Both the position numbers and the translations under genes were made by a program. Positions 1 through 64,000 of a DNA stretch of 64,000 bases are shown in pieces. The stretch comes from a virus: IMG/VR virus record IMGVR_UViG_3300035698_006717, positions 1-64,000 of that record. One strand, given 5' to 3'. The first letter of the stretch is position 1. Each line of letters begins with the position of its first letter. Below the pieces are notes generated by a model that saw only the letters and a program-made list of their open reading frames with translations, was not told the origin of the DNA and ran no database searches.

Positions 1-910
1 AGTCTGCTTCTGAATCTAGTTCTGTAAGCCCATCTGCTTCAGTATCGGCATCTGAGTCTGCTTCTGAATCTAGTTCTGTAAGCCCATCTGCTTCAGTGTC
101 TGCCTCTGAATCTAGTTCTGCATCGCCTTCTGGAAGTTCATCAGAGTCTGCTTCAGAGTCTCCTTCTGTAAGCCCATCGGCCTCAACGTCAGCTAGTGAG
201 TCTGCTTCTGAATCTAGTTCCGTAAGCCCATCGGCCTCAACTTCTGCTTCTGAGTCTGCTTCTGAGTCTAGTTCTGTAAGCCCATCGGCTTCGGCATCAG
301 CTAGTGAGTCTGCTTCAGAGAGTGCGTCTAATAGCCCTTCTACGTCTGCTTCGGAATCAACCTCAGAGAGTTCTTCTGAGAGTCCTAGTGTATCGCCATC
401 GTCCTCAGAGAGTGCTTCATCGTCGGCTTCCGTATCGGCTAGTGAGTCGGCTTCTGAATCTAGCTCAGTAAGCCCATCGGCTTCTGTATCGGCATCAGAA
501 AGTAGTTCAGAAAGTAGTTCAGAAAGTAGTTCAGAGTCTCCTTCAGTAAGTCCATCTGCTTCCATATCAGCTTCTGAGTCTGCTTCTGAATCTAGTTCTG
601 TAAGCCCATCGGCTTCCATATCGGCTAGTGAGTCGGCATCAGAGTCTACATCAGCTTCAGCTTCAGCTTCTGCTAGTGAGTCGGCTTCTGAATCTAGTTC
701 TGTAAGCCCATCGGCCTCAACTTCTGCTAGTGAGTCGGCTAGTGAGAGTAGTTCAGAAAGTAGTTCAGAGTCCCCTTCTGTAAGCCCATCGGCTAGTGAG
801 TCGGCTAGTGAGAGTAGTTCAATATCTCCTAGTGCTTCTGAGTCGGCTTCTGAATCAACTTCGCCTTCTGCTAGTGAATCTAGTTCTGAATCTGCTTCAG
901 CTTCTCCTTC
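1..910 (+). repeat. Degenerate 54-bp coding repeat array
   Basis: The Ser/Ala/Glu stretch is repetitive at DNA level as well as protein level. The core GAATCTAGTTCTGTAAGCCC recurs near 12, 66, 210, 264, 588 and 686, sometimes with one or two changes. The first two copies are exactly 54 bases apart (18 codons); later spacings vary by small multiples of codons. TCN and AGY serine codons alternate in a fixed order, which keeps the DNA repeats alike and should favour copy-number change by slippage or recombination. Confidence 0.8.
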
Positions 911-1340
911 AATCCCTACTAATGAGGATTACTCAAGTGAAGAGAATGCTACATTATCTTCAGATGATAGTGATCTTGGGATTCTATTTAGTCCTCAAGA
1001 CTATGCAGATGTTGATACAGAGAATCAGGATTATGTATACCAAGATTCTGATAATGGTAATTATGCTGTATTCCTTTTTAAGGATCAGTATGAAGCTTGT
1101 GTGAAGCATATTAGAGTTACATGGATAGGTAAGTCTACAAAATCAACTGATATTACGCCTATTAGCCTTCAGGTGTATAATAGAACTACTGAAGAATGGG
1201 AAACTGTTGATAGTTGTAATTGTGGACGTGTTCATAATGATAGCATAATTACGCTTACCGCTCTATTAGATATGAATATTAATGACTACTTAGATGAAAA
1301 TTATACTGTTGCTTATAGAGTCTACCAGCTAGATGTTTAA
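3..1340 (+). CDS. Serine-rich repeat virion protein, 5' truncated by window edge
   Basis: The frame is open through the left edge, so the true start lies outside; position 3 is the first complete codon, and the GTG at 96 is only an internal codon. About the first 300 visible residues are nearly all Ser, Ala and Glu with regular Val-Pro steps, in an 18-residue period (SESASESSSVSPSASVSA). From about base 911 the protein changes to an ordinary domain of roughly 140 residues with an alternating beta pattern. Its segment SLQVYNRTTEEWETVDS resembles the EYWDGSAW-type domain of the 2345-residue tail-tip protein at 10135. I infer a virion surface protein: a long flexible Ser-rich stalk carrying a C-terminal beta domain, possibly a decoration or fibre protein. 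It precedes the head-tail connector genes. Function beyond virion protein is unknown. Confidence 0.8.
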   Translation, partial: SASESSSVSPSASVSASESASESSSVSPSASVSASESSSASPSGSSSESASESPSVSPSASTSASESASESSSVSPSASTSASESASESSSVSPSASASASESASESASNSPSTSASESTSESSSESPSVSPSSSESASSSASVSASESASESSSVSPSASVSASESSSESSSESSSESPSVSPSASISASESASESSSVSPSASISASESASESTSASASASASESASESSSVSPSASTSASESASESSSESSSESPSVSPSASESASESSSISPSASESASESTSPSASESSSESASASPSIPTNEDYSSEENATLSSDDSDLGILFSPQDYADVDTENQDYVYQDSDNGNYAVFLFKDQYEACVKHIRVTWIGKSTKSTDITPISLQVYNRTTEEWETVDSCNCGRVHNDSIITLTALLDMNINDYLDENYTVAYRVYQLDV

Positions 1341-1352
1341 GGGGATTACAAT

Positions 1353-1811
1353 ATGTCAGTTCAATTAGCCACAGATTATTGGGGGCATGAAGCATTAACC
1401 CCTATAGTCACTCCCATAGCTGCAAGGTATCTGCCTGAGTGGCTTACTATATTGAGATATAAAGATGAAGCATCAGTTAGCGGTTTTGGAGAAATGCCTG
1501 ATCCTGATCCTTCAGATATTGGTAATATACTGACACTTGGTCATGTTAAGGGTAGGATTAATACTGGTGACTCTCTAGAGCCTGATGTTCTAGGTACTAT
1601 GAAACAGCATGGAGCAGATACTACTGAGATGTGGATAGGTTGGTTTGCTATTCCAGTAGGGTTTGAGATCAAGAATGGTGATATTGTTATCAGTGTTACT
1701 GATGCTACTAGGATTTGGCAGATACAGTTCATAAACAGATATCCTGGTGGTACTATAAACCACCACTATGAAGCAAGGCTTCAGACAACTGAGGTATGGC
1801 GAGATGGCTAA
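1353..1811 (+). CDS. Putative head-tail connector / head completion protein
   Basis: 152 residues, ATG start with a GGGG-rich ribosome site a few bases upstream. I recognise no diagnostic motif. It contains a short acidic proline run (PDPDPSD) and a C-terminal beta-strand pattern ending in Tyr-Glu-Ala-Arg-Leu. The assignment rests on position: it lies directly before an HK97 gp10-like gene, a terminator-like gene and the tail tube gene, which is where siphoviruses keep the adaptor or head-closure (stopper) protein. Its stop overlaps the start of the next gene, suggesting translational coupling. A minor capsid protein is an alternative. Confidence 0.5.
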   Translation: MSVQLATDYWGHEALTPIVTPIAARYLPEWLTILRYKDEASVSGFGEMPDPDPSDIGNILTLGHVKGRINTGDSLEPDVLGTMKQHGADTTEMWIGWFAIPVGFEIKNGDIVISVTDATRIWQIQFINRYPGGTINHHYEARLQTTEVWRDG

Positions 1812-2436
1812 ACCTGGTTCAATATACCCTTCTAAAAGGATCACAGGTAAGAATGTAGAAGTTCTTATTTCTGATAGCTTCATCAAGTTCTTAAGGTTAA
1901 CTGGTGAGAATACATACATCAAAGAAGTTCTTAGTGGTATGCAGAAGGCTGACGTTGTGGTGATGAATGAGACTAAAAAACAGATACAGACTATGAAAGC
2001 AGTATGGTCTGGATATATGAGGAATAGTATTTATGCTTGGGTTGACGCAAGTGATAGAAATCTAGGATTTTCTACTGGTACTATAACATCTTGGATTGGC
2101 ACTAAGGCTTGGTATGATATACTTGTTCACGAAGGGTTAGGGATACATTCTTCAGGAGGTGGTAAGAAAACAATACAGCCAGAATTCTCCCCTACTGCTT
2201 CCCAGAAAGCTATTGCGCCTAAGTGGAGAGATGTGAAACATATTGGTAAGAAGAAAGCAAAATCTAAAGGCCCAAGACGATTTATGAAAACAGCTTTGAA
2301 TAATTCTAGTAGGAAAGTATATACAGAATTAGCAGATGGAGTTATAAAGGGGATTAGGAACACTATTGCTTCTGGGTCAAAGATACCAAGGCAACGATTA
2401 GATAAAGCACTTTCCGCAATAAGTTTTGGAGCATAA
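1804..2436 (+). CDS. HK97 gp10-like tail completion protein
   Basis: 210 residues from the ATG at 1804, preferred over the ATG at 1768 because GAGG lies 9 bases upstream and it overlaps the previous stop by only a few bases. The order of features matches the HK97 gp10 family: an N-terminal helix-rich part with long charged helices, the segment WYDILVHEGLG in the middle (the family usually has an aromatic-x-x-hydrophobic-Glu-x-Gly here), and a C-terminal GPRRFMKTAL where the family has a Pro-Phe-x-x-x-Ala-Leu type motif. Proteins of this family join the head neck to the tail. Its place between the connector and the tail terminator agrees. Family call is moderately sure. Confidence 0.6.
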   Translation: MAKPGSIYPSKRITGKNVEVLISDSFIKFLRLTGENTYIKEVLSGMQKADVVVMNETKKQIQTMKAVWSGYMRNSIYAWVDASDRNLGFSTGTITSWIGTKAWYDILVHEGLGIHSSGGGKKTIQPEFSPTASQKAIAPKWRDVKHIGKKKAKSKGPRRFMKTALNNSSRKVYTELADGVIKGIRNTIASGSKIPRQRLDKALSAISFGA

Positions 2437-2437
2437 T

Positions 2438-2932
2438 ATGGATACTGTTGACGTAATTGAATCAATACGTAGCTACCTAGCTAATGATGATGACTTGAGA
2501 GCTTTGTTCTCTGGTGTAACTTCAGTCTCCCTTATGCTTAGGAGGATACTGTATCAGAATGCTCAGTACATTAGCATTGAAGATGGTTATCCGTTCCCTA
2601 TGTTATCTGTACAGTTAGATGAAGAAGATGAACCTACTTATGTACCATCTAACATAGTTAGATTGAATATAACTGTCCACAATTCTTGGAAGAACTCAGC
2701 TTGTGCGGAAACAAACGTCCGTATTAAGGATAGGGTTAGAGAATTGATGGCAAATAAGTGTAACACTGATGCTAAAAATGAAGCTATTAATAGTCAAGCT
2801 ACAGAGCTTGGTCTAGTTATCAAGGTAAGGCAGCTGACCTGGGTGGGTGCAGCAACTTACGAAGATAAGGAGCAAGGTTCTGAGAGGCTGCATAAAATTA
2901 GTTGTATAATACAGATGACTGTGGGAGATTAA
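2438..2932 (+). CDS. Putative tail terminator protein
   Basis: 164 residues from the ATG at 2438, which has TTTTGGAG six bases before it; the TTG at 2426 is less likely. The sequence begins with a short helix (VIESIRSYLANDDDLRALF), typical of the N-terminus of lambda gpU / HK97 gp10-neighbour terminator proteins, followed by a mixed alpha/beta domain with paired strands (PMLSVQLDEEDEP, VRLNITVHN). It stands between the gp10-like gene and the tail tube gene, the usual place for the protein that caps tail tube growth. Assignment is from position and fold impression, not from a conserved motif. Confidence 0.5.
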   Translation: MDTVDVIESIRSYLANDDDLRALFSGVTSVSLMLRRILYQNAQYISIEDGYPFPMLSVQLDEEDEPTYVPSNIVRLNITVHNSWKNSACAETNVRIKDRVRELMANKCNTDAKNEAINSQATELGLVIKVRQLTWVGAATYEDKEQGSERLHKISCIIQMTVGD

Positions 2933-2935
2933 GTT

Positions 2936-3409
2936 ATGTCCCTACAATTTGGCATCGGTAGCATGTTCACAGGCCCAAACAACGATGAAACGGAGTTTGG
3001 TTGTCTGCAGGGTGTTACCTTTGACTTTAGTTACGATAGGGCTACTCTATACTGTGGTGCAGGTTTGTATCCGTCAGATGTTCGGATTCATACTTCTACT
3101 ATTACAGGTAGAGCAACCTTTGCTGAAATTGATGCTGCTGCTTTCTTCACCATGATTGGTGGAAATGGCTATACTGATGGAGACACTGATATTGTAATTC
3201 TTAACACTACCAGCCCTGCGGCATTTAGGCTGAGAGTTGTTACGACTACTGACGGTGTTGCTATGACAGTACTCTTCAACCAGTGCCGTTCGGATTCACT
3301 TTCGTTCAGCATGGAGCGTACAAGTTACATCATTCCCGATTTTGGGTTCACGGCTTTTGCCGACTCTGGCGGTAATGTTGCTAACATTGTCCTTGGCGAT
3401 GCAAGCTAA
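2936..3409 (+). CDS. Major tail tube protein
   Basis: 157 residues. It is a compact, strongly beta protein lying directly before a terminator-like hairpin, the two chaperone frames and the tape measure gene, which is the standard position of the siphovirus tail tube protein. Codon use is richer in GC and C-ending codons than in neighbours, as expected for a highly expressed structural gene. Residues 30-50 carry YDRATLYCG and YPSDVR, and residues near 115 carry FNQCRSDS. The same motifs reappear in the protein at 42473 (see findings), so this fold occurs twice in the genome. The tube protein polymerises around the tape measure to form the DNA conduit. Confidence 0.7.
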   Translation: MSLQFGIGSMFTGPNNDETEFGCLQGVTFDFSYDRATLYCGAGLYPSDVRIHTSTITGRATFAEIDAAAFFTMIGGNGYTDGDTDIVILNTTSPAAFRLRVVTTTDGVAMTVLFNQCRSDSLSFSMERTSYIIPDFGFTAFADSGGNVANIVLGDAS

Positions 3410-3423
3410 TTTAAGTTAATATG

Positions 3424-3478
3424 AGTAGGGAGTCTGAGGTTTGTTGTTTACTGGTTCAACAATCTAAGGCTCCCTACT
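3424..3478 (+). terminator. Long hairpin after the tail tube gene
   Basis: AGTAGGGAG at 3424 pairs with CTCCCTACT at 3470-3478. The stem continues inward with mismatches to TTTGTTG/CAACAAT around a ten-base loop. It is followed by ATTATTTCAAATTT, only moderately T-rich. I infer a partial terminator or mRNA 3'-end stabiliser that would let the tube protein be made in excess over the chaperones. Confidence 0.6.
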
Positions 3479-3519
3479 ATTATTTCAAATTTCAACCAGT
3501 ACACGAAGAGGTAGATTAA

Positions 3520-3990
3520 ATGGCTGAGTTCAAAGATAGTGAATTAAAGGGCGATGTTGCTGAAAAGATTAAGAAGATAACTGACGAAGTTGATACGTCC
3601 ATGCTGAAGGATGATAAGGAACAGGTTGATGAGGTTCTTGGAGAATCTAAGGGTTTGTTCAAGGCATCTAGATCTGGTAAGGAATATAATTTTATTCCTG
3701 TCAGTCTAAGGCAGATACCTGAAATAACACAATTGATAAATAATGTCACAAGCGTATTCACATCTGCTAGTGATGGTGCGAAAACTGATGCTGAGGTTCT
3801 TGATATCACTATGATGGAAAAAATGGCTAAGATAATTGCCATGGGTGTTAGAGAGAATATCGGTTATGAGCAAGTGATGGAGGAGTTCAGCTTAGGAGAC
3901 TTCCCTAAGTGCTTTGAACTGACATTGGACTTAAACGATTTTTTAGCAGGGATGAGGGACATCATGATGAAAAGGGTGCAGAGCGCCTAA
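3520..3990 (+). CDS. Tail assembly chaperone, gpG-like (unshifted product)
   Basis: 156 residues, ATG preceded by a GAGG ribosome site. It is mostly helical and charged, with no catalytic motif. It sits between the tail tube and tape measure genes, where nearly all long-tailed phages encode the chaperone that coats the tape measure protein before tube assembly. Near its 3' end the frame reads GAT TTT TTA, giving the slippery heptamer T-TTT-TTA at 3939-3945, and the -1 frame is open from there into the next reading frame. This pair is therefore the lambda gpG/gpGT type. The unshifted product ends at the TAA at 3988-3990. Confidence 0.8.
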   Translation: MAEFKDSELKGDVAEKIKKITDEVDTSMLKDDKEQVDEVLGESKGLFKASRSGKEYNFIPVSLRQIPEITQLINNVTSVFTSASDGAKTDAEVLDITMMEKMAKIIAMGVRENIGYEQVMEEFSLGDFPKCFELTLDLNDFLAGMRDIMMKRVQSA

Positions 3991-4469
3991 AAGATGTTCC
4001 TCACTATTCCAATAATTATTATTCGGACATAGTAGATATATTTGCAAAGAGATATGGATGGACAATTGAATATATAATGAATATGACCCGCGCCCAAGTT
4101 AGAGTACTTACAACAAGCGCAGGAGATCATGAAAGAATGCCTGATCCTGATTCTGATAAATTAGAAGATGGTGAAGTAATTGACCTTAAGGAAACTGGCG
4201 GTAAGTTTAAGAAGGCTAAGATTGAACAGAAATATCTTGATCTACTAAGAAAAGGCGTCAAACATCCTGGCAAGTGGAATATGTTTGGAGAGAAAGAAGA
4301 TGATGAGATAAAAGTTTCCGTACCTACTAGCAAAAGCCCAGTAAAGCCGCAAGGTTCCAAAAGCTCTCCTAGTAGCAAAGGGGATATGAGTGAATTTATT
4401 AATGCCGTAAGGCAAGCAAAAAATAAAGGTAAATCTGGAAATATTAAGTCAGACGGTTCAATAGGTTAG
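3520..4469 (+). CDS. Tail assembly chaperone gpGT-like fusion made by -1 frameshift
   Basis: Codons 1-142 are shared with the gpG-like frame (3520-3945). After slippage on T-TTT-TTA, translation would resume at AGC (3945) in the -1 frame and run to 4469, giving about 316 residues. The -1 frame has no stop between 3918 and 4469, although its first good ATG is only at 4077. That open stretch upstream of any start codon supports a fusion rather than a separate gene. The T part is hydrophilic and lysine-rich, with an acidic centre and a Ser/Pro/Lys-rich tail. In lambda the T domain recruits tail tube subunits to the tape measure complex. A separate start at 4077 cannot be excluded. Confidence 0.75.
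3939..3945 (+). other. -1 ribosomal frameshift site T-TTT-TTA
   Basis: Canonical X-XXY-YYZ heptamer in the reading phase of the upstream gene (GAT TTT TTA). Both tRNAs keep pairing after a one-base slip. It lies 45 bases before the gpG-like stop codon, and the -1 frame is open across it. I see no strong hairpin directly 3' of it, so any stimulator is not evident by eye. Confidence 0.75.
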
Positions 4470-4477
4470 AACAAAAA

Positions 4478-7400
4478 ATGGCACAAGTAACTGTTGGAAC
4501 AATATTAGCAAAATTGGTGCTTGATCAGACCCAGTTTAAGGCGGCTCTAGGCGGTGCAGGAGCTGCCACAAAGCAGATGGGTGGATCATTAAACAGATTG
4601 TCTAATGGATTTCAGGGCATGAGCACTGAACTGTTTAGGGCTAGTGCAGTATTGACAGGAATGTCTGCTGGACTAATAGCCCTAAACAAATCTATAGCAA
4701 CTGTGGCATTAGGCTACAATAAGAACATGACAATCATCAAGGCAGTCACAGACGCTTCTGGAGAAGAGATGGAGCGTATGGGTATGATTGCTAGGGAGAT
4801 GGGTCAGTCTACTATCTTTGGAGCTACTAAGGCTGCAGAGGGTTTACTGGTTCTATCTAGGATGGGTCTAAAGGCTTCTCAGAGTATGCAGGTATTATCC
4901 CCTGCTATGAAGCTTGCACAAGGCCAGCAATCAGATATGACAGCTACTACCGAATTGCTTGTGCAACAGCTTAAGGCATTTGGTAAGGAAACTGACTCAG
5001 CTGATTCGTTTGCAAATGTTCTTGCAGCTACTTCTAGTAAGACTGCTGCAGATCTGACTAAGTTGAGTACTGCTCTTAGTTTTGCTGGCCCAATTGCTAA
5101 GTTGGCAGGATTAAGTTTTGAGGAAGTTAATGCTACTCTTGGTCTGATGTTTAATGCAGGTATCAAAGCTAGTAGAGCGGGTACTTCACTACGGTTTGCT
5201 ATTGCAGCGTTACTTGGTGCTACTTCTAAGTCTGCTAAGGCTTTAGGTAGATTGGGGCTAACAGTTAAGGATGTTAATCCTAATCTTAATAGCATGGAAG
5301 ATATACTGAAGACTTTAGCAACTAGGCTAGAGGGAACAAGCGAAAAGGCTCAGATTATATTTGATATATTTGGTAAGCGTGCAGCACCTGCTATGGGTGC
5401 CGTACTTAATGCAGTACTTAAGAATGCTGATGCATTTAGTGATCTTGAGACTTCTATTACTGGAACTAATGAAGTGCAGAGGCAGTTTGCAGAACAGCAG
5501 AACAGCTTTTTCGGCCAAGTCAATCTACTGAAAACTTCTTTGGAAGGTTTAGCAATTGAATTTGGAGAAGTTCTTTTACCTACATTCCAAAAAGGTATTG
5601 AGATACTTAAAGTATTGATAAAATCATTTAAGGAGATGCCTGACTTTGTCAAGAAGGCCATTGCAGGATTTGTAGTATTTGCTACAGTTGGCACTACATT
5701 ATTAGCAGCTCTGACAGCGTTAGCCTTTTCTATTAGTACCTTAATTGGGTTAGCAACTACTCTTGGCCCATATTTAGCAGGAATTGCGTTAGCACTAGGT
5801 ACATCTCTTGGGCCAATTACATTAGTTGTAGGAGCTATTGGATTATTGACTGCTGGCCTTATTGCGTTTAATGTTGCTGCAGGAATACAAAAAGAAAAAA
5901 CTGAAGCATTGGCCGAAAGTGTAGGGAGCTTAAATGATTCATATGTTAAAGCTGCATCTGCATTAGAGGCAGCAGAGAAGAAGAGATTTAATGCCAGAGG
6001 CTATGACCAAATAATTGCAGCAGAGAAGGAATTAGATAAGGCAAGGAAGGATGCAAGGACAGCGTTAGATCAATTAGTTACAAAACACCCTCAAGTAATA
6101 GCTTCCTATGATATGATGACTGGAGAGATTGATTTAAATGCAGAAGCTATTAGGAATTTGACGGCAGCAAGGAAAGCATCTGTTCTGGAAGAGCAAGATT
6201 TTTATGAAGTTGTGAAGAAAAATCTTGAAAATGAAATTTCACAGATGAAGTCAATAATTAAGTTATCTGGCGAGAAGAGGAGCAGAGCCAAGCAGACTCA
6301 GGAAGAAAAAGAATTTACACTTGAAGATAGGACTCGTGATAAGGATATTGGCGGGCCAGCTATGGGAATGGCTTGGGATGCTGCTAAGAGAGATACAAAA
6401 GAAGCTAAAGAAGAGTATGAAAATATCAATACTGTATACACTGAATCAGTTGCCAAGCTTAGATCATTACAGAAGGAGCTTGCAGGTCTTAAAGATCCAA
6501 CTGAATCAGCTTCTATGGTATCTGGAGAGCTTTCAGAGGAAATAGATGGTCTTGGTGATAAATCTGAAAAAACTATCACTAGGCTTACATCTTTAATTGA
6601 TAAAATTAGGGATTTGGAAGTCGAGCTTAAACAAGCTTCAGAGCAGTCTGATATAGATTTTGGCTTAATAAATGCAGATGATTTTTCTAAGTCTTTGGCT
6701 AAATTGGATGAAAAGTTTGGAAATCAGTTAGAATCATTTCAGAAGAAAGCAACTAAGGCTGGCGATAGATTAGCTAAAGCGTTGCAAGGAAGAGATGAAG
6801 ATGGAAAAATTATTAATCAGAAAGATGTAGATGAAGCTACTGCTGCTTTGGCTGACGTTACTTCAGAGATGACAGCTTTTAAAGATAACCAATCGGTTCT
6901 AGTTGATGCGATGAAAGAGAAATTGATTACTGATTATTTTGATGAGATTGAGGCAAAGAGCTTAGACACACAAGCAGTTATTGAGTCTACAAATGCTTCA
7001 TTGGCAACAGATTTAGAAACTAGGATGGCTGGTGAGCTTGTTGCAATAAAGTTAAGGCATGCAGCAGAGGTCAAGCAGATCAAAGAGCGCATAAAGCTAC
7101 AAATGCTTTATATTAAAACAGCCTCTGTGAATCCTGATACTGATCCAAGAGTATCTGCTATGCTTAAAGAACAGCTTATTGCTCTTGAAGCTGAGCAAGC
7201 TGCACTAGAGATGGAGAATGCAGCAGAGGTATCTGAATTTAAAATTAATTCCGCTAACACAGTTAACAAGATTATTGATGATGGAATACTAAAGCATCAT
7301 AAGTCAAGAGTGGATAATGAGAAAGCTGTTCTTAAAGAAACTAAGCGCCAGATATCAGCCTTAGAGGAGGCAAGAGATTCAGGTGTAAAGATTGATCTTA

Positions 7401-10138
7401 AGAATTTAGAAGATCTGAAAAATAAAAGGCTGAAGGATGAGGATGCAGTATATGTTGCGCAAGTCCAAACTGTTGCTAATGTTGCTGTTGCTGTTGGAGG
7501 ATTTGCAAGAACTATATTTGAAGAAATAAGTGGTACGACAGATGAGCTTACTGGAAAGATATTGGATAGTGCACAAGGTTTTGTCTCTGCTATAGCAGAA
7601 GGCTCTAAAGGTGGAGTTGTAGGTGCTGTCATAGGTGCTGCTACTGCAGTTGTTGTTGAAAGTATCAAGGCTATAAAATTTAACATGGAATTTGCAGATA
7701 AAGCTCTGGCTGCTCAAAAAGCTGCCGCTCTTGCTGCTGCTCAAGACTTACGGGAACTTGGAGTTGCTACACAGAAATTGAATAGAGATTTTACTTCATT
7801 TGCATCAGATATATTAGGCTTAGGCTCTAGTGAGCAAAGCTCTAATGATGCAGTAGATATAGCAGGTGAGAAATATACAGAATCTTTCACAGCTATACCA
7901 GGATTTGAAGATTATGATATAGAGGGAGCTTTTGATGAGCTATTTTCAAATGCCAAGATAGATGAAAATGGATTGGGCACAGTTACAGGTATATTTGACT
8001 CACTGTTCAGTAAGCTGCTTGACCCAGCTTCATTAATTCCTGTGTCTGGAGGAAGCGGCCCTGCTACAAGCGCTGATGGTACTGTTATAGGAACAGGGGT
8101 GCAAGTATCTAGAGGTGATAATCCAAATGATATATATTTTGAGTCAGAGTTTTTAAGGAATATAACCAACCTACTTTCACAGGTTGCCCCAGATGATCAG
8201 CTTGGAGCAGCTACTGCATTCTCTGAATTTGCTGGTACATATCTGTTGAATTCATTCCGAACTGAATTATATGCTCCTATAAATGCTATCTCTTCTGATT
8301 GGTCTGTTACTACTGATGAATTTATAGATGCAGTAAGTACTATGAGAGGTAGTATTGAAACCCTGCCTAGTTTTGTAAGTGATCTTGGCCCTAATATACA
8401 AAATGCACTAGCTGGTGATTTTAAAGTCCTAGCAGATTTAGAGTTCAACAAGAAGAGAGATAGAGCAATAGAGGGTGGCAACACTGATGCTATTGAAGGA
8501 ATTTTTGATCAATATGAAAATAGCTTGCTTACTATCCTTAATAAATTTCCAAACGTAACAGGATCTACAAGACTTTCTATAAATGACTTATTGACTCAGC
8601 TGCCAGGTCAAGAGGCTGCTGCATTAGCAGCATCTTCAGTACCTGCAGAATCTCCATTAGATCTAAGTGAAGTAACTGCTGCTGCAGATAAAATAGTTGA
8701 TGCCTTTACTGATGGGTACATAACATGGGAGGAAGCTAATCAGAAATTAGGTATTCTGAGGGATGCTGTTGATCAACTACCTGCTGGTATGCAAAAAGAA
8801 TTTGATGATATGTTAGATAGTATGTCCCTACTGCTAAGGAAAAGTGTTGGCGATAGGTTAGCTGAAGCGCAGAGCATACAAGGTGATATATCAGGTGAGA
8901 CAGATACATATAATGAAGATCTTGCAGGAATTGCTGAGGATACTGCTGATGTTATAAAAACTTGGAATGACCTTTTAGATAAGAGATCTGATATAATTAG
9001 TAAGTTTGAATCTGATGCTGCCAAGCTAGAGACTGATTCTTCTGATAGAGTAAGCGCATTAGAAGCTGAGAAGGCTGCTATAGTCGGAGTATTTGATTTT
9101 AGCGAGACACAAAGTAAAAGGTCTAAGAGGTTTGCTGATGCTAGAGGAGTTGAAAATAAAATACTTGAAGAAATTATAACTACACAGCTAAAGCTAAGTG
9201 ACCTTACTGAAAAGTTTGAATCTGATCTTGAAAAAGTTGGAGAAAAGATTACTGACCTTAAAGTAGAATATGGAAGTATAGAAGGTGTATATGAGCACTT
9301 TGCCAGTATTAGGGCTACAAGGGAAGCAGAGTATGTTGACTTCCTAACTACTCAGATTAGTTTACTTGAAACACTATTAGGACACCAGTTAGACTTAGGG
9401 CCAAATCCTCAGAATAGTATGGGTAGTGATTCTGAACTAGGTTCTCATATAGCAGGTATGGATTTGTCTAATGAGTTTCCTGATGTTGGTGATGTTGATA
9501 CTGATGCTAAATTAGCAGCAGTAGATGCCTTAGATGAATCTATTAGTAAGATAGTAGGGCCAATTGATCCATATAGCGGTGGCGCTGGTGGTGATACTAC
9601 TGGTAGACCTGAACCTGGTCCAGAAGGTATAGCAACTGTTGATGCATTTGGCGAAGAAGTACCACGTGGTACACATGTCCCAAATTTTATCTCACAATCA
9701 TTAATACCAACCAGAACAGACTTTGGAGAGACTGATGCTGTTGGTGCTGTTGCTCCAGTGTTTGATTTTAGTCAGCCAACTCCATTCCCTACTAGCGGTA
9801 GTAGTGTTAATAGCATGATAGAGAATGAGATGAATAATATACCTGCTGCTAATGGATTTAGTGGGATTGTAAGCAAGCCTACTCGGTTCCTAGCTGGTGA
9901 AGGTAGATTTCCTGAGATGGTGAATATAGATCCTTTAGATGGTATTCATGATTCTGCTCAAGGGTTAGGTAAAGGTGCAGGTACTACAATTGTACAAAAT
10001 GTTAACTTAGATTTAAGAGGGGCATACGGAGTAGACAATCCTGATATTGCTCAGAAGGTATGGAATAGAGTTTGGGAACCTGCAAGAAGAAGAACAATCA
10101 ATAGAGTTCTTAATGTCAGAGGTAAGGTAACAAGATGA
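4478..10138 (+). CDS. Tape measure protein
   Basis: 1886 residues. The N-terminal 350 residues match the TMP family core: helical, with the stretch around residues 95-125 (GQSTIFGATKAAEGLLVLS) and Gly/Ala-rich helices holding many Thr, Ser and Lys. Hydrophobic segments occur at about residues 387-470 and 990-1067, as expected for the part that can insert into the host envelope during DNA entry. The middle and late parts are long charged coiled coils (roughly 500-700, 850-990 and 1450-1620). The C-terminal 60 residues are basic. It spans the tail lumen and sets tail length: at about 0.15 nm per helical residue this predicts a tail near 280 nm. Its stop overlaps the next start (ATGA). Confidence 0.93.
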   Translation: MAQVTVGTILAKLVLDQTQFKAALGGAGAATKQMGGSLNRLSNGFQGMSTELFRASAVLTGMSAGLIALNKSIATVALGYNKNMTIIKAVTDASGEEMERMGMIAREMGQSTIFGATKAAEGLLVLSRMGLKASQSMQVLSPAMKLAQGQQSDMTATTELLVQQLKAFGKETDSADSFANVLAATSSKTAADLTKLSTALSFAGPIAKLAGLSFEEVNATLGLMFNAGIKASRAGTSLRFAIAALLGATSKSAKALGRLGLTVKDVNPNLNSMEDILKTLATRLEGTSEKAQIIFDIFGKRAAPAMGAVLNAVLKNADAFSDLETSITGTNEVQRQFAEQQNSFFGQVNLLKTSLEGLAIEFGEVLLPTFQKGIEILKVLIKSFKEMPDFVKKAIAGFVVFATVGTTLLAALTALAFSISTLIGLATTLGPYLAGIALALGTSLGPITLVVGAIGLLTAGLIAFNVAAGIQKEKTEALAESVGSLNDSYVKAASALEAAEKKRFNARGYDQIIAAEKELDKARKDARTALDQLVTKHPQVIASYDMMTGEIDLNAEAIRNLTAARKASVLEEQDFYEVVKKNLENEISQMKSIIKLSGEKRSRAKQTQEEKEFTLEDRTRDKDIGGPAMGMAWDAAKRDTKEAKEEYENINTVYTESVAKLRSLQKELAGLKDPTESASMVSGELSEEIDGLGDKSEKTITRLTSLIDKIRDLEVELKQASEQSDIDFGLINADDFSKSLAKLDEKFGNQLESFQKKATKAGDRLAKALQGRDEDGKIINQKDVDEATAALADVTSEMTAFKDNQSVLVDAMKEKLITDYFDEIEAKSLDTQAVIESTNASLATDLETRMAGELVAIKLRHAAEVKQIKERIKLQMLYIKTASVNPDTDPRVSAMLKEQLIALEAEQAALEMENAAEVSEFKINSANTVNKIIDDGILKHHKSRVDNEKAVLKETKRQISALEEARDSGVKIDLKNLEDLKNKRLKDEDAVYVAQVQTVANVAVAVGGFARTIFEEISGTTDELTGKILDSAQGFVSAIAEGSKGGVVGAVIGAATAVVVESIKAIKFNMEFADKALAAQKAAALAAAQDLRELGVATQKLNRDFTSFASDILGLGSSEQSSNDAVDIAGEKYTESFTAIPGFEDYDIEGAFDELFSNAKIDENGLGTVTGIFDSLFSKLLDPASLIPVSGGSGPATSADGTVIGTGVQVSRGDNPNDIYFESEFLRNITNLLSQVAPDDQLGAATAFSEFAGTYLLNSFRTELYAPINAISSDWSVTTDEFIDAVSTMRGSIETLPSFVSDLGPNIQNALAGDFKVLADLEFNKKRDRAIEGGNTDAIEGIFDQYENSLLTILNKFPNVTGSTRLSINDLLTQLPGQEAAALAASSVPAESPLDLSEVTAAADKIVDAFTDGYITWEEANQKLGILRDAVDQLPAGMQKEFDDMLDSMSLLLRKSVGDRLAEAQSIQGDISGETDTYNEDLAGIAEDTADVIKTWNDLLDKRSDIISKFESDAAKLETDSSDRVSALEAEKAAIVGVFDFSETQSKRSKRFADARGVENKILEEIITTQLKLSDLTEKFESDLEKVGEKITDLKVEYGSIEGVYEHFASIRATREAEYVDFLTTQISLLETLLGHQLDLGPNPQNSMGSDSELGSHIAGMDLSNEFPDVGDVDTDAKLAAVDALDESISKIVGPIDPYSGGAGGDTTGRPEPGPEGIATVDAFGEEVPRGTHVPNFISQSLIPTRTDFGETDAVGAVAPVFDFSQPTPFPTSGSSVNSMIENEMNNIPAANGFSGIVSKPTRFLAGEGRFPEMVNIDPLDGIHDSAQGLGKGAGTTIVQNVNLDLRGAYGVDNPDIAQKVWNRVWEPARRRTINRVLNVRGKVTR

Positions 10139-13100
10139 GCAAATTAGTTGCAAATTCAGATACCGTAAAGAGACTTGGTATAACAGGAATTGGTACAGAT
10201 GCAATAGGGCATAAGCTGTTATTGTTTGAACAGCTTGATGCTAAGATATTGCAATACAAACCTAATACTGGAAGTGGTGGCACCTACTATATAGAAGGTG
10301 ATGTTACCAGTTTCATATCGGACTATGATTCTTTTTGGGTCAGCAGTAGAAAGTCTGGAGATTTTAATGTAGTGGCAAAAGACTCTGCATCATATGACTC
10401 AGATAAATTATGGACTGAGCTAGTTCTATCTAGTACTGCTGAAGATAGCTCTACATTCAATACAGATATATCTGATGTTGGCGCTTACTTATGTGGGCGT
10501 ACTGATGTGACAGATCTTATTAAGGAAACATCTGAAATATCTAATCAGCTTGTTGAAGATGGATCACTAGGTAACTCTGTAGCAGCTCAGTATGGGTTCT
10601 CTTTATATGATACAGATAGGGTATACTTTGATAAGATTAATAGAAGTGGTAAATTGTATCCTAAAGATTCAATAACTGAATTGATGTCAGTAGCTTCTGA
10701 ATCTGAATACTCTCCTCAATCTGGAGTATATGAAACTTTCCTTAAGGTTGCAAACCTCACAAAATACTATACAGGTACTGATTTTGAGTATGGATATGTG
10801 GAGTTCTTAACTGGAGTGGCCGCTGGCAGTAAATCTCTTATCATAGGCAGTAACGGTTACAATTTGAAGGTACTAGGGCACCTTGCCAAGGACTTTAAAA
10901 ATGTTAGCGAGTATTCCCTACCTATTAGGGCCAAAGATCGTGTACGTGTGTTCAAATCGCCTACATATTGGTTCAGATTAGACTTATGGCATAGAGATTA
11001 CTTATCAGAGAAGTTACAGGTTGTTACAGGTAAACTTGATCTAGAAAGTGTATCCACTAATGATAAGGAACGTATAGTATCTGTTACAGGATATGGTACT
11101 GTAAAAGATATGATGAATAAGGATCTGTCAGATATAAACTTTGATGCAGGTTTGAACCTTCCTAGGCTTCAAGAAGTCAAGGCTTTGTATATAGATAAGT
11201 GTGCTAACAGATCTCTGAAGGTTATACAGAGGTCTGAAGTTGATCCAAATCCTCTTGCTTCTGTAAATGTTATGCAGGTAGGGTATGATGTTGACCCAGG
11301 ATGGCACTTTTTAGATTACAATCCTCAAGATAATATGTTTAGGTTTGATCTTGGTATATGGTTTGTTGCAATAGATGAAGGTAGCTTTGAGAAATCTACT
11401 AATTCTATATTTATCATAAGTAGGGATAATTCTTATGTTGCTGATGGATATGATTACCCAGCAGTATTGCCTGACCACACTCTTGAGTCTAACACTAATG
11501 AAGAGAATGTTAAGATTGAGAGGAAGTGGCACGGCAAGTGGTGTTCATTTACTATAGATGTGAAAGAAGATTTTTATGTTGGAGCTTCTCAATCTGATAG
11601 GCTTAAATTAGGAACAACTCACTTTAAGAAGTTTTCAGAACTACCTAGTGAGCCTTTCAGACTTATGTTTCGTGTAACTGAAGATAGGACTATAGCAGAC
11701 CAGACTGTTTTTTCATATTCTTATGATCACGGTGAATCTGTAGTTCCTAACCTGTTCTTTGATTATATATATGAACCTGGATCTGGAGCACAATATGATC
11801 GTGATTTGACTTATGATTTAGGTATGGAAGCTATGATGGATAGGAATACTGCTGACTCACTACCTTGGTATGACTCTGCAGGTGGAACTATGATGCAATT
11901 CTGGTGCTTCAATAAGTTTAATGGCATTATGCTTAGATTCCGTAATGATGATTACACATATAACTCTCAGACACTTAGAGCATTACAGCATACTATGTTA
12001 TTCCATACTAATGGATTAGGTCAAGAATTTGATGATGTTGGTTCAAATGTGAACCCTAGATTTAATGGAGGGTATTGTATTAGTTCTCCTGCTGCCAAGG
12101 ATACTTTAAGGTTAGAGACTTTTGATGATGATGCATCTCAGATAGTTGATGCTGATAACTTTTTAGATTTATGGCTACTTTCTACTAATGGTAGTAATTT
12201 TGGAGAGATACGCCAGATTGATACAGCATCAGAGCATACTGACAAAAGTCAGTTTGATCTTACTTTGAAATCTGGATTCAGTAACAATATAGCACAGTAT
12301 GATAAATTTACAGTAGTAAAGAAAAGCCAGAGTATTCGTGTTATAGATTTGTTTGATATATTTAAGGATGGCGAGTCTCCTGATGTATTAGCAGAAGAGC
12401 ACGGTGGCAATATTGCATCTGATACTTTTACAGATATAAGAGCTACCAATATAGATAATGTGTTATACTCTGATGTTGTAATTAAACCAGATAGCAAACT
12501 TCACATAGGCCATAGACACAAGTTCAGTTCGTTCATTGTAATGCTTGATACAAATACAACTCCTCTAAATGTTGACTATGCAGATATTGCTTGGCAGCTT
12601 AGAGAAGATTCTATAGAGGTAGAGTATTGGAATGGTTCAGCTTGGTCAAAGGCTTCTAATGTAGTAGTAGTACCCACTTCTGTTTCAAATATTGATGATA
12701 CTTCCTCTACAGTATATGACCAAGATGATAAGATAAAGATTAAGGTTCTGTTTGATGCAGATGCTTGGAATACTGGATCATATGATTATACAGATTATGC
12801 TGCTGGTGATTCTCCTTCTGATATAAATGAAGATGATCAATTTGTTGTTAGGGTTAGGCTTTCTAATTCTATGCCAGTAATATTAGACTATGTATGCTTG
12901 AGTGATTCACAAGAACTTAATGCGGCTATTGTATGGGATAATTTAGATGCTTGGCGCCCTACCGCAGTCAATACTGAGAATGGAGCAGTACTTGTTAATA
13001 ATTTAAATGAGATAGATGCTAATTTTATAGCATACGGTATATTCTTGAGAGCATTTGAGTCTCGTTCTGATTTGATATCTGCAAGACCTATAGAAAAACT

Positions 13101-16100
13101 TGTTGGATCTTTAGGGGATACCCTATATGCAGTAATTGATCCAAATAATATTGATCCAAATAATAGTACAGATTTACTTGTGTGCAATCCAGATAATAGA
13201 AACAATATTAGTTCAATTCCAGTCAATATAAATTACCACCACTTAATGAGCCAGATACTGGATGATTCAGGATTCAAATATAATAAATTAATCAAAAGCC
13301 AACTAGACCAGTATAATGATTTTGATGTCAACTCTGTAAATCTAATAGGTTCTAATTATGATGGAGCACTTCCTGTTAGAGTAGGCTGGGATAATGCACT
13401 TGTAGGAATTGACTTATCTGATCAAGCCTTCTCTGGTTCTTATCAGCATATATGTACTATAAGAGATAATGGAGAGTATAAGTCTTTTGCTGTACATGCT
13501 GATCTTGGCGGTATAGATATGTGGACTTCTACTGATCTGAAGAGTTGGACTAATCAAGGAGATGTTGTTGCTAATATTGGTGACTATAATATCATAGCAG
13601 TAGATGTAGTAAAGAATAAGAATGATCCTACATATGCCTTTTATCTAACTGCAGCAGATACTGCTGGTGTTAATAGGTACAAGATATTTGTCAAGACTAC
13701 TACTGATGAGACTACTGTAGATATTTCAACCTCTACTGAGATAATTGATCTTACAACTAAGAATGCTGGATCAGTATCAGTACTCAACATAAAAGGTCTA
13801 ACAACTGATTCTACTACTTGCAGAAGAATAATGTGGGTAACTGTTTATGATGGAGTTGCAGTAGATGGAAGTAATATTCCTACTGATGGAGCAGATATAC
13901 ATTTCTATCAGAATCTGAATGCAGCTATTACAGGAACGTATACGGCTAGTGGCGCTGCAACTGGTGGCGGTGGACTCAATCCTTCCTTTATAAAGGGCAA
14001 CTATGCTATAAATGTTGGGGATGATACTGACAATACTGACAATATGCATTTTGAAGTAGTATTCATAGAAGGCACTTCTGCCACTGAATTATATAAGTTG
14101 ATTGCTAATTATGGTGACAATGAATTAACTGGAACTTGGGATGGGCCTTATCCAGTAACATCTGAAGCATTCTTGGAAGGATTTTCTGTAATAAAAGATT
14201 CTACCATATACAACTTAAGGGACATAGCCGCTAAAGATGCATTCACCATGATACCCCCGACAATTGACGCATTTATCATGATAGGGTTGGGGAGTGGAAC
14301 TAATACACCTGAGATCAAGGCTATAGACCTAAAAGTTACAGATCATAGTTCGGCATATCTTAAAAGTGTCAAAGCTGAACTTAATGGATATGATTGGTTC
14401 CTATCTAACAATTATGATATTGAGCTGAATAGTAATACAAATCCTGCCAACTTATTCCTAGGATTCTCAAAGAAGTTTAGCAAGCTAGAAGCAATTACCT
14501 CTGACGTCAAATATAGCGACAAGCTAAAGCTAGAGTATTGGGATGGTTCAGCTTGGCAAGAATTTGATAATATATATCAGTTAAGAGAGACTATTACTGA
14601 TAGTGAGATATGGCCTTTGTTTGGGTGCTATTGGGATATACCTATTGATTGGAAATCTGATGATATCAGTAATGTTGATGATTTTGCATATTACGATTTA
14701 GATGTTAATGCTCAATCTCTATATTGGATCAAGGTTAGCTTATCTGACAGCTATGCTGCTGACTCTGCAGTTAATGTGAGAGGGTTTAAGAATTGTTACA
14801 CAAACTTATTCTTGACAAAAGATAGGAATCTTTATGTAATGGAGAATTGGTCTTATGTAAGGAATGTATACACATTCCCTAATGAAATAGATAAGGCGAT
14901 GAAGATTGATAGTATATCATATGATGAGGCTGCTAATTTAGTCCTTGTGAATCTTGTGCAAAAAGGTGTATATAAATATCTGATTGATCAGACTTATGTA
15001 TTTGATGTATATGGTAGACATCAGCAAAAGACTCCTATATGGGACTTAGGAGATATGCACATTACTCTAAAAGATACTCCTGAGTCTATCTATAGAGTAG
15101 GGCACGAGAATCAGGTTGACGCTACAACTGGTTCAGGATTTGAGAATTTTATGGTTAATGTTATTGGCGGTTTGAGTGATGCTTTAATTGAAGATTATTA
15201 TAGAGATGGTACTTTTTCAGGATTTGCCAAGGTAGGATATAATGTGCCAATTCCTAAACCTCAGTTCATTCGTAAGTTTTCAGCTAGGAATACTGATTGG
15301 GATTTGACAGGAGCATTTTGGGAAACAATATTCTTGAATAACATATACATATTCAAGACTCTATCTGCTTCCTCTTCACCCGCATCATTAGCCACTTATG
15401 TCATAGCTTCTCTGACTAATAGCGGATTGCTGAATGAAGAACTTGTTAACGCTCCATATAGGAAGGTGTTGCCAGGATTCTATTCACTTCTTGAGAGATC
15501 GCTGATGGGGCTTAATCTTAAGTATCATGTTCTTATAACTGATGTAATAGATGATGCGCCAATAGCTCCTGTTGAGGATGAGGATTATCTTGTAAGCCTT
15601 TATGCTTCTTCTGACTGGAGTTCGGTATTTGTTGGCAAGGTTAATGAGATTGCAACTTACAAGCCTGATACTCCTGAACAGTGGAGTATTTCTAAGCCAT
15701 CTGAAGGTACTATTATATTCATAGAATCTGACCAAGTATATAAGTGGTGGGACGGTCAAGAGTGGAGATCGTATGAGACAGATATAATCTGGCCTGGCAG
15801 AGAGGACATTGCTAATGAAGATGGCATAGGTCTAGAATTCACTATGGGGCAAACTGGAGTGAAGACTAAGCACTTTAGGAATCGTGATAGTAAGCCAACA
15901 AGGTTCTTGAACAATAATGTAAACCAGAGTTTTGATGATAAGATTGTATCAAGTTATCGGCACATTCCTATGGGAGTTGCAGATAGTACGGTTTTTGGGC
16001 ATCAAGATACAGGATGGTTCCCTAAGAATCTAAAGCCTACTTGTTCAGCAGATATGCCTGACCTTGCTTCGCTTAAGGATTCTAATGGGTTTACGGATGA

Positions 16101-17172
16101 TCGTAGAATATTGGAACCAAGTTCACCTGCTATGGTATTTGGATCTTATGAGTTCTTAGATGTTGAGTTAGGTGATTCTATTGAAAGAGAGGAGGCTGCT
16201 ACTGATGATGTCAACCCTTATGGTAATATGTCTATTAATGTATTCAAGCAGCAAGGTAGAGTAGCTAATTGGTTACATGCCTTATACTACGATGGTGCTG
16301 GTACTACATATACTGAGATAACAGATGATATGAATTATAAGGATTCTGGTAATAGTTATGATATGGATCATGCTGATGATGCTATATACCTTTGCCTTGA
16401 TAAGAAGTTCTTTTCTATAATGTTAGGTTCAAATTCAGATTTTATTACAGAACTTAAGTCTTTCGCTTATCTTGATACTACTGGTGGATGGACTGGTCTG
16501 ACTGTTGGCAATAATTCATATGGCAATTACAATACAAAAGATAATACTGATTCTGATCTATGGATGAAAAAAGTATTAGGTTCAAGTTACTATTGGGATC
16601 AATTTCTTAGGGATTGGGATCAAGAGACATTTCAGAGTGTGACTGGATATTGGATCAGAATAAAAGGTAGCGCTGCTGCTGGTAGTAAAATATTCTGGTC
16701 AGTAGTTAATGGATATACTATCTTTGACTCTATGAGATGGTGGCAGGATTATTCTACAGAGATTACTTCCACACTTGCTCCTACAATTATCGGTATAGCA
16801 GATGCAGACAAAAGATATTTTGATACGTTTGTTCCTATATCAATTGACTATGATGTATTCAGCAAAAGAGTTACTGGGTGTTTATGGAACTTCAATACTG
16901 ATCAGTACTATCCATTCTCAATACAATTTGACTCTACTAAATTGAAGACTGCAACTGATAATTATTGGAGTTGGGAGCTTAGTAAAATAAACATTATAGA
17001 TAGCGCCGCCTATAACTATTTTTATAAGGTACAAAGTATTAAGAGTACATCGCCTGTTGATAGCAAGGCCATACTAATTGATGATAGTAAGCCTGAGTCT
17101 ATAGCATATATGGCGAACATTAAGAATTTTGATTCTGGTGATGATCTATTTAATTTCCAGTTAGGTTCATAA
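10135..17172 (+). CDS. Giant tail-tip / baseplate structural protein
   Basis: 2345 residues, one of the longest genes here, starting inside the stop of the tape measure gene. It is overwhelmingly beta, rich in Asp, Asn, Tyr and Trp, with no Walker or catalytic motif that I can identify. A beta domain recurs: VEYWNGSAW near residue 830, LEYWDGSAW near 1466, and a diverged form ending in YWIRIKGS near 2171. Each is followed by a strand of the type (Y/F)(W/V)(I/V)(K/R)VxLS. Position directly after the tape measure gene suggests a distal tail or central tip protein with carbohydrate-binding-like modules for host recognition. A receptor-binding role is inference. Confidence 0.7.
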   Translation: MSKLVANSDTVKRLGITGIGTDAIGHKLLLFEQLDAKILQYKPNTGSGGTYYIEGDVTSFISDYDSFWVSSRKSGDFNVVAKDSASYDSDKLWTELVLSSTAEDSSTFNTDISDVGAYLCGRTDVTDLIKETSEISNQLVEDGSLGNSVAAQYGFSLYDTDRVYFDKINRSGKLYPKDSITELMSVASESEYSPQSGVYETFLKVANLTKYYTGTDFEYGYVEFLTGVAAGSKSLIIGSNGYNLKVLGHLAKDFKNVSEYSLPIRAKDRVRVFKSPTYWFRLDLWHRDYLSEKLQVVTGKLDLESVSTNDKERIVSVTGYGTVKDMMNKDLSDINFDAGLNLPRLQEVKALYIDKCANRSLKVIQRSEVDPNPLASVNVMQVGYDVDPGWHFLDYNPQDNMFRFDLGIWFVAIDEGSFEKSTNSIFIISRDNSYVADGYDYPAVLPDHTLESNTNEENVKIERKWHGKWCSFTIDVKEDFYVGASQSDRLKLGTTHFKKFSELPSEPFRLMFRVTEDRTIADQTVFSYSYDHGESVVPNLFFDYIYEPGSGAQYDRDLTYDLGMEAMMDRNTADSLPWYDSAGGTMMQFWCFNKFNGIMLRFRNDDYTYNSQTLRALQHTMLFHTNGLGQEFDDVGSNVNPRFNGGYCISSPAAKDTLRLETFDDDASQIVDADNFLDLWLLSTNGSNFGEIRQIDTASEHTDKSQFDLTLKSGFSNNIAQYDKFTVVKKSQSIRVIDLFDIFKDGESPDVLAEEHGGNIASDTFTDIRATNIDNVLYSDVVIKPDSKLHIGHRHKFSSFIVMLDTNTTPLNVDYADIAWQLREDSIEVEYWNGSAWSKASNVVVVPTSVSNIDDTSSTVYDQDDKIKIKVLFDADAWNTGSYDYTDYAAGDSPSDINEDDQFVVRVRLSNSMPVILDYVCLSDSQELNAAIVWDNLDAWRPTAVNTENGAVLVNNLNEIDANFIAYGIFLRAFESRSDLISARPIEKLVGSLGDTLYAVIDPNNIDPNNSTDLLVCNPDNRNNISSIPVNINYHHLMSQILDDSGFKYNKLIKSQLDQYNDFDVNSVNLIGSNYDGALPVRVGWDNALVGIDLSDQAFSGSYQHICTIRDNGEYKSFAVHADLGGIDMWTSTDLKSWTNQGDVVANIGDYNIIAVDVVKNKNDPTYAFYLTAADTAGVNRYKIFVKTTTDETTVDISTSTEIIDLTTKNAGSVSVLNIKGLTTDSTTCRRIMWVTVYDGVAVDGSNIPTDGADIHFYQNLNAAITGTYTASGAATGGGGLNPSFIKGNYAINVGDDTDNTDNMHFEVVFIEGTSATELYKLIANYGDNELTGTWDGPYPVTSEAFLEGFSVIKDSTIYNLRDIAAKDAFTMIPPTIDAFIMIGLGSGTNTPEIKAIDLKVTDHSSAYLKSVKAELNGYDWFLSNNYDIELNSNTNPANLFLGFSKKFSKLEAITSDVKYSDKLKLEYWDGSAWQEFDNIYQLRETITDSEIWPLFGCYWDIPIDWKSDDISNVDDFAYYDLDVNAQSLYWIKVSLSDSYAADSAVNVRGFKNCYTNLFLTKDRNLYVMENWSYVRNVYTFPNEIDKAMKIDSISYDEAANLVLVNLVQKGVYKYLIDQTYVFDVYGRHQQKTPIWDLGDMHITLKDTPESIYRVGHENQVDATTGSGFENFMVNVIGGLSDALIEDYYRDGTFSGFAKVGYNVPIPKPQFIRKFSARNTDWDLTGAFWETIFLNNIYIFKTLSASSSPASLATYVIASLTNSGLLNEELVNAPYRKVLPGFYSLLERSLMGLNLKYHVLITDVIDDAPIAPVEDEDYLVSLYASSDWSSVFVGKVNEIATYKPDTPEQWSISKPSEGTIIFIESDQVYKWWDGQEWRSYETDIIWPGREDIANEDGIGLEFTMGQTGVKTKHFRNRDSKPTRFLNNNVNQSFDDKIVSSYRHIPMGVADSTVFGHQDTGWFPKNLKPTCSADMPDLASLKDSNGFTDDRRILEPSSPAMVFGSYEFLDVELGDSIEREEAATDDVNPYGNMSINVFKQQGRVANWLHALYYDGAGTTYTEITDDMNYKDSGNSYDMDHADDAIYLCLDKKFFSIMLGSNSDFITELKSFAYLDTTGGWTGLTVGNNSYGNYNTKDNTDSDLWMKKVLGSSYYWDQFLRDWDQETFQSVTGYWIRIKGSAAAGSKIFWSVVNGYTIFDSMRWWQDYSTEITSTLAPTIIGIADADKRYFDTFVPISIDYDVFSKRVTGCLWNFNTDQYYPFSIQFDSTKLKTATDNYWSWELSKINIIDSAAYNYFYKVQSIKSTSPVDSKAILIDDSKPESIAYMANIKNFDSGDDLFNFQLGS

Positions 17173-17173
17173 T

Positions 17174-18769
17174 ATGGAAAACTTGATTGAGTACAAACGT
17201 ATCCTTTTTGGGTTTACGTCAGAGGGTGATGACAAGAGGATAATGGCATTCCAAGATGGCGGTAGCAAGGAGAGCCTATCTAATTCTAGTTTCAATTCAA
17301 ATGAAGAAGCTATTAACTTTATTATATGGGAAGGTGATTTATATGCTCTAGTGACTACAACATCAGAAGGTAGATTACTAAAGTTGTCAAATATAAATAC
17401 TGGTTCTGCTGATACTTGGGAAGAAGTTGTTGGGTATGTAGTTCTGAATGAGAGACTTGATGATTTTGTTTACCAAGCTAACTCAATAGTTATATTTGGA
17501 GCAACTAAGGTATGGGAGTTTGATGGTGATAATGCCATTGTTATAGATTCCATGCCAGGCAACCTGACAATATACTCTACTATATATTACCAGAGGAATG
17601 TTTATATATTTGGAGAGTACAATTCTACACAAGCTCTCTATAGTTGGAATGTAGATGATGGATTCATATCTTTAGATACTTCTGCTGATCTTATGGATTT
17701 GACAGGGAATTATAATCCGTATGGTAAGAAGCTGATCACTGAGTATATGGGCAAAATATACTATCTGTTTCTGATAGAGATTGCTGCTGTAGAATTAACG
17801 CTGAGATCATATAACCCATCTACTGGCCTGATTGTTAGTGAATATGTGTATGGAGATTTGTATGAAATTGCTACATCTTTGATAACATATGAAGGAATGA
17901 TTGTTCCAGTAACTTTTAATACTGACCAGTATTCAGCTAGTGTGAAAATTTTTATACCTGTAAAGTATGAAGTTGAGAACTCTCTAGTATCTGGTGATGG
18001 TGATGTAGCAGAGGCTCTGCTGAAAGTAGAATCTGATCCAATCTTTTCCAATAGGACTAAATCTTTGAGCGGTATACCAGCCTTTGATACTTTCCCTATA
18101 GTAGGAGTATTAAAGGGTAAGTTTGGGTATGCATTCAAATATGGGCATAGGCCTGAATTTTATACTGAGCTTACTAATGTAGATGCATTGCTTGACTTGA
18201 ATCTAAAAACTTTGATGGATGAACTTTGTAGCATGACTAACAATACTCTTAGTGTTGATGGTAGTAATACTGCAACTATTGCTAGTAGAGATGTAGTTGG
18301 TTATCCTAATAAGTTCAAGGAATATAATCTCAGTACTGATTATGGTGATGAGTACATAAGCAAAATAGTAGAAAGTGAAGCATACCCTAATAACTTTAGA
18401 AGGATTGTGATAAATTGGAGTAATGCAAAATGGGATACAAATAATCCCGTTGCAATTGGCTCAGTAGCTTCCCTAGGTAACGTATTTGAATTTGATTCAG
18501 TTCTGATAAATGATCCTAAGACTGCTCTGAATATAGCAAGGGTTCTGCTGAAGCAATTAGTATCTGTTGGCCAATTAGAGACTGTACTGTCCTTGGCTTA
18601 TTATCTTGAGAATTCTGATAACATTACTTATAATGTATCTGATGAATTCCTGTATATTGACAAGACTATTGAATATAAATTGTATAAGGTAATCCATAAT
18701 ATCAATAACATGACTACTACTTTGGTTGTTGTTGAAAGAATTCTTAGTGATGAGAAGGAGCTGATATAA
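17174..18769 (+). CDS. Tail-tip protein with propeller-like N-terminus
   Basis: 531 residues, one base after the previous stop. Residues 1 to about 250 show repeated units of hydrophobic strands ending in Trp or Tyr followed by Gly-Asp (LYALVTTTSEGRLLKL, VWEFDGDNAIVIDSM), suggesting a beta-propeller. The C-terminal 240 residues differ: a helix LKTLMDELCSMTNNTLSVD, then strands, resembling the hub-type domains that many siphovirus tail proteins carry just after the distal tail protein. I cannot name the family from motifs. It probably forms part of the tail tip together with its neighbours. Confidence 0.55.
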   Translation: MENLIEYKRILFGFTSEGDDKRIMAFQDGGSKESLSNSSFNSNEEAINFIIWEGDLYALVTTTSEGRLLKLSNINTGSADTWEEVVGYVVLNERLDDFVYQANSIVIFGATKVWEFDGDNAIVIDSMPGNLTIYSTIYYQRNVYIFGEYNSTQALYSWNVDDGFISLDTSADLMDLTGNYNPYGKKLITEYMGKIYYLFLIEIAAVELTLRSYNPSTGLIVSEYVYGDLYEIATSLITYEGMIVPVTFNTDQYSASVKIFIPVKYEVENSLVSGDGDVAEALLKVESDPIFSNRTKSLSGIPAFDTFPIVGVLKGKFGYAFKYGHRPEFYTELTNVDALLDLNLKTLMDELCSMTNNTLSVDGSNTATIASRDVVGYPNKFKEYNLSTDYGDEYISKIVESEAYPNNFRRIVINWSNAKWDTNNPVAIGSVASLGNVFEFDSVLINDPKTALNIARVLLKQLVSVGQLETVLSLAYYLENSDNITYNVSDEFLYIDKTIEYKLYKVIHNINNMTTTLVVVERILSDEKELI

Positions 18770-19822
18770 ATGGCACTAACTCTTATTGATACAGTAACTC
18801 CGTTTATTACTGCAGGTTTGTTTTATGATGGAGCTAGATTTTATGCAAATCACCTTAATGATGGTTTACATTTGTATACTATGGGTGGTGGGGCTTTATC
18901 CGAAGCAGACTCAATAGATGATGGTGGAGTATATCACGGGCTATTTGTAGATGGTGAATTTATATATACTGCTAATCTTAGTGAAATTAGAGCATACAAG
19001 AGGACATTGCTAAATTTGGCTATTGTAGATACTGAGTCTACTGGTAGTAATATAGTTGATATTGTTAGATATAAGAATTATATTGTATCAGTGTCAACTA
19101 GTAGTGGTTTATATGCTCATACTTTTGATGGTACTACTCTGACTTATGTTGATAATTTTAATAGTGCCGTACTTATTGGCCAAGTTGGGTCTATTACTGC
19201 TGATGATGATTACATATATGTATCAGCTGCAGGATTTGCCTTTCAAAGTTTAAGTCGTTTCACCATTAATGGTGGAGTTATAACATTTGTCGATAGTGTT
19301 GATACTAGTTCTGCTGGTCGTGGAGTTTGTACAGATAAAAATTATGTAGGAGCTGCCTCTGTAACAACAGGGTTAGATGTGTTTAGGAAAACATCTGGAT
19401 CATTAGTTCATCTTGCAAATATAGATGATGGTGATAGTTATGATAGAGTAGCTAATATTGGTAGGTATTTTTTCTGTTCAATAAATACTGGTGATATTAG
19501 AGTGTATCAGCTGTCTGCTGACGAGACTAGCCTTGCTGCTGTTACTGATACTTCAATTGCTGGAGCTAGTCCTGTTATATTTGCTGGTGGCTCTTTCTTA
19601 TTAGCTGGTGACTCTACAGGTGGGGATGAAGAGTGGAGACTTTATAGCATGCCTGAGCTGAAACAGATTATCAATAGTGTGAAACCTTATAATGGTATGC
19701 TGTGTTTTGCTTCTGAGAATTCTTTGTATGATGGATTATTTGCTCATAGGTTAGATCGTGAAGCATTCAGCGGCGATGATCTTATACAATTAATAGAAGA
19801 CACTTCAGGGGAGAATTTATAA
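18770..19822 (+). CDS. Beta-propeller tail protein
   Basis: 350 residues, directly adjacent to the previous gene with AAGGAG ten bases before the ATG. Five or six repeats of about 45 residues are visible, each with a pattern such as DDDYIYVSAAG, KNYIVSVSTSSG or GRYFFCSINTGD followed by a strand containing a Tyr or Phe and a turn Gly. This is typical of LVIVD/YVTN-like seven-bladed propellers. No enzymatic residues are apparent. It probably acts as a rigid binding module at the tail tip or fibre base. Its stop overlaps the next start (TAATG), so it is translationally coupled to the fibre gene. Confidence 0.6.
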   Translation: MALTLIDTVTPFITAGLFYDGARFYANHLNDGLHLYTMGGGALSEADSIDDGGVYHGLFVDGEFIYTANLSEIRAYKRTLLNLAIVDTESTGSNIVDIVRYKNYIVSVSTSSGLYAHTFDGTTLTYVDNFNSAVLIGQVGSITADDDYIYVSAAGFAFQSLSRFTINGGVITFVDSVDTSSAGRGVCTDKNYVGAASVTTGLDVFRKTSGSLVHLANIDDGDSYDRVANIGRYFFCSINTGDIRVYQLSADETSLAAVTDTSIAGASPVIFAGGSFLLAGDSTGGDEEWRLYSMPELKQIINSVKPYNGMLCFASENSLYDGLFAHRLDREAFSGDDLIQLIEDTSGENL

Positions 19823-21756
19823 TGTCGCTTTATACACAGGATTACGGTGGTTACACCCTCCCCTATAAGGAGAAGACCCCCGAACGGTATCAGGTTGAGG
19901 ACACGCTGTATAGGGCCTTGATAGATGCATTAGGAAGTGGTCTAAGCGGTTCGGGTACTATTAATACTATACCAAAGTTTACTCCTGATGGAACAACTCT
20001 TGGTGATTCTATTATTTCTGATTTCAATGGTAGGGCAACAGTAGCTGGTTCGCTTACAAGTAACCAAGATGTTGATATTGGAGATTCGTCAGGATTCGTT
20101 CATAATATTAATTTTCTAACTAGCTCTGTTAATGGTTTCCTTAGATGGTATCAGACAGGTGCTTCACCTTATAATCCTGCTTTTCAGTTATCAGATAATT
20201 TAATTATTGGTAAGGGTAGTGCTGCCACAGATTACAAGCTAGTGTTTCTTGGGAATGGTGGCCAAGGAGAAGTGTGGTGGATGAATACCGCCCAACATTT
20301 TAGGTTTAGTACCGCTGCACTTGGTGATGTTGGTATGGGTTTCTATGGTGGATCTAATTCTGGACTATTTACATGGATGGAGGATGAAGACTATTTCCAG
20401 TTTGCAGATGACATTTTAATGTCCACTAGTGAGAAGATTTATTTTCGCAATACTAATGTATATATTAGTTCTCCAATTGCGGATTACCTTCAGATTGACG
20501 GAAGTACCTATGTAGGCATTGAAGCCGACACTTCTATTGACTTTACAATAGGTGGTAGTACAGTAACCCAACAGAAATCAAACTACTTACTTGTTGGTAG
20601 TGGTGCTTTAGCACAAGGCTCACCAACGAATGTTAACTATACTCCGCTGATGGTTGGATCACAAGGTAATGCTAAAGTAACAGAGGATTTGATTGAGATT
20701 CTAAGGACTGTTAGGTCTACTGATATGGCAGACACTGGTACTGGGATATTATTTTCCCAGTATTATTATGATGCAGTTACTCCAGCAAGAGCTGCTGCTG
20801 GAAGAGTTGCAGTAGTAACGGATGGCAACTGGACATCTACTGCATCAACCCGTGAGTCTAGATTATCTCTGCAGGTAGCCAAGGCTGGATTGCTTACGGA
20901 AATGGTTTCAATAAATAGCTCTGGCTCTACAGTAACTGGATCGCTTACTTGGTCATCATCTAATTTCATAGCAGATAATGCATCTCACACTTTAATCTTA
21001 AGGAGTACTTCAGCGTCTAGTGCTGATTATGGGCAGCTATATTTAGCAGGAGGTGGATTGCCATCAAAGGCTCGCGGTTCTTATATACACCTTGCTGGCA
21101 TTAATGCTTCTCTTACACCAGGGCAAGTAACTGTTGTTGCAGGTGCAAATGGCAATATTGTTTTCAATACTTCTAAAATAACCTCTGCTACAAAGGTATC
21201 ATTTACTAATGGACTGTCTGCTGAAGTGGCTCATATTGACGCTGCAGGGAATATATTTGCTGTCGGTATAATGAATGTATCTCAGGTTACTGCTGGGACA
21301 GGATCTTATTATCTTGGGTCTCTGAAAGATCTAGCTCATGGCATAACTGATTATTTACCAACTGATGCTTTCTATAAGATAGCTCCTGCTAATGCAACTG
21401 GTGGCGGATGTATAATTACTACTGCTACAGAGCAAGATGTATCAAATGCTACACCGATGACTATGCGCGGAATACTTGGTGTTGAATGTAGCGATGGAAC
21501 TCTTGAGCCTACATTTGTTATGGATGGAGCAAGGAAAAGCGGGGCAAGCATAGCAGCATTGACTGTTAGCGATATTCTGCAGATTAAGAATTCAGGAACA
21601 ACTAAGTTGGCTATAGATAAGGAAGGTATACTGGCATTTAAGGGAACTATGGGGAATTCCACTTTAGACCCTACAACTGATAGTGCTGAGGATTGGATAG
21701 AGGTTGTGATTGGAACAACAACTTATTTTGTACCAGTATATTCACAATCCGTATGA
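19822..21756 (+). CDS. Tail fibre protein
   Basis: 644 residues. The N-terminal 40 residues (YGGYTLPYKEKTPERYQ) look like an attachment segment. They are followed by GSGTINTIPKFTPDG, a start common in phage fibre shafts, and then by Gly/Ser/Thr/Asn-rich repeats with strand-turn periodicity. The C-terminal part is globular beta. I do not see an S74 chaperone motif. The first 90 bases are richer in C and G than the rest of the gene. It closes the tail-tip block and is the best candidate for the receptor-contacting fibre. The gene ends in ATGA, overlapping the glycosyltransferase-like gene. Confidence 0.65.
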   Translation: MSLYTQDYGGYTLPYKEKTPERYQVEDTLYRALIDALGSGLSGSGTINTIPKFTPDGTTLGDSIISDFNGRATVAGSLTSNQDVDIGDSSGFVHNINFLTSSVNGFLRWYQTGASPYNPAFQLSDNLIIGKGSAATDYKLVFLGNGGQGEVWWMNTAQHFRFSTAALGDVGMGFYGGSNSGLFTWMEDEDYFQFADDILMSTSEKIYFRNTNVYISSPIADYLQIDGSTYVGIEADTSIDFTIGGSTVTQQKSNYLLVGSGALAQGSPTNVNYTPLMVGSQGNAKVTEDLIEILRTVRSTDMADTGTGILFSQYYYDAVTPARAAAGRVAVVTDGNWTSTASTRESRLSLQVAKAGLLTEMVSINSSGSTVTGSLTWSSSNFIADNASHTLILRSTSASSADYGQLYLAGGGLPSKARGSYIHLAGINASLTPGQVTVVAGANGNIVFNTSKITSATKVSFTNGLSAEVAHIDAAGNIFAVGIMNVSQVTAGTGSYYLGSLKDLAHGITDYLPTDAFYKIAPANATGGGCIITTATEQDVSNATPMTMRGILGVECSDGTLEPTFVMDGARKSGASIAALTVSDILQIKNSGTTKLAIDKEGILAFKGTMGNSTLDPTTDSAEDWIEVVIGTTTYFVPVYSQSV

Positions 21757-22241
21757 TAACAATACTGATACCTTTAGCAGATGGTGAATGTATTCACCCT
21801 TGGACTCTGAGTAGCATTGCCATGCAAGATGTTGAATGCCACTTGGTTCCAATTAGTAGGCCAAGGCAAGATAATTATAGGTTAAGTGAAGCAGAGTGCA
21901 GGAATGAACTGAAAAAATATGCTAGTGATCCATATGCCTTCTATTTAGATAGTGATGCATATTTCACTAGCCCTCATGATGTTAGTGATTGCATTCAGTG
22001 GCTACATGATAATAGTGAATATGGTGCTGTTGCATTAGATACCAAACACGCTGGTAGCATTGAGAAAAATGAGAGTAGGAAACACGTTATAATTGCAGCT
22101 ATGTGTGTTAGAAGATCTACACTTGATAGGATAGTTTTCAGGCAGAAGCCGCACGACTTGAAGAAATATTGTTTGTGCATAGCTTTTAATGAAGATGTGA
22201 AAATTAAATATTTGGATCACAGAGTACTAGGTGAATTTTAA
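21753..22241 (+). CDS. Small glycosyltransferase-like protein
   Basis: 162 residues from the ATG at 21753, which overlaps the fibre stop as ATGA; the frame is open upstream to 21693 but lacks a reason to start there. An N-terminal strand (MITILIPLADG) is followed by a GT-A type arrangement. The segment AFYLDSDAYF at about residues 66-75 is the equivalent of the DxD metal and nucleotide-sugar site, and is followed by helix and strand GAVALDTK. This suggests a short nucleotide-diphospho-sugar transferase, perhaps modifying the fibre encoded just upstream or a host surface sugar. It is shorter than typical GT-A enzymes, and the acceptor is unknown. Confidence 0.5.
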   Translation: MITILIPLADGECIHPWTLSSIAMQDVECHLVPISRPRQDNYRLSEAECRNELKKYASDPYAFYLDSDAYFTSPHDVSDCIQWLHDNSEYGAVALDTKHAGSIEKNESRKHVIIAAMCVRRSTLDRIVFRQKPHDLKKYCLCIAFNEDVKIKYLDHRVLGEF

Positions 22242-22267
22242 TAACAATTAAACAGAAGGGCCAAAAA

Positions 22268-22714
22268 ATGGCTAAGAAGAATTATTCAAGGACTGATCTG
22301 ACAAACATCTTTATGACTATTACTGGATTGCTAAAGTTAGACCTGACTTTAACAGGAAAGTTTAGCTACAGTCTGATTAAAAATAAAAAATCATTGAAAG
22401 CAGAAGCAGAAGAGATAACAGAGATGTTGGGGAAATTGGGCAAGGATAGAAATTCTTTGCAGATTGCAAATTGCTCAAAGGATAAGGAAGGTGAACCTAT
22501 TATTGTTAATGATAATTATCAAGGTTTAGCTTATGGTATGAAACCTGAGTTTGATACTAAGATTGATGAACTTGATGATCAGAGGAATGCGTATCTTAAA
22601 GAGGATGTTGAGGTTGATATATGGGAGTATGATGGAAAAATAGATCAGAAGAAGATCCCTATTATGTTTCATGAAGGTTTGTTTGATTTGTTTGGTGAAG
22701 AAATTTTTGATTAA
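22268..22714 (+). CDS. Conserved-looking hypothetical protein in the tail/lysis region
   Basis: 148 residues, ATG with AGAAGGG nine bases upstream. The N-terminal half is helical (SRTDLTNIFMTITGLLKLDL and a lysine/glutamate helix); the C-terminal half is acidic with strands. No motif recognised. The pattern of an N-terminal helical pair followed by an acidic tail is common in small tail-associated chaperones, but nothing proves it. It lies between the glycosyltransferase-like gene and a membrane-anchored protein. Confidence 0.6.
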   Translation: MAKKNYSRTDLTNIFMTITGLLKLDLTLTGKFSYSLIKNKKSLKAEAEEITEMLGKLGKDRNSLQIANCSKDKEGEPIIVNDNYQGLAYGMKPEFDTKIDELDDQRNAYLKEDVEVDIWEYDGKIDQKKIPIMFHEGLFDLFGEEIFD

Positions 22715-22734
22715 GTTACTGATAGGAATTGATT

Positions 22735-23112
22735 ATGGAATTATGGTTGAAAATAATTGTTGCAGCGTTGCTTGGTTCAGCTATTTCAGCTTTAATAACT
22801 TACTTCATGTCTACCAGAAATATGGAAAGTGCAATGAGGCGGGTTACTAAGGAGTTTATGGAGGAACATTTGAATTATAAACACAACATAAAGATAATGG
22901 GTAATGATGATATGTGGAGAACTGCAAAGGTAGCTATCAAGGAACACAAGGATACTTGTGGGGAATCTCTCAAAGGAGAACTTGATAAATTAGATGATAA
23001 GGTTGATGGAATAGTTAGGACTCAAGTTAGACATAATACTGAAATATCTATGATGAATAAGACACTAGGTGCAATAGCGCGTAAATTGAATGTAGTTGAA
23101 GGAGAGCAATAA
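22735..23112 (+). CDS. Membrane-anchored coiled-coil protein, possible holin or spanin component
   Basis: 125 residues from the ATG at 22735, with AGGAA upstream; the TTG at 22729 is not needed. One transmembrane helix lies at residues 2-22 (ELWLKIIVAALLGSAISALI), followed by a basic and then amphipathic coiled coil to the end (LKGELDKLDDKVDGIVRTQ). Topology resembles phage holin or haemolysin-like proteins of the XhlA kind but with the membrane helix at the N-terminus, or an inner-membrane spanin. Function unproven. It ends in TAATG with the next gene. Confidence 0.55.
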   Translation: MELWLKIIVAALLGSAISALITYFMSTRNMESAMRRVTKEFMEEHLNYKHNIKIMGNDDMWRTAKVAIKEHKDTCGESLKGELDKLDDKVDGIVRTQVRHNTEISMMNKTLGAIARKLNVVEGEQ

Positions 23113-24038
23113 TGAGTTTACCAGATCCGCAAACACAAGTATGGGTAGATGAACACGTTGGTGGATCTTCAGATGATCCTGTTATCTTGCATCTTACTGA
23201 AGAGAACTTAATGTCCAACGGTGACTTTGAAAGTATCCTTAGTGGATGGAGTAATGAATCAGGTACGGCTCCTAGCAGAGTTGATGCAGGTAGCAATGCT
23301 GCTAAGGGTAACTATGTAATGAGATTGCAGACTGCTTCTGCTACACATTGGACAGTAGCTTTTTCTGGTACCAAGATATTGCTTACTGGATTTGTTAAGT
23401 TTATAGATACTGCTGCCGCAGGTAGCTTTGATATAGATCTGTATATAACAGGAGATGCTAATTATGTAGCTAGTCCTGCTGCAAAACACGTATCTGTTAC
23501 TATTAATTCTGAGGATGCAATAGTTGATGAGACAGGTTACTTTGCTCATTTCTATGCTGAGTTGGAAGCAGTTGCTGGTAGCTATGTGCACATTAATTTT
23601 GGTTGTGATACTGATGTTGAAGTTCAGATTGATGATTTGAGACTATATGAAGTAACAAAGAATGTAGCTCTCTATAAGCCTAATAGAATGTCTCTAAGGT
23701 ACCAAGCATTAGTTGATGCTGATTATGAAATGTATGATGGTTCCAAGAAAGCATTTCTTAGAGGATGGCGTCCAATATACTCTATAGGGTATGATTATAT
23801 TGATGCAGCTGGTGTTGTTAATACTATTGGACTTTCAGAGAGCCTGTTTAATTATTTGATCCCGCACTCTAATAATTTGAGCGGTGGATATGTAAGAGGA
23901 ATTGCTGACTTTGATGCTAAGCCCTTTGCTGGTAGGTATCTAGGCCATCAACAGGATTTGCAACTTGAAGGAATTTTTATACAGAAGTACAAAGCAAGAG
24001 AATACGGCAGCACTTATTTTACAGTAGACGCTGCCTGA
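23112..24038 (+). CDS. Virion protein with carbohydrate-binding-like jelly-roll domain
   Basis: 308 residues. Residues 30-180 follow the carbohydrate-binding module 4/9 pattern: NLMSNGDFESILSGWSNES at the start, a central LLTGFVKF strand, and VQIDDLRLYE at the end. The C-terminal 120 residues form another beta domain with aromatic residues (YDGSKKAFLRGWRPIYSIGY) and may be a trimerisation or attachment part. Likely a tail-associated host-binding protein. It is the last gene of the structural block; the next gene begins after an 89-base gap holding a possible promoter. Confidence 0.6.
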   Translation: MSLPDPQTQVWVDEHVGGSSDDPVILHLTEENLMSNGDFESILSGWSNESGTAPSRVDAGSNAAKGNYVMRLQTASATHWTVAFSGTKILLTGFVKFIDTAAAGSFDIDLYITGDANYVASPAAKHVSVTINSEDAIVDETGYFAHFYAELEAVAGSYVHINFGCDTDVEVQIDDLRLYEVTKNVALYKPNRMSLRYQALVDADYEMYDGSKKAFLRGWRPIYSIGYDYIDAAGVVNTIGLSESLFNYLIPHSNNLSGGYVRGIADFDAKPFAGRYLGHQQDLQLEGIFIQKYKAREYGSTYFTVDAA

Positions 24039-24067
24039 TAGTATATATATTTGAAAATAGATTAAAC

Positions 24068-24097
24068 ATTTCTTCAGAGTTATTATCTTACTATATT
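24068..24097 (+). promoter_or_regulatory. Possible promoter ahead of the replication block
   Basis: ATTTCT, 18 bases, then TATATT, in the gap between the last virion gene and the helicase gene. It belongs to a weak set of five intergenic TATATT sites (also 29706, 37863, 45645, 51396). Only the -10-like box is well conserved. Confidence 0.3.
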
Positions 24098-24127
24098 CTT
24101 ATTAGGGAGATAAGATACTAACACATT

Positions 24128-25894
24128 ATGATCAGAATATTTAGAAACAAAAAAGACCAAGAGAAGGTCAACGTAGAATTCCAGTCAGCAGATAGCTTCT
24201 TTGTTATCAAGAATATTATATCATCCTTTATAGGATCATATTACAATAAAAGGGATAGGACTTGGAGAGTAGATATAGATGATACTGACGATCTGCTTAA
24301 AAAGTTAGTTGAGGTTAATGGAGAGATAGTCCAAGTTGATCTGGAAATATTTAAGGTATTTGATCTATTCAAGGAACGTAGGGCTGAAGTACTTGATCTG
24401 AGGAATAGATTAGATGGTATGGATAGTGGCATAAAGCTCAAAGAACCTTATAGCCTATTACCATTTCAGCATGTTGGAGTAGAATTCCTATATCAAGTTA
24501 GAAAGGGTATTGTAGCTGATAAGGTAGGTCTAGGTAAAACCCTTCAAGGCTTATGCGCTGCTTTGAAATTAATTAATGAAGGTGAAGCTAGTAAGTGTCT
24601 GATAGTTGTGCCTGGAACTTTGAGAAAGAAATGGAAAAGGGATATCATGAAATTCTTAGAGGTTCCTGAGCCTTTGATAATTGAAGGATCTCCTACTAAA
24701 AGGCAAGGTTTGTATGAGAAGTGGATGGGTAATGGTGATCCATTTGCTATAATATCTGATGATACTCTGAAAAGAGATTGGGAGAATTATATACAGAATA
24801 ATGTAGTTCACCCTTTTGGTATCATAGTAGATGAAATACAGAGAGAGAAAAATCCTCAGTCTAATCGCTCTTTGAAAATTAGGGAAGTAGCTGAGCATAA
24901 ACTATGTAAGTTTAGATTTGGCCTTTCTGCTACTTATGTTGAGACTGGATTAGAGAATCTTTTTGGAGTAATGCTAATTATAGATGAGTCAATATTTGGC
25001 AATAGTTTGTTCAAGTTCTCTACTAAGTATATACAGCTGAATGAGTATACTGGTAAGGTAGTAGCATATAAGAATGTGGAAGATGCAACTAAGAGAATGA
25101 AGTATGTGGCAATAAGACGCCATAAGGAGCAGGTTAAAGATCAGATGTCAACCTTCCTCCCTAAAGTGAACGTAAATACTCTTTGGGTGGATTTGAATAA
25201 GGAACAAAAGCAAGTCTATAATGAAGTAGTTGCTAGAGTTGCTGATAATATCCTTAATATGGAGAAGGCTGATAAGATAAGAATGGCTACCGTATTGACT
25301 GAGCTTAATTATCTGAGACAAGTATCAATATCTACTGAGCTAATTGGACATGAAATATCTTCTTCTGTAAAGATGGATGTTTTAAAAGAAATGCTACCTG
25401 AGATAATTGAAGAAAATAAGGTGATGATATTTTGCCATTATACTGGGTTTGTGGATCAGATTGAAAGAGAACTGACGGCTATGGGTATTAAGTGTATTGC
25501 TATGCACGGTAGCCGCACGGAAGGTAAGTCAAATAACCGTCAAGATATGATAGATAAGTTCTCAAATTCTAAGGACATAAATGTATTGGTAACTTCAGAT
25601 ATTCTTAAGGAAGGAGTTGATGTACCTGCTGCAAGCTACATTATCAATACTGACATATTATGGAACCCTGCTGGAATGGTTCAGCGTGCTGGACGGATAG
25701 ACCGATTGAATCAATCTGCTGAGAATATATTTGTTATCAATATATGGTCAGAGGCTGGTATTGAGAAGGATATGTTTGATGTGGTATACAAAAGAGAGGA
25801 GTTAGCTAATCAAGTAATGGATGATGGGTTCAAAGAAAAGAGAGTACGGAAATTATCATTCAAGGATATCAAAAGAATGCTCAGGAGAGTATAA
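24128..25894 (+). CDS. SNF2-type superfamily 2 helicase/translocase
   Basis: 588 residues. Motifs in order: motif I DKVGLGKT at about residues 130-137, motif II DEIQ near 235, motif III GLSAT near 265, the C-terminal lobe with VMIFCHYTGF and HGSRTEG, motif V TSDILKEGVDVPAA, and motif VI QRAGRIDR near 518. DEIQ in place of DEAH and the QRxGRIDR form are typical of the SNF2/RapA side of SF2. The N-terminal 100 residues form a small alpha/beta domain (SFFVIKNIISSFIGSYY) of the HARP type seen in SMARCAL1-like annealing helicases. Likely a branch-migration or DNA-remodelling enzyme in recombination-dependent replication, comparable in role to T4 UvsW. First gene of the replication block. Confidence 0.88.
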   Translation: MIRIFRNKKDQEKVNVEFQSADSFFVIKNIISSFIGSYYNKRDRTWRVDIDDTDDLLKKLVEVNGEIVQVDLEIFKVFDLFKERRAEVLDLRNRLDGMDSGIKLKEPYSLLPFQHVGVEFLYQVRKGIVADKVGLGKTLQGLCAALKLINEGEASKCLIVVPGTLRKKWKRDIMKFLEVPEPLIIEGSPTKRQGLYEKWMGNGDPFAIISDDTLKRDWENYIQNNVVHPFGIIVDEIQREKNPQSNRSLKIREVAEHKLCKFRFGLSATYVETGLENLFGVMLIIDESIFGNSLFKFSTKYIQLNEYTGKVVAYKNVEDATKRMKYVAIRRHKEQVKDQMSTFLPKVNVNTLWVDLNKEQKQVYNEVVARVADNILNMEKADKIRMATVLTELNYLRQVSISTELIGHEISSSVKMDVLKEMLPEIIEENKVMIFCHYTGFVDQIERELTAMGIKCIAMHGSRTEGKSNNRQDMIDKFSNSKDINVLVTSDILKEGVDVPAASYIINTDILWNPAGMVQRAGRIDRLNQSAENIFVINIWSEAGIEKDMFDVVYKREELANQVMDDGFKEKRVRKLSFKDIKRMLRRV

Positions 25895-26091
25895 TGAAAA
25901 TAGAAATGTATAAGAATCACATTGCTGGAATGATAGCATTCCAAGTTCAAGAAGATGAACCTGATAAGGTAGATACTATAATTGTTACCACCAATAATGG
26001 TAATAGGTATGAAGTTACTGAGACGCGGAATGGGTCATTAAGTCTTCACTCTATTGGGGCAAGCCGTGAAAAGCAAGAAAAAACCTTTTAA
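25894..26091 (+). CDS. Small hypothetical protein
   Basis: 65 residues, start overlapping the helicase stop (TAATG). A short beta protein with paired strands (VDTIIVTTNNGNRYEVTET) and a basic end. No motif recognised. The close coupling suggests it serves the helicase or the replication genes that follow. Confidence 0.6.
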   Translation: MKIEMYKNHIAGMIAFQVQEDEPDKVDTIIVTTNNGNRYEVTETRNGSLSLHSIGASREKQEKTF

Positions 26092-26767
26092 AGATGTAGA
26101 GATTACATCTCCGTATGTGACCTATACAAATATAGATTATCGCATACGGTACAAGCTACTTAACAATCAAGTAAAGATAGATCTGAAAGAGATAATAGAC
26201 AAGATACTTACTGATGCAGGCATCACAGGATTTAATACAAATCAAGTTGAGTTTACTATCCCTTATGATATTGATGATGCCGCTTCTGATAAGACGTTCT
26301 CCCTATTGGTTGATAAGAAAAGGTTTCAGATTAGATTGCCTGAGTTTCAGGTTATTGCTAACAACCAGCAGAAGATAGATTGGGATAATACGCATCCGCA
26401 TAGATGGTCAAAGTCACAGTGGATAAAGTTTATTGAAAAGAAGTTTTGGGATACATACGGATTTGAATCTGTGGAGCTTAATTTAAGGGGCCGCCAAGGG
26501 GCCACTAGGAGAGGCAAACTCTTCGGCCTAATAGATAACCTAATTCGTAAGATCAAGGGCTTAAACAGCCTTGAGTGTGATGAGAGTAGCGTTGTAGAAT
26601 ATATTGTATGGGTCTTCTCTCATAAGGGGTCTAAAGTATCCCTATCTATGGGATTAATCTGTGCTGACCCTATAATACAAGAATGGGTGCTATGGAAGAG
26701 AAAGCAGATATCCAATAAACCTGCTAAGAAATCTAAAGGTTTGCATTCAAAATGGAGAGATGAATGA
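26066..26767 (+). CDS. Hypothetical replication-region protein
   Basis: About 233 residues. Start uncertain: the GTG at 26066 follows a GGGG site; the TTG at 26054 is also in frame. It overlaps the preceding gene by 26 bases. A basic N-terminus precedes a mixed alpha/beta body, with HRWSKSQWIKFIEKKFWDTY and LRGRQGATRRGKLFGLIDN in the middle and a lysine-rich C-terminus (KPAKKSKGLHSKWRDE). The basic, arginine-rich loop suggests nucleic acid binding. It overlaps the next gene by ATGA and stands two genes before DnaB, so a role in replication initiation is possible. I do not recognise the family. Confidence 0.6.
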   Translation: MKSKKKPFKDVEITSPYVTYTNIDYRIRYKLLNNQVKIDLKEIIDKILTDAGITGFNTNQVEFTIPYDIDDAASDKTFSLLVDKKRFQIRLPEFQVIANNQQKIDWDNTHPHRWSKSQWIKFIEKKFWDTYGFESVELNLRGRQGATRRGKLFGLIDNLIRKIKGLNSLECDESSVVEYIVWVFSHKGSKVSLSMGLICADPIIQEWVLWKRKQISNKPAKKSKGLHSKWRDE

Positions 26768-27246
26768 GCAAGTATATAGATGATCTATTTAAATCAGCTG
26801 GGATACCATCAGCAGTAAGCATGAAGGGTGTAGATTTGAAGTCTAGTAAGAAATGGGCCGTGACTAAGAAATTTATTGAAGGCAGTGGGAATTTAGTTCT
26901 TCTAAGTGATGAACAGTACAAGTATGTGATTAAGATTATGAGACTGAAATTACTATCTCATCCTGATAAGGTTATGAGTATGGTCACATTTAATAACATA
27001 TACTTTCTGACATTTATGGAATTGTTGAATAAGTATGGAGATAGAGATGTGATAGCAATATCAAATATTAGCGTTACTGATTCTGAACATAAGAAAAGAG
27101 TTGTGTGTAGTTTCATAGATTGGATGCTTGTAGAAGGCAAGCAGATTCTGCTATCGTCAAGTAGCTTAGATGTGTTTGCCGAAAGCGTAGAATACTCATG
27201 GGATACTATTGACAATAATTTTGATGTAATACAATATAAGGGGTAG
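26764..27246 (+). CDS. DnaC/IstB-like helicase loader with degenerate ATPase motifs (inferred)
   Basis: 160 residues, directly upstream of the DnaB gene. The sequence follows the layout of the AAA+ core of DnaC-type loaders: strand and turn GNLVLLSDEQYKYVIKIM (residues 43-59) at the P-loop position, a helix, MSMVTFNNIYFLTFMELL, then VIAISNISVTDSEHKKRVV (96-114) at the Walker B position, and GKQILLSSSSLDVFAE (125-140) at sensor 1. The Gly-rich P-loop with Lys-Thr and the Asp-Asp/Glu of Walker B are both absent. If the alignment is right it is an ATPase-dead loader or helicase regulator. Position supports it; the similarity is weak and was judged by eye. Confidence 0.45.
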   Translation: MSKYIDDLFKSAGIPSAVSMKGVDLKSSKKWAVTKKFIEGSGNLVLLSDEQYKYVIKIMRLKLLSHPDKVMSMVTFNNIYFLTFMELLNKYGDRDVIAISNISVTDSEHKKRVVCSFIDWMLVEGKQILLSSSSLDVFAESVEYSWDTIDNNFDVIQYKG

Positions 27247-27247
27247 C

Positions 27248-28699
27248 ATGGAATATATCAATCTTAAATTAGAGCGTAGTGTCCTGAGGTGTATTTTCTA
27301 CCATAGGGACTTACTTATAATGCTGATAAATAAAGGGACGTTCCCTATGGAGGCATTTGCCGATAAATCCATAAGGAATATTTGCAAGATAGTTGTATCA
27401 TTCTTTAATCATAATGGTAAGGTTATAAGTAGAGATCTGCTAATAATGTATATTGGTAGGTATGCTACCAGTCAGAAGAATGCTTCATTATTTATAGAGA
27501 AGATGGAATCTGTAGTTGATAATACTCTTAATAATGAGCCTGACGAAAGAGAAATTGATTTATTTGATAACCATGTAAGTGAATTAGTTATACTGCTGAA
27601 TGCTCGTATGCTCCAAGAATATCAGATGGAGTTATTTGAGAAGGTAGACACTAATGATATAGATGGTGCTAAGAAGCTGATACATACATTTAGGTTTATT
27701 GATGATGATGAGGGTATAGATAAGGGTGAATTCATAGAAGACTTTAAGGAGAGGGAAGACCTCATATTGAGGAAGCATAATAACCCTCTTGAGTATCAGC
27801 TAGTTGCTACAGGGATACCTAAATTAGATGAAGCTCTTGATGGTGGCATTGATAGAGAATTTACAGTTATAGCTGGACACTCTAATGATGGTAAGTCTAT
27901 GCTGACTACACAAATTGCTACTAATATTTGGAGAATGAAAAAGAATGTAGTATTTGTTACTGTTGGGGAAATGAATAAGAATAGTGTACAGAATAGAATT
28001 GATAGCAATATTGCAGATATAGATTTCAAATTCTTCCGTAATCCGAATACCCATTATGATCCTGGCACTCATGAGCAATGGAAGAGAGCTATTGAAGATA
28101 TTAAGAAGACAGCAGGGCTTTTGAAGATAATTGAGTTTAGGAAGACTGCTACAGTAGCAGATGTTATCCAGAAGACTTATGAGACTATGCATGAATGGGA
28201 TCAGCCAATCCATGTTTTGATAATTGACTCTTTGGATAACCTCCAAGCCACTATGAAGAAGGGTGTTAAGGATTGGATGTCATATGAAGAGATATGTTGG
28301 GATACTTTTCTGATAACCAAGAATTTTAGGAACCACAATAAGATGAGTGGGATACCTGTTATTGCTACTACTCAGCTTAAGAAAGCTAACAAGGAAATAT
28401 CAGATAGCAATAAGACTAGGCACTTGAGAGAAGATGATGTTGGTTCATCTCCTTTCCAATATAGGTATTCTGAACTATTTATAGGTATGAAGAAGCACGG
28501 AGAGATACCTCACGAAAGTGAGCTGCAGATTATGAAGGGCAGAGGAGTTGGTAAGTCAACTGGGATAGTCTGTCATAATAATTTCCCTTTTGGTAGGTAT
28601 CACGATCCAAAAGTTGAAAGTGTTCATAAAGCAGAATTAGATAATGCAAGGAAGGCTGAAGCTGTTAAGGATATAGAATATGAACCAGATGAGGATTAG
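27248..28699 (+). CDS. dnaB: Replicative DNA helicase, DnaB family
   Basis: 483 residues. The N-terminal 120 residues are helical, as in the DnaB N-terminal domain. The RecA-like motor follows: Walker A GHSNDGKS at about 208-215, H1a/Walker B VLIIDSLDNL near 324, an H3-type stretch IPVIATTQLKKANKE, and the DVGSSPFQYRYSELFIGM region where SF4 helicases have their arginine-finger/H4 region. It unwinds DNA ahead of the fork as a hexamer. The gene is followed with no gap by the primase gene, as in many phages with a bacterial-type replisome. The P-loop has Asn-Asp where bacterial DnaB has Met-Gly, a common phage variation. Confidence 0.92.
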   Translation: MEYINLKLERSVLRCIFYHRDLLIMLINKGTFPMEAFADKSIRNICKIVVSFFNHNGKVISRDLLIMYIGRYATSQKNASLFIEKMESVVDNTLNNEPDEREIDLFDNHVSELVILLNARMLQEYQMELFEKVDTNDIDGAKKLIHTFRFIDDDEGIDKGEFIEDFKEREDLILRKHNNPLEYQLVATGIPKLDEALDGGIDREFTVIAGHSNDGKSMLTTQIATNIWRMKKNVVFVTVGEMNKNSVQNRIDSNIADIDFKFFRNPNTHYDPGTHEQWKRAIEDIKKTAGLLKIIEFRKTATVADVIQKTYETMHEWDQPIHVLIIDSLDNLQATMKKGVKDWMSYEEICWDTFLITKNFRNHNKMSGIPVIATTQLKKANKEISDSNKTRHLREDDVGSSPFQYRYSELFIGMKKHGEIPHESELQIMKGRGVGKSTGIVCHNNFPFGRYHDPKVESVHKAELDNARKAEAVKDIEYEPDED

Positions 28700-29662
28700 A
28701 TGAGACCAGAAGAAGTAGTAGACTGGACAGAACTATTGAGCGATAATGATTGCTCTGGAATTATAGATTACTCAGATTGGGTAATGTGTCACTGCCCATT
28801 TCACGATCAAAGTGATAATATTAGGCCATCATTTGGAATACATAAAGAGAGTGGTACTGGCAACTGCTTTGGATGTGGCAAGCATAGTTGGAGTGAGATA
28901 TGTGAACTATTTGGAATGGAAACTGAGGAGTTCATAGAAGGAGTCAAAGAGACTACTTGGGCTATGTTCAAGAAAAAGGTTCTCAATAGAGGAACCAAAA
29001 AGAAGTTCAAAAGGTTTTCCTTACCAGAAGGTCTTGATGATACCAATACGGAGTTTATTGAATATATGATGAGAAGGGGTATAGACTCTCAGATACTTAA
29101 AAGATTTGGAGTTACATATTGCTTTGATCGCAATTCCAAATATTTCGAGCACATAATATTCCCTATTGTTGATGAGAAGGGAATCTTGTATTTTCAAGGA
29201 CGCTATATAGGTGACAAGGATTGGTTGGCTAGATGGCGCCAACCTAAAGATTGTGCTAAATGGAAAACGTATTGGGGATGGGAAGAATACAAGGATCGGG
29301 AAAGTGTGTTCTTTGTTGAGGGGGTATCTGATGCAATAAAGATGGTTCAATTAGGCTTCCCTGCAATTACTGCAAAGAACTTTTCCCCACATCAGATAAG
29401 TATGATATTGGGATCAAAGATCAAAAATATATTCCTTTGTTATGATAATGACCCTGCAGGAAGGACTCTTCAGAGTAAGCAAGGATATGACATACACTTT
29501 ACTGCTAAGGCTAAATGGATATTGCAAGATTCGGGTAGAATGATCTTTGATGTTAAGCTGCCTGCTAACATAAATGATCCTGGTGATCTTGCTCATTCCA
29601 ACGATTTAGTAGATTGCAACTCAATAATTAGGGAATATGCTGATACTTTCTACGCTGTCTGA
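28700..29662 (+). CDS. dnaG: DNA primase, DnaG family
   Basis: 320 residues, starting right after the helicase stop. An N-terminal CHC2-type zinc ribbon is visible: Cys32, His35, Cys56 and Cys59 (CPFH and CFGC). A Toprim fold follows, with VFFVEGVSDAIK near residue 202 (the catalytic Glu) and CYDNDPAGR near 246 (the DxD pair). It is shorter than bacterial DnaG (about 580-640 residues) and lacks the C-terminal helicase-binding domain, like many phage primases. It makes RNA primers for the lagging strand; physical coupling to the adjacent DnaB is likely but must use another surface. Confidence 0.92.
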   Translation: MRPEEVVDWTELLSDNDCSGIIDYSDWVMCHCPFHDQSDNIRPSFGIHKESGTGNCFGCGKHSWSEICELFGMETEEFIEGVKETTWAMFKKKVLNRGTKKKFKRFSLPEGLDDTNTEFIEYMMRRGIDSQILKRFGVTYCFDRNSKYFEHIIFPIVDEKGILYFQGRYIGDKDWLARWRQPKDCAKWKTYWGWEEYKDRESVFFVEGVSDAIKMVQLGFPAITAKNFSPHQISMILGSKIKNIFLCYDNDPAGRTLQSKQGYDIHFTAKAKWILQDSGRMIFDVKLPANINDPGDLAHSNDLVDCNSIIREYADTFYAV

Positions 29663-29684
29663 TAGAAAGTTAAAGAAAACACTA

Positions 29685-29713
29685 TTTACAGTAAGACTTT
29701 TTAGTTATATTAC
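29685..29713 (+). promoter_or_regulatory. Possible sigma70-like promoter
   Basis: TTTACA (29685-29690), 17 bases, TATTAC (29708-29713), in the 75-base gap before the acidic SAP-like gene, which starts a new transcription unit ending at a strong terminator. Confidence 0.35.
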
Positions 29714-29737
29714 TATTACTTAAAGGAGAGACTAAGA

Positions 29738-30607
29738 ATGGCACGTTCCTTATCAAAGGAGTCTAGGTATGAAAAACTAAGCCTTCCATTTCTTTACAAG
29801 CTATGCCACGAACGTGAAATTAAGGGCTACTGCTTTAAAGATGAAGGGGAAGTCATAAAAATGCTAACTGAATATGATGTAGAAAATGATGATACTGATG
29901 AACAAATTAAACCTGAGGAGAGTAGAATGGGGAAAGATGAAATTGAAGACCTTGATGACGACATCACACTTGATGATGATGACATCGGGGAAGATGAAAC
30001 TGTAACTGAAAAGGTGGAGAAACGCCTTGCTGGTGATGGTGAAGCTGGAGATGATCTAGATGATCTTGATGATCTAGACCTTGATGATGAACCTTCTGAG
30101 GCTGCTGTTGAAGAAGTTGCTGAAGAAGTTGTTGAAGAAGTTATTAGCGAAGATGATGCTGGTATTGACGATCTTGATGATGAAATTGATGCTCTTGATG
30201 ATGAATCAGAAACAGAGACCAAGGAGACAAAAGTGGCACCTAAGAAGACTGAGAAAACTGAAAAGAAGGTAGCGCCTAAGACTGAAAAGAAGGCTGCTAA
30301 GACTGAAAAGGCACCTCGCAAAAAGATCGGTGATGATCCTGATGCAACTTCGCCTTTCGTTCCTACTACTGCTGGGCATTTCGTATTTATGACTCTTCTC
30401 AAGTCTGCTGGCAAAAAGATCAGCCTTGACAAGATTGCAGAAGTTGCTAACTCTGCAATTGAGAAGAAGCTTGGAGCAGAAAAGCTCCCCAAGGACACTA
30501 AGGCTAAGGCTAAGATCATCATCGGTGAGGTCAATAGCGGCAAGCGTGGTGACAAGTGGGGAAAGTTTGAAGTAGCTGATGGTAAGGTAACGCACGTTCC
30601 TGCGTAA
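29738..30607 (+). CDS. Acidic protein with SAP-like N-terminus and Lys-rich linker
   Basis: 289 residues, AAAGGAGAG upstream of the ATG. Residues 13-47 (LSLPFLYKLCHEREIKGYC and on) have the spacing of a SAP-type DNA-binding helix pair. Residues 50-150 are one of the most acidic stretches in the window (runs of Asp and Glu), then a Lys/Thr/Ala linker of repeated KTEKKVAP units, then a C-terminal folded domain of about 85 residues ending in FEVADGKVTHVPA. Codons are shifted to the GC-richer, C-ending set towards the 3' end. It has its own promoter-like site and two hairpins, so is probably abundant. A chromatin-like, DNA-mimic or SSB-like role is possible; none is proven. Confidence 0.75.
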   Translation: MARSLSKESRYEKLSLPFLYKLCHEREIKGYCFKDEGEVIKMLTEYDVENDDTDEQIKPEESRMGKDEIEDLDDDITLDDDDIGEDETVTEKVEKRLAGDGEAGDDLDDLDDLDLDDEPSEAAVEEVAEEVVEEVISEDDAGIDDLDDEIDALDDESETETKETKVAPKKTEKTEKKVAPKTEKKAAKTEKAPRKKIGDDPDATSPFVPTTAGHFVFMTLLKSAGKKISLDKIAEVANSAIEKKLGAEKLPKDTKAKAKIIIGEVNSGKRGDKWGKFEVADGKVTHVPA

Positions 30608-30619
30608 AGTCTTTTACGC
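30602..30619 (+). terminator. Stop-codon hairpin
   Basis: GCGTAAA / TTTACGC stem with a GTCT loop. The TAA stop of the acidic protein is inside the 5' arm. It lies just before the strong terminator and probably acts with it. Confidence 0.5.
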
Positions 30620-30630
30620 TGTAATGTTTG

Positions 30631-30665
30631 ACTGGAGGGTAGTTGCTTGCCCTCCAGTTTTCTTC
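30631..30665 (+). terminator. Rho-independent terminator
   Basis: Perfect nine-base stem ACTGGAGGG / CCCTCCAGT with a ten-base loop, followed by TTTTCTT. One of the clearest intrinsic terminators in the window. The sequence TCTTCACATTTAA just after it is repeated after the hairpin pair at 54008-54044. Confidence 0.9.
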
Positions 30666-30684
30666 ACATTTAAAGGATACTGTC

Positions 30685-31188
30685 ATGCTAACTTTAGTAG
30701 AAGGTTTGAATTGTAGTGGTAAGACTACATATATAAAAAATCACAAATCACAAGTAATAGATACTTGGTATGCAAACCCACTAAGATGGGACAACTCAAA
30801 GAATTTGCTTATGGGTTCTTTAGAGAAGAAGGAATATTATGGCATAGGCGTATATGAAACTATACTGAGAATGTTCCTCAGCTCATATAGTGCACCAGAT
30901 TATTATTGGGATAGAACTTGGATATCAGCTTATGTATATAAGACTTTGACAAAACCTTCTTTTGATTTTATTTCTGACTTATACTGTGAAAATTGTGTAA
31001 AGGTTATTTGGCTAGATACAAATCCTTTTATCTGTAAGGATAGGTGGGAAGCAGAGAACAAGAAAGATGAAAAGGATTATGTTGTTAATTTTGATTGGAA
31101 GGGGTTGAGAGATGAATTTGAAACTGTAATGACAGAGTTAGATAAAATGGGGATGAATGTTGAAGTAATAACAAACTATGGAGTATGA
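30685..31188 (+). CDS. P-loop nucleotide kinase (thymidylate kinase-like)
   Basis: 167 residues from the ATG at 30685, which has AAAGGA upstream; an open frame begins at 30643 but that lies inside the terminator. Walker A VEGLNCSGKTT spans residues 5-15. WDRTWIS in the middle is the DR motif of thymidylate-kinase-type enzymes, and VIWLDTNPFICKDRWE supplies the lid and arginine region. It likely phosphorylates a deoxynucleoside monophosphate, and the next gene is ThyX, so thymidylate is the natural substrate. A 5-hydroxymethyluracil DNA kinase, known from phages with hypermodified thymidine, is an alternative for this fold. Confidence 0.75.
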   Translation: MLTLVEGLNCSGKTTYIKNHKSQVIDTWYANPLRWDNSKNLLMGSLEKKEYYGIGVYETILRMFLSSYSAPDYYWDRTWISAYVYKTLTKPSFDFISDLYCENCVKVIWLDTNPFICKDRWEAENKKDEKDYVVNFDWKGLRDEFETVMTELDKMGMNVEVITNYGV

Positions 31189-31189
31189 A

Positions 31190-32020
31190 ATGAAAAGATT
31201 CACATCAGGGAAGTTCCCTAAGTTGTCTGTATTATTGTATGCGCCTCCTATCTTCCCAGAGAAGGTTATAGCGCATAACTATCTTGAGTGTATTGAAGAT
31301 CGCCAGATAGATGATCCTACTGAGATTGATCTTGATGAAGCCAAGAAGATAACTGAATGGGTTATTAAAGGCGGCCATACTCCTGCTCTAGAGAGTTTGT
31401 ATATGGGGTTCAATATTAGAGGAATGAGTAAAGTAGTTTCTCACCAGATAGTACGGCATCGGATAGGGGTAAGTATAGGACAGAGGACACAAAGGGCTAA
31501 CTCAAAAGAGTACCTTGGCAAGTTTGCAGATGGAGAGCATTATATATTGCCTCCAAGTATAACTCTTGACACTTGTACTATTGACCCCAAAACGCAAGAG
31601 AATTTGAGAGAGTACCTGCAAGCTGCTCAAGATATATATAATGAATTGATTGAGCAAGGAGTATCTGAGGATGAGGCCAGATATATCATACCGCAAGGTG
31701 CAGAGACTTCTATGGACTTCAATATAATATTGAAAGCACTTATGGGAACAGCATCTACAAGATTATGCCATCTTATGCAGGGAGAGATGGTTGAAGTATT
31801 CCGATTGATTAAGAAAGCGGTTGATGATTGGCACCCTGGTATTGGTAGCCTTCTAAAACCTATTTGTATGGTAACAGGTAAGTGCAACCGTAATGAGAAT
31901 AATCCTATTGATGGCCATCCCCACGGAGTATGTGAGCTTACTGTTCGTGGATTGGTACCGCCAAGGGAAAAGGATGACACCTTCAACTTAACAAAGTATA
32001 GCAAAGATGCCGACAAGTAA
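31190..32020 (+). CDS. thyX: Flavin-dependent thymidylate synthase
   Basis: 276 residues from the ATG at 31190, which has GGAG six bases before it; the ATG at 31178 overlaps the kinase gene more and has no site. The ThyX signature is visible as RHRIGVSIGQRTQR near residues 88-101 (RHR-x7-S/T-x-R, with Thr in place of the usual Ser). Flanking motifs are HTPALESLYMGFNIRGMSK upstream and a C-terminal HPGIGSLLKPIC. It methylates dUMP to dTMP using methylene-tetrahydrofolate, NADPH and FAD. It is translationally linked to the kinase gene, forming a dTMP/dTTP supply unit. The last residues include two extra Cys (CMVTGKC). The gene ends four bases before the tRNA. Confidence 0.92.
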   Translation: MKRFTSGKFPKLSVLLYAPPIFPEKVIAHNYLECIEDRQIDDPTEIDLDEAKKITEWVIKGGHTPALESLYMGFNIRGMSKVVSHQIVRHRIGVSIGQRTQRANSKEYLGKFADGEHYILPPSITLDTCTIDPKTQENLREYLQAAQDIYNELIEQGVSEDEARYIIPQGAETSMDFNIILKALMGTASTRLCHLMQGEMVEVFRLIKKAVDDWHPGIGSLLKPICMVTGKCNRNENNPIDGHPHGVCELTVRGLVPPREKDDTFNLTKYSKDADK

Positions 32021-32024
32021 ACAA

Positions 32025-32106
32025 GGGAATATGGCGGAACTGGTAGACGCTGAGGATTTAAAATCCTCTAGCCTAGGCTGTGGGGGTTCGACTCCCCCTA
32101 TTCCCA
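32025..32106 (+). tRNA. tRNA-Leu (UAA anticodon)
   Basis: Acceptor GGGAATA (32025-32031) pairs with TATTCCC (32099-32105), discriminator A at 32106, no encoded CCA. Anticodon stem GAGGA/TCCTC (52-56/64-68 of the 32000s) encloses the loop TTTAAAA with anticodon TAA (32059-32061). A long variable arm (AGCC TA GGCT) and T arm GGGGG-TTCGACT-CCCCC are typical of a class II leucine tRNA. It reads UUA and probably UUG. It starts four bases after the ThyX stop and ends three bases before the Rossmann strand of the next protein. Confidence 0.97.
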
Positions 32107-32108
32107 AA

Positions 32109-33344
32109 ATCATAATATTGGGAGCTGGCCCATCTGGTCTTATTGCTGCAAATTATTTGAAGTCTAAAGATATAGATTTCAAAATTATAGCAAAGGATGG
32201 GCACGGGTTCTCTAACATATCTACTCATGACTTCAAGTTTAAACTTGGTCAACGTACTATGTTCTATACTGATAGGATGCATAGCTTCCTTGAAGAGATG
32301 AACAATTATGCTGTTGAAAGTATGAATTTGAGTGATAGTATTGGTGTTGTATTTAAGGGAAAGTTGCACAAGTATCCTATACAGAATAATTTGAAGACAC
32401 TATCAATTAAAGATAGGCTGAGTTTCTTCATTAGCTATATTTTCAGGAGTAAGACAAAAGAATCTGATTATGCAAATTGGTCTTGTGCTAACTACGGTAA
32501 TTGGTTTGCTAACAACATACTACTTCCTCATACAAATAAAACTCTTAAAGAGGATTTGTATACTATTAATGCAGAATCGTATGGGAAGAAAGTTGTCAAG
32601 CTTGAATTGCTGAAGAAGAAAAGTAATTTGGCATTTGAAGAGCCTGATAAGATTCTTGCAAGGTTAAGAAAGAATGTTGAAATTCACATACAAGATGAAT
32701 TAGTTACAAGTATTGATACTAAATGCAAACAAGTTAGCCTTCAGTATAAGGGATGTGCTAGATTTGAAGATTATGATATACTGATAAATACTATTCCTAT
32801 ACTATCACTTATAGATCTGATGGAGTATCAGAATGATATCATAGAAGTAGCTACTAAAAGCCTTCAGTATAACAATATGTTTGCTGGAGTATTCATTATG
32901 CCGACTGCTATGATAAAAACTGATATGAGTATCATATACTTCCCAGAGAGAGATTACACTTTCTCAAAAGTCAATATAGATAGGCGTAATGGAATAACTG
33001 TTATAGTGTGTGAGTGTTCATTCAGAAGGAATGATGAGGACAAGTTTTCCTGTACTGCTTACAAAGAGAAGTTCCTTGAGCGCATAGAGTATGATTTGAA
33101 GAAGGCAAGATTGATAAGTAGTGATATGTTTGTATCTATTCAGAGAGATTATAAGATCATATCGCCTTGCTACATTATTACTGATAAGGATTACAATGCA
33201 AGTAATTCCTTCCTACAAGCTCACTTTGAGCACAAGGGCATTTTCAATTGCGGTAGATTCTCACAGTGGGTACCATGGATGAGAGTAGAACATAGCTTAG
33301 AAAGGATGGATAGTATATATGACAGTATTCTCAGGAGAATGTGA
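32109..33344 (+). CDS. FAD-dependent oxidoreductase, UDP-galactopyranose mutase / amine oxidase-like
   Basis: About 411 residues; the start is not resolved. The frame continues upstream through the whole tRNA. The dinucleotide fold IIILGAGPSGLIAANYL begins three bases after it, so initiation must use a rare codon (ATT 32100, ATC 32109, ATA 32112/32115, TTG 32118) or the ATG at 32031 inside the tRNA. I place it at 32109. The C-terminus GIFNCGRFSQWVPWMRVEH is the FAD-ribityl binding end typical of UGM/protoporphyrinogen-oxidase-like flavoproteins. A substrate-binding domain with LINTIPI lies between. Substrate unknown; position after ThyX and a kinase allows a role in DNA base or sugar modification. 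Confidence 0.75.
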   Translation: MIILGAGPSGLIAANYLKSKDIDFKIIAKDGHGFSNISTHDFKFKLGQRTMFYTDRMHSFLEEMNNYAVESMNLSDSIGVVFKGKLHKYPIQNNLKTLSIKDRLSFFISYIFRSKTKESDYANWSCANYGNWFANNILLPHTNKTLKEDLYTINAESYGKKVVKLELLKKKSNLAFEEPDKILARLRKNVEIHIQDELVTSIDTKCKQVSLQYKGCARFEDYDILINTIPILSLIDLMEYQNDIIEVATKSLQYNNMFAGVFIMPTAMIKTDMSIIYFPERDYTFSKVNIDRRNGITVIVCECSFRRNDEDKFSCTAYKEKFLERIEYDLKKARLISSDMFVSIQRDYKIISPCYIITDKDYNASNSFLQAHFEHKGIFNCGRFSQWVPWMRVEHSLERMDSIYDSILRRM

Positions 33345-33525
33345 TGGCTGTGGGAATTTAACCACTACATATTGCAATGGTAGCTTAGTGCTGAGAAAGA
33401 TTGTGAAAGTGGTAAGAGGTCTATTTATTGAAGATAGAATAATATTCTGTCCAGTGTGTGCCAAGGAAGGTAAGAAGATGATCAAGGCTCACAATCGTAA
33501 GATGAGGGGAATAGATGTCAAATAA
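33319..33525 (+). CDS. Small zinc-ribbon protein
   Basis: 68 residues, overlapping the flavoprotein gene by 26 bases and the polymerase gene by 11. Two Cys pairs, CDGC (residues 8-11) and CPVC (near 46), flank a short beta hairpin, which forms a zinc ribbon. The basic C-terminus (KKMIKAHNRKMRG) suggests nucleic acid contact. Function unknown; coupling to the DNA polymerase gene is close. Confidence 0.65.
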   Translation: MTVFSGECDGCGNLTTTYCNGSLVLRKIVKVVRGLFIEDRIIFCPVCAKEGKKMIKAHNRKMRGIDVK

Positions 33526-36500
33526 AGATTTTGCACATATCCATTTGCATACTGAGTTCAGCTTCCTAGATGGGTTCAGTAAGGTATGGGATGATGACCA
33601 TAAAGAGCCGTCTGACTTGCCTTTACGCATAGCAGAGATAGGCCAGAAGTATTGCGCCATAACTGATCACGGTTCTACTGCTGGTTGGATTAGATTTGAT
33701 AAGGCTATGAAGAAAGTTGGTGTATCTCCTCTATTTGGTGTAGAGGGATATTACTGTGATGATATGAGTGTTAAGGGATTAGATGAAACTAGAAAGCTAG
33801 ATGCTACCAGAGGATTAACTAATGCCAAGGAAAAGAAAGCTGCCACTAAGAAGATGGAAAAGGAGTTGGGGCTAAATAAGAGAGCGCACTTTGTAGCCTT
33901 GGCTATGAATGCTGATGGCATACAAGAAATATTGAAGTCAACTTCCATAGCTGCAACAGAAGGATTCTATTACAGGCCAAGATGGGATTTTAGCCTAATA
34001 AAGAGTATGAAGAATTGCATCATAGGAACAGCTTGTGCTGGTGGCATTCTAAACTATTGGTGCAACAGAGAAGACCTGCCTATGAAGGAACGCTTACAGA
34101 TGGCTGTGAGAGAGGCTAAGAAATGGAAAGATGAATTAGGCGATAGGTTTTATCTTGAATTGCAATCCATAGATTGGTCAAGACAGACCAAGTATAATAA
34201 GTTTATTTGGAAGATAGCTCAGCATTTAGATTTGCCTTGCTACCTTGCTAATGACTCACATTATGTTAAGGCAGAGGACTGGGAAGCTCATGATATTCTT
34301 TTGGCAATACAGTCGGCTCACGGAGTACCTTCAAAGGATGCTCTGAATAATCCTGATAGGCTTAGATATGATATGCATGATCTATATGTCAAGACTAGGA
34401 AGGAAATGGCTCAGAGCTTTCTTGCTAGAAATGATGTAGATATATATGGTAAGAGTAACATATCAAAAATGTTAGACTGTACACTTGAGATAGCAGAGCG
34501 TTGCCATCATTCTGTGAATAAGAAGAAAATGATCATGCCTGCAATAGAGGTTCCTGATTTTGCTAAGTTGGATAAAACAAAAACTACTGATGATGATAGA
34601 AAGAATTATTTGAAGTATTTGTGCAAAGAGGGATGGCAGAGAAAAATTGTCCCTTATGTATCCAAGAAGGATAGAGTAGTATACAAAGAGAGACTGAAGG
34701 AAGAACTTTATCAGATCATTAGCCAAGGGTTTACCCCTTACTTCATTATGTGTAATGGTCTGATGAAATGGTCTGATGAGAAGGGCATAGCAAGAGGCCC
34801 TGCGCGTGGTAGCTCTGCTGGCTCCCTAGTAGCATACCTGTTAGATATAGTAATGGTAGATCCAATTCCTCACAAGCTATTGTTTAGTAGGTTTATTGAT
34901 CCAAACCGTACTGACTATCCAGATGTTGATATGGACTTTGGGGATTGGAGAAGGGGAGTGATTGTCCAATACTTTGTTGAGAAGTATGGCAAGGAGAAGG
35001 TTGCTATTCTTGGTAACAATATGACCTTCAAACCTAAGATGGCTCTCAAGGATGTTGCTAGGCTATATGGAGTTCCTATATTTGAAACACAAGAGCTTTG
35101 CAATTTAGTTGTGAATAGATCTGGAGCAGATAGTAGGCTGAGTTTCTGCGTTAAGGATACTTTTGATCAGCATGAGTTTGCTAAGGAATATGCTAGGAAG
35201 TATCCCAAGGTGGCAAAATTCTCTCAGCAGCTAGAAGGGCTAAAGAAGATACAGGGAGTACATGCTGCTGGAGTAGTTATAGCGGATGGAGACATAACTC
35301 AGTATACATCTATGAGATATGACAAAAGACAAAAGGACTTCCTAATTGCTACCATAGATAGGTATGACTGTGAAGATATAGGTCTACTAAAGATGGATAT
35401 ATTGGGATTGAATACTATGTCTGTACTTCAAGAGTGCCGTGTACTTATAAAGGAAAGGCACGGAGTATGGATAGACTTTGAGGAATTATGTAGAGATGTC
35501 ACATATAAAGGTGGAGATAAGAAAACATATGAGGCATTTGCTGACGCAAGGACTACTGGTATATTCCAGTTCAATAGCCCTGGCCTGACTCGTTTAGCCA
35601 AGCAAGTGAAGATAGAGAACTTTGATGAGATAAGTGACTGTACAGCCTTACACAGACCTGGCCCAATTCACGCTGGAGCTATGAATAGGTATCCTGCCCT
35701 AAAGAGTGGTGAGTTGGAGAAGTTTGACCCTTTGCACAAGATTGTAGAGGAAGAAACGCAAGACACCTATGGGCTAGTTATCTATCAAGAGCAGGTTATG
35801 CAGATAGTAAGGCGGTTGGGTAAGTTTGATTGGGCCCAAACAAATACAGTTCGTAAGGTTATGAGTAAGTCTGGTGGAGCAGAATACTTTATGACCAACT
35901 TCTGGCCTACCTTTAAGAATGGCTGTGCTGATGAAGGATTGGATGAAAAGACTGCCCTAAAGATATTCCATAGAATTATGAGCTTTGGATCATGGGCCTT
36001 CAATAAGTCACACTCTATCTCGTATGCGTTTGTTTCTTACTTTTGTATGTATATGAAGGTAAACTATCCCATAGAGTTCTGTACTGCTTATATGAATAAG
36101 GTAAATGATACAAGCGGTGAGAATGTACCTAAGATGGTGTTGGAGGCTCAGAGATTAGGGATCGGTATGAGAGAACCTGACATCAATATATCCAAGAGTG
36201 GATTTGTTATTGAGGGAAATACTATTGTATCAGGGCTGAGTAAGATAAAGAATGTAGGAGCAAAAGCTGTTGTTACTATATTGGAAAATCAGCCGTTTGA
36301 TGGTATTGTAGATTTTCTGATTAAGATAGACAATCGTGCTTGCAATAAAAGATCTGTAGAGAACTTGGTTAAGGCAGGAGCTTTTGATTCATTTGGTTAT
36401 GATAAGGGAGCTTTACTAGAGAATGTTGAAGCAATACTGAAGAATGTCAAGAAGGGTAATGATAAAAGCCTCAATATTGCTAAAGAGTTTGTAGATGGAT

Positions 36501-37492
36501 GTATGGGGGAAGAGAGCTTATCTGAGCAGCAAGTAGCTGAGCTTAAAACTGGGGTTTCCCCAGTATCAGTAGGTAAGCATATAACTAGATATTATGATGA
36601 TGTTGTAGATAGTTTAGCATCTCATGTTAGAGTTACTAGGCTTATTGACATAGAGTTAGATGATGCTGCACAAGTACAGCAGCAGCAACAAGAGAACCAA
36701 TCTCAAGTTAAGAGATTAGATGTATGGATAACAGGTCTATTGACTCATGTTGACTTGAAAAGGTTATCGCAGGAGGTCAAGGAAGTTATTGATACTGGCA
36801 AGGAAGAAAGATATGCGTTATGTAATCTAGAGGATGGTACAGACTTCATAGTATTATCTCTCAAGAAAGGCATATATACAAAATATGAGCAGGAACTGTT
36901 CAACTTTATGGGGAAGGTTGTTCTAGTTAGAGGAACTGTGAATAAGGGTTGGAAGAAATGTTTTGTTGATACCATATATATAATGGATGATTTGAGAGCA
37001 TACCTTGATGGTGGACACAAACCTTTCAACTATGATTATGAATATTTGTTCAAGCATCCTCTGAATAGATACTTTGATAAAAAGGGTGGGATTGCCAAGA
37101 TAAAGGCTAAGTGCGGCTGTGTTGATATGATAGATGTCACTACTCTACCAATAGGCCAGAGTATTTGGGCTATGGGGATAATATCTGATATACAAACATT
37201 TGTAGGTAGACCTACAAGTAAAATACCTGGCAAGAAATTTTACTGGATATTCTTTGAGGATGATACATTCTGTGGGAGTTTTATGGTATTCCCTACGGAT
37301 AAAAGGTTCAAGGCTATGAAGAAGGATATATTTGAATTGTATAAGTCTCACGATCCGTTCCTATTGCAGATACAAAGAGATATGAGTTTTAAGGAAGGAG
37401 ATAGACAATACAAGCAGGTATGTATATCTATTGATAAAAGATCTAGTTGGGAAGATATGATCCGTAGACCATTTAAAAGGAGGAAAAAATAA
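33515..37492 (+). CDS. dnaE: DNA polymerase III alpha subunit, DnaE type with PHP domain
   Basis: 1325 residues, close to bacterial DnaE length. PHP domain at the N-terminus: HIHLHTEFSFLDG (8-20), ITDHGS, GVEGYY and NDSHYVKAED retain the metal ligands. Palm: ARGPARGSSAGSLVAYLL near 427, PDVDMDF near 468 with the two catalytic Asp, and LLKMDILGL near 624-632 with the Lys and third Asp. Further on are the fingers, a helix-hairpin-helix region (LSKIKNVGAKAVVTIL) and an OB-fold near 1070-1160, followed by a small C-terminal domain. It replicates the phage genome. No DnaQ-type exonuclease is visible, so the intact PHP domain may proofread. A Gln run (QVQQQQQENQ) joins two domains. Confidence 0.95.
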   Translation: MSNKDFAHIHLHTEFSFLDGFSKVWDDDHKEPSDLPLRIAEIGQKYCAITDHGSTAGWIRFDKAMKKVGVSPLFGVEGYYCDDMSVKGLDETRKLDATRGLTNAKEKKAATKKMEKELGLNKRAHFVALAMNADGIQEILKSTSIAATEGFYYRPRWDFSLIKSMKNCIIGTACAGGILNYWCNREDLPMKERLQMAVREAKKWKDELGDRFYLELQSIDWSRQTKYNKFIWKIAQHLDLPCYLANDSHYVKAEDWEAHDILLAIQSAHGVPSKDALNNPDRLRYDMHDLYVKTRKEMAQSFLARNDVDIYGKSNISKMLDCTLEIAERCHHSVNKKKMIMPAIEVPDFAKLDKTKTTDDDRKNYLKYLCKEGWQRKIVPYVSKKDRVVYKERLKEELYQIISQGFTPYFIMCNGLMKWSDEKGIARGPARGSSAGSLVAYLLDIVMVDPIPHKLLFSRFIDPNRTDYPDVDMDFGDWRRGVIVQYFVEKYGKEKVAILGNNMTFKPKMALKDVARLYGVPIFETQELCNLVVNRSGADSRLSFCVKDTFDQHEFAKEYARKYPKVAKFSQQLEGLKKIQGVHAAGVVIADGDITQYTSMRYDKRQKDFLIATIDRYDCEDIGLLKMDILGLNTMSVLQECRVLIKERHGVWIDFEELCRDVTYKGGDKKTYEAFADARTTGIFQFNSPGLTRLAKQVKIENFDEISDCTALHRPGPIHAGAMNRYPALKSGELEKFDPLHKIVEEETQDTYGLVIYQEQVMQIVRRLGKFDWAQTNTVRKVMSKSGGAEYFMTNFWPTFKNGCADEGLDEKTALKIFHRIMSFGSWAFNKSHSISYAFVSYFCMYMKVNYPIEFCTAYMNKVNDTSGENVPKMVLEAQRLGIGMREPDINISKSGFVIEGNTIVSGLSKIKNVGAKAVVTILENQPFDGIVDFLIKIDNRACNKRSVENLVKAGAFDSFGYDKGALLENVEAILKNVKKGNDKSLNIAKEFVDGCMGEESLSEQQVAELKTGVSPVSVGKHITRYYDDVVDSLASHVRVTRLIDIELDDAAQVQQQQQENQSQVKRLDVWITGLLTHVDLKRLSQEVKEVIDTGKEERYALCNLEDGTDFIVLSLKKGIYTKYEQELFNFMGKVVLVRGTVNKGWKKCFVDTIYIMDDLRAYLDGGHKPFNYDYEYLFKHPLNRYFDKKGGIAKIKAKCGCVDMIDVTTLPIGQSIWAMGIISDIQTFVGRPTSKIPGKKFYWIFFEDDTFCGSFMVFPTDKRFKAMKKDIFELYKSHDPFLLQIQRDMSFKEGDRQYKQVCISIDKRSSWEDMIRRPFKRRKK

Positions 37493-37836
37493 TGGGTGAG
37501 CGAATGGAAGATTATGTGAAGAAACTTAATGGTGAGGAAGGTACTGTTACTGTTGAGAAGGATGGTAGGAAGATAGTGCTTACTGTTGGGCTACTAGGAG
37601 ATGTTAGGGTTAAAAAGAAGAAAGAGAATATCAGGCTTATAAAGTTGGTTGATGAGATAGATAAGGAAATATGGTATTCCAAGTGTAAGGGTTTAGTCAT
37701 GAAGGCATATCTATTCCCAAAACACGTTGATGCTCTTTCTGTTACATTTCCTGACTCTACTGTAATTTCTGGTGAGCATTTTGATTTGGTAAAATATTGG
37801 GATCATGCAAGGAATGATGATATTAGATTAAAATAA
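37492..37836 (+). CDS. Hypothetical protein
   Basis: 114 residues, start overlapping the polymerase stop (TAATG), with AGGAGG just upstream. N-terminal half charged with a strand pair (GRKIVLTVGLLGDVRV), C-terminal half ending with DHARNDDIRLK. No family recognised. Its coupling to the polymerase gene suggests a replication accessory role, but there is no direct support. Confidence 0.6.
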   Translation: MGERMEDYVKKLNGEEGTVTVEKDGRKIVLTVGLLGDVRVKKKKENIRLIKLVDEIDKEIWYSKCKGLVMKAYLFPKHVDALSVTFPDSTVISGEHFDLVKYWDHARNDDIRLK

Positions 37837-37840
37837 CATT

Positions 37841-37870
37841 TTGTTCATAAACCGTAATCTATTATATTAT
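37841..37870 (+). promoter_or_regulatory. Possible sigma70-like promoter
   Basis: TTGTTC (37841-37846) followed by TATTAT (37865-37870, 18-base spacer) or TATATT (37863-37868, 16-base spacer), in the 53-base gap before the recombination/SSB genes. Confidence 0.35.
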
Positions 37871-37889
37871 AGTAGTAGGAAAATTAAAC

Positions 37890-38405
37890 ATGTCATTTAA
37901 AAATATGCAAGATGGGCTAAAGAGCCTTACAGACAAATATAGCAAGGAGCTTGATATTGAAGGGCTGCTGGACATATCTGATTCAATATCAGAAGATCCT
38001 GCCGCTTTGTCATATGAGATATCAAGGCAGCCAGCCATATATGCATATGTAGCTAATATGAAAAGAATTGCTGAATCAAATTGCGACAAATTAAATGATA
38101 AGTTGGAAAGGTTCAAAGATAGTAAGCTGAGAGTTATAACTGAATATCTTAAATCTGATGGTGTTGCCAAACCAACGGCAAAGATGATTGAAACTAGATT
38201 CAATCAGCACTTTAAGGATAATGAACTTTACAAAGAATTAACTGGTCAAATTAAAATGTGGAAGACCAGAAAGGAGATGGTGGCAATAGTATTGAAATCT
38301 ATAGATAGCAGAGAGCAAAGTTTCAAGTCTTTAAGCTATATGATGGATACTATGGTTAAAACTGGTTTAATGTATCCTAAACCATCTAAGCGTAATGGAG
38401 TTTGA
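37890..38405 (+). CDS. Helical charged protein, possible recombination mediator
   Basis: 171 residues, AGGAAA before the ATG. Almost wholly helical and charged: an N-terminal acidic helix (LKSLTDKYSKELDIEGLLDI) and a central basic coiled coil (RIAESNCDKLNDKLERFKD), ending KPSKRNG. No catalytic motif. In T4-like gene orders a UvsY-type mediator lies near SSB and RecA/UvsX; here the SSB candidate is two genes down and RecA four. The UvsY comparison is from position and composition only. Confidence 0.55.
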   Translation: MSFKNMQDGLKSLTDKYSKELDIEGLLDISDSISEDPAALSYEISRQPAIYAYVANMKRIAESNCDKLNDKLERFKDSKLRVITEYLKSDGVAKPTAKMIETRFNQHFKDNELYKELTGQIKMWKTRKEMVAIVLKSIDSREQSFKSLSYMMDTMVKTGLMYPKPSKRNGV

Positions 38406-38406
38406 G

Positions 38407-38643
38407 ATGCTGAAGTTTGGTAGGAAAGCTGTTGATACAGTTACAGGATTGGAAGGTAAGATTACTGGATTTGCCAAATATATGACAGGCTGCAACCAGT
38501 ATGCATTAGAGTCTTGTGAAAATAATGAAATTAAGGCAACTTGGATTGATGAGCAAAGAGTTAAGTATGTAGGAGATATGACAAAGAAAATTGTGCAGAA
38601 GAAAACTGGTGGGCCACAAAGAACTCCACCTTCTAGACACTAA
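38407..38643 (+). CDS. Small SH3/KOW-like phage protein
   Basis: 78 residues from the ATG at 38407 (GGAG eight bases upstream; the ATG at 38395 is inside the previous gene). The core DTVTGLEGKITGFAKYMTGC matches a small protein found in many unrelated phages, with a VTGxxGxxT...YxxGCxQY pattern. It is a compact beta barrel with no catalytic residue. Role unknown; here it is the gene before the SSB candidate. Confidence 0.65.
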   Translation: MLKFGRKAVDTVTGLEGKITGFAKYMTGCNQYALESCENNEIKATWIDEQRVKYVGDMTKKIVQKKTGGPQRTPPSRH

Positions 38644-38663
38644 TAACAAAAGGAGAAACCACT

Positions 38664-39584
38664 ATGGGTTTCAGAGATGGCAAGGGCGGCGATTCAATTG
38701 CAAGGCATCTATTCAAGCCAGAGAATGGCAAGACGTATGTTATTCGTATTTGGCATGATACCTTGGAGCAGTGGTCAGAGTGCTGGCCTACTTTCATAGG
38801 TGATGATGGTAATAAGATAATGCGCAGATTTGTCGGTAGTGATGGTTTCGCTAACTTCAAGCCTATTAATGATTTCAAGAAGGCAGTTAAGATTACTGAG
38901 ATGTTTGCCAATATTGAGCCAGAGAGAGAACGCAAGCGGCTTATTGGTAATTGGAATGCTGGGCATCAGAATGCTTCAATTGTTATTATTGGTACTGAGC
39001 AGACTGTTAAGGTTGATGGTAAGACTAAGCGTAAGATTGAATGGGATAAGGATGCAAAAATCTATCCTTTTGGTTCCACAGTATACAAGCAGTTGTATGC
39101 TATTAACCATAACCCTAATAATATTGAGAATGCTGAGAAGGTCAAGCAGCTTGCTGGTAAGATGTCTGATGGTGGTGATGGAGAAGGACTGCTTTGCACA
39201 GACGTTTATGCACTTCGCCTTACCAAGACACGGACTGGCCAGAAGACAGATTTCACTACCGAAGCAGATAAGCTGTGCGGGCCTGTGAAGAGTATCAATA
39301 ATGCGGAAGAGATTGAGAAGGTTCTGGCTGGATTTATTGAGCCTAGCCCTGAGAGCGAAATTGAACAGTATCTCTCTAATAATAGTGAAGGCGCTTATTC
39401 TGGTTCAGGTGCTGAAGCTCAATCTACTGAAGAGGAAGTTGATGAGCCATCTACTAAGAAGAAGACTGCAACTGTTGAAGAGGATTCTATTGAAGAAGAA
39501 GTTGTAGAAGCTGAAGTTGTAGAAGAAGCTGCTTCTGGTGAGATGTCTGAAGATTTGGATGATCTTGAGATAGAAGATCTCTAA
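38664..39584 (+). CDS. Candidate single-stranded DNA binding protein
   Basis: 306 residues, AAAGGAG upstream. The first 215 residues form a mixed beta domain with many aromatic and basic residues (KTYVIRIWHDTLEQWSECW, TVKVDGKTKRKIEWDKDAK) and a Cys pair spacing that could bind zinc. From about 215 the protein becomes a long acidic, low-complexity tail ending in EDLDDLEIEDL, the hallmark of SSB proteins such as T4 gp32 and gp2.5 that bind partners through an acidic C-terminus. Codons look optimised. Position between replication and recombination genes fits. The OB-fold itself is not proven by eye. Confidence 0.6.
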   Translation: MGFRDGKGGDSIARHLFKPENGKTYVIRIWHDTLEQWSECWPTFIGDDGNKIMRRFVGSDGFANFKPINDFKKAVKITEMFANIEPERERKRLIGNWNAGHQNASIVIIGTEQTVKVDGKTKRKIEWDKDAKIYPFGSTVYKQLYAINHNPNNIENAEKVKQLAGKMSDGGDGEGLLCTDVYALRLTKTRTGQKTDFTTEADKLCGPVKSINNAEEIEKVLAGFIEPSPESEIEQYLSNNSEGAYSGSGAEAQSTEEEVDEPSTKKKTATVEEDSIEEEVVEAEVVEEAASGEMSEDLDDLEIEDL

Positions 39585-40064
39585 GTGAAGCTGAAAGAAT
39601 GCAAAAGGTGCGGCCTCTGTAAGGGGTCGCACTATTCCCTTTCAAAAGGCAGAAGCCAAGCTTCTGTTATGTTCATATTCCATAGGGAATCTACAGATGA
39701 TGTTGGTAGATATAAGGAGCAAGAATTTATTAGGAATTTGGATCGCAAGTTGGATCATGATTGGTATAAGGCATACGCTATAAAATGCTGTAGTACTACA
39801 AAAGCTAAATTGAGTCACCTTAATAAATGTAGCGTATGGATCCAAAAAGAATATGAGCAAGTTGATCCATATCTAGTAATTCTAATGGGGATGGCTCCTG
39901 CTATTGCTTTATTGGGGAAAAGATATGGCAAGTTAGTACAGAATGCTTTTTACATTAGAGATGGTAAAAGATTCTTTGTAGGTGAAAGAATTAATGGTGA
40001 TATGAAAAAGCTTGATAAAAATGCTTCGGTACTATATGAATACATCAAGAGATACTACACATAA
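39585..40064 (+). CDS. Uracil-DNA glycosylase superfamily protein with altered active site
   Basis: 159 residues with a GTG start one base after the previous stop. Cys6, Cys9, Cys68/69 and Cys82 follow the CxxC ... C-x13-14-C spacing of the iron-sulphur cluster of family 4/5 UDGs. The stretch PYLVILMGMAPAIALLG is the helix-strand pair of that family, and AYAIKCCSTTKAK fits its central conserved Cys region. The first catalytic motif, normally GEAPG-like, is replaced by FIFHRES, and the last His-containing motif is absent. I infer an inactive or re-purposed UDG fold, perhaps a polymerase-associated factor. A second such gene lies at 55905. Confidence 0.6.
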   Translation: MKLKECKRCGLCKGSHYSLSKGRSQASVMFIFHRESTDDVGRYKEQEFIRNLDRKLDHDWYKAYAIKCCSTTKAKLSHLNKCSVWIQKEYEQVDPYLVILMGMAPAIALLGKRYGKLVQNAFYIRDGKRFFVGERINGDMKKLDKNASVLYEYIKRYYT

Positions 40065-40073
40065 GGATTCTAC

Positions 40074-41090
40074 ATGCCACCGAAAAAGAAATCAGAACCA
40101 ACTACTTTCAATAACATAGATGATCTTGTCAATAAGCTAGAGAAGGATCATGGCAAAGGCACCATTATGACGCAGGGCCGTAAGGCTCTAGATGATGTTA
40201 AGTTCATTCCTACAGGGCTGGTGAGCTTAGACTGCGCCTTGGGTGGTGGTATACCTTCTGGTAGGATGATAGAGTGCTACGGGCCAGAGAGTTCAGGCAA
40301 AACCTCATTCACATTACACTGCATAGGTATTGCTCAGCGCCTAGGTAGAACTGCTATGTTTATAGATGCTGAGCATAGTTATGATCCTAAGTATGCTGAA
40401 AAATTTAGAGTTGATAATGAGAAGCTACTTCTCAACCAGCCTGATTCTGCCGAACAGGCTTTGACTATAATGGAGACTTCTGTACAGAGCGGTCTAGTGA
40501 ATCTGATAGTATTAGATTCTGTTGCAGCATTAGTTCCTCAGAGTGAAGTGGAAGGAGAGATGGGAGATGCTCAGATGGGCAAGCAAGCTCGCCTTCTATC
40601 TCAAGCTTGTCGCAAGCTGACTTCTATTATTGGTAAAACTGATTGTACTGTAATATGGATTAATCAGATTCGTATGAAGATAGGTGTTATGTTTGGTAAT
40701 CCTGAAACTACTACTGGCGGTAATGCTCTGAAGTTCTATTGTTCTCAGAGAGTTGATGTGCGCCGTATAGGTAGAATACCAAAGGCCAAAGAATCTATAA
40801 TGACTGGTATGCTTCAGCGTTTCAAAGTAGTCAAGAATAAGGTAGCACCGCCTTTTAGAGAATCAGAGATTGAACTATATTTCAAGAGTGGATATGATTC
40901 TATAGGAGATACTGTATCAGCTGCAGTAGACTTTGATATAATCCAAAAGGCTGGAGCTTGGTATAGTTATGCTGGGGAACGTCTTGGCCAAGGGTTAGCT
41001 GGAGCAATAAAGGGATACCGTCAACTGGACAAGGAAAATAGGCGCACTATTAAGAAGAAGCTGAAAGAATGCTATGAGGCTAATGCGTGA
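40074..41090 (+). CDS. recA: RecA recombinase
   Basis: 338 residues, close to bacterial RecA (about 350). Walker A GPESSGKT at about 70-77, the following DAEHSYDPKYAEK, Walker B region LIVLDSVAALVPQSE, the loop 1 region EVEGEMGDAQMGKQARLLSQ, and loop 2 MFGNPETTTGGNALKFYCS are all in place. It is a bacterial-type RecA rather than UvsX-like. It promotes strand exchange for repair and recombination-dependent replication. The acidic C-terminal tail of bacterial RecA is short here. The stop overlaps the next GTG start. Confidence 0.95.
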   Translation: MPPKKKSEPTTFNNIDDLVNKLEKDHGKGTIMTQGRKALDDVKFIPTGLVSLDCALGGGIPSGRMIECYGPESSGKTSFTLHCIGIAQRLGRTAMFIDAEHSYDPKYAEKFRVDNEKLLLNQPDSAEQALTIMETSVQSGLVNLIVLDSVAALVPQSEVEGEMGDAQMGKQARLLSQACRKLTSIIGKTDCTVIWINQIRMKIGVMFGNPETTTGGNALKFYCSQRVDVRRIGRIPKAKESIMTGMLQRFKVVKNKVAPPFRESEIELYFKSGYDSIGDTVSAAVDFDIIQKAGAWYSYAGERLGQGLAGAIKGYRQLDKENRRTIKKKLKECYEANA

Positions 41091-41293
41091 TTATCAAGAA
41101 TGATATTAAGGGACGTAAGAGATTTGATGAGGATGTTCTTGAATGGGATAGATGTTACATAAATGGATTTGAGATAACTGAAGATATGAATGGTGCATTA
41201 AAGATAAGGGATGCTGAATGTATGAATGGTGAGAGAATGGTGGTATTGCCATCAGTATCCAACATTATTGGAATAACAAGGGTTAAAATATGA
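41087..41293 (+). CDS. Small hypothetical protein
   Basis: 68 residues with a GTG start overlapping the RecA stop (GTGA). Short beta pattern (CYINGFEITEDMNGALKIRD), two Cys, no motif. It lies between RecA and the nuclease genes and is coupled to both by overlaps. Confidence 0.6.
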   Translation: MIIKNDIKGRKRFDEDVLEWDRCYINGFEITEDMNGALKIRDAECMNGERMVVLPSVSNIIGITRVKI

Positions 41294-41499
41294 AACTTGT
41301 GACAAAATTTGATTATCTTGATTATGTTAGATTGGAAGATGTTGGGATGAAGGGTAGGATAGTGAAAATTGAGTTCAGCGGTGGCATAGTCTATAAAGTT
41401 GAATATTGGTTACATGAGGAAATTAAAACTGTATATGTGTATGAAGATGAAATTGAGACATGGAATACTGAATTCAGAAGAATAGGGTTATCAAAATGA
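41290..41499 (+). CDS. Small SH3-like beta protein
   Basis: 69 residues, ATGA overlap with both neighbours. Five predicted strands (DYVRLEDVGMKGRIVKIEF, VYKVEYWLH, TVYVYEDEIET) read like an SH3/KOW barrel. No catalytic residue. Coupled tightly to the SbcD-like gene. Confidence 0.6.
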   Translation: MKLVTKFDYLDYVRLEDVGMKGRIVKIEFSGGIVYKVEYWLHEEIKTVYVYEDEIETWNTEFRRIGLSK

Positions 41500-42476
41500 A
41501 AATCTTACTAACAGCTGATTGGCACTTAAAACATAAGCATCCATTCTCTCAAGTGGTAGAGGGCAAGGTGTGGGATGAATTATTTGAAGCAAAAATGAGA
41601 GTTCTTTGGGAGCTTCCTAATATTGCGAAGAAAGAAGATGTTGATTGGGTAGCTATAACTGGTGATATATTTGATAACACAAATCCACCTGAAGCTATCA
41701 AAGCAGAAGTTTGTAAGTTATTGGATAAGTTCTCTTGTCCTGTTTTCATAATAAACGGTAATCATGAAACTGCTAGCTTTGGCAACCATGCCCTTATGGA
41801 TATAGGCCAAGCATATAAAAGTACTACCAGTAAGAAGTCTCACGTATTTGTATATAATGACCATAATGTTACTGATGGAATAGGTATGTTCCATATAATG
41901 ATGGAAGGCATAGATGAAAGATACAGAAATGTCATTAAGTTTGAGGATTCTAGATTTGCTGATTGCAATACAATACTCCTTGGAGATTATCATGCTTTCT
42001 TCAAGAAGAATTATGGTGGTAAGACTTTTGTCTATCCTGGCACTCCATATCCCACTCGTTTTGGTGAAGAAAATCATTCTGTTTGTATTTTGGAGTGTGA
42101 CGCTCAAGGAAATACAAGAAATAGTAAACAGGTTGAAATACCCTCATATAAATTCCTTGAATGTAACACGAGTGATATTAAAAAGACAATTGGGGATGCC
42201 GATGCAAAAGGCTTTCAGTATGTACTTAAAGTCAGGACTACTGCAAAACCAGAAAATATGAATAAGATAGCTTTGAAGCTACGGGAGTATAAGGTCAAGC
42301 TGAGCAAAAGAGAAAATTGCTTAGACTTTGTATATTCTATAAAGGCGGCAAAAGTTGTAGCTGAGTTAGAAGATGTGAGCAATAGATCTGTTGAGGATGT
42401 TGCTCTTGAGTACATAGGTAACAATTGCATGTATCCTGAAGAAGGTAAGGCTTTGTTTAAGGAGTTAATGACGTGA
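41496..42476 (+). CDS. sbcD: SbcD/Mre11-like nuclease subunit (T4 gp47-like)
   Basis: 326 residues. Calcineurin-type phosphoesterase motifs: ADWHLKHKH (Asp8, His10), GDIFD near 57, GNHE near 88, and GDYHAF near 160 in place of the usual GHxH. The C-terminal 120 residues form the capping domain. Together with the SbcC-like protein it makes an ATP-dependent nuclease that opens hairpins and processes ends for recombination. The two subunits are separated here by two unexpected genes. Start coupled to the previous gene by ATGA. Confidence 0.9.
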   Translation: MKILLTADWHLKHKHPFSQVVEGKVWDELFEAKMRVLWELPNIAKKEDVDWVAITGDIFDNTNPPEAIKAEVCKLLDKFSCPVFIINGNHETASFGNHALMDIGQAYKSTTSKKSHVFVYNDHNVTDGIGMFHIMMEGIDERYRNVIKFEDSRFADCNTILLGDYHAFFKKNYGGKTFVYPGTPYPTRFGEENHSVCILECDAQGNTRNSKQVEIPSYKFLECNTSDIKKTIGDADAKGFQYVLKVRTTAKPENMNKIALKLREYKVKLSKRENCLDFVYSIKAAKVVAELEDVSNRSVEDVALEYIGNNCMYPEEGKALFKELMT

Positions 42477-42910
42477 GTTATCCTACAAAAAATGTTACTG
42501 GTGTATTTGTAAATGGTGAAAATGTATCTCACCTAATTGATCCTGAAAGTATTGAAATAGATTGGCAGTTTGATAGAACTAAATTGTATTGTGGTGGATC
42601 AGATTACCCTAATGATGTTAGAGTGAATGGTTATCATCCTAAAATTAAAATGAAAACAACATTTATACCAAAAGGTGAATTTGAATTTGATATAGATTTG
42701 AATAAAGGTGCTGAGAAGATACATTTTAATAGATGTATGGTAGATTCTTCTGAAGATGGTGAATTGACTTTGAAGGCTTTTGTAGATAATAATGGTGGTG
42801 TAGGTAGGATTGATTTGAAATTGGATTGGACAGAAAAGTACTTCCCTACATTTTTGAAATGGTTCAAGAATTTAAGGCGGTACTGGCGGAAGATTAAGGG
42901 CGAAGCATGA
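42473..42910 (+). CDS. Tail tube protein paralogue inside the SbcCD operon
   Basis: 145 residues with a GTG start overlapping the sbcD stop (GTGA). Residues 30-50 align without gaps to the tail tube protein at 2936: FDRTKLYCG / YDRATLYCG, and YPNDVR / YPSDVR at the same residue numbers (34-41 and 45-50). FNRCMVDSS also matches FNQCRSDSL, and the following strand (LTLKAFVDNNGGVG) matches FTAFADSGGNVA. The last 30 residues are new: a basic helix WFKNLRRYWRKIKGEA that the tube protein lacks. It is a second copy of the tube fold, fused to a basic tail and placed between recombination nuclease genes. Role unknown. Confidence 0.75.
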   Translation: MSYPTKNVTGVFVNGENVSHLIDPESIEIDWQFDRTKLYCGGSDYPNDVRVNGYHPKIKMKTTFIPKGEFEFDIDLNKGAEKIHFNRCMVDSSEDGELTLKAFVDNNGGVGRIDLKLDWTEKYFPTFLKWFKNLRRYWRKIKGEA

Positions 42911-43086
42911 GCGCTGGCAAAGGTAGTGCAAGGCGTCAAGAAGATACAAAGGCTATCCGTGATAGATGGCCTATGGATAAGAAGCCAGTTGGTGAAACAA
43001 AGTTTGGTAACTTTTATATGTGCATTAATTGTTACAAACCTGTCATAAATGGAAAGAAGTGCCCAAGATGCGAATCACAAGAATAA
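42907..43086 (+). CDS. Small zinc-ribbon protein between sbcD and sbcC
   Basis: 59 residues. The ATG at 42907 overlaps the previous stop (ATGA), and the stop at 43084-43086 lies 16 bases inside the sbcC gene. The N-terminal half is basic (GKGSARRQEDTKAIRDRW); the C-terminal half is a zinc ribbon with CINC and CPRC. No function known; strict coupling on both sides marks it as a real gene. Confidence 0.7.
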   Translation: MSAGKGSARRQEDTKAIRDRWPMDKKPVGETKFGNFYMCINCYKPVINGKKCPRCESQE

Positions 43087-44927
43087 AAGCTGAGAATCTA
43101 TTCAGCTGGGAAAAACTAGATATTAAATTTGAAGATGGCACATATTCTCTTACAGGCGAGAATGGTTGCGGCAAGTCTTCTATCTTTGAGATTATTACTT
43201 GGATTGGATTCAAGAAAACTACCAAGAAGAATGTCAAAGGCGATTATGGTAAGAATAATGGCTGGGGGGAATTAGAGTTTGATAATGGTGAATATGTCAT
43301 TAGAAGAAATACCAAAGAACCTATGAGGATATTAGTTAATGGAGAGGAAGCTGAGCAGGATTATGTTGATAATATCCTAGGGTGCCATTATGATACTTTT
43401 ATGGCATCTATTATGTGCAACCAGAAAAGAGTATCTTCATTTATAAATGAGAAGACTGATACTGGTAAGGCTAGGATATTTGGAGAGATGTTAGGAGCAG
43501 GTAGCCTTGACAAAATTAGATCTAAGGTAAGTAAGCGCAAAAATGAGAGAGAACTAGAGTTTGAAGGTGCGCGCAGTAAGTTTGAACTTTTGACTGAACA
43601 GGTGGATACTGCTAAGTTAAAGTTTGGAGGTAAAACTCCAAAACAGTACAAGGCAGTTATTGAAAGGGACAAGGGTGAATACCACAAGCTAGTAGCAGGG
43701 GAAAAGTTGCTACAAGATAAGGTAGATAAGGCATATGATATAGCAAATCTTTGGAGAAACTATGAAAGCTCTCATGTAGAATATAATAAGGCTTTGTCAA
43801 AACGCAGCAATACGGAGACTGAATTAAAAGAGTCCAAAGATAAATTTGATACTATGGAGATACCTGATGAAACTGGGGCAGGTAAGTATGCGGGTATGTT
43901 GGTTAAGGCTGACAAGATATACCAAAAACTATCTACTGAAGTAATTTACCTTGAAGCAGATATACAAAAGCTAGAAGACATCAAGAGTCTAGGTGAAGGG
44001 GAATGCCCTACTTGTGGTGAGAAAGTTACCATTAAGAAGATTGAACATATTCAAGGTATTATTGATAGATATGGAACAGATCTATACAAGCTTGAAGAGA
44101 AACGCGCTGAGATAGATACTAAGGTTGCCAAAATTAAGGTCAAGCTTAGAAAGATGAAGGAATATGAGGATGAATGGCAAGAGTCAAGGAAAGATGCAGT
44201 ATTCCTACAGCGTATCATAGATAACCTACCCAAGATAATTAAGGTTGAACCTCCTAAACAAGAGAAGATGGACGTTTCAGAGCTTAAGTCAGATCTAGCT
44301 AGGAGCCGCGATAAGGCGTTTGAACTTAAGGGGGGTATAAGGGATAGGGTAAACGTATTGAAAGGCTATATAGAAGCTGAGAGGAGCTTAAAAGCGGCTG
44401 AAAGTATCTATAGGGATAGGGAGAAGGAATACTATGTAGCAAAATGGTTGTTCACTTCCCTACCTTTGATAAAACTTATGTTTATTGAAGAGAATAAGAT
44501 GGTGTTGGAGAATGCTATTAATGAATACTTGTCTACTATGAATGTACAGTTCATGGTTAAGATTGATACACAAAAGGAAATGAAATCAAGGAAAGAGATT
44601 AAGGATGAATTCTCATTCCAAATATTAAGCTCTAACAGGAAGGTTGATAAGGCAGATTTATCTGGTGGAGAGGAGACAATAATACTACTTGCTACTCAGT
44701 TTGCTATTAATGATCTGATTAATCCTAATTTGAAGCTAGAAATATATGATGAGATTTATGGAGCATTATCTGACAATAATGTCAGCACAGTAGTAGATGC
44801 TATAAAGGATAGAGGTGAGTCCAAACAGATATTCACTATATCCCACAAACCTGAAATAAGTAACTCATTTGATAGTTCCATTCTAATCAAAAAGAATGAG
44901 GAAGGCAGTTATGTTGAAAGAATTTGA
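43068..44927 (+). CDS. sbcC: SbcC/Rad50-like ATPase subunit (T4 gp46-like)
   Basis: 619 residues from the ATG at 43068, preferred to an upstream TTG-type start at 43029 that lies in the zinc-ribbon gene. Walker A GENGCGKSS (30-38), a long coiled coil broken near residue 311 by the zinc hook GECPTCGEKV, the ABC signature LSGGEE near 532, Walker B LEIYDEIYG near 557, and the D-loop and switch His in ISHKPEIS. It is the ATPase that drives the Mre11-like nuclease. Length is short for SbcC (about 1000) and similar to phage gp46 proteins. Confidence 0.93.
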   Translation: MRITRIKAENLFSWEKLDIKFEDGTYSLTGENGCGKSSIFEIITWIGFKKTTKKNVKGDYGKNNGWGELEFDNGEYVIRRNTKEPMRILVNGEEAEQDYVDNILGCHYDTFMASIMCNQKRVSSFINEKTDTGKARIFGEMLGAGSLDKIRSKVSKRKNERELEFEGARSKFELLTEQVDTAKLKFGGKTPKQYKAVIERDKGEYHKLVAGEKLLQDKVDKAYDIANLWRNYESSHVEYNKALSKRSNTETELKESKDKFDTMEIPDETGAGKYAGMLVKADKIYQKLSTEVIYLEADIQKLEDIKSLGEGECPTCGEKVTIKKIEHIQGIIDRYGTDLYKLEEKRAEIDTKVAKIKVKLRKMKEYEDEWQESRKDAVFLQRIIDNLPKIIKVEPPKQEKMDVSELKSDLARSRDKAFELKGGIRDRVNVLKGYIEAERSLKAAESIYRDREKEYYVAKWLFTSLPLIKLMFIEENKMVLENAINEYLSTMNVQFMVKIDTQKEMKSRKEIKDEFSFQILSSNRKVDKADLSGGEETIILLATQFAINDLINPNLKLEIYDEIYGALSDNNVSTVVDAIKDRGESKQIFTISHKPEISNSFDSSILIKKNEEGSYVERI

Positions 44928-45306
44928 AAAATTAGTCAAGATCTGTAAGAAGTCTAATGCGTTGGAGTTTGTTACAGAAGGTGAAGTTGAAAATAATATA
45001 GGGGAAACTGAAATTGGAATCTTTACCAAAGGATTTGGTGTGGTATTCAAGAAAAAGAATTCTGAAGGAAAACCAGCAGAAGAAATTGACAATCCTGATA
45101 ATGAAGTTGAAGCTGAAGCTGAAGAAGTAAATGCTGAGATGCCTGAAGATGGCATAACAATAAATGGTAAAGTTCAAAAGGTTAAAGGTGAAGTTGGTAT
45201 GAGAATTAAAACTGATACTGGCATAATTGAATTCTTTGTTCCTGAGATTGATGCTTTCTTTGGCGATGGTGATGAAGTAGAGATGAAGTTGGTTAAGAAT
45301 GCCTGA
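44911..45306 (+). CDS. Hypothetical protein with acidic centre
   Basis: 131 residues from the ATG at 44911 (GAGGAAGG seven bases upstream), overlapping the sbcC gene by 17 bases. A small N-terminal domain (LVKICKKSNALEFVTEGEV), an acidic linker (VEAEAEEVNAEMPEDG) and a C-terminal beta domain (GEVGMRIKTDTGIIEFFV). No motif recognised. Its position in the recombination operon is the only clue. Confidence 0.65.
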   Translation: MLKEFEKLVKICKKSNALEFVTEGEVENNIGETEIGIFTKGFGVVFKKKNSEGKPAEEIDNPDNEVEAEAEEVNAEMPEDGITINGKVQKVKGEVGMRIKTDTGIIEFFVPEIDAFFGDGDEVEMKLVKNA

Positions 45307-45601
45307 AGGGAAGGCTGATAAGGAATTCTTTGATGAGATACTTGGAAGAGTAGACTGGGACTACTTCCTACCTGATGTTATTGATTTGAAAGATAAGATT
45401 ACAATAGCTATGCTGATAGAACTTAACGCTACTCAAGCGCTGATGTGTAATTTGTTGAATGAAAATATGGAAGATAATAATAGAGCAGGAGCAGATTGTG
45501 TTATCTGCCCAGATTGTAAAAATGAAGTAGTGCCAGACGCTTTGGGCTACTGCCCTAAATGCAAAAGTGATTTAGCAAGGTTTCTTAAAAAAGGTGCCTA
45601 G
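45299..45601 (+). CDS. Zinc-ribbon protein
   Basis: 100 residues, overlapping the previous gene by 8 bases. N-terminal helices (ITIAMLIELNATQALMCNLL) and a C-terminal zinc ribbon with CPDC and CPKC ending in a basic helix (RFLKKGA). Small DNA-binding or RNA polymerase-binding phage proteins often have this shape. Function unknown. Confidence 0.65.
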   Translation: MPEGKADKEFFDEILGRVDWDYFLPDVIDLKDKITIAMLIELNATQALMCNLLNENMEDNNRAGADCVICPDCKNEVVPDALGYCPKCKSDLARFLKKGA

Positions 45602-45621
45602 CATTTAGGGACATAAAGTTA

Positions 45622-45650
45622 TTTACTTGGTGGATAGTTTCTATTATATT
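45622..45650 (+). promoter_or_regulatory. Possible sigma70-like promoter
   Basis: TTTACT (45622-45627), 17 bases, TATATT (45645-45650), ahead of the unit that carries the RuvC-like and endolysin genes. Confidence 0.4.
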
Positions 45651-45657
45651 AGGGGTA

Positions 45658-45939
45658 ATGATGGCTAGATTTCATATGTATAAAAAGGTGATAACTTGGG
45701 AGCAATTGTGGAAATGTTGCAACCATAGGAAGTTATGTAGGTTCTGTGACATCATAACAGATGAATGTGAAGATAAGGATTGCAAGCCAAATAATGATAC
45801 AAAAGCTAGATGCCCAATATGGAATGGTATGCTAGAGAATTTGGTTATGGTTCGTAAGGATAACTATAGAAGGGACAATAATGGACAGGAAAGACCGCAC
45901 CAGAAGTTCCATGATGAGAAAAGAGATAGTCAAGATTGA
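45658..45939 (+). CDS. Cysteine-rich small protein
   Basis: 93 residues, AGGGG before the ATG. Seven Cys in the first 60 residues (KCCNHRKLCRFCDIITDEC, DKDCKPN, ARCPIW), consistent with one or two zinc sites. The C-terminus is basic and hydrophilic. No family recognised; the number of Cys would also allow an iron-sulphur cluster. Confidence 0.6.
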   Translation: MMARFHMYKKVITWEQLWKCCNHRKLCRFCDIITDECEDKDCKPNNDTKARCPIWNGMLENLVMVRKDNYRRDNNGQERPHQKFHDEKRDSQD

Positions 45940-46027
45940 GAATGGCTATGAGTTCTACTCTGATGGTACTATGAAGAAGATTGAAAAGGAAGCTGATAAG
46001 AAATCCTCAGATACTTTGGAGAAATAA
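45881..46027 (+). CDS. Very small basic protein
   Basis: 48 residues, AAGGGA eight bases before the ATG, ending in TAATG on the RuvC-like gene. It overlaps the 3' end of the Cys-rich gene in another frame. Composition is highly charged (MDRKDRTRSSMMRKEIVKIE and a lysine-rich end). The ribosome site and both couplings argue for a real gene. Confidence 0.5.
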   Translation: MDRKDRTRSSMMRKEIVKIENGYEFYSDGTMKKIEKEADKKSSDTLEK

Positions 46028-46578
46028 TGAAACTGTTAGGACTTGATGTATCCAAAGCTAGAACTGGATTCTGTCACTTTGATGATGATACACTTGGAGC
46101 ATATGGTGCTATAGAGTGCCCTAAAAATTTGAGTAAAATTAAGCAAGATACTCCTGAGTTTGCCGAGTTACTTTGGTGGTACTTTAAGGAGGTAAGAAAT
46201 TTAGTGAAAGGATTTCAGCCTGATATCATAGTTCTTGAGAGATTAAATCTTGAACACAATAGGGCTGCAAAAACAATAATTCAATTTCACGCAACAGCTA
46301 TTTTGGCTGCAAAAATACCAGTTAGAGGTATACTGTTAGGATACATACATAATAAAACTGCCAAGGCTAAGTTCAAAGCCAACACTAGAGTTAGAGATGT
46401 TGACCCTAGTGTAATTGCAAAAATGAAAGAGCATAAAATAGACAGGCATGTTAAGATTCTTATGGTTGATGCTATTAATGAAAAGTATGGCTTAAATTTA
46501 ACATACAAGCAAGATGATGAGGCTGACTCAATAGCCTTAGTTGACACATATTATGCCAAGGAGATATGCGGTGAGTAA
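46027..46578 (+). CDS. RuvC-like Holliday junction resolvase
   Basis: 183 residues. RNase H-type fold: strand LLGLDVSKARTGF with catalytic Asp7, IIVLERLN with the second acidic residue near 71, and QDDEADSIALVDTYYA with the last two Asp near 163-168. It would resolve branched recombination or replication intermediates before packaging. Length matches bacterial RuvC and phage RuvC homologues. It closes the recombination gene set. Confidence 0.85.
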   Translation: MKLLGLDVSKARTGFCHFDDDTLGAYGAIECPKNLSKIKQDTPEFAELLWWYFKEVRNLVKGFQPDIIVLERLNLEHNRAAKTIIQFHATAILAAKIPVRGILLGYIHNKTAKAKFKANTRVRDVDPSVIAKMKEHKIDRHVKILMVDAINEKYGLNLTYKQDDEADSIALVDTYYAKEICGE

Positions 46579-46945
46579 ATATGATGGAATGACAATAGAA
46601 GGTCTGATGGAAGAGTTTAAGAGAAAGAATATGCCGCTGCCATCTGGATCAGTAGCAAAGGAGCTTATAGGCTTACTACAGGAAAGGGATAATCTTGTTA
46701 CCAATATTGGCAATGTTGGTAACACTACTGAGAAGTATCCTGAGACAAAATTCAATAATATCGCAGTTGCGTCATTCTTCTACATTCTTGGGAAATTGTG
46801 TATCAAGTATGATGAGGAATTATACCTTGAGATTGATACAGTAAGACAGCAGTGTCATTTGAAGGAAGGGTATGCTCTTAAGGATTTTGATGTCAATGTT
46901 TGCGATATTAGTTATTCCTACAAGAAGGGCAAAGGGAAGAAATAA
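46571..46945 (+). CDS. Hypothetical protein
   Basis: 124 residues with GTG start at 46571 preceded by AAGGAGATATGCG, better than the upstream TTG or ATG in the frame. N-terminal helix YDGMTIEGLMEEFKRKNM, a short helix pair, and a C-terminal lysine-rich end (YKKGKGKK). No motif recognised. Overlaps the RuvC-like gene by 8 bases and the endolysin gene by TAATG. Confidence 0.6.
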   Translation: MSKYDGMTIEGLMEEFKRKNMPLPSGSVAKELIGLLQERDNLVTNIGNVGNTTEKYPETKFNNIAVASFFYILGKLCIKYDEELYLEIDTVRQQCHLKEGYALKDFDVNVCDISYSYKKGKGKK

Positions 46946-47337
46946 TGCCAAAATTTAGCAATAGTTCTAATAGTAAATTGCACACATGCAATGCTGGCCT
47001 TATTTCAATATTTGAAGATGCTATTGAAATATTTGATTGTAAGGTTCTATGCGGCCACAGATTGGAGGCTGAACAGAACGCTCTATATGAGCAAGATTAT
47101 TCTCAGCTACAGTATCCTGAATCTAAGCATAATGTATTCCCTTCTATGGCTGTAGATGTAGCTCCATATCCAATTGATTGGGATGATACAAGAAGGTTCT
47201 ATTTATTCGCTGGCCTCATTAAGGGTATTGCTTATGGTGCTGGACTTGATATTGTATGGGGTGGAGATTGGGATAATGATACACAAGTCAAAGATAACAA
47301 GTTTAATGATTTAGTCCACTTTCAACTTGGAAGGTAG
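46945..47337 (+). CDS. Endolysin, M15 L-Ala-D-Glu / D,D-peptidase type
   Basis: 130 residues. LAS-fold metallopeptidase motifs: SKHNVFPSMAVDVAP gives zinc ligands His62 and Asp71, and FNDLVHFQL gives Asp122 and His125. These match the H-x8-D and D-x-x-H pattern of T5-type endolysins and VanY proteins. It cleaves peptide cross-links of the cell wall. No signal peptide, so release needs a holin. It lies far from the tail genes, between recombination and zinc-ribbon genes, and starts on the stop of the previous gene. Confidence 0.85.
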   Translation: MPKFSNSSNSKLHTCNAGLISIFEDAIEIFDCKVLCGHRLEAEQNALYEQDYSQLQYPESKHNVFPSMAVDVAPYPIDWDDTRRFYLFAGLIKGIAYGAGLDIVWGGDWDNDTQVKDNKFNDLVHFQLGR

Positions 47338-47339
47338 CA

Positions 47340-47966
47340 ATGCCCAGTACAGATAAAAGGAAGCATTCAACAAAAGCAAAGAAACGGTTTGAAGAGAAGT
47401 ATCTTCTCACAGATGACCGTAGCAACCCGTATTATATGTATGTACCAAATAAAACTGATACAGACACATTACGGAAACTGATGGATACTCGCAACTATAT
47501 CCGTATTATGACACAATTGGACAAAAACCAATACATAGTTGCTCAGTATTATATCTATACTGAGGGTGATATATGGATGTGCGGAGATTCCCTAACATTC
47601 AATCAGAATCCTGATAAGAAGATATGGTGCGAATGTTTGTGTATGCCAAGGAAAGATAAGTGCATATGCTATGAAGAAGCTACTAATGAATTTCTGAGCG
47701 TATGTCCAGAGTGTAAAAAACTTGGTATATTTATCAAGGATACCGCCTTTAAATGTAAGCATTGTGATTTTGTCCTTAGATGGAATTTGGTAAGTGATCT
47801 ACCTTTTGCCAAGATACCGTGCCAGTATTGCCCTAGAGAGATAGGTTGGGATAAGGCTCAGAATATTAGGGAGTTGGTGATTAAGCATTTGGTCAATAGG
47901 TCTCACATAGTTGCTCAATATCAAGAAAAAAAGATTGAAGAAATAATGGAGGGTGAAGGTGAATAA
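47340..47966 (+). CDS. Cysteine-rich zinc-binding protein
   Basis: 208 residues, two bases after the endolysin. Basic N-terminus (KRKHSTKAKKRFEEK); a middle part with CECLCMPRKDKCIC; then a clear zinc ribbon VCPECKK ... FKCKHCDF, and a final IPCQYC. The ribbon resembles transcription-factor-type or ribosomal-type zinc ribbons. Possibly a DNA- or RNA-binding regulator. Family not recognised. Confidence 0.65.
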   Translation: MPSTDKRKHSTKAKKRFEEKYLLTDDRSNPYYMYVPNKTDTDTLRKLMDTRNYIRIMTQLDKNQYIVAQYYIYTEGDIWMCGDSLTFNQNPDKKIWCECLCMPRKDKCICYEEATNEFLSVCPECKKLGIFIKDTAFKCKHCDFVLRWNLVSDLPFAKIPCQYCPREIGWDKAQNIRELVIKHLVNRSHIVAQYQEKKIEEIMEGEGE

Positions 47967-48144
47967 TTGGATACTAACATTAATAAATAAACCTAAGACA
48001 TCTGAAGATGCTATGGCTTTGGGTCACAGATATTGGAGCTGGTGGTGTGAGCAACGCGGCGTTATTGAATTACCAACTGACCCAGAAAATAGAAATCCAT
48101 TTTTAAAAGAAGAGTATTCAATTAAAGGAGTTGGTGATGAATGA
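47959..48144 (+). CDS. Small hypothetical protein
   Basis: 61 residues from the GTG at 47959, six bases after GGAGG; the GTG at 47953 overlaps that site and is unlikely. Contains HRYWSWWCEQRG. No family recognised. Overlaps both neighbours. Confidence 0.55.
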   Translation: MNNWILTLINKPKTSEDAMALGHRYWSWWCEQRGVIELPTDPENRNPFLKEEYSIKGVGDE

Positions 48145-48355
48145 ACTACAGAAGATTAAAAAATTCCAAGACCCTAATGTTAATATTGGTGATTTGAATA
48201 GTCTAGTTGACATACTTAATGCTATGGTTGGTGTGATCAATACATTCAGTAAGCAGGTAGAGTTTACTAACTCTGCTATCAAGAAGTTTGATATGCAGAT
48301 GCAGGAGATTGATAAGGTTGTAACTGAAATGCTAGAACAGGAGAAGGAATCATGA
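48137..48355 (+). CDS. Small coiled-coil protein
   Basis: 72 residues from the ATG at 48137 (AAGGAG seven bases upstream). Nearly all helical with heptads (LNSLVDILNAMVGVINTFSK, IKKFDMQMQEIDKVVTEML), like a short dimerising coiled coil. Ends in ATGA with the next gene. Function unknown. Confidence 0.6.
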   Translation: MNELQKIKKFQDPNVNIGDLNSLVDILNAMVGVINTFSKQVEFTNSAIKKFDMQMQEIDKVVTEMLEQEKES

Positions 48356-48777
48356 GTGAGCTTACTGATTCACAAGGCATAAGCCTGAATCCCACTAGGA
48401 ATGTAAAACGCAAATATGAGAAGTATTGCATATGCGTTGAGTGTGAAAAATTTTCAGTTCAATCTAATCTTGTCGTAAGATACCTATGCACTAGATGCGG
48501 AAGGGGTAATAATGCTGAAGAAGCTGTTTCTAGATTTGCTGAATGGGATAAGGGTGAGTTAGAGCTTACGGATAAGTCACAAGCCCCTGCCCTAGTTAGA
48601 GTTGATGGTGGCAAGTTGGCATATACTAAGTTCAGAGATGAGATGCAGATCCGTAGTGATATGTTTGTAGGTGGGAAAACTAGAGACTCTATGGGATCTC
48701 ATAATTTCCGCAAGCAGTTGAAGAGAGAGCTAATGCATGAGAAAGCATATCGTGGTGAGAAGTCGGATGTAGATTGA
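48352..48777 (+). CDS. Zinc-ribbon protein with basic C-terminus
   Basis: 141 residues, coupled by ATGA. Zinc ribbon CICVEC ... LCTRCG at residues 27-55, then a basic helical C-terminal half (FRKQLKRELMHEKAYRGEK). Likely DNA or RNA binding. Family not recognised. Confidence 0.6.
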   Translation: MSELTDSQGISLNPTRNVKRKYEKYCICVECEKFSVQSNLVVRYLCTRCGRGNNAEEAVSRFAEWDKGELELTDKSQAPALVRVDGGKLAYTKFRDEMQIRSDMFVGGKTRDSMGSHNFRKQLKRELMHEKAYRGEKSDVD

Positions 48778-48779
48778 TA

Positions 48780-49169
48780 ATGGATAAAGAATGGATACAA
48801 CACCTCAGTGATAAGGATGCATACTATAGGCTGTATGCTGAGTTTCTGATGAAGGTCTATAATGATATTTTAACAACAAGTGATTTTAGGAGTGCCTTTT
48901 ATAAATGGTTGGTTGAAGGTGATGGTTACTACAGAGAGAGGCTGAGGAGTCATTTTGAATCAGTCAATTGGCTTTTGAATTATTCAATTGGGTCAATTTG
49001 CTTTGAAGTATTAAAAATCAATCATCTTAGGATAGAGGATGTAGAAAAGTCAATCTATCGCAAAATGCAATCAAATAAGAAGTTCAATAAATTCTTTGTA
49101 AGTTATGGAAATGAAATAGAGCGGGTGGTTCATGATACCGAAGAACAAGAATGCTCTGAAAAACTTTAA
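48780..49169 (+). CDS. Hypothetical helical protein
   Basis: 129 residues from the ATG at 48780; a TTG at 48774 overlapping the previous stop is an alternative and neither has a strong ribosome site. Helical, rich in aromatic residues (KDAYYRLYAEFLMKVYNDI, LRSHFESVNWLLNYS). No motif. Overlaps the next gene by 38 bases. Confidence 0.55.
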   Translation: MDKEWIQHLSDKDAYYRLYAEFLMKVYNDILTTSDFRSAFYKWLVEGDGYYRERLRSHFESVNWLLNYSIGSICFEVLKINHLRIEDVEKSIYRKMQSNKKFNKFFVSYGNEIERVVHDTEEQECSEKL

Positions 49170-49581
49170 GGGCTTGATTGATAAGCAGCAAAGTACCATA
49201 GTAAAGGCTAAAGCTGCAGGCAAGCCAAATCCAAAGTATGAATCTATTACTGGTACTTGTATGTGCTGTGATAGAGAAAATATTAGGATTGCTAAGAAGA
49301 TTGAGATGCTTTGCTCTTATTGTTATAATTGGTGCCACAAATACATATTAGATAATTATGGATACTATTCTAGCAAACACCTAGCGGTAGCAATGTGTGC
49401 ATTTCAGAATTCTATAGAATGTAGGTTTTGCCATAAGGAACTCCCCCGTATCAAGGAGGATGGTGCTATAAGGAAGGGCAAACCAATATGCGATACTTGC
49501 TATGAGATATATAAGGTGGCCCGTGAGTCGGGGAAGAGAGAACGGGAAAGAAACAAATACAAGAGAAGGGATTTTGCATAA
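49132..49581 (+). CDS. Multi-zinc-ribbon basic protein
   Basis: 149 residues. Three Cys clusters: TCMCCDRE, CSYCYNWC and ECRFCHKELP ... ICDTCYE. The spacing of the last two resembles the zinc fold of small HNH endonucleases, but a catalytic His-Asn-His set is not evident. N- and C-termini are strongly basic (KRERERNKYKRRDFA), fitting nucleic acid binding. Confidence 0.6.
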   Translation: MIPKNKNALKNFKGLIDKQQSTIVKAKAAGKPNPKYESITGTCMCCDRENIRIAKKIEMLCSYCYNWCHKYILDNYGYYSSKHLAVAMCAFQNSIECRFCHKELPRIKEDGAIRKGKPICDTCYEIYKVARESGKRERERNKYKRRDFA

Positions 49582-50024
49582 TGGGTGAGAATAAGTTTGG
49601 TTTTATAAACCATACTATTGATAAAATACACGGTGCTGAGCCTTATGTTAGCTTTGTATTAGATTTCAGCAATCTACTGGATCATGATACATTACATCAT
49701 AGTATCATAGTAGATTTTGATGACTTATCAAATCTAAGTAAGGTGAATAATATCAGAGGATTTATACTGTTCATGCCTTTCCTATATGAACAGGATGTTT
49801 CTAAAATTATGAATCGTATAAACAAAATGGAATGGAAGGGGAAGGTTCTGATATTTGATATCAAGAGCAATTGCGCGCAAGATTGGATAAGGAAGGTTCC
49901 TACTCTGCCTGGCATGAGTCTGAGGGGTGTAGAAGATATTGAGCAGAACTTTTTTGTAATGAGATGGAATAAGTTTAGGAATGTTAAGGAACACTTAAAA
50001 TATGATAATGCGGAGATATCATGA
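49581..50024 (+). CDS. Hypothetical alpha/beta protein
   Basis: 147 residues, TAATG overlap. Alternating strands and helices (YVSFVLDFSNLL, HHSIIVDFDDLS, IRGFILFMPFL, KGKVLIFDIKSN) give a Rossmann-like impression without a nucleotide-binding motif. The stop codon lies in the first palindrome of the repeat at 50018. Function unknown. Confidence 0.6.
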   Translation: MGENKFGFINHTIDKIHGAEPYVSFVLDFSNLLDHDTLHHSIIVDFDDLSNLSKVNNIRGFILFMPFLYEQDVSKIMNRINKMEWKGKVLIFDIKSNCAQDWIRKVPTLPGMSLRGVEDIEQNFFVMRWNKFRNVKEHLKYDNAEIS

Positions 50025-50104
50025 TATCTCGCAATATATTTGCGATAAAGCAGATATTATCAGGCATCATGATATCCCGCAATATATTTGCGTTAAATCA
50101 GATA
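50018..50104 (+). repeat. Two 39-bp tandem copies with palindromes
   Basis: Copies at 50018-50056 and 50066-50104 differ at 3 of 39 positions and start exactly 48 bases apart. Each holds ATCATGATATC followed by CGCAATATATTTGCG, a hairpin with stem CGCAA/TTGCG. The first copy extends to an 18-base perfect palindrome, GAGATATCATGATATCTC (50014-50031). It lies between two genes and just upstream of the HGG-motif gene, with the second copy 12 bases before its ATG. A two-site operator for a dimeric regulator is the simplest reading; a recombination or replication site is possible. Confidence 0.75.
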
Positions 50105-50116
50105 GGAGCATAAGTC

Positions 50117-50917
50117 ATGGGAGGATTCAGAGGAACTCAAAAAGCAGCTGTGGATAAGGTGATATCAGAAGACAAGCAGCCAGCTGGTAAGAGCACTTGC
50201 AATGCAGTTAGGAAGAACAGTGACGGATATTGTAAACTGCCAGGTGTTGAGGAATTTAGTAGATGTAGGTTACATGGTGGATCTAATGAGTTAGCTGTTG
50301 ATATATTCAGAAAGGCTATGCCTTTGGAGAAAGCTGGCAAGCTTGAGGCTTTGCTGAATGATACTATGAGTATGGATAATGAGCTTGCTGCTGCTAAGAC
50401 TATGTTAGTTCAAGAGCTTGAGAATTACAATAGGGCAAATTATGTATTGAACTCTTATGTTGAGCAGACTCCTGCGCGTCCTACTCCTGACGATCCTGAT
50501 TTTGAGCGTGAGATGGTATCATATAATATTGCAACTGAATTGCATGCCATTATTATGGATAAGGCAGAGAATATGAGAGACAAGTCTTTTGATAATTCTC
50601 AGAAGCTGATTCGTATTCTAAGTGAGGGAGTTACCAAGAATAATAAGATCAAGGAAGGTAACAAATTCCAGCTTGATGTTAAACAGATTAGCAGACTACT
50701 CAAGATACAGCTAGAGGCTCATCAATATTGCAAGGGGTGCCCGAAGTTGAAGTTAGTAGTGACTCATATTAAGGAGCACACTCAAGATATACCTCTGAAC
50801 CCCAATTTCTCTAAGAAGAATAAGGAAGCAGTTGGCCGCAGAGCCTATAAGGATTTGGTAAGTGAAGTTGAGAGTAGAATGGGTGGCGCTGAGGAAGCTG
50901 AATTTGAAGTAGAATAA
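50117..50917 (+). CDS. HGG-motif zinc protein (possible small terminase-like)
   Basis: 266 residues, AGGAG upstream. The N-terminus has the pattern CNAVRKNSDGYC ... SRCRLHGG, the same Cys/His arrangement as the HGGxSTG-domain proteins found in many phages and bacteria. The rest is helical and ends in an acidic tail. A second Cys pair, CKGC, occurs near residue 208. Proteins with this N-terminus are often listed beside small terminases; DNA binding is likely, terminase function unproven here. Its start region is covered by the tandem palindromic repeat. Confidence 0.6.
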   Translation: MGGFRGTQKAAVDKVISEDKQPAGKSTCNAVRKNSDGYCKLPGVEEFSRCRLHGGSNELAVDIFRKAMPLEKAGKLEALLNDTMSMDNELAAAKTMLVQELENYNRANYVLNSYVEQTPARPTPDDPDFEREMVSYNIATELHAIIMDKAENMRDKSFDNSQKLIRILSEGVTKNNKIKEGNKFQLDVKQISRLLKIQLEAHQYCKGCPKLKLVVTHIKEHTQDIPLNPNFSKKNKEAVGRRAYKDLVSEVESRMGGAEEAEFEVE

Positions 50918-50955
50918 AATCAATACTCTTCAGTTTAAACAGAGGTATACTATAG
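50916..50955 (+). promoter_or_regulatory. Repeated promoter-like element, copy A
   Basis: AAAATCAATACTCTTCAG, then 13 bases, then TATACT. It matches six other intergenic copies in the last 14 kb (see findings). It begins in the stop codon of the preceding gene. Confidence 0.55.
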
Positions 50956-50998
50956 ATATATAGCGATAGCTAACTGAACTAGAAAGGCTGAACTAATT

Positions 50999-51364
50999 AT
51001 GCTTCTCGCTGACCATGAATTCAATTTTCCAGAGGACAGGATGACAAATGCTATTAGAAGTAGGTTTGCGATAATGCTATCTTTGAATGGTATATGCAAA
51101 TCTGATGTGTATGAACTTTCAAGAACCGATGGGAATTTGCTTGCAGTATGGAATAGATTTTATGAAGAATGGAAGAGTGATAAATCAGATTACTGTATGA
51201 GAGACTTTGCATTTATGTATGAGTGCTACAAATATGAGGAAGTAAAATTCACCATTTGGAGAACATATGCTATGTGGAGATTCCTTATGCGTAGCGCAGT
51301 TAGGATAATGAGGTTTACTATACCAGTAACTCTAGTAATTGGGGCCTATATCTATTTCAACTAA
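50999..51364 (+). CDS. Small C-terminally anchored membrane protein
   Basis: 121 residues. The body is hydrophilic and helical (MLLADHEFNFPEDRMTNAIR); the last 20 residues (IPVTLVIGAYIYF) are a transmembrane helix preceded by positive residues (RSAVRIMRFT), so the bulk faces the cytoplasm. Tail-anchored small phage proteins include superinfection exclusion and lysis factors; the role here is not known. Confidence 0.6.
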   Translation: MLLADHEFNFPEDRMTNAIRSRFAIMLSLNGICKSDVYELSRTDGNLLAVWNRFYEEWKSDKSDYCMRDFAFMYECYKYEEVKFTIWRTYAMWRFLMRSAVRIMRFTIPVTLVIGAYIYFN

Positions 51365-51375
51365 AATTCAGCTAT

Positions 51376-51401
51376 TTGAACGTATCGGCCTAGGCTATAT
51401 T
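51376..51401 (+). promoter_or_regulatory. Weak TATATT site
   Basis: TTGAAC, 14 bases, TATATT. The spacer is short for a sigma70 promoter. The palindrome GCCTAGGC lies in between. Listed only because it shares TATATT and an intergenic place with four other sites. Confidence 0.2.
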
Positions 51402-51423
51402 AAAGGTAAGGGAGGAAGGTACT

Positions 51424-51465
51424 ATGTTTTCAATTGTAGCAGCTGAACTGAAGGGTGCAGAATAA
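51424..51465 (+). CDS. Possible 13-residue leader peptide
   Basis: ATG at 51424 with a strong GGAGGAAGG site; reads MFSIVAAELKGAE and stops in TAATG, the ATG being the start of the next gene. The good ribosome site belongs to this short frame; the following gene then depends on re-initiation or coupling. Confidence 0.45.
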   Translation: MFSIVAAELKGAE

Positions 51466-51773
51466 TGAAACTACAAGACTTATTTGAAGAAGCTGAGAAG
51501 GCAAGAAAGAAAACTGAATTGGTAGCAAAGCCACTTTATGAAGATTGGCATAATAAGCTAACAGATGCTATAGAGTATGCTTTCAAAACCAAAAAAGGTC
51601 AAGACATATGTGGCCTACCCACTACTCCACTAAGGTTCAAATTTAAAGATGGAACAGTATTTGAAGTAAGACCTGCATATATGAATGCGCAAGGAGATTT
51701 CAAGAATGGCGTATTTAAATGGAGTGCAGGCGAAGTTTTCACGCTGAAGAAGATTCCTACACAACCATTTTAA
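51465..51773 (+). CDS. Hypothetical protein
   Basis: 102 residues, starting inside the stop of the leader peptide. N-terminal basic helix (LFEEAEKARKKTELVAKPL) and a beta C-terminal half (PLRFKFKDGTVFEVRPAYMN). No motif. Translation appears coupled to the leader peptide. Confidence 0.6.
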   Translation: MKLQDLFEEAEKARKKTELVAKPLYEDWHNKLTDAIEYAFKTKKGQDICGLPTTPLRFKFKDGTVFEVRPAYMNAQGDFKNGVFKWSAGEVFTLKKIPTQPF

Positions 51774-51786
51774 CGAGAGGAGTGTG

Positions 51787-51999
51787 ATGTGGTGTAAGAT
51801 AGTTGTTAAGTTGAAGGTAAGAGATCATAGTTGGTGGGAGGATATACCTGATGAGATTATGAATAGCGATGAACTATTGTCTAAATTTATTAAGACTGTC
51901 ACCGACATCTTCAAACCGATAGATGTTGAGGTATATCCTGAAGAGCAAATTAATATGGAAGGAATTGTAAATGGGCAAGAGGCCAAAAACGAAAGCTGA
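51787..51999 (+). CDS. Small hypothetical protein
   Basis: 70 residues from the ATG at 51787 (GAGGAG upstream; GTG at 51784 less likely). Beta/alpha with Trp pair (DHSWWEDIPDEI) and acidic end. No family recognised. Overlaps the next gene by 29 bases. Confidence 0.55.
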   Translation: MWCKIVVKLKVRDHSWWEDIPDEIMNSDELLSKFIKTVTDIFKPIDVEVYPEEQINMEGIVNGQEAKNES

Positions 52000-52531
52000 A
52001 GTTACTCCTGAAATTGTTGAAGAAAAACCAGCAGAAGAAATTCAGCCTGAAGAAATTCAAGTTGAAGAAACTCAACCAGAAGAAGTAAAGCCAGAAGTAG
52101 TTGATGAAGAACCTGTGGTATATGACAATACAGGAAAGCTGTTCCTGAGATATTTCTTCTCTAATGAGTCAGTATCTTCCAAGGTCATTACCAAGCTGAA
52201 CAAGAAAGTGTATTTCCCCAAGAATCCTAATATCAGCCCAGGCTGGTATGTTACATCTGTGATAGAAGAGAAAGATAAGTATGGTGTGATGGATGCTATA
52301 CCTATTACAGAAGTTCCTGATGAGCTTTGGGGTAAGAAGATCATAAAAGGTATTTTCATTAAGCCTAATTATGAGAAGGGTGTTATGGAGATCCACAGAG
52401 CTATGCCGAAGGATAAGTTGAAGACTGAGGAGTCTCCAATTATTCACACGGTTCCTCTGAATATGCCCAACTATACTTCTGGTAATACTATTGAGAATAT
52501 TATCCAGAGTAAGAAGGACAATAAAAGATGA
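51971..52531 (+). CDS. Hypothetical protein with acidic PEE-repeat N-terminus
   Basis: 186 residues. Residues 8-50 repeat Pro-Glu-Glu-hydrophobic units (KPAEEIQPEEIQVEETQPEE), then a folded beta domain of about 110 residues (LFLRYFFSNESVSSKVITKL, GWYVTSVIEEKDKYGVMDA) and a hydrophilic tail. The low-complexity arm suggests a flexible protein-protein linker. Function unknown. Confidence 0.6.
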   Translation: MGKRPKTKAEVTPEIVEEKPAEEIQPEEIQVEETQPEEVKPEVVDEEPVVYDNTGKLFLRYFFSNESVSSKVITKLNKKVYFPKNPNISPGWYVTSVIEEKDKYGVMDAIPITEVPDELWGKKIIKGIFIKPNYEKGVMEIHRAMPKDKLKTEESPIIHTVPLNMPNYTSGNTIENIIQSKKDNKR

Positions 52532-53022
52532 CTTCAAAGAAGCTACCGCCTGAAACAACTTCTGATTATTATGGTAGCTACCCACAAGTCTTCAAGCATT
52601 TGAAGAAACTAGGAGACAGAGACCAAGAGTGCGGTGTATTGGTCACTTTGGATAAGGGGTGCTTCTTAATCAAGAGGCACCTCATCTCCTTGGGTGGTTG
52701 GAATGAAGACTCTACTGATCTCAAAGTTCTGTTTAATAGAATAGTTGCTGATAAGGCAAGTAGGTTCCTATTTGCTCACAATCACTCTAACGGAGTTGCT
52801 GCTGTAAGTAAACCTGATGTAAGATTTACCATAGCAGTAATATTCATAGCAGACTTGTTAGAAGTAGATTTTATGGATCACGTTATATTTCCTTACAAGA
52901 GGGAGCCTGTAAGTATTAAACAAAAGTATCCACAATTATTCAAGAGAAACTATCAAGAAGTATTCACAAAGGCAACTAACAAATTTCTACCAAAATATTA
53001 TGAGCAAACAGAGATTGAATGA
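52528..53022 (+). CDS. RadC-like JAMM/JAB domain protein
   Basis: 164 residues. The metalloprotease-like JAMM set is complete: Glu35 in QECGVLV, then HNHSNGVAAVSKPD giving His84, His86 and, ten residues on, Asp97, with the Ser at 94 as in RadC. ADLLEVDFMDHVIF matches the following RadC strand. The N-terminal helix-hairpin-helix part of bacterial RadC is absent. RadC proteins are common in mobile elements and phages; activity is uncertain, but anti-defence or DNA repair roles have been discussed for the family. Confidence 0.8.
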   Translation: MTSKKLPPETTSDYYGSYPQVFKHLKKLGDRDQECGVLVTLDKGCFLIKRHLISLGGWNEDSTDLKVLFNRIVADKASRFLFAHNHSNGVAAVSKPDVRFTIAVIFIADLLEVDFMDHVIFPYKREPVSIKQKYPQLFKRNYQEVFTKATNKFLPKYYEQTEIE

Positions 53023-53251
53023 AATAGCTGCTAAATGGTATAAGTATATTGACGAACACGATAATTTGTATGGTCATGATATACCTGCTGTTAAATCCAA
53101 TAAGTCAAGAAATCCACAAACGTCTGTTATACCAGCAACTCCAAAAGAGAAAGTGGTATACATTATCCGCTGCAATGTTTGTTGCCAGCTTGGTGATGCT
53201 GGAAGTGGTGCTGCCAAGATCTGTGACGCTTGCAGGAAATTAAAGTCATAA
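53000..53251 (+). CDS. Small zinc-ribbon protein
   Basis: 83 residues, overlapping the RadC-like gene by 23 bases. The C-terminal ribbon has RCNVCCQLG ... KICDACRK with two Cys pairs; the N-terminal half is helical then basic. Its stop codon is within promoter-like copy B. Function unknown. Confidence 0.6.
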   Translation: MSKQRLNEIAAKWYKYIDEHDNLYGHDIPAVKSNKSRNPQTSVIPATPKEKVVYIIRCNVCCQLGDAGSGAAKICDACRKLKS

Positions 53252-53276
53252 CTCTTCAGGTAGTTCAACTGTATAC
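53242..53276 (+). promoter_or_regulatory. Repeated promoter-like element, copy B
   Basis: AAAGTCATAACTCTTCAG, 12 bases, then TATACT. Followed by a short leader with CCGAAGGGA as ribosome site. Confidence 0.6.
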
Positions 53277-53309
53277 TTCCTTATATAAGCGACTAACCGA
53301 AGGGATTTG

Positions 53310-53462
53310 ATGATGGATGATAAGAAGCCGAGACTGGGAGAACAGCAAGTGTTTGGCCCGCAGTTTAGAGTCTATACTATGCGCGGCTGGGTTATTTGTG
53401 ATACAAAAAAGGAAGTGGAATCTGAGATGCTTGAGATAGAGTCTATGTTGGAAAAGAAATAG
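53310..53462 (+). CDS. Small hypothetical protein
   Basis: 50 residues, AAGGG six bases before the ATG (a second ATG follows at once). Reads MMDDKKPRLGEQQVFGPQFR at the start and ends in a charged helix (EVESEMLEIESMLEKK). It fills the space between promoter-like copies B and C as a single-gene unit. Confidence 0.55.
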   Translation: MMDDKKPRLGEQQVFGPQFRVYTMRGWVICDTKKEVESEMLEIESMLEKK

Positions 53463-53463
53463 A

Positions 53464-53500
53464 TAAAGTCATTACTCTTCAACTTAAATAGATATATATT
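53464..53500 (+). promoter_or_regulatory. Repeated promoter-like element, copy C
   Basis: AAAGTCATTACTCTTCA followed by TATATATT 14-16 bases on. Begins immediately after the stop of the 50-residue protein. Confidence 0.55.
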
Positions 53501-53524
53501 ACTTTTATAACTGGAAGGGATCTT

Positions 53525-53617
53525 ATGCTAACTACCTATCACTTAACAGAGGAGTTTGAAAAAAGTCTGAGAAAGTATGAGAGACTCTGCCGAAAACTAA
53601 AGTTAATTTCCCATTAA
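53525..53617 (+). CDS. Very small charged protein
   Basis: 30 residues, GGAAGGGA before the ATG. Amphipathic helix rich in Lys/Arg/Glu (MLTTYHLTEEFEKSLRKYER). First gene after promoter-like copy C and before the Lys-rich protein. Real translation is likely from the strong site; function unknown. Confidence 0.45.
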   Translation: MLTTYHLTEEFEKSLRKYERLCRKLKLISH

Positions 53618-53641
53618 ACGCATTAACAAAAGGAGCCTATC

Positions 53642-53974
53642 ATGGCTGACAAGAAAACTAAGAAGACTGTTGCAAAAGCTAAGACGACTGAAGAAGCACC
53701 GCTTGAAGTTAAAAATGAGAAGAAGCTGGAAGGCTTGACGAATGCTACTGTGGCTACTGGTGTTATTTCCTTTAAAGATGGTTCGGGTTCGGCGGATCTT
53801 CTCTCTCTGATTGTAAAGCACGGCTTCATCCGTGAGAAGGTTATTGAAGCTGGTGAGAAGCTGAAGCTGGCTGGTAAGGCTTTTGCTAAGTCTGACGTTA
53901 CTGCTAAGTATAACAAGGTTGCTGGGATCATAAAGAATCTCCAGAACGCTGGTTTTAAACTTCCTACTGCGTAG
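53642..53974 (+). CDS. Lys-rich small protein, probably abundant
   Basis: 110 residues, AAAAGGAG upstream. Residues 1-28 are a Lys/Thr/Ala arm (MADKKTKKTVAKAKTTEEAP), like a histone tail; residues 29-110 form a compact domain (LLSLIVKHGFIREKVIEAGE, VTAKYNKVAGIIKNLQNAGF). Codons are of the preferred type (GCT, AAG, GTT, C-ending), unlike neighbours. Two strong hairpins follow directly. Behaves like a highly expressed DNA-compacting or host-takeover protein, though the family is not recognised. Confidence 0.7.
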   Translation: MADKKTKKTVAKAKTTEEAPLEVKNEKKLEGLTNATVATGVISFKDGSGSADLLSLIVKHGFIREKVIEAGEKLKLAGKAFAKSDVTAKYNKVAGIIKNLQNAGFKLPTA

Positions 53975-54005
53975 CACTCTGGTCTTTTCCTTTCTTCCAG
54001 AGTGC
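53974..54005 (+). terminator. Hairpin terminator 1 after the Lys-rich gene
   Basis: Perfect stem GCACTCTGG / CCAGAGTGC around a 14-base pyrimidine loop, starting at the stop codon. Confidence 0.75.
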
Positions 54006-54007
54006 CT

Positions 54008-54044
54008 GAGAGGGCAGAGCGTTGGGGTACGTTCTGTCCCTCTC
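54008..54044 (+). terminator. Hairpin terminator 2 after the Lys-rich gene
   Basis: GAGAGGG(-)CAGAGCG pairs with CGTTCTG(T)CCCTCTC, one bulge and one wobble. Followed by TTCACATTT, not a true T run, but the same TCTTCACATTTAA string that follows the terminator at 30631. Confidence 0.7.
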
Positions 54045-54072
54045 TTCACATTTAACTAAGGAGCATGTTATA

Positions 54073-54528
54073 ATGCTATCGCATATCAAACGAAATTTTC
54101 AAGAGATTAAGGGGCTGATAACTCCTGATGATGTTAGTGGTGTAATTTCAGTATCAACTGATAATAATCGCAAAGCGTGTGAGATTGTTGATAAACTTCT
54201 CAAGCATGAAGCTGAAAAAGTCTACCAAGAAGTTAAGATTGATTGTTCAAGTTGCAATTTGGTATTAAATGGAGAACTAATAGTTGATCATGATTCAGAT
54301 GGAAATTTTGGAATAAATTTCTGCCCAGTTTGTGGAATGGAACTGAATCATGAGGTTGATAGTATTGTTGAGGTAACACTTCATGTTAGTGTCACTCACA
54401 AGAAAAATGATGATCCTGAAGACCTTGTTGGAGATTTTGACTTTGATGCAACTTCTCAGCGTAATATGAATATTGATATTAGTGATATAGATATTCAAGA
54501 TACCAAACTTATAAGTACAGGGAATTGA
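54073..54528 (+). CDS. Zinc-ribbon protein with acidic C-terminus
   Basis: 151 residues from the ATG at 54073 (AAGGAG upstream); the open frame further upstream runs through the terminator. A zinc ribbon CSSCNL ... FCPVCGM lies at about 58-93, with an N-terminal helical part and an acidic C-terminal tail full of Asp (LVGDFDFDATSQRNMNIDIS). Possibly a regulator binding RNA polymerase or an SSB-like partner; unproven. Confidence 0.6.
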   Translation: MLSHIKRNFQEIKGLITPDDVSGVISVSTDNNRKACEIVDKLLKHEAEKVYQEVKIDCSSCNLVLNGELIVDHDSDGNFGINFCPVCGMELNHEVDSIVEVTLHVSVTHKKNDDPEDLVGDFDFDATSQRNMNIDISDIDIQDTKLISTGN

Positions 54529-54530
54529 TT

Positions 54531-54743
54531 ATGAGCAAATTAGAAAAACTATCTGAAGCCTATGGGATGACTATAGAAGAGATGCTAAAGCAGTCTGTAA
54601 TGGATGGCTGTTCCCCTGCAATATGTATGAAGGAAGGATGTGATTACACTACTGATATGGAACCTGATCAAGAACGCGGGTACTGTGATGAGTGCGGAGC
54701 TAATTCTATGAAGTCTGTCTGCATCATAGTGGGGATAATATAA
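54531..54743 (+). CDS. Small conserved phage protein with Cys ribbon
   Basis: 70 residues from the ATG at 54531 (AGGGAA upstream). Pattern of a leading helix (LSEAYGMTIEEMLKQSVMDG), then ICMKEGCDYTTDMEPDQERG and CDECGANSMKSVCIIVGII. This Cys-containing shape, ending in a hydrophobic strand, is one I associate with a widely spread small phage protein family of unknown role. Confidence 0.65.
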   Translation: MSKLEKLSEAYGMTIEEMLKQSVMDGCSPAICMKEGCDYTTDMEPDQERGYCDECGANSMKSVCIIVGII

Positions 54744-54744
54744 C

Positions 54745-54900
54745 ATGTATTCAATAGTAAGATATTACTTTGATGATGAACACCCAGACAGCAAAAAGGT
54801 TATCAAGACAGGACTAACTTTAGGAGAAGCTCAAGCCCATTGTAATCGAGAGGATACTCATGAGGATGGTGTTTGGTTTGATGGCTATGTGAAAGACTGA
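54745..54900 (+). CDS. Small conserved phage protein
   Basis: 51 residues. MYSIVRYYFDDEHPDSKKVI, then KTGLTLGEAQAHCNREDTHE and a Trp-Phe-Asp-Gly-Tyr end. This GLTLxEAQAHC pattern occurs in a very common family of tiny phage proteins of unknown role. GGGGATA lies eight bases before the ATG. Confidence 0.65.
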   Translation: MYSIVRYYFDDEHPDSKKVIKTGLTLGEAQAHCNREDTHEDGVWFDGYVKD

Positions 54901-54910
54901 AAGGAACATT

Positions 54911-55231
54911 ATGGATATCAATAAAAGAGAAATTGAAGATATTAGGAAGATGGTAGATGCTGTTGAGGGATTCTCTAGGATGGTCAATAATATGGGCTTC
55001 TCAGAGAAAGAGTGTGCAGAGCGCGTTGCCAAGGAATTTGTAAGAAATCACAGAACTCTTCAGCAGAGTATGGTAAAATTCATAACTCAAGTTATTATTG
55101 AGATCCATACTATTACAAAGGCTAGTCCTATTATGTTTGAGGATCTGAGGAATAAGGCTGCTATGGACTGGATTCACGATACTGCTGAAGATACTGTAAG
55201 TGCAGACCGTTACCCATTCCCTTTTGTTTGA
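54911..55231 (+). CDS. Helical conserved-type phage protein
   Basis: 106 residues, AAAGGAAC upstream. Helical throughout: IEDIRKMVDAVEGFSRMVNN, FVRNHRTLQQSMVKFITQVI, FEDLRNKAAMDWIHDTAEDT. The N-H-R-T-x-Q-Q segment is shared by a small phage protein group I have seen near such early genes, function unknown. Confidence 0.6.
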   Translation: MDINKREIEDIRKMVDAVEGFSRMVNNMGFSEKECAERVAKEFVRNHRTLQQSMVKFITQVIIEIHTITKASPIMFEDLRNKAAMDWIHDTAEDTVSADRYPFPFV

Positions 55232-55243
55232 AAGGAATTGAAA

Positions 55244-55672
55244 ATGAATATTAGTACCCAAATTGATGCAGAAGCTATTATGATTGAAGCTATCAACGCA
55301 GCAAATGCTGCTGGAGAAGATAAGCTGAGACAGCTTATGGGAGAAGGCCCGCAATTTGATGTAAGGAATGGCGAACGTGTAGTTGGCCATATGTTAGATG
55401 TGTGCGGTGGAGCTTGGGTGAAGATACAAGATGGCAGAAGCCCTCTAATCAGCGCTCTGAAGAAGATTGGTGTTAAGGATGGTAGTGGTAGCTATAAGGC
55501 TCAGGACTATTCTTGGTGGATTAGCAAGGCACATGGAACTGGGTATAACCTCAATATCAGAACTCAAATTAATCGTCAGGAAATGTCAGTTAATGTTGCT
55601 ATTGCTAACGCTGTAGTAACTGTACTTGCTATTCACGGATTTTCTTCTGGCGTTCACTCTTACGTTGATTAG
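55244..55672 (+). CDS. Hypothetical protein
   Basis: 142 residues from the ATG at 55244 (AAAGGAA upstream; the TTG at 55238 is not needed). N-terminal helix with Ala-rich composition (EAIMIEAINAANAAGEDK), a Gly-rich core (GHMLDVCGGAWVKIQDG) and a C-terminal alpha/beta part with RTQINRQEMSVNVAIANAVV. No family recognised. Confidence 0.6.
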   Translation: MNISTQIDAEAIMIEAINAANAAGEDKLRQLMGEGPQFDVRNGERVVGHMLDVCGGAWVKIQDGRSPLISALKKIGVKDGSGSYKAQDYSWWISKAHGTGYNLNIRTQINRQEMSVNVAIANAVVTVLAIHGFSSGVHSYVD

Positions 55673-55681
55673 GAGAAGGTT

Positions 55682-55948
55682 ATGGAAAATGTTGCATCTA
55701 ATGAGAGTGGGTGGTATGTTAATACCGAAGAGATGAAAATACTTTGGTGTTATAAGCGTGATGCTATTCCTAATGGAGCGGTTGTTCACAAGGTATGGTT
55801 TGATACGGCAAAAGAGTTCCGTCTATACCTACACTACCGTATGGATGAGACTGCAAGAACACTTGGTCTACTTATTAGTGATATGAAGGATATGGAAAAG
55901 AAATATGCTGAAAAAGCTGAAATTAAAAGTGAAGTGCAGGTCGGTTGA
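55682..55948 (+). CDS. Hypothetical protein
   Basis: 88 residues, AGGAG nearby. Beta N-terminal half (GWYVNTEEMKILWCYKRDAI) and a helical C-terminus (LLISDMKDMEKKYAEKAE). Overlaps the UDG-like gene by 44 bases. No motif. Confidence 0.55.
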   Translation: MENVASNESGWYVNTEEMKILWCYKRDAIPNGAVVHKVWFDTAKEFRLYLHYRMDETARTLGLLISDMKDMEKKYAEKAEIKSEVQVG

Positions 55949-56504
55949 CTGCCCAGCTTTTGAAGATTGTGAGCAGTTACCTACCATAGTAACTACCCAT
56001 ACGGGCAAGGTTGAGAAGCTGAGGTTTCTATTTGTTGGGGTATCCTCTGAAGAGGCTGCTTCACTACAGAAAGTTATCTCAGCAGTCACAGCTAAACTTG
56101 GAGCTGTCTTTAACTATGCGGTAACATATATGGTGCGTGATGATGTTCCTTTGAGATTCTATCTTGATAAGGAAAGCAAATGCTGCTATAAATATCTGTA
56201 TAGAGATATTGCATATTTGAAGCCTAATGTGATAGTTGCTCTAGGAATTGGCCCAAATAATTTACTCAATAAATTTGCTGGTGGAACTGAGTCTGGTTTC
56301 CCTGCAAGTAGTTTTCATGGTTCCCTATGGCCAAGCAATATAGGTGGATACCCAAATGAGATACCTATGCTGTATACTTACAATACTAGTTCTGGCAAGT
56401 TAAAGTCAATTGCCAAAGATTTGATTAAGGTATATGGTTACTTGAAAGAATTCAAATGTAATCTAGACATCATAAAGATTTCAAAAATGGAGAATGAAAG
56501 ATGA
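55905..56504 (+). CDS. Second UDG-superfamily-like protein
   Basis: 199 residues, GGAAAAG before the ATG. Cys11, Cys16, Cys22 and the pair Cys93-94 give an iron-sulphur-like set. LRFLFVGVSSEEAAS sits where family 4/5 UDGs have the first motif (degenerate), DIAYLKPNVIVALGIGP matches the strand-helix before the core of the fold, and SSFHGSLWP sits where the His-Pro-Ser motif is expected. A distant paralogue of the protein at 39585, with the catalytic residues apparently changed. Assignment is weaker than for the first copy. Confidence 0.45.
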   Translation: MLKKLKLKVKCRSVDCPAFEDCEQLPTIVTTHTGKVEKLRFLFVGVSSEEAASLQKVISAVTAKLGAVFNYAVTYMVRDDVPLRFYLDKESKCCYKYLYRDIAYLKPNVIVALGIGPNNLLNKFAGGTESGFPASSFHGSLWPSNIGGYPNEIPMLYTYNTSSGKLKSIAKDLIKVYGYLKEFKCNLDIIKISKMENER

Positions 56505-56608
56505 ATGATTACAATACCAAAGATAGGAAACTTGTATATATCAGCTGTGTAACATTTTGCGCAATAATTATTGTTTTGAGTTTAGCCCTGATATGGGAGG
56601 CGTTGTGA
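56501..56608 (+). CDS. 35-residue single-span membrane protein
   Basis: ATGA overlap with the UDG-like gene and GTGA overlap with the next. One helix spans CVTFCAIIIVLSLALIWEAL, preceded by a short charged N-terminus (MNDYNTKDRKLVYIS). Size and topology suit a small holin, a lysis regulator or an exclusion protein. Too short to classify. Confidence 0.5.
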   Translation: MNDYNTKDRKLVYISCVTFCAIIIVLSLALIWEAL

Positions 56609-57090
56609 GGATTTCAGAATTAGCTATGTGTTTGAAGGAACTAGAGATAATCAAGTGGCGCCTGATTAACGGAGATTTTATTGAGTGGGATGAGATGTTG
56701 TCTGGTAAAAGGAATTGGCTGAGCGAGAAGGATAGACCACCACAGTATTACCTTGTTAATGAATTCCCGTTCAATTCTGCTTTCTGTTACATGTTCAGAG
56801 ACTATCAGATTATAGATAGGAAGATTGTTAGATCTGGCAAGCCTTACAATACATTTAACTGTCTCTGCCCTCTGTGGCCAAAAGGTAAGAACTGCCATGA
56901 TATTCACAAGCCTCAAAAATTCGTTATTGACCAGATTGAATCAATACCAATAGAGACTATTATGAAAATAATCAAGAAGATACCTCTACATAGGGAACAG
57001 CTGAAACTGAAGCACCTATCTAGTATTTGGAACTTTCATTTAAAGGATAAGGTAGTTGGAAGTAGCAACTCTTTGGGTAACGATCTCTAA
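56605..57090 (+). CDS. Hypothetical protein
   Basis: 161 residues from the GTG at 56605, with GGGAGG just upstream; an ATG at 56593 is an alternative start. A leading helix (ELAMCLKELEIIKWRLINGD), a Cys/His middle (FNCLCPLWPKGKNCHDIH) and a C-terminal helix. The C-L-C-P-x8-C-H-x2-H segment could bind zinc. Family not recognised. It precedes the first of the two related non-coding elements. Confidence 0.6.
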   Translation: MRISELAMCLKELEIIKWRLINGDFIEWDEMLSGKRNWLSEKDRPPQYYLVNEFPFNSAFCYMFRDYQIIDRKIVRSGKPYNTFNCLCPLWPKGKNCHDIHKPQKFVIDQIESIPIETIMKIIKKIPLHREQLKLKHLSSIWNFHLKDKVVGSSNSLGNDL

Positions 57091-57176
57091 GCCCCGTAGA
57101 GAGCTTGCAGCTATTATACCCTACTAGGATACCTCTAGACTATTTCAAGCGGTTTAAGGACTATTACAAGGAGCTT
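57089..57176 (+). ncRNA. Structured non-coding element I (related to element at 62663)
   Basis: An 88-base stretch in the gap before the amidoligase-like gene. It shares CCCGTAGAG..AGCTT at its start, ACCCTA...CTA, TTTCAAG, and GGAGCTT at its end with 62663-62747, in the same order and over nearly the same length. It could be a structured RNA, a leader or a DNA site. Confidence 0.35.
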
Positions 57177-57183
57177 AAATAAG

Positions 57184-58221
57184 ATGAGAAAGGTAGATAC
57201 GAAAGGGAGCGGTGAAAGATTGTGGAGTAAATTTGGGTTTGAATTTACTTTTGTACACAAGGCTCCATACTTTAATTGTAATGAAATTTCTTGTTCTAAA
57301 TGCCCAGAGCGGCACAACGATGAGATATGCGGTAGTGTTCCTACTTCTACTTGCTATTATGATCAAATAGCTCCTTTCAGAAGAAAACTTCACATAGATA
57401 AATTCTTTCACAGTACTAAAGTAAGTAATGATCAGTCTATTGAATTGAATACTCCACCTTTCAATTCCATAGATGATATCCATGAGTATTATTGCAAATT
57501 ATCAAGTTTTATACAGCGTATGCCTTTTGTAGCTAAGTCAGATACTAGGTATGGAGGTGGCGGTCATATCCATGTAGAAATACCCAAGAGGATGATACAT
57601 GATGAACTGTACAAGTTTAAGTTCTTTGTCAACTTGTTTTCTGATGTGAGTAATAGACCATATTTGAATTGGATGTTTAATGAATATGGTGATAACATAT
57701 CTGCTGAGCCGTATTTGCTTAATGATGATTTGTGTGATAGTTGGAGTGATGATGTTGGTATGCATCTGATGAAATGTAAAGGTTTTGACTTTTGGAAGCC
57801 TGTTGGCGGTTATTGTATTACCAATAGCTGTGATTTTGGAAGACTAGAAGATTGTGATTGGGGAACAAAAGGAACCGCTATCAGCTATTCACCTGCACAG
57901 TATGAAAAACCAGATACAATTGAGTTTAGGATATTTGACGCACAAGCTACTTGGGAAGAGCTACTGAGTCATGTATTATTTGTGAACAGATATCTACAGT
58001 ATATAGATCAAATAACCAGAAAAAATGTCAGGATACCAGTTACAGTTAGGACTAGAAAACAAGTACTTGGGAAATCAGTAGCCAATAAGTGTGTTGGTGA
58101 ATTCTATAAGTTCATCTCAGTTCTTGGGCTGCCAAGTTCCCTATACAGATACTGTGAGCAGAACTACTTGGATAGAAAAGCTATTGGGTGCTTGTTACCA
58201 GAATGGGTAGATGAATTATAA
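57184..58221 (+). CDS. Amidoligase-like enzyme (COOH-NH2 ligase superfamily)
   Basis: 345 residues, AAGGAG upstream. Pattern of the phage/bacterial amidoligase family: KFGFEFTF (Glu20, the GxExE-type metal and ATP ligand), GGGGHIHVEIP near residues 122-132 (G-x-H-x-H-V), and DTIEFRIFDAQATWEELLSH near 244 (the EFR motif). A Cys-rich insert lies after the first motif (CNEISCSKCPERHNDEIC). These enzymes relate to glutamine synthetase and glutamate-cysteine ligase, and join an amine to a carboxylate using ATP. Substrate unknown; peptide tags or DNA/cell-wall modification are possible. Followed directly by promoter-like copy D. Confidence 0.6.
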   Translation: MRKVDTKGSGERLWSKFGFEFTFVHKAPYFNCNEISCSKCPERHNDEICGSVPTSTCYYDQIAPFRRKLHIDKFFHSTKVSNDQSIELNTPPFNSIDDIHEYYCKLSSFIQRMPFVAKSDTRYGGGGHIHVEIPKRMIHDELYKFKFFVNLFSDVSNRPYLNWMFNEYGDNISAEPYLLNDDLCDSWSDDVGMHLMKCKGFDFWKPVGGYCITNSCDFGRLEDCDWGTKGTAISYSPAQYEKPDTIEFRIFDAQATWEELLSHVLFVNRYLQYIDQITRKNVRIPVTVRTRKQVLGKSVANKCVGEFYKFISVLGLPSSLYRYCEQNYLDRKAIGCLLPEWVDEL

Positions 58222-58257
58222 TAAAATCATAACTCTTCAGCTAATTCAGATATATAC
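58222..58257 (+). promoter_or_regulatory. Repeated promoter-like element, copy D
   Basis: AAAATCATAACTCTTCAG followed by TATACT 13 bases on, then CTATACCC and an AGAGAGGAG ribosome site. Starts right after the amidoligase-like gene. Confidence 0.6.
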
Positions 58258-58289
58258 TACTTCTATACCCTTAAAGAGAGGAGCCTACT

Positions 58290-58679
58290 ATGGCTTGGAA
58301 TCCTAGTAAGAAGAAGTGGGAAAGAGATCCAGAACTTCCTGCCCGTAATACCCTTAAGTGGATAGGGCTTACGAGTGAAGAGAAATATGACGTTAATCTT
58401 CAGTTGGGTCATAGCTGGGGATTCCAGAACGTAATACGTGACGTAGAGAACGCCCCGAATGTTGCTATTGAGAAATACTGTGGAGCCTTTCGTATGGGAT
58501 TTGGGAAGAAGATAACTATTGATCCTGTTATCCGTAACGCTCTAAGAAAAGAGTTGATGAAGCGTTGCCGTGAAGGAATCTATATCTTTGCCTCTCGTAA
58601 TGAGAAAAGAAAGCTGAGACCTGTAGCTCGTATGCATGATGGAGCACCGACTGGTAAACTCGTTAAAGAATCTGCCTGA
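58290..58679 (+). CDS. Hypothetical basic protein
   Basis: 129 residues, GAGAGGAG upstream, first gene after promoter-like copy D. Basic alpha/beta with QLGHSWGFQNVIRDVENAPN and RNALRKELMKRCREG. GC-richer and C-ending codons as in other presumed highly expressed genes. Its stop overlaps ATG of a short frame that runs into a terminator, so transcription probably ends after it. Confidence 0.65.
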   Translation: MAWNPSKKKWERDPELPARNTLKWIGLTSEEKYDVNLQLGHSWGFQNVIRDVENAPNVAIEKYCGAFRMGFGKKITIDPVIRNALRKELMKRCREGIYIFASRNEKRKLRPVARMHDGAPTGKLVKESA

Positions 58680-58687
58680 TGGCAACA

Positions 58688-58726
58688 GGGGGGATTGGGT
58701 GCTTATTGAAGCATCGGAATCCCCCC
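58688..58726 (+). terminator. Strong hairpin terminator
   Basis: GGGGGGATT pairs with AATCCCCCC, and inside it GTGCTT pairs with AAGCAT around ATTG. The downstream sequence is GTATTATTT. Placed nine bases after the basic protein's stop; any frame read through it is likely spurious. Confidence 0.8.
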
Positions 58727-58747
58727 GTATTATTTGAAGGAGGGTTA

Positions 58748-58885
58748 ATGCTATTCTGGTATTTTTGCGCGGCTCGCAACTCTGAACCTTGTTATACTGA
58801 ATTAGATTCAGATGATGATCTAGATTTCAATTACAGAACTGGTGGTGATGGATTCTTTACTGTTGATATTTATGTGGGATATTGA
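58748..58885 (+). CDS. Small acidic hypothetical protein
   Basis: 45 residues from the ATG at 58748, which has AAGGAGGG six bases upstream; an open frame from 58679 would read through the terminator. Contains Asp-rich YTELDSDDDLDFNYRTGGD. No function known. Confidence 0.6.
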   Translation: MLFWYFCAARNSEPCYTELDSDDDLDFNYRTGGDGFFTVDIYVGY

Positions 58886-58897
58886 AAGGATAGTGCT

Positions 58898-59143
58898 GTG
58901 AAGATTCAAGATCTAGAGAACGGAATGGTATCCATGACTAGGGTTAGCCCTATTGATGGGAAAGAGAATACCATGATTATTGTATTGGATATGATCAGCT
59001 TTATGGCCTCGCATGCTATATGGGTAGGAGGTACGGATGTGCAAGGTGCTTTCCCTACCCTATCTGCAGATGAGCGTGAATTCATACGTATTGGCATCAC
59101 ACCTGATCAGTCTAAGGAGATGTATGAAGATGAAGAAGTTTAA
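58898..59143 (+). CDS. Hypothetical protein
   Basis: 81 residues, GTG start with AAAGGA upstream. Helix-strand composition (NTMIIVLDMISFMASHAIWV), acidic C-terminus (QSKEMYEDEEV). No family recognised; overlaps the next gene by about 20 bases. Confidence 0.6.
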   Translation: MKIQDLENGMVSMTRVSPIDGKENTMIIVLDMISFMASHAIWVGGTDVQGAFPTLSADEREFIRIGITPDQSKEMYEDEEV

Positions 59144-59345
59144 AGTTAATGGAGAATGCTTTTGCGAGGGAGGGACTTATGAGGCTCGTTCTCCTATGGA
59201 GGCTATGTACAAGCATCTCAAAGATGAGAAGAATATAAGTTTGGAGTGTTTCATGGAACCTATATTTAGTGGTAATGTAAAATTAACCACTATAATAGAT
59301 GGAATAACTGTTTGCGGCGGTTATGAGATAAGGGAGATGAAGTAA
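59124..59345 (+). CDS. Small beta protein
   Basis: 73 residues from the ATG at 59124 (AAGGAG four bases upstream; the next ATG at 59130 is also good). Reads KFKVNGECFCEGGTYEARSP, with two Cys and strands (KLTTIIDGITVCGGYEIRE). No motif. Ends in TAATG with the next gene. Confidence 0.6.
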   Translation: MKMKKFKVNGECFCEGGTYEARSPMEAMYKHLKDEKNISLECFMEPIFSGNVKLTTIIDGITVCGGYEIREMK

Positions 59346-59614
59346 TGAAAATAGTATCTCCCAAAACAAAAGTAGAATACATAGTAAGATGGCAGAAATT
59401 CGGATGGGTAGGATCTGCTATCAATGTGTATGTTAAGAAGAAGCTATTTAGTAAGATACCTTACAAGAAGCGTGTATGGCAGATATTTGGAGAAACTTTC
59501 TATGATATGGAAAGGATGTTCCCTGACAAGCTAACAGAACTATTCCATAAAGCCATGAATGAATATGAAGAGTATGTAGAGGCTTGGAATAATTCATTAA
59601 ACAAAGGAGATTGA
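59345..59614 (+). CDS. Hypothetical protein
   Basis: 89 residues, TAATG overlap. N-terminal beta, basic middle (VYVKKKLFSKIPYKKRVWQI) and helical C-terminus (HKAMNEYEEYVEAWNNSLNK). No family recognised. Confidence 0.55.
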   Translation: MKIVSPKTKVEYIVRWQKFGWVGSAINVYVKKKLFSKIPYKKRVWQIFGETFYDMERMFPDKLTELFHKAMNEYEEYVEAWNNSLNKGD

Positions 59615-59866
59615 ATGCTGACACCAAAAGACTATCTGACCGCTCTTGATGTTCAAGATGCTTGTAATCTTTCAGGCGTTGTCCTCTCATTTATGGGAGC
59701 TTTGGACAAGATTAGAGAGGAAGTGAAGGATACAGATAAGATCAATAAGCATCCTATATGCGTTCTATATTCTGACAAGATTGCTCACCTAACAGGAACT
59801 CAATCTTATGCTGTTACTGCTGTAAGTGAAGCATATCAGGCCTGTCACGATAGGAGTCCTGAATGA
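59615..59866 (+). CDS. Hypothetical protein
   Basis: 83 residues, starting right after the previous stop with AAAGGAG just inside that gene. Helical, with LDVQDACNLSGVVLSFMGAL and a C-terminal helix ending in CHDRSPE. No motif. Ends in ATGA. Confidence 0.55.
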   Translation: MLTPKDYLTALDVQDACNLSGVVLSFMGALDKIREEVKDTDKINKHPICVLYSDKIAHLTGTQSYAVTAVSEAYQACHDRSPE

Positions 59867-60138
59867 AAGGATACAAAGTATTTGACTATGTACTACCTGT
59901 TTGGTCAATCTGTCCTCTAGTAAATGCTGATACATCTTCAACTACTGATGAGGATGATAAGAAGCTTGATAAGTTTCAGGAATGCCTTAATGTCAATATG
60001 GAAACTCTGGAGGCCAAATCTTGGACAATAGATTGGCCAGATTCTGTTGATTCTGCCAAGTACTTTTCTACATATAATGAAGTTGATGGCTATCTTGGAG
60101 CAGACGTTGTTGGTGTAAAGATCTACTTTTTCTATTAA
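59863..60138 (+). CDS. Hypothetical protein
   Basis: 91 residues, ATGA overlap. Beta N-terminus (YKVFDYVLPVWSICPLV), an acidic linker (TSSTTDEDDKKLDKFQECLN) and a beta C-terminus. No motif. The stop codon touches promoter-like copy E. Confidence 0.55.
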   Translation: MKGYKVFDYVLPVWSICPLVNADTSSTTDEDDKKLDKFQECLNVNMETLEAKSWTIDWPDSVDSAKYFSTYNEVDGYLGADVVGVKIYFFY

Positions 60139-60172
60139 AGTCATAACTCGTCAGCTCATTCAAAGGTATATT
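60136..60172 (+). promoter_or_regulatory. Repeated promoter-like element, copy E
   Basis: AAAGTCATAACTCGTCAG, 12 bases, TATATT, followed by TATACCCGAACCGATAGGAG at the start of the leader. Confidence 0.65.
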
Positions 60173-60203
60173 CTCTTTATACCCGAACCGATAGGAGTCT
60201 GAT

Positions 60204-60392
60204 ATGACTGATGGAGAGAAGAAGATTGTTGAGGATTTCGTTCACCATGATATTAGAGATGAGCCTCATGTAATGACAACTATCGGAGATGTGTTTGATG
60301 ATGTTAATGTATTTATGAAGAATATTACTGATATTCATAGAGAAGAGAATCGGTTGCTGAAACTTTTGAGAAGCGGAGGGATAGGTGCTTGA
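60204..60392 (+). CDS. Small acidic helical protein
   Basis: 62 residues, GATAGGAG upstream, first gene after copy E. Helical and acidic (IVEDFVHHDIRDEPHVMTTI, DIHREENRLLKLLRSGG). Its end overlaps a GTG-started frame. No family recognised. Confidence 0.55.
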   Translation: MTDGEKKIVEDFVHHDIRDEPHVMTTIGDVFDDVNVFMKNITDIHREENRLLKLLRSGGIGA

Positions 60393-60558
60393 ATTTTCTG
60401 ATGGAATGAGTATTGATACTTCTGGTGATCTGAGAGTAATCTATAAGTCTGATGGATACTATGTTGTAGGTAATGGAATGATGTGCCCTGTGGATAGTCC
60501 TGAAGAAGGCAAAAGTCTGATGGAAGGGATGTCAAAAGATGGGTCAGCCACTAGGTAA
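60385..60558 (+). CDS. Small hypothetical protein
   Basis: 57 residues with a GTG start at 60385, GGAGGG just upstream, overlapping the previous stop. Beta-type MLEFSDGMSIDTSGDLRVIY and on to NGMMCPVDSPEEGKSLMEGM. Overlaps the next gene by 20 bases. Confidence 0.5.
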   Translation: MLEFSDGMSIDTSGDLRVIYKSDGYYVVGNGMMCPVDSPEEGKSLMEGMSKDGSATR

Positions 60559-60793
60559 TGGAGGGTTTATACTTGATAAGCCTCCTGAGATTAACGCCTT
60601 CCGTTTGTTGGCGTTGAAGGGAAGACTAAAGCTTGAAGTGAATACTGGCCTGAAGTTTAGTTCTCGTGGCCCAGCAACTGGTAATATGGTAAGGAAGGAA
60701 ATTGGTTCAACTACTCGTAGTAAGGCAAAGCTGTTGGCTGAATTTGAGACATACTTGAGACAACTAGGTGTATTGAATGATGGGAAGGAGTAA
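60539..60793 (+). CDS. Hypothetical basic protein
   Basis: 84 residues; ATG at 60539 with GGAAGGG some 16 bases upstream, so translation is probably coupled. Basic with GLKFSSRGPATGNMVRKEIG and a C-terminal helix SKAKLLAEFETYLRQLGVL. No motif. Confidence 0.55.
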   Translation: MGQPLGNGGFILDKPPEINAFRLLALKGRLKLEVNTGLKFSSRGPATGNMVRKEIGSTTRSKAKLLAEFETYLRQLGVLNDGKE

Positions 60794-60796
60794 CCT

Positions 60797-61066
60797 ATGA
60801 AGTTTATGCTCATACTGATATCTGTTCTATTATTTACCATTAATTCATATTCCGCTGAAATTGAAACATTTGTAACCTTGAGTAATAATCCTGATGCTGG
60901 TTGCGTGTTGATTACCTATTTGGATTATAGGCTATCTGAGGATGAGCCAAATACATATTCTTTGGTAAAGCTGTATGCTGAAGGGTGGAGGTTGGTTCAA
61001 GTAATCAGCATACCATCTTATAGAAGCAACTTATATGTTTACTACATGGAAAGGATCGGAAAGTGA
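60797..61066 (+). CDS. Small exported protein with signal peptide
   Basis: 89 residues, GGAAGGAG upstream. Residues 1-19 form a Sec signal (MKFMLILISVLLFTINSYSA) with a likely cleavage after Tyr-Ser-Ala. The mature part is a small beta protein with one Cys (DAGCVLITYLDYRL). Possibly acts outside the cytoplasmic membrane, for instance in superinfection exclusion or lysis control. Unknown family. Coupled by GTGA to the next gene. Confidence 0.6.
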   Translation: MKFMLILISVLLFTINSYSAEIETFVTLSNNPDAGCVLITYLDYRLSEDEPNTYSLVKLYAEGWRLVQVISIPSYRSNLYVYYMERIGK

Positions 61067-61326
61067 TTTATTATGCAATCCGTACAAAGTACTCTTCAGG
61101 AGTCAAAGGCTCCAGATGTATGGCTAGAGAGGCTGATGGTAGATCAGTATATATACCTTGGGGGTATGAAGTTAATTGTGACAAGAATCATCAGAATGCT
61201 GTGAGGAAACTTTGTGAGAAGTTAGGATTGTATGGTAAGCTTGCGTCAGGGTCTTTTAAGGGAGAGTTTGTTCACGTCTTTGTAGAAAGATATTACCAAT
61301 CTAAGTGTATTGAATTTGTTAACTAA
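61063..61326 (+). CDS. Hypothetical protein
   Basis: 87 residues, GTG start on the previous stop. Two to four Cys, strands (SVYIPWGYEVNCDKNHQNAV), a helix AVRKLCEKLGLYGKLASG. No motif. Its stop is next to promoter-like copy F. Confidence 0.55.
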   Translation: MIYYAIRTKYSSGVKGSRCMAREADGRSVYIPWGYEVNCDKNHQNAVRKLCEKLGLYGKLASGSFKGEFVHVFVERYYQSKCIEFVN

Positions 61327-61327
61327 A

Positions 61328-61363
61328 GAAAGTCATTACTCGTCAGGTGTTTCAGGTATATCT
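61328..61363 (+). promoter_or_regulatory. Repeated promoter-like element, copy F
   Basis: GAAAGTCATTACTCGTCAG, 10 bases, TATATC, followed by TATACCCGAACCGAGGAG. Confidence 0.6.
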
Positions 61364-61395
61364 TACCCTTATACCCGAACCGAGGAGAGCTGATT

Positions 61396-61722
61396 ATGGA
61401 ACTGCCGAAGAATGTTTGCGCATCGCTGGCTGATAAGAAGCTAATAGTTGATGAGACTAAGAAACTTCTTGCTTATGCGCATGTTGCTGATGATAACCTT
61501 ACTTGGCGCTTCCTAGCGGAGATGTTGGAGAATTCCTGCCGAGCTAATGCTGTTATTCAACTAGATTATTCCGAAGATGGTAGAGAAGGAAATAAGACTT
61601 GGTATATTATAGAAGGGATGGGGATGGGTGAGAAGTTCCTCTATATTGACTGTTCTAAGGCTGATACTCCTAATTGGGAATATTCTTGGAGTGCTATCTA
61701 TGATTTGAGAGATGAGAACTGA
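61396..61722 (+). CDS. Hypothetical protein
   Basis: 108 residues, CGAGGAG upstream, first gene after copy F. Helical N-terminus (CASLADKKLIVDETKKLLAY, LTWRFLAEMLENSCRAN), then a beta half with Trp residues (NKTWYIIEGMGMGEKFLYID). No family recognised. Confidence 0.6.
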   Translation: MELPKNVCASLADKKLIVDETKKLLAYAHVADDNLTWRFLAEMLENSCRANAVIQLDYSEDGREGNKTWYIIEGMGMGEKFLYIDCSKADTPNWEYSWSAIYDLRDEN

Positions 61723-61810
61723 TTATGATCTCAAATTGGAAGTGGAATTTAGTAATGAGATGTATGGGTACGTGGATGGATTGGTATAGAATAGGGTATG
61801 GTGAATGGTT

Positions 61811-61843
61811 GGGGGGAGAGCTGGTTACTCTTCCCCCGTTTTT
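61811..61843 (+). terminator. Rho-independent terminator
   Basis: GGGGGGAGAG pairs with CTCTTCCCCC (one G-T pair) around CTGGTTA, then GTTTTT. It stands 90 bases after the previous gene and directly before the ribosome site of the next. Confidence 0.85.
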
Positions 61844-61860
61844 ACATGAAAGTATTTATC

Positions 61861-62016
61861 ATGGATGTTATGACTGCTCCCTTGGAAGAACTACAAGCGT
61901 ATGTTGACTTCTTACATGAGGAGTGGGTAGATGATCTATTCTATTCAATATATGATGTAGTTGCTGAAGAACGCAACCGTGTTGAATCTATCATAGAGTT
62001 GAGATCTAACCCCTGA
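61861..62016 (+). CDS. Small acidic helical protein
   Basis: 51 residues from the ATG at 61861, with the same GAAAGnATTTATCATGG context as the next gene. The ATG at 61846 is less likely and earlier codons lie in the terminator. Helical and acidic (MTAPLEELQAYVDFLHEEWV, YDVVAEERNRVESIIELRS). No motif. Confidence 0.55.
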   Translation: MDVMTAPLEELQAYVDFLHEEWVDDLFYSIYDVVAEERNRVESIIELRSNP

Positions 62017-62027
62017 AAGGATTTATC

Positions 62028-62198
62028 ATGGAATTCAGAGGATTAACCAAACAGATGATCATCCCTATCGCTAGGCGGGAGGCTAATTTGTGTAACGCTT
62101 GGTGGATACTAAGAAACGCTCAGAAAGCTAATAATCCTGAAATTACTGCTCAAATGAAAGCTATGGCTAAAGACTTCATAGCTAGAAAGGACACGTGA
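62028..62198 (+). CDS. Small basic helical protein
   Basis: 56 residues, GAAAGGATTTATC before the ATG. Amphipathic, basic (LTKQMIIPIARREANLCNAW, AQMKAMAKDFIARKDT). One base separates its stop from the next ATG. Function unknown. Confidence 0.55.
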   Translation: MEFRGLTKQMIIPIARREANLCNAWWILRNAQKANNPEITAQMKAMAKDFIARKDT

Positions 62199-62303
62199 AT
62201 GGCTCTGTCAAAGATGGATAAGAAGGTACTTGCTGATATGTATAATTCTCTAAGAGCAACTATAATGGCTTGCGCTTCAGAAAGTATTGCTTGTGTCAGG
62301 TAA
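62199..62303 (+). CDS. Very small helical protein
   Basis: 34 residues, AAAGGA nine bases before the ATG, directly after the previous gene. Reads MALSKMDKKVLADMYNSLRA, with two Cys at the end. Coding likely from context only. Confidence 0.4.
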   Translation: MALSKMDKKVLADMYNSLRATIMACASESIACVR

Positions 62304-62307
62304 GCTG

Positions 62308-62646
62308 ATGCTTGTGATAGTGTTGTACATGATAACATTAAGATATGGATGGACAAAGATGACTAAAATTCAGATAGTCCCAAGAATAGGTGATATTGTT
62401 ATAGTCAATTACAAATATATGGTAGCTGATCAAGAGTCTAGTCAGTTTGTTGATTATATATTCAAGCACGTTGCTTTTGCTGGCGCTATTTCTTCATGGA
62501 GGTACTGCTCTACTAAGCCAAGCCTAAGTAGTGTTGTTGTTACATTTGGTACTGTTCAATTTAATTTCTCCGTCATCGAGCTTATTTGGACAGGACTCAA
62601 TATAGGATCTGAAAATCCTCATTATGTTGAAGTAAACTACCTATAA
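62308..62646 (+). CDS. Hypothetical protein with hydrophobic N-terminus
   Basis: 112 residues from the ATG at 62308 (AGGTAAG upstream). Another ATG at 62359 (MTKIQIVPRI) would remove the hydrophobic segment MLVIVLYMITLRYGW, so membrane anchoring depends on start choice. The rest is beta with aromatic residues (SQFVDYIFKHVAFAGAISSW). No family recognised. Confidence 0.5.
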   Translation: MLVIVLYMITLRYGWTKMTKIQIVPRIGDIVIVNYKYMVADQESSQFVDYIFKHVAFAGAISSWRYCSTKPSLSSVVVTFGTVQFNFSVIELIWTGLNIGSENPHYVEVNYL

Positions 62647-62662
62647 TCTTCAAACTCCTAGG

Positions 62663-62747
62663 AAGCCCGTAGAGCTTAGACAAGATCTAACCCTATCCTA
62701 GTACGCCTAAACCCCTTTCAAGACCGTAGCGAGCCGCCTAGGAGCTT
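62663..62747 (+). ncRNA. Structured non-coding element II (related to element at 57089)
   Basis: Part of the longest gene-free stretch in the window (62647-62853). Enclosed by CTCCTAGG (62655-62662) and CCTAGGAG (62737-62744), which pair perfectly and extend by A-T pairs past one mismatch. Inner sequence shares blocks in order with 57089-57176. No reading frame of note. Confidence 0.4.
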
Positions 62748-62784
62748 GTAATAGGCTTGTAGGTATAGAACCGAACCCGTAAAA

Positions 62785-62819
62785 GAAAGACATTACTATT
62801 CAGTCAGTTCAGATATACC
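62785..62819 (+). promoter_or_regulatory. Repeated promoter-like element, copy G
   Basis: GAAAGACATTACTATTCAG, 9 bases, TATACC, then CTATACCCGAACCGATAGGAG leading to the next gene. Confidence 0.6.
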
Positions 62820-62853
62820 TTATACCTATACCCGAACCGATAGGAGATGAAAG

Positions 62854-63036
62854 ATGGCTAGGATTTTTTGGGACGCCATAGTAGGTGAAGTATTCTTACC
62901 CTTGTGGTATCGGATATTTTGTAGAACAGTTTGTAAGATTTTTAGTCACAAACCTATGCGTAGCTTCCCTCCTGATTCAAATAGTAGTAATTGTATTGAT
63001 ACCTATTGTGAACGATGTGGCAAGTATTTGAACTAA
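62854..63036 (+). CDS. Small protein with Cys pair
   Basis: 60 residues, GATAGGAG upstream after copy G. Hydrophobic, aromatic N-terminus (MARIFWDAIVGEVFLPLWYR) and a C-terminal ribbon-like YCERCGKYLN. Could be membrane-associated by its N-terminus. Family not recognised. Confidence 0.55.
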   Translation: MARIFWDAIVGEVFLPLWYRIFCRTVCKIFSHKPMRSFPPDSNSSNCIDTYCERCGKYLN

Positions 63037-63054
63037 CCCCTAGGAGAAGATGAA

Positions 63055-63345
63055 ATGAATAAGCAGGAAGTGAAAGATAAGCTGTTGTACTTTGTTCGTC
63101 AGTACGGAAGACGTATTTCCTTGCCAGGTATATATAGTGATGCCTCTGGTATAGGTTCTTTGAGGACTGAAGGTTGTTCTTGTTGTGCTACTTCCTTTAG
63201 GTATTCAAAACACGATTGTGATGAAAATGACGCTGCAGATGAAATAATTCAATCCTTTACCATGGATGAACAAATAGAAATTGTTAAGGAGAGCTTGAAA
63301 GCAACTATCAAAGAGTACGGCCTTACCCCTTCTGACTTGGAGTAA
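63055..63345 (+). CDS. Hypothetical protein with Cys cluster
   Basis: 96 residues, TAGGAG upstream. LRTEGCSCCATSFRYSKHDC in the middle gives four Cys and one His, possibly a metal site; acidic helical C-terminus (MDEQIEIVKESLKATIKEYG). No family recognised. Confidence 0.6.
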   Translation: MNKQEVKDKLLYFVRQYGRRISLPGIYSDASGIGSLRTEGCSCCATSFRYSKHDCDENDAADEIIQSFTMDEQIEIVKESLKATIKEYGLTPSDLE

Positions 63346-63374
63346 TACCCTAATAACCCTTGAAAGGTGTTAAA

Positions 63375-63547
63375 ATGATTAGATACACTATAAAGCAAGT
63401 AGTTATGTAGCTGTAACAAACCTTATTTATGAACAGCTACGGTGTACACCAGCTGATCTAACAAAAATTCAAAAGAAATTGCTTATAGCTTGTAATAACA
63501 TGCTAGAACTACTCAGAACAATAAAAAAGGAGGTAGAATCAAAATGA
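63375..63547 (+). pseudogene. Small gene split by a frameshift
   Basis: ATG at 63375 with AAAGGTG upstream reads 11 codons (MIRYTIKQVVM) and stops. The overlapping -1 frame is open from about 63386 to a TGA at 63545-63547, which overlaps the next start (ATGA) exactly as real gene pairs do here, yet it has no usable start codon. Joining the two gives a helical protein of about 55 residues (LTKIQKKLLIACNNMLELLR). Either a one-base loss, a sequencing error or a frameshift. Confidence 0.4.
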
Positions 63548-64000
63548 GCAAAAATGATAATGAAGAGTGGACAACAGAAAAAGCTCTCAAGGCTTTTGCT
63601 AGCCATAGGTTTAGAGGCATTAATGTAAAAACAAAAGAAAGTATGAGGAGCATTTTGGATAAACTCAATCTAACAAAAGATCAATTGAAGAAACTCAACC
63701 TACTAGAAAAATCAATTCTCAAATGGGAGCAAAATCAACTTATAGCTTCAGAGATGTCAACATTCACAGATCCAGAGAACTACCCACTCCTAAAGGGACA
63801 ATTCATTATAGAAGCAGATACTTGCCCTCTATGCGTAGAATACAATATTGGCTTAACAAATAATAAGATATGCTTAGAGTGCCCTATCTATCAGATGAAC
63901 AGTAACCATAGAGTGTGTAGAGGTACACCTTATATGACGGTAAGCAGATTCATGCTATCTCCAATTCCCAATTGGGAAGGTGTACATTCCGCTTCAAAAG
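63544..64000 (+). CDS. Zinc-binding hypothetical protein, 3' truncated by window edge
   Basis: At least 152 residues, running open off the right edge. AAAAGGAGG before the ATG. Helical N-terminal half (SMRSILDKLNLTKDQLKKLN), then DTCPLCVEYN ... ICLECPIYQM and VCRG, which together resemble a zinc site. No function recognised. Confidence 0.7.
   Translation, partial: MSKNDNEEWTTEKALKAFASHRFRGINVKTKESMRSILDKLNLTKDQLKKLNLLEKSILKWEQNQLIASEMSTFTDPENYPLLKGQFIIEADTCPLCVEYNIGLTNNKICLECPIYQMNSNHRVCRGTPYMTVSRFMLSPIPNWEGVHSASK

Follow-up and report, generated by a model that had tools for sequence, protein, structure and literature searches.

A tRNA-Leu gene lies over the expected coding start of a flavoprotein gene in a tailed phage

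In the phage DNA analysed here, a complete tRNA-Leu(UAA) gene occupies the place where the coding sequence of a flavoprotein would be expected to begin, on the same strand, and no suitable start codon follows it. We favour, with somewhat better than even confidence, the reading that the tRNA gene displaced the start of the flavoprotein gene, that translation now begins at AUG 32031 and yields a protein with a tRNA-encoded tail, and that tRNA processing beheads the message. The window, that is the whole stretch of DNA analysed, is the first 64 kb (64,000 nucleotides) of a 105,409-base virus record (IMG/VR IMGVR_UViG_3300035698_006717). The source virus is a tailed phage, as its tape-measure, helicase, primase, DnaE, UvsX-like and SbcCD-like proteins indicate. 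The features of the region are the following.

31178..32020, + strand: thyX-like gene (FAD-dependent thymidylate synthase); Pfam Thy1, E 6.5e-29
32007 to 33344, + strand: open flavoprotein ORF, its frame unbroken across the whole tRNA
32007..32009, + strand: first in-frame ATG of the flavoprotein ORF, which thereby overlaps the end of thyX by 14 nt; without Shine-Dalgarno (SD)
32023..32027, + strand: AAGGG, SD-like, 3 nt before ATG 32031; -5.3 kcal/mol
32025..32106, + strand: tRNA-Leu(UAA), complete cloverleaf; ARAGORN and Rfam RF00005
32031..32033, + strand: in-frame ATG inside the tRNA (positions 7-9, acceptor stem); favoured start
32106..33341, + strand: flavoprotein body, K34-M445 of the ORF; FAD-binding, UDP-galactopyranose-mutase/PPOX-like fold
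32118..32120, + strand: TTG before GxGxxG, encoding the last beta-1 residue; SD +1.8
33319..33525, + strand: small cysteine-rich ORF overlapping the end of the flavoprotein gene; ordinary SD, -7.8
33515..37492, + strand: DNA polymerase III alpha (DnaE) gene, next in the cluster; NCBIfam PRK05673, E 4.8e-229

The tRNA gene matched RF00005 over model positions 1-71 of 71 with 58.2 bits (gathering score 29; E 5.3e-12) and was delimited by ARAGORN to 32025-32106, which bears out an initial annotation that had set a tRNA-Leu on the start of the flavoprotein gene. Above the Rfam threshold and with a cloverleaf, it also has what identifies it as tRNA-Leu(UAA), namely the anticodon taa, a long variable arm with a 10-nt insertion (agccuaggcu) and discriminator A; CCA is not encoded. 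Fully folded, it has a computed energy of -34 kcal/mol, and it is the sole tRNA detected in the whole record. Only 4 nt separate it from the end of thyX.

SD energies were computed as the duplex with the 16S tail, the reference being 40 other genes of the phage (median -6.55 kcal/mol). The thyX-like gene, whose product scored 84.4 bits against TIGR02170, just short of the cut-off of 87.9, probably starts at ATG 31190 (-5.9, GGAG) rather than at its first ATG, 31178 (-0.5). The dnaE gene has an ordinary SD (-8.5), and thyX, ORF 33319 and dnaE each have their own start. Apart from this, the first ATG of thyX overlaps the stop codon of a kinase-like gene, and overlaps at stop codons are found throughout the genome. 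Past the tape-measure region, three long ORFs in succession, of 531, 350 and 644 aa (17174-21756), are without a PHROG match. Identity between DnaE and the best of the 80 IMG/VR relatives kept is only about 32% and, judged by this protein, the phage seems to stand alone as a lineage within the IMG/VR collection.

Coding statistics indicate that the flavoprotein ORF is a real coding sequence. The flavoprotein body runs for 412 codons without a stop, the codon score of the ORF is 0.175 (0.07-0.35 in other genes of the phage), and its other frames score negatively. The AlphaFold model (mean pLDDT 83.6, pTM 0.82) is good from about residue 31 on, with some weak loops, while residues 1-30 reach a pLDDT of only 45-62. 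Foldseek gave 4dsg as the top match (E 1.8e-25, TM 0.77 by query length), followed by 4dsh and by Aspergillus UDP-galactopyranose mutase (UGM), likewise at E about 1e-25; the predicted structure thus has the overall fold of UGM and protoporphyrinogen oxidase (PPOX). The sequence itself is more distant. The best score against NCBIfam PRK07208 was 45.7 bits for a cut-off of 389, so that the protein is, by sequence comparison, a relative of this family and not a member. Of 40 columns in which at least 85% of 42 bacterial homologues agree, it retains 22, and it thus lacks the full set of strongly conserved residues of these relatives; D79K, H83R, W309I and R321K are changed and the YPxxGG segment is absent. 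This divergence makes it unsafe to infer UGM activity. The first-position G+C of 0.37 is low beside the 0.46-0.50 of the neighbours, and the gene may have been acquired, with a changed function. The base composition and the changed positions also speak for a different history, in which the arrangement is recent and the beheaded flavoprotein gene, no longer usefully translated, is being lost. Against such decay stand the long stop-free frame and its phage-typical codon score, the FAD-site glycines and C-terminal GR..W motif, which are intact, and the good predicted fold, and we regard it as unlikely.

How closely the tRNA and the flavoprotein are joined can be read from their coordinates. The tRNA ends at 32106 and this base already opens the Lys34 codon (AAA), which leaves no gap; the sequence IIILGAGPSG, the beginning of which (IIIL, residues 35-38) is strand beta-1 in the AlphaFold model, starts at 32109, at the third base past the tRNA, as had been noted initially. 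Between the tRNA and the GxGxxG motif there is neither ATG nor GTG, and the single TTG, 32118, lies inside beta-1; the claim that no ATG, GTG or well-placed TTG exists here was therefore correct. We compared the possible, not proven, starts of 84 homologues from phages, one plasmid and bacterial genomes. In all 84, the nearest ATG, GTG or TTG was found 1-14 residues before GxGxxG; when only ATG and GTG were counted, 81 homologues had one, and the nearest was 5-11 residues before the motif in 68 of them. The closest phage proteins begin M/V-K-V-L-I-L-G-C-G-P-S-G-L-I-A-A (contig L022) and M/V-K-L-L-I-L-G-C-G-P-S-G-L-I-A-A (L025), with which K-I-I-I-L-G-A-G-P-S-G-L-I-A-A of the flavoprotein aligns. 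Because homologues start just before beta-1, the expected start of the flavoprotein falls on the 3' acceptor strand or the T-arm of the tRNA. A start at TTG 32118 would use the only ATG, GTG or TTG from the tRNA to GxGxxG; it has no SD, however, it would remove strand 35-38 from the FAD-binding fold, and the homologues, with their ATG or GTG mostly at 5-11 residues, leave room for a start before beta-1. We consider it extremely improbable.

The real anomaly is this missing start downstream of the tRNA, rather than the open frame. The frame is indeed unbroken through the entire tRNA, as first described (the preceding in-frame stop ends at 31991). We rejected the idea that this is meaningful by itself, since about 40% of the frames in tRNAs lack a stop (29 of the 72 forward frames in the 24 distinct tRNAs of the loci compared); in another phage contig, L033, a tRNA with an open frame is followed by an ordinary SD and ATG. 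Only the frame of the flavoprotein is open among the three of the tRNA-Leu, and that the sole open frame is the one used is, if due to chance, a one-in-three matter. The tRNA part of the ORF translates to the tRNA-type peptide MAELVDAEDLKSSSLGCGGSTPPIP, but the ORF is not a spurious tRNA ORF of the AntiFam kind, as a folded, coding flavoprotein lies downstream in the same frame.

The canonical in-frame choices for the flavoprotein ORF are ATG 32007, ATG 32031 and TTG 32118. The statement that the gene has no normal start codon thus stands downstream of the tRNA and fails upstream of it, where both ATGs are found. Nor is the claimed absence of a ribosome site supported: the AAGGG before ATG 32031 has a moderate energy that equals or beats those of 11 of the 40 other phage genes, although an SD as strong occurs at 18% of random positions. 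The 3-nt spacer has a precedent in the phage, GGAGGGTAG-TTG at 30643, and the 10 nt from the thyX stop to ATG 32031 suit re-initiation. What weakens this start is that SD and AUG belong to the acceptor stem of the very stably folded tRNA, the GGG of AAGGG being tRNA positions 1-3; they would be accessible only to ribosomes that come ahead of the folding. A conserved N-terminal extension was present in no relative compared.

AUG 32007 lies outside the tRNA fold, and ribosomes could initiate there without an SD, by translational coupling at the overlapped stop of thyX, giving a 33-residue extension. Gene overlaps at stop codons are common in this genome; yet the SD energy of ATG 32007 (-0.4) is weaker than those of all 40 genes compared, and in thyX, whose ATG 31178 looks like a twin case, ATG 31190 with its SD is the likelier start. 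Initiation there seems quite unlikely to us. Other starts at the 3' end of the tRNA would be non-canonical: ATT 32100, ATC 32109, ATA 32112 or ATA 32115 would give a protein of normal length, e.g. fMet-IILGAGPSG. AUU starts occur in bacteria, in infC and pcnB. These codons sit 2-7 residues before GxGxxG, and ATT 32100 (-7) is within the 5-11 range of the homologues. However, the ATC and ATA sites, like the TTG, have no SD (+0.4 to +2.2), the GGGGG before ATT 32100 belongs to the T-stem of the tRNA and is about 13 nt off, ordinary ATGs are present upstream, and no such start has been shown elsewhere in this phage; we find this solution improbable. Since ATG 32007 and ATG 32031 are in frame, the gene does not qualify as one with a start other than AUG, GUG or UUG, and initiation at a non-AUG codon, though possible, need not be invoked. 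Among the options listed initially, a tRNA placed over the old start is thus the best reading, in agreement with the spacing in the homologues and with the N-termini of L022 and L025, and a non-AUG start is unneeded. It is also possible that a sequencing or assembly error hides an ATG; such an error would need to have removed exactly three bases, or a multiple, or the frame would be lost. Two further ideas were rejected: that the tRNA contains a new promoter, as promoter-like sites are no commoner than in shuffled sequences, and that the processed downstream RNA is translated leaderless, as it would begin AAAUCAUAAU, without a start codon.

In the favoured reading, displacement of the start by the tRNA, the geometry and the N-termini are observed, and the tRNA-Leu gene would have come onto the 5' end of the flavoprotein gene, taking the place of the start codon and ribosome site that this gene once had. 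The gene would have survived because the one open frame of the tRNA was joined to it. Translation would most likely start at AUG 32031 within the tRNA, AUG 32007 being the second choice, with the help of AAGGG and of ribosomes that have just finished thyX 10 nt upstream; a ribosome at the end of thyX would sit over the first tRNA bases and could impede both folding of the tRNA and RNase P. The flavoprotein would then carry 25 (or 33) tRNA-encoded, probably disordered residues ahead of beta-1. Conversely, RNase P and 3' processing would cut at 32024/32025 and 32106/32107, and the remaining coding RNA would be without a usable start, so that each transcript would serve as either tRNA or flavoprotein message. 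As thyX, the small ORF and dnaE have their own starts and SDs, processing should silence the flavoprotein only. Competition between tRNA processing and translation, already proposed in the initial annotation, would follow from this geometry. That the overlap is a working either/or switch, in which tRNA folding and RNase P oppose translation coming from thyX and the flavoprotein level reports tRNA maturation, is in our opinion very doubtful. If the favoured reading is true and the tRNA works, it overlaps fully, on the same strand, with the coding start that a conserved enzyme needs, one RNA cannot be both at once, and this phage transcript offers a simple natural case of translation and tRNA maturation in competition. 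Genes arranged in this way will be misplaced or missed by gene callers that mask tRNAs.

Searches of viral contigs with the flavoprotein, with ThyX, with DnaE (single sequence and alignment) and with T-arm-plus-GAGPSG, GAGPSGLIAA and tRNA patterns returned neither the same arrangement nor a close relative, nor a relative without the tRNA, and phage and plasmid records yielded only distant flavoproteins. Eight T-arm-plus-Rossmann matches were dismissed as chance, as a real tRNA is present at just one of them (L012) and none of the eight leads into a flavoprotein. A same-strand tRNA over a phage gene start was not found in the literature covered by a word-based, incomplete search, nor was a tRNA wholly inside the N-terminal frame of a conserved enzyme without a downstream start found in the material searched.

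Several known cases resemble parts of the arrangement. In mycobacteriophage Fionnbharth, described in a paper on lysogeny, tRNA-Lys-TTT overlaps gene 37, so that, as here, the same DNA belongs to a functional phage tRNA gene and to a gene for a protein; the two are on opposite strands, however, and with an antisense tRNA one transcript need not serve as both (PMC10865867). The annotated CDS VPHD479_0370 of Vibrio phage D479 (L189 7749-8030) runs into the 5' end of tRNA_0002, and both are on one strand, as here; unlike here, the overlap is 10 nt long, at the stop end of a CDS for a hypothetical protein, and none of the 29 tRNAs annotated in that region has a same-strand CDS start inside. The IMG/VR phage L033 has a tRNA-Lys directly before a small ORF (HAD-like by eye) upstream of dnaE (9372-9995; also in contig L034), with the frame open through the tRNA, but this ORF has an ordinary AAAGGA and an ATG 11 nt past the tRNA, and nothing is missing. 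Spurious ORFs derived from tRNAs are known from AntiFam (PMC9710616), and the tRNA part here gives a peptide of that type, which is fused in frame, unlike those, to a real 412-residue flavoprotein. The flavoprotein resembles UGM, PRK07208 and PPOX in fold (4dsg) and in the positions of GxGxxG, P-x-Q-x-N and GR..W, and differs from them in being about 20% identical, in its changed conserved residues and in scores far under the NCBIfam cut-offs. Overlaps of phage tRNAs and CDSs are thus already known, and the present one appears, from its sequence, to be a variant with the tRNA over the coding start, a neat oddity and not a new kind of system.
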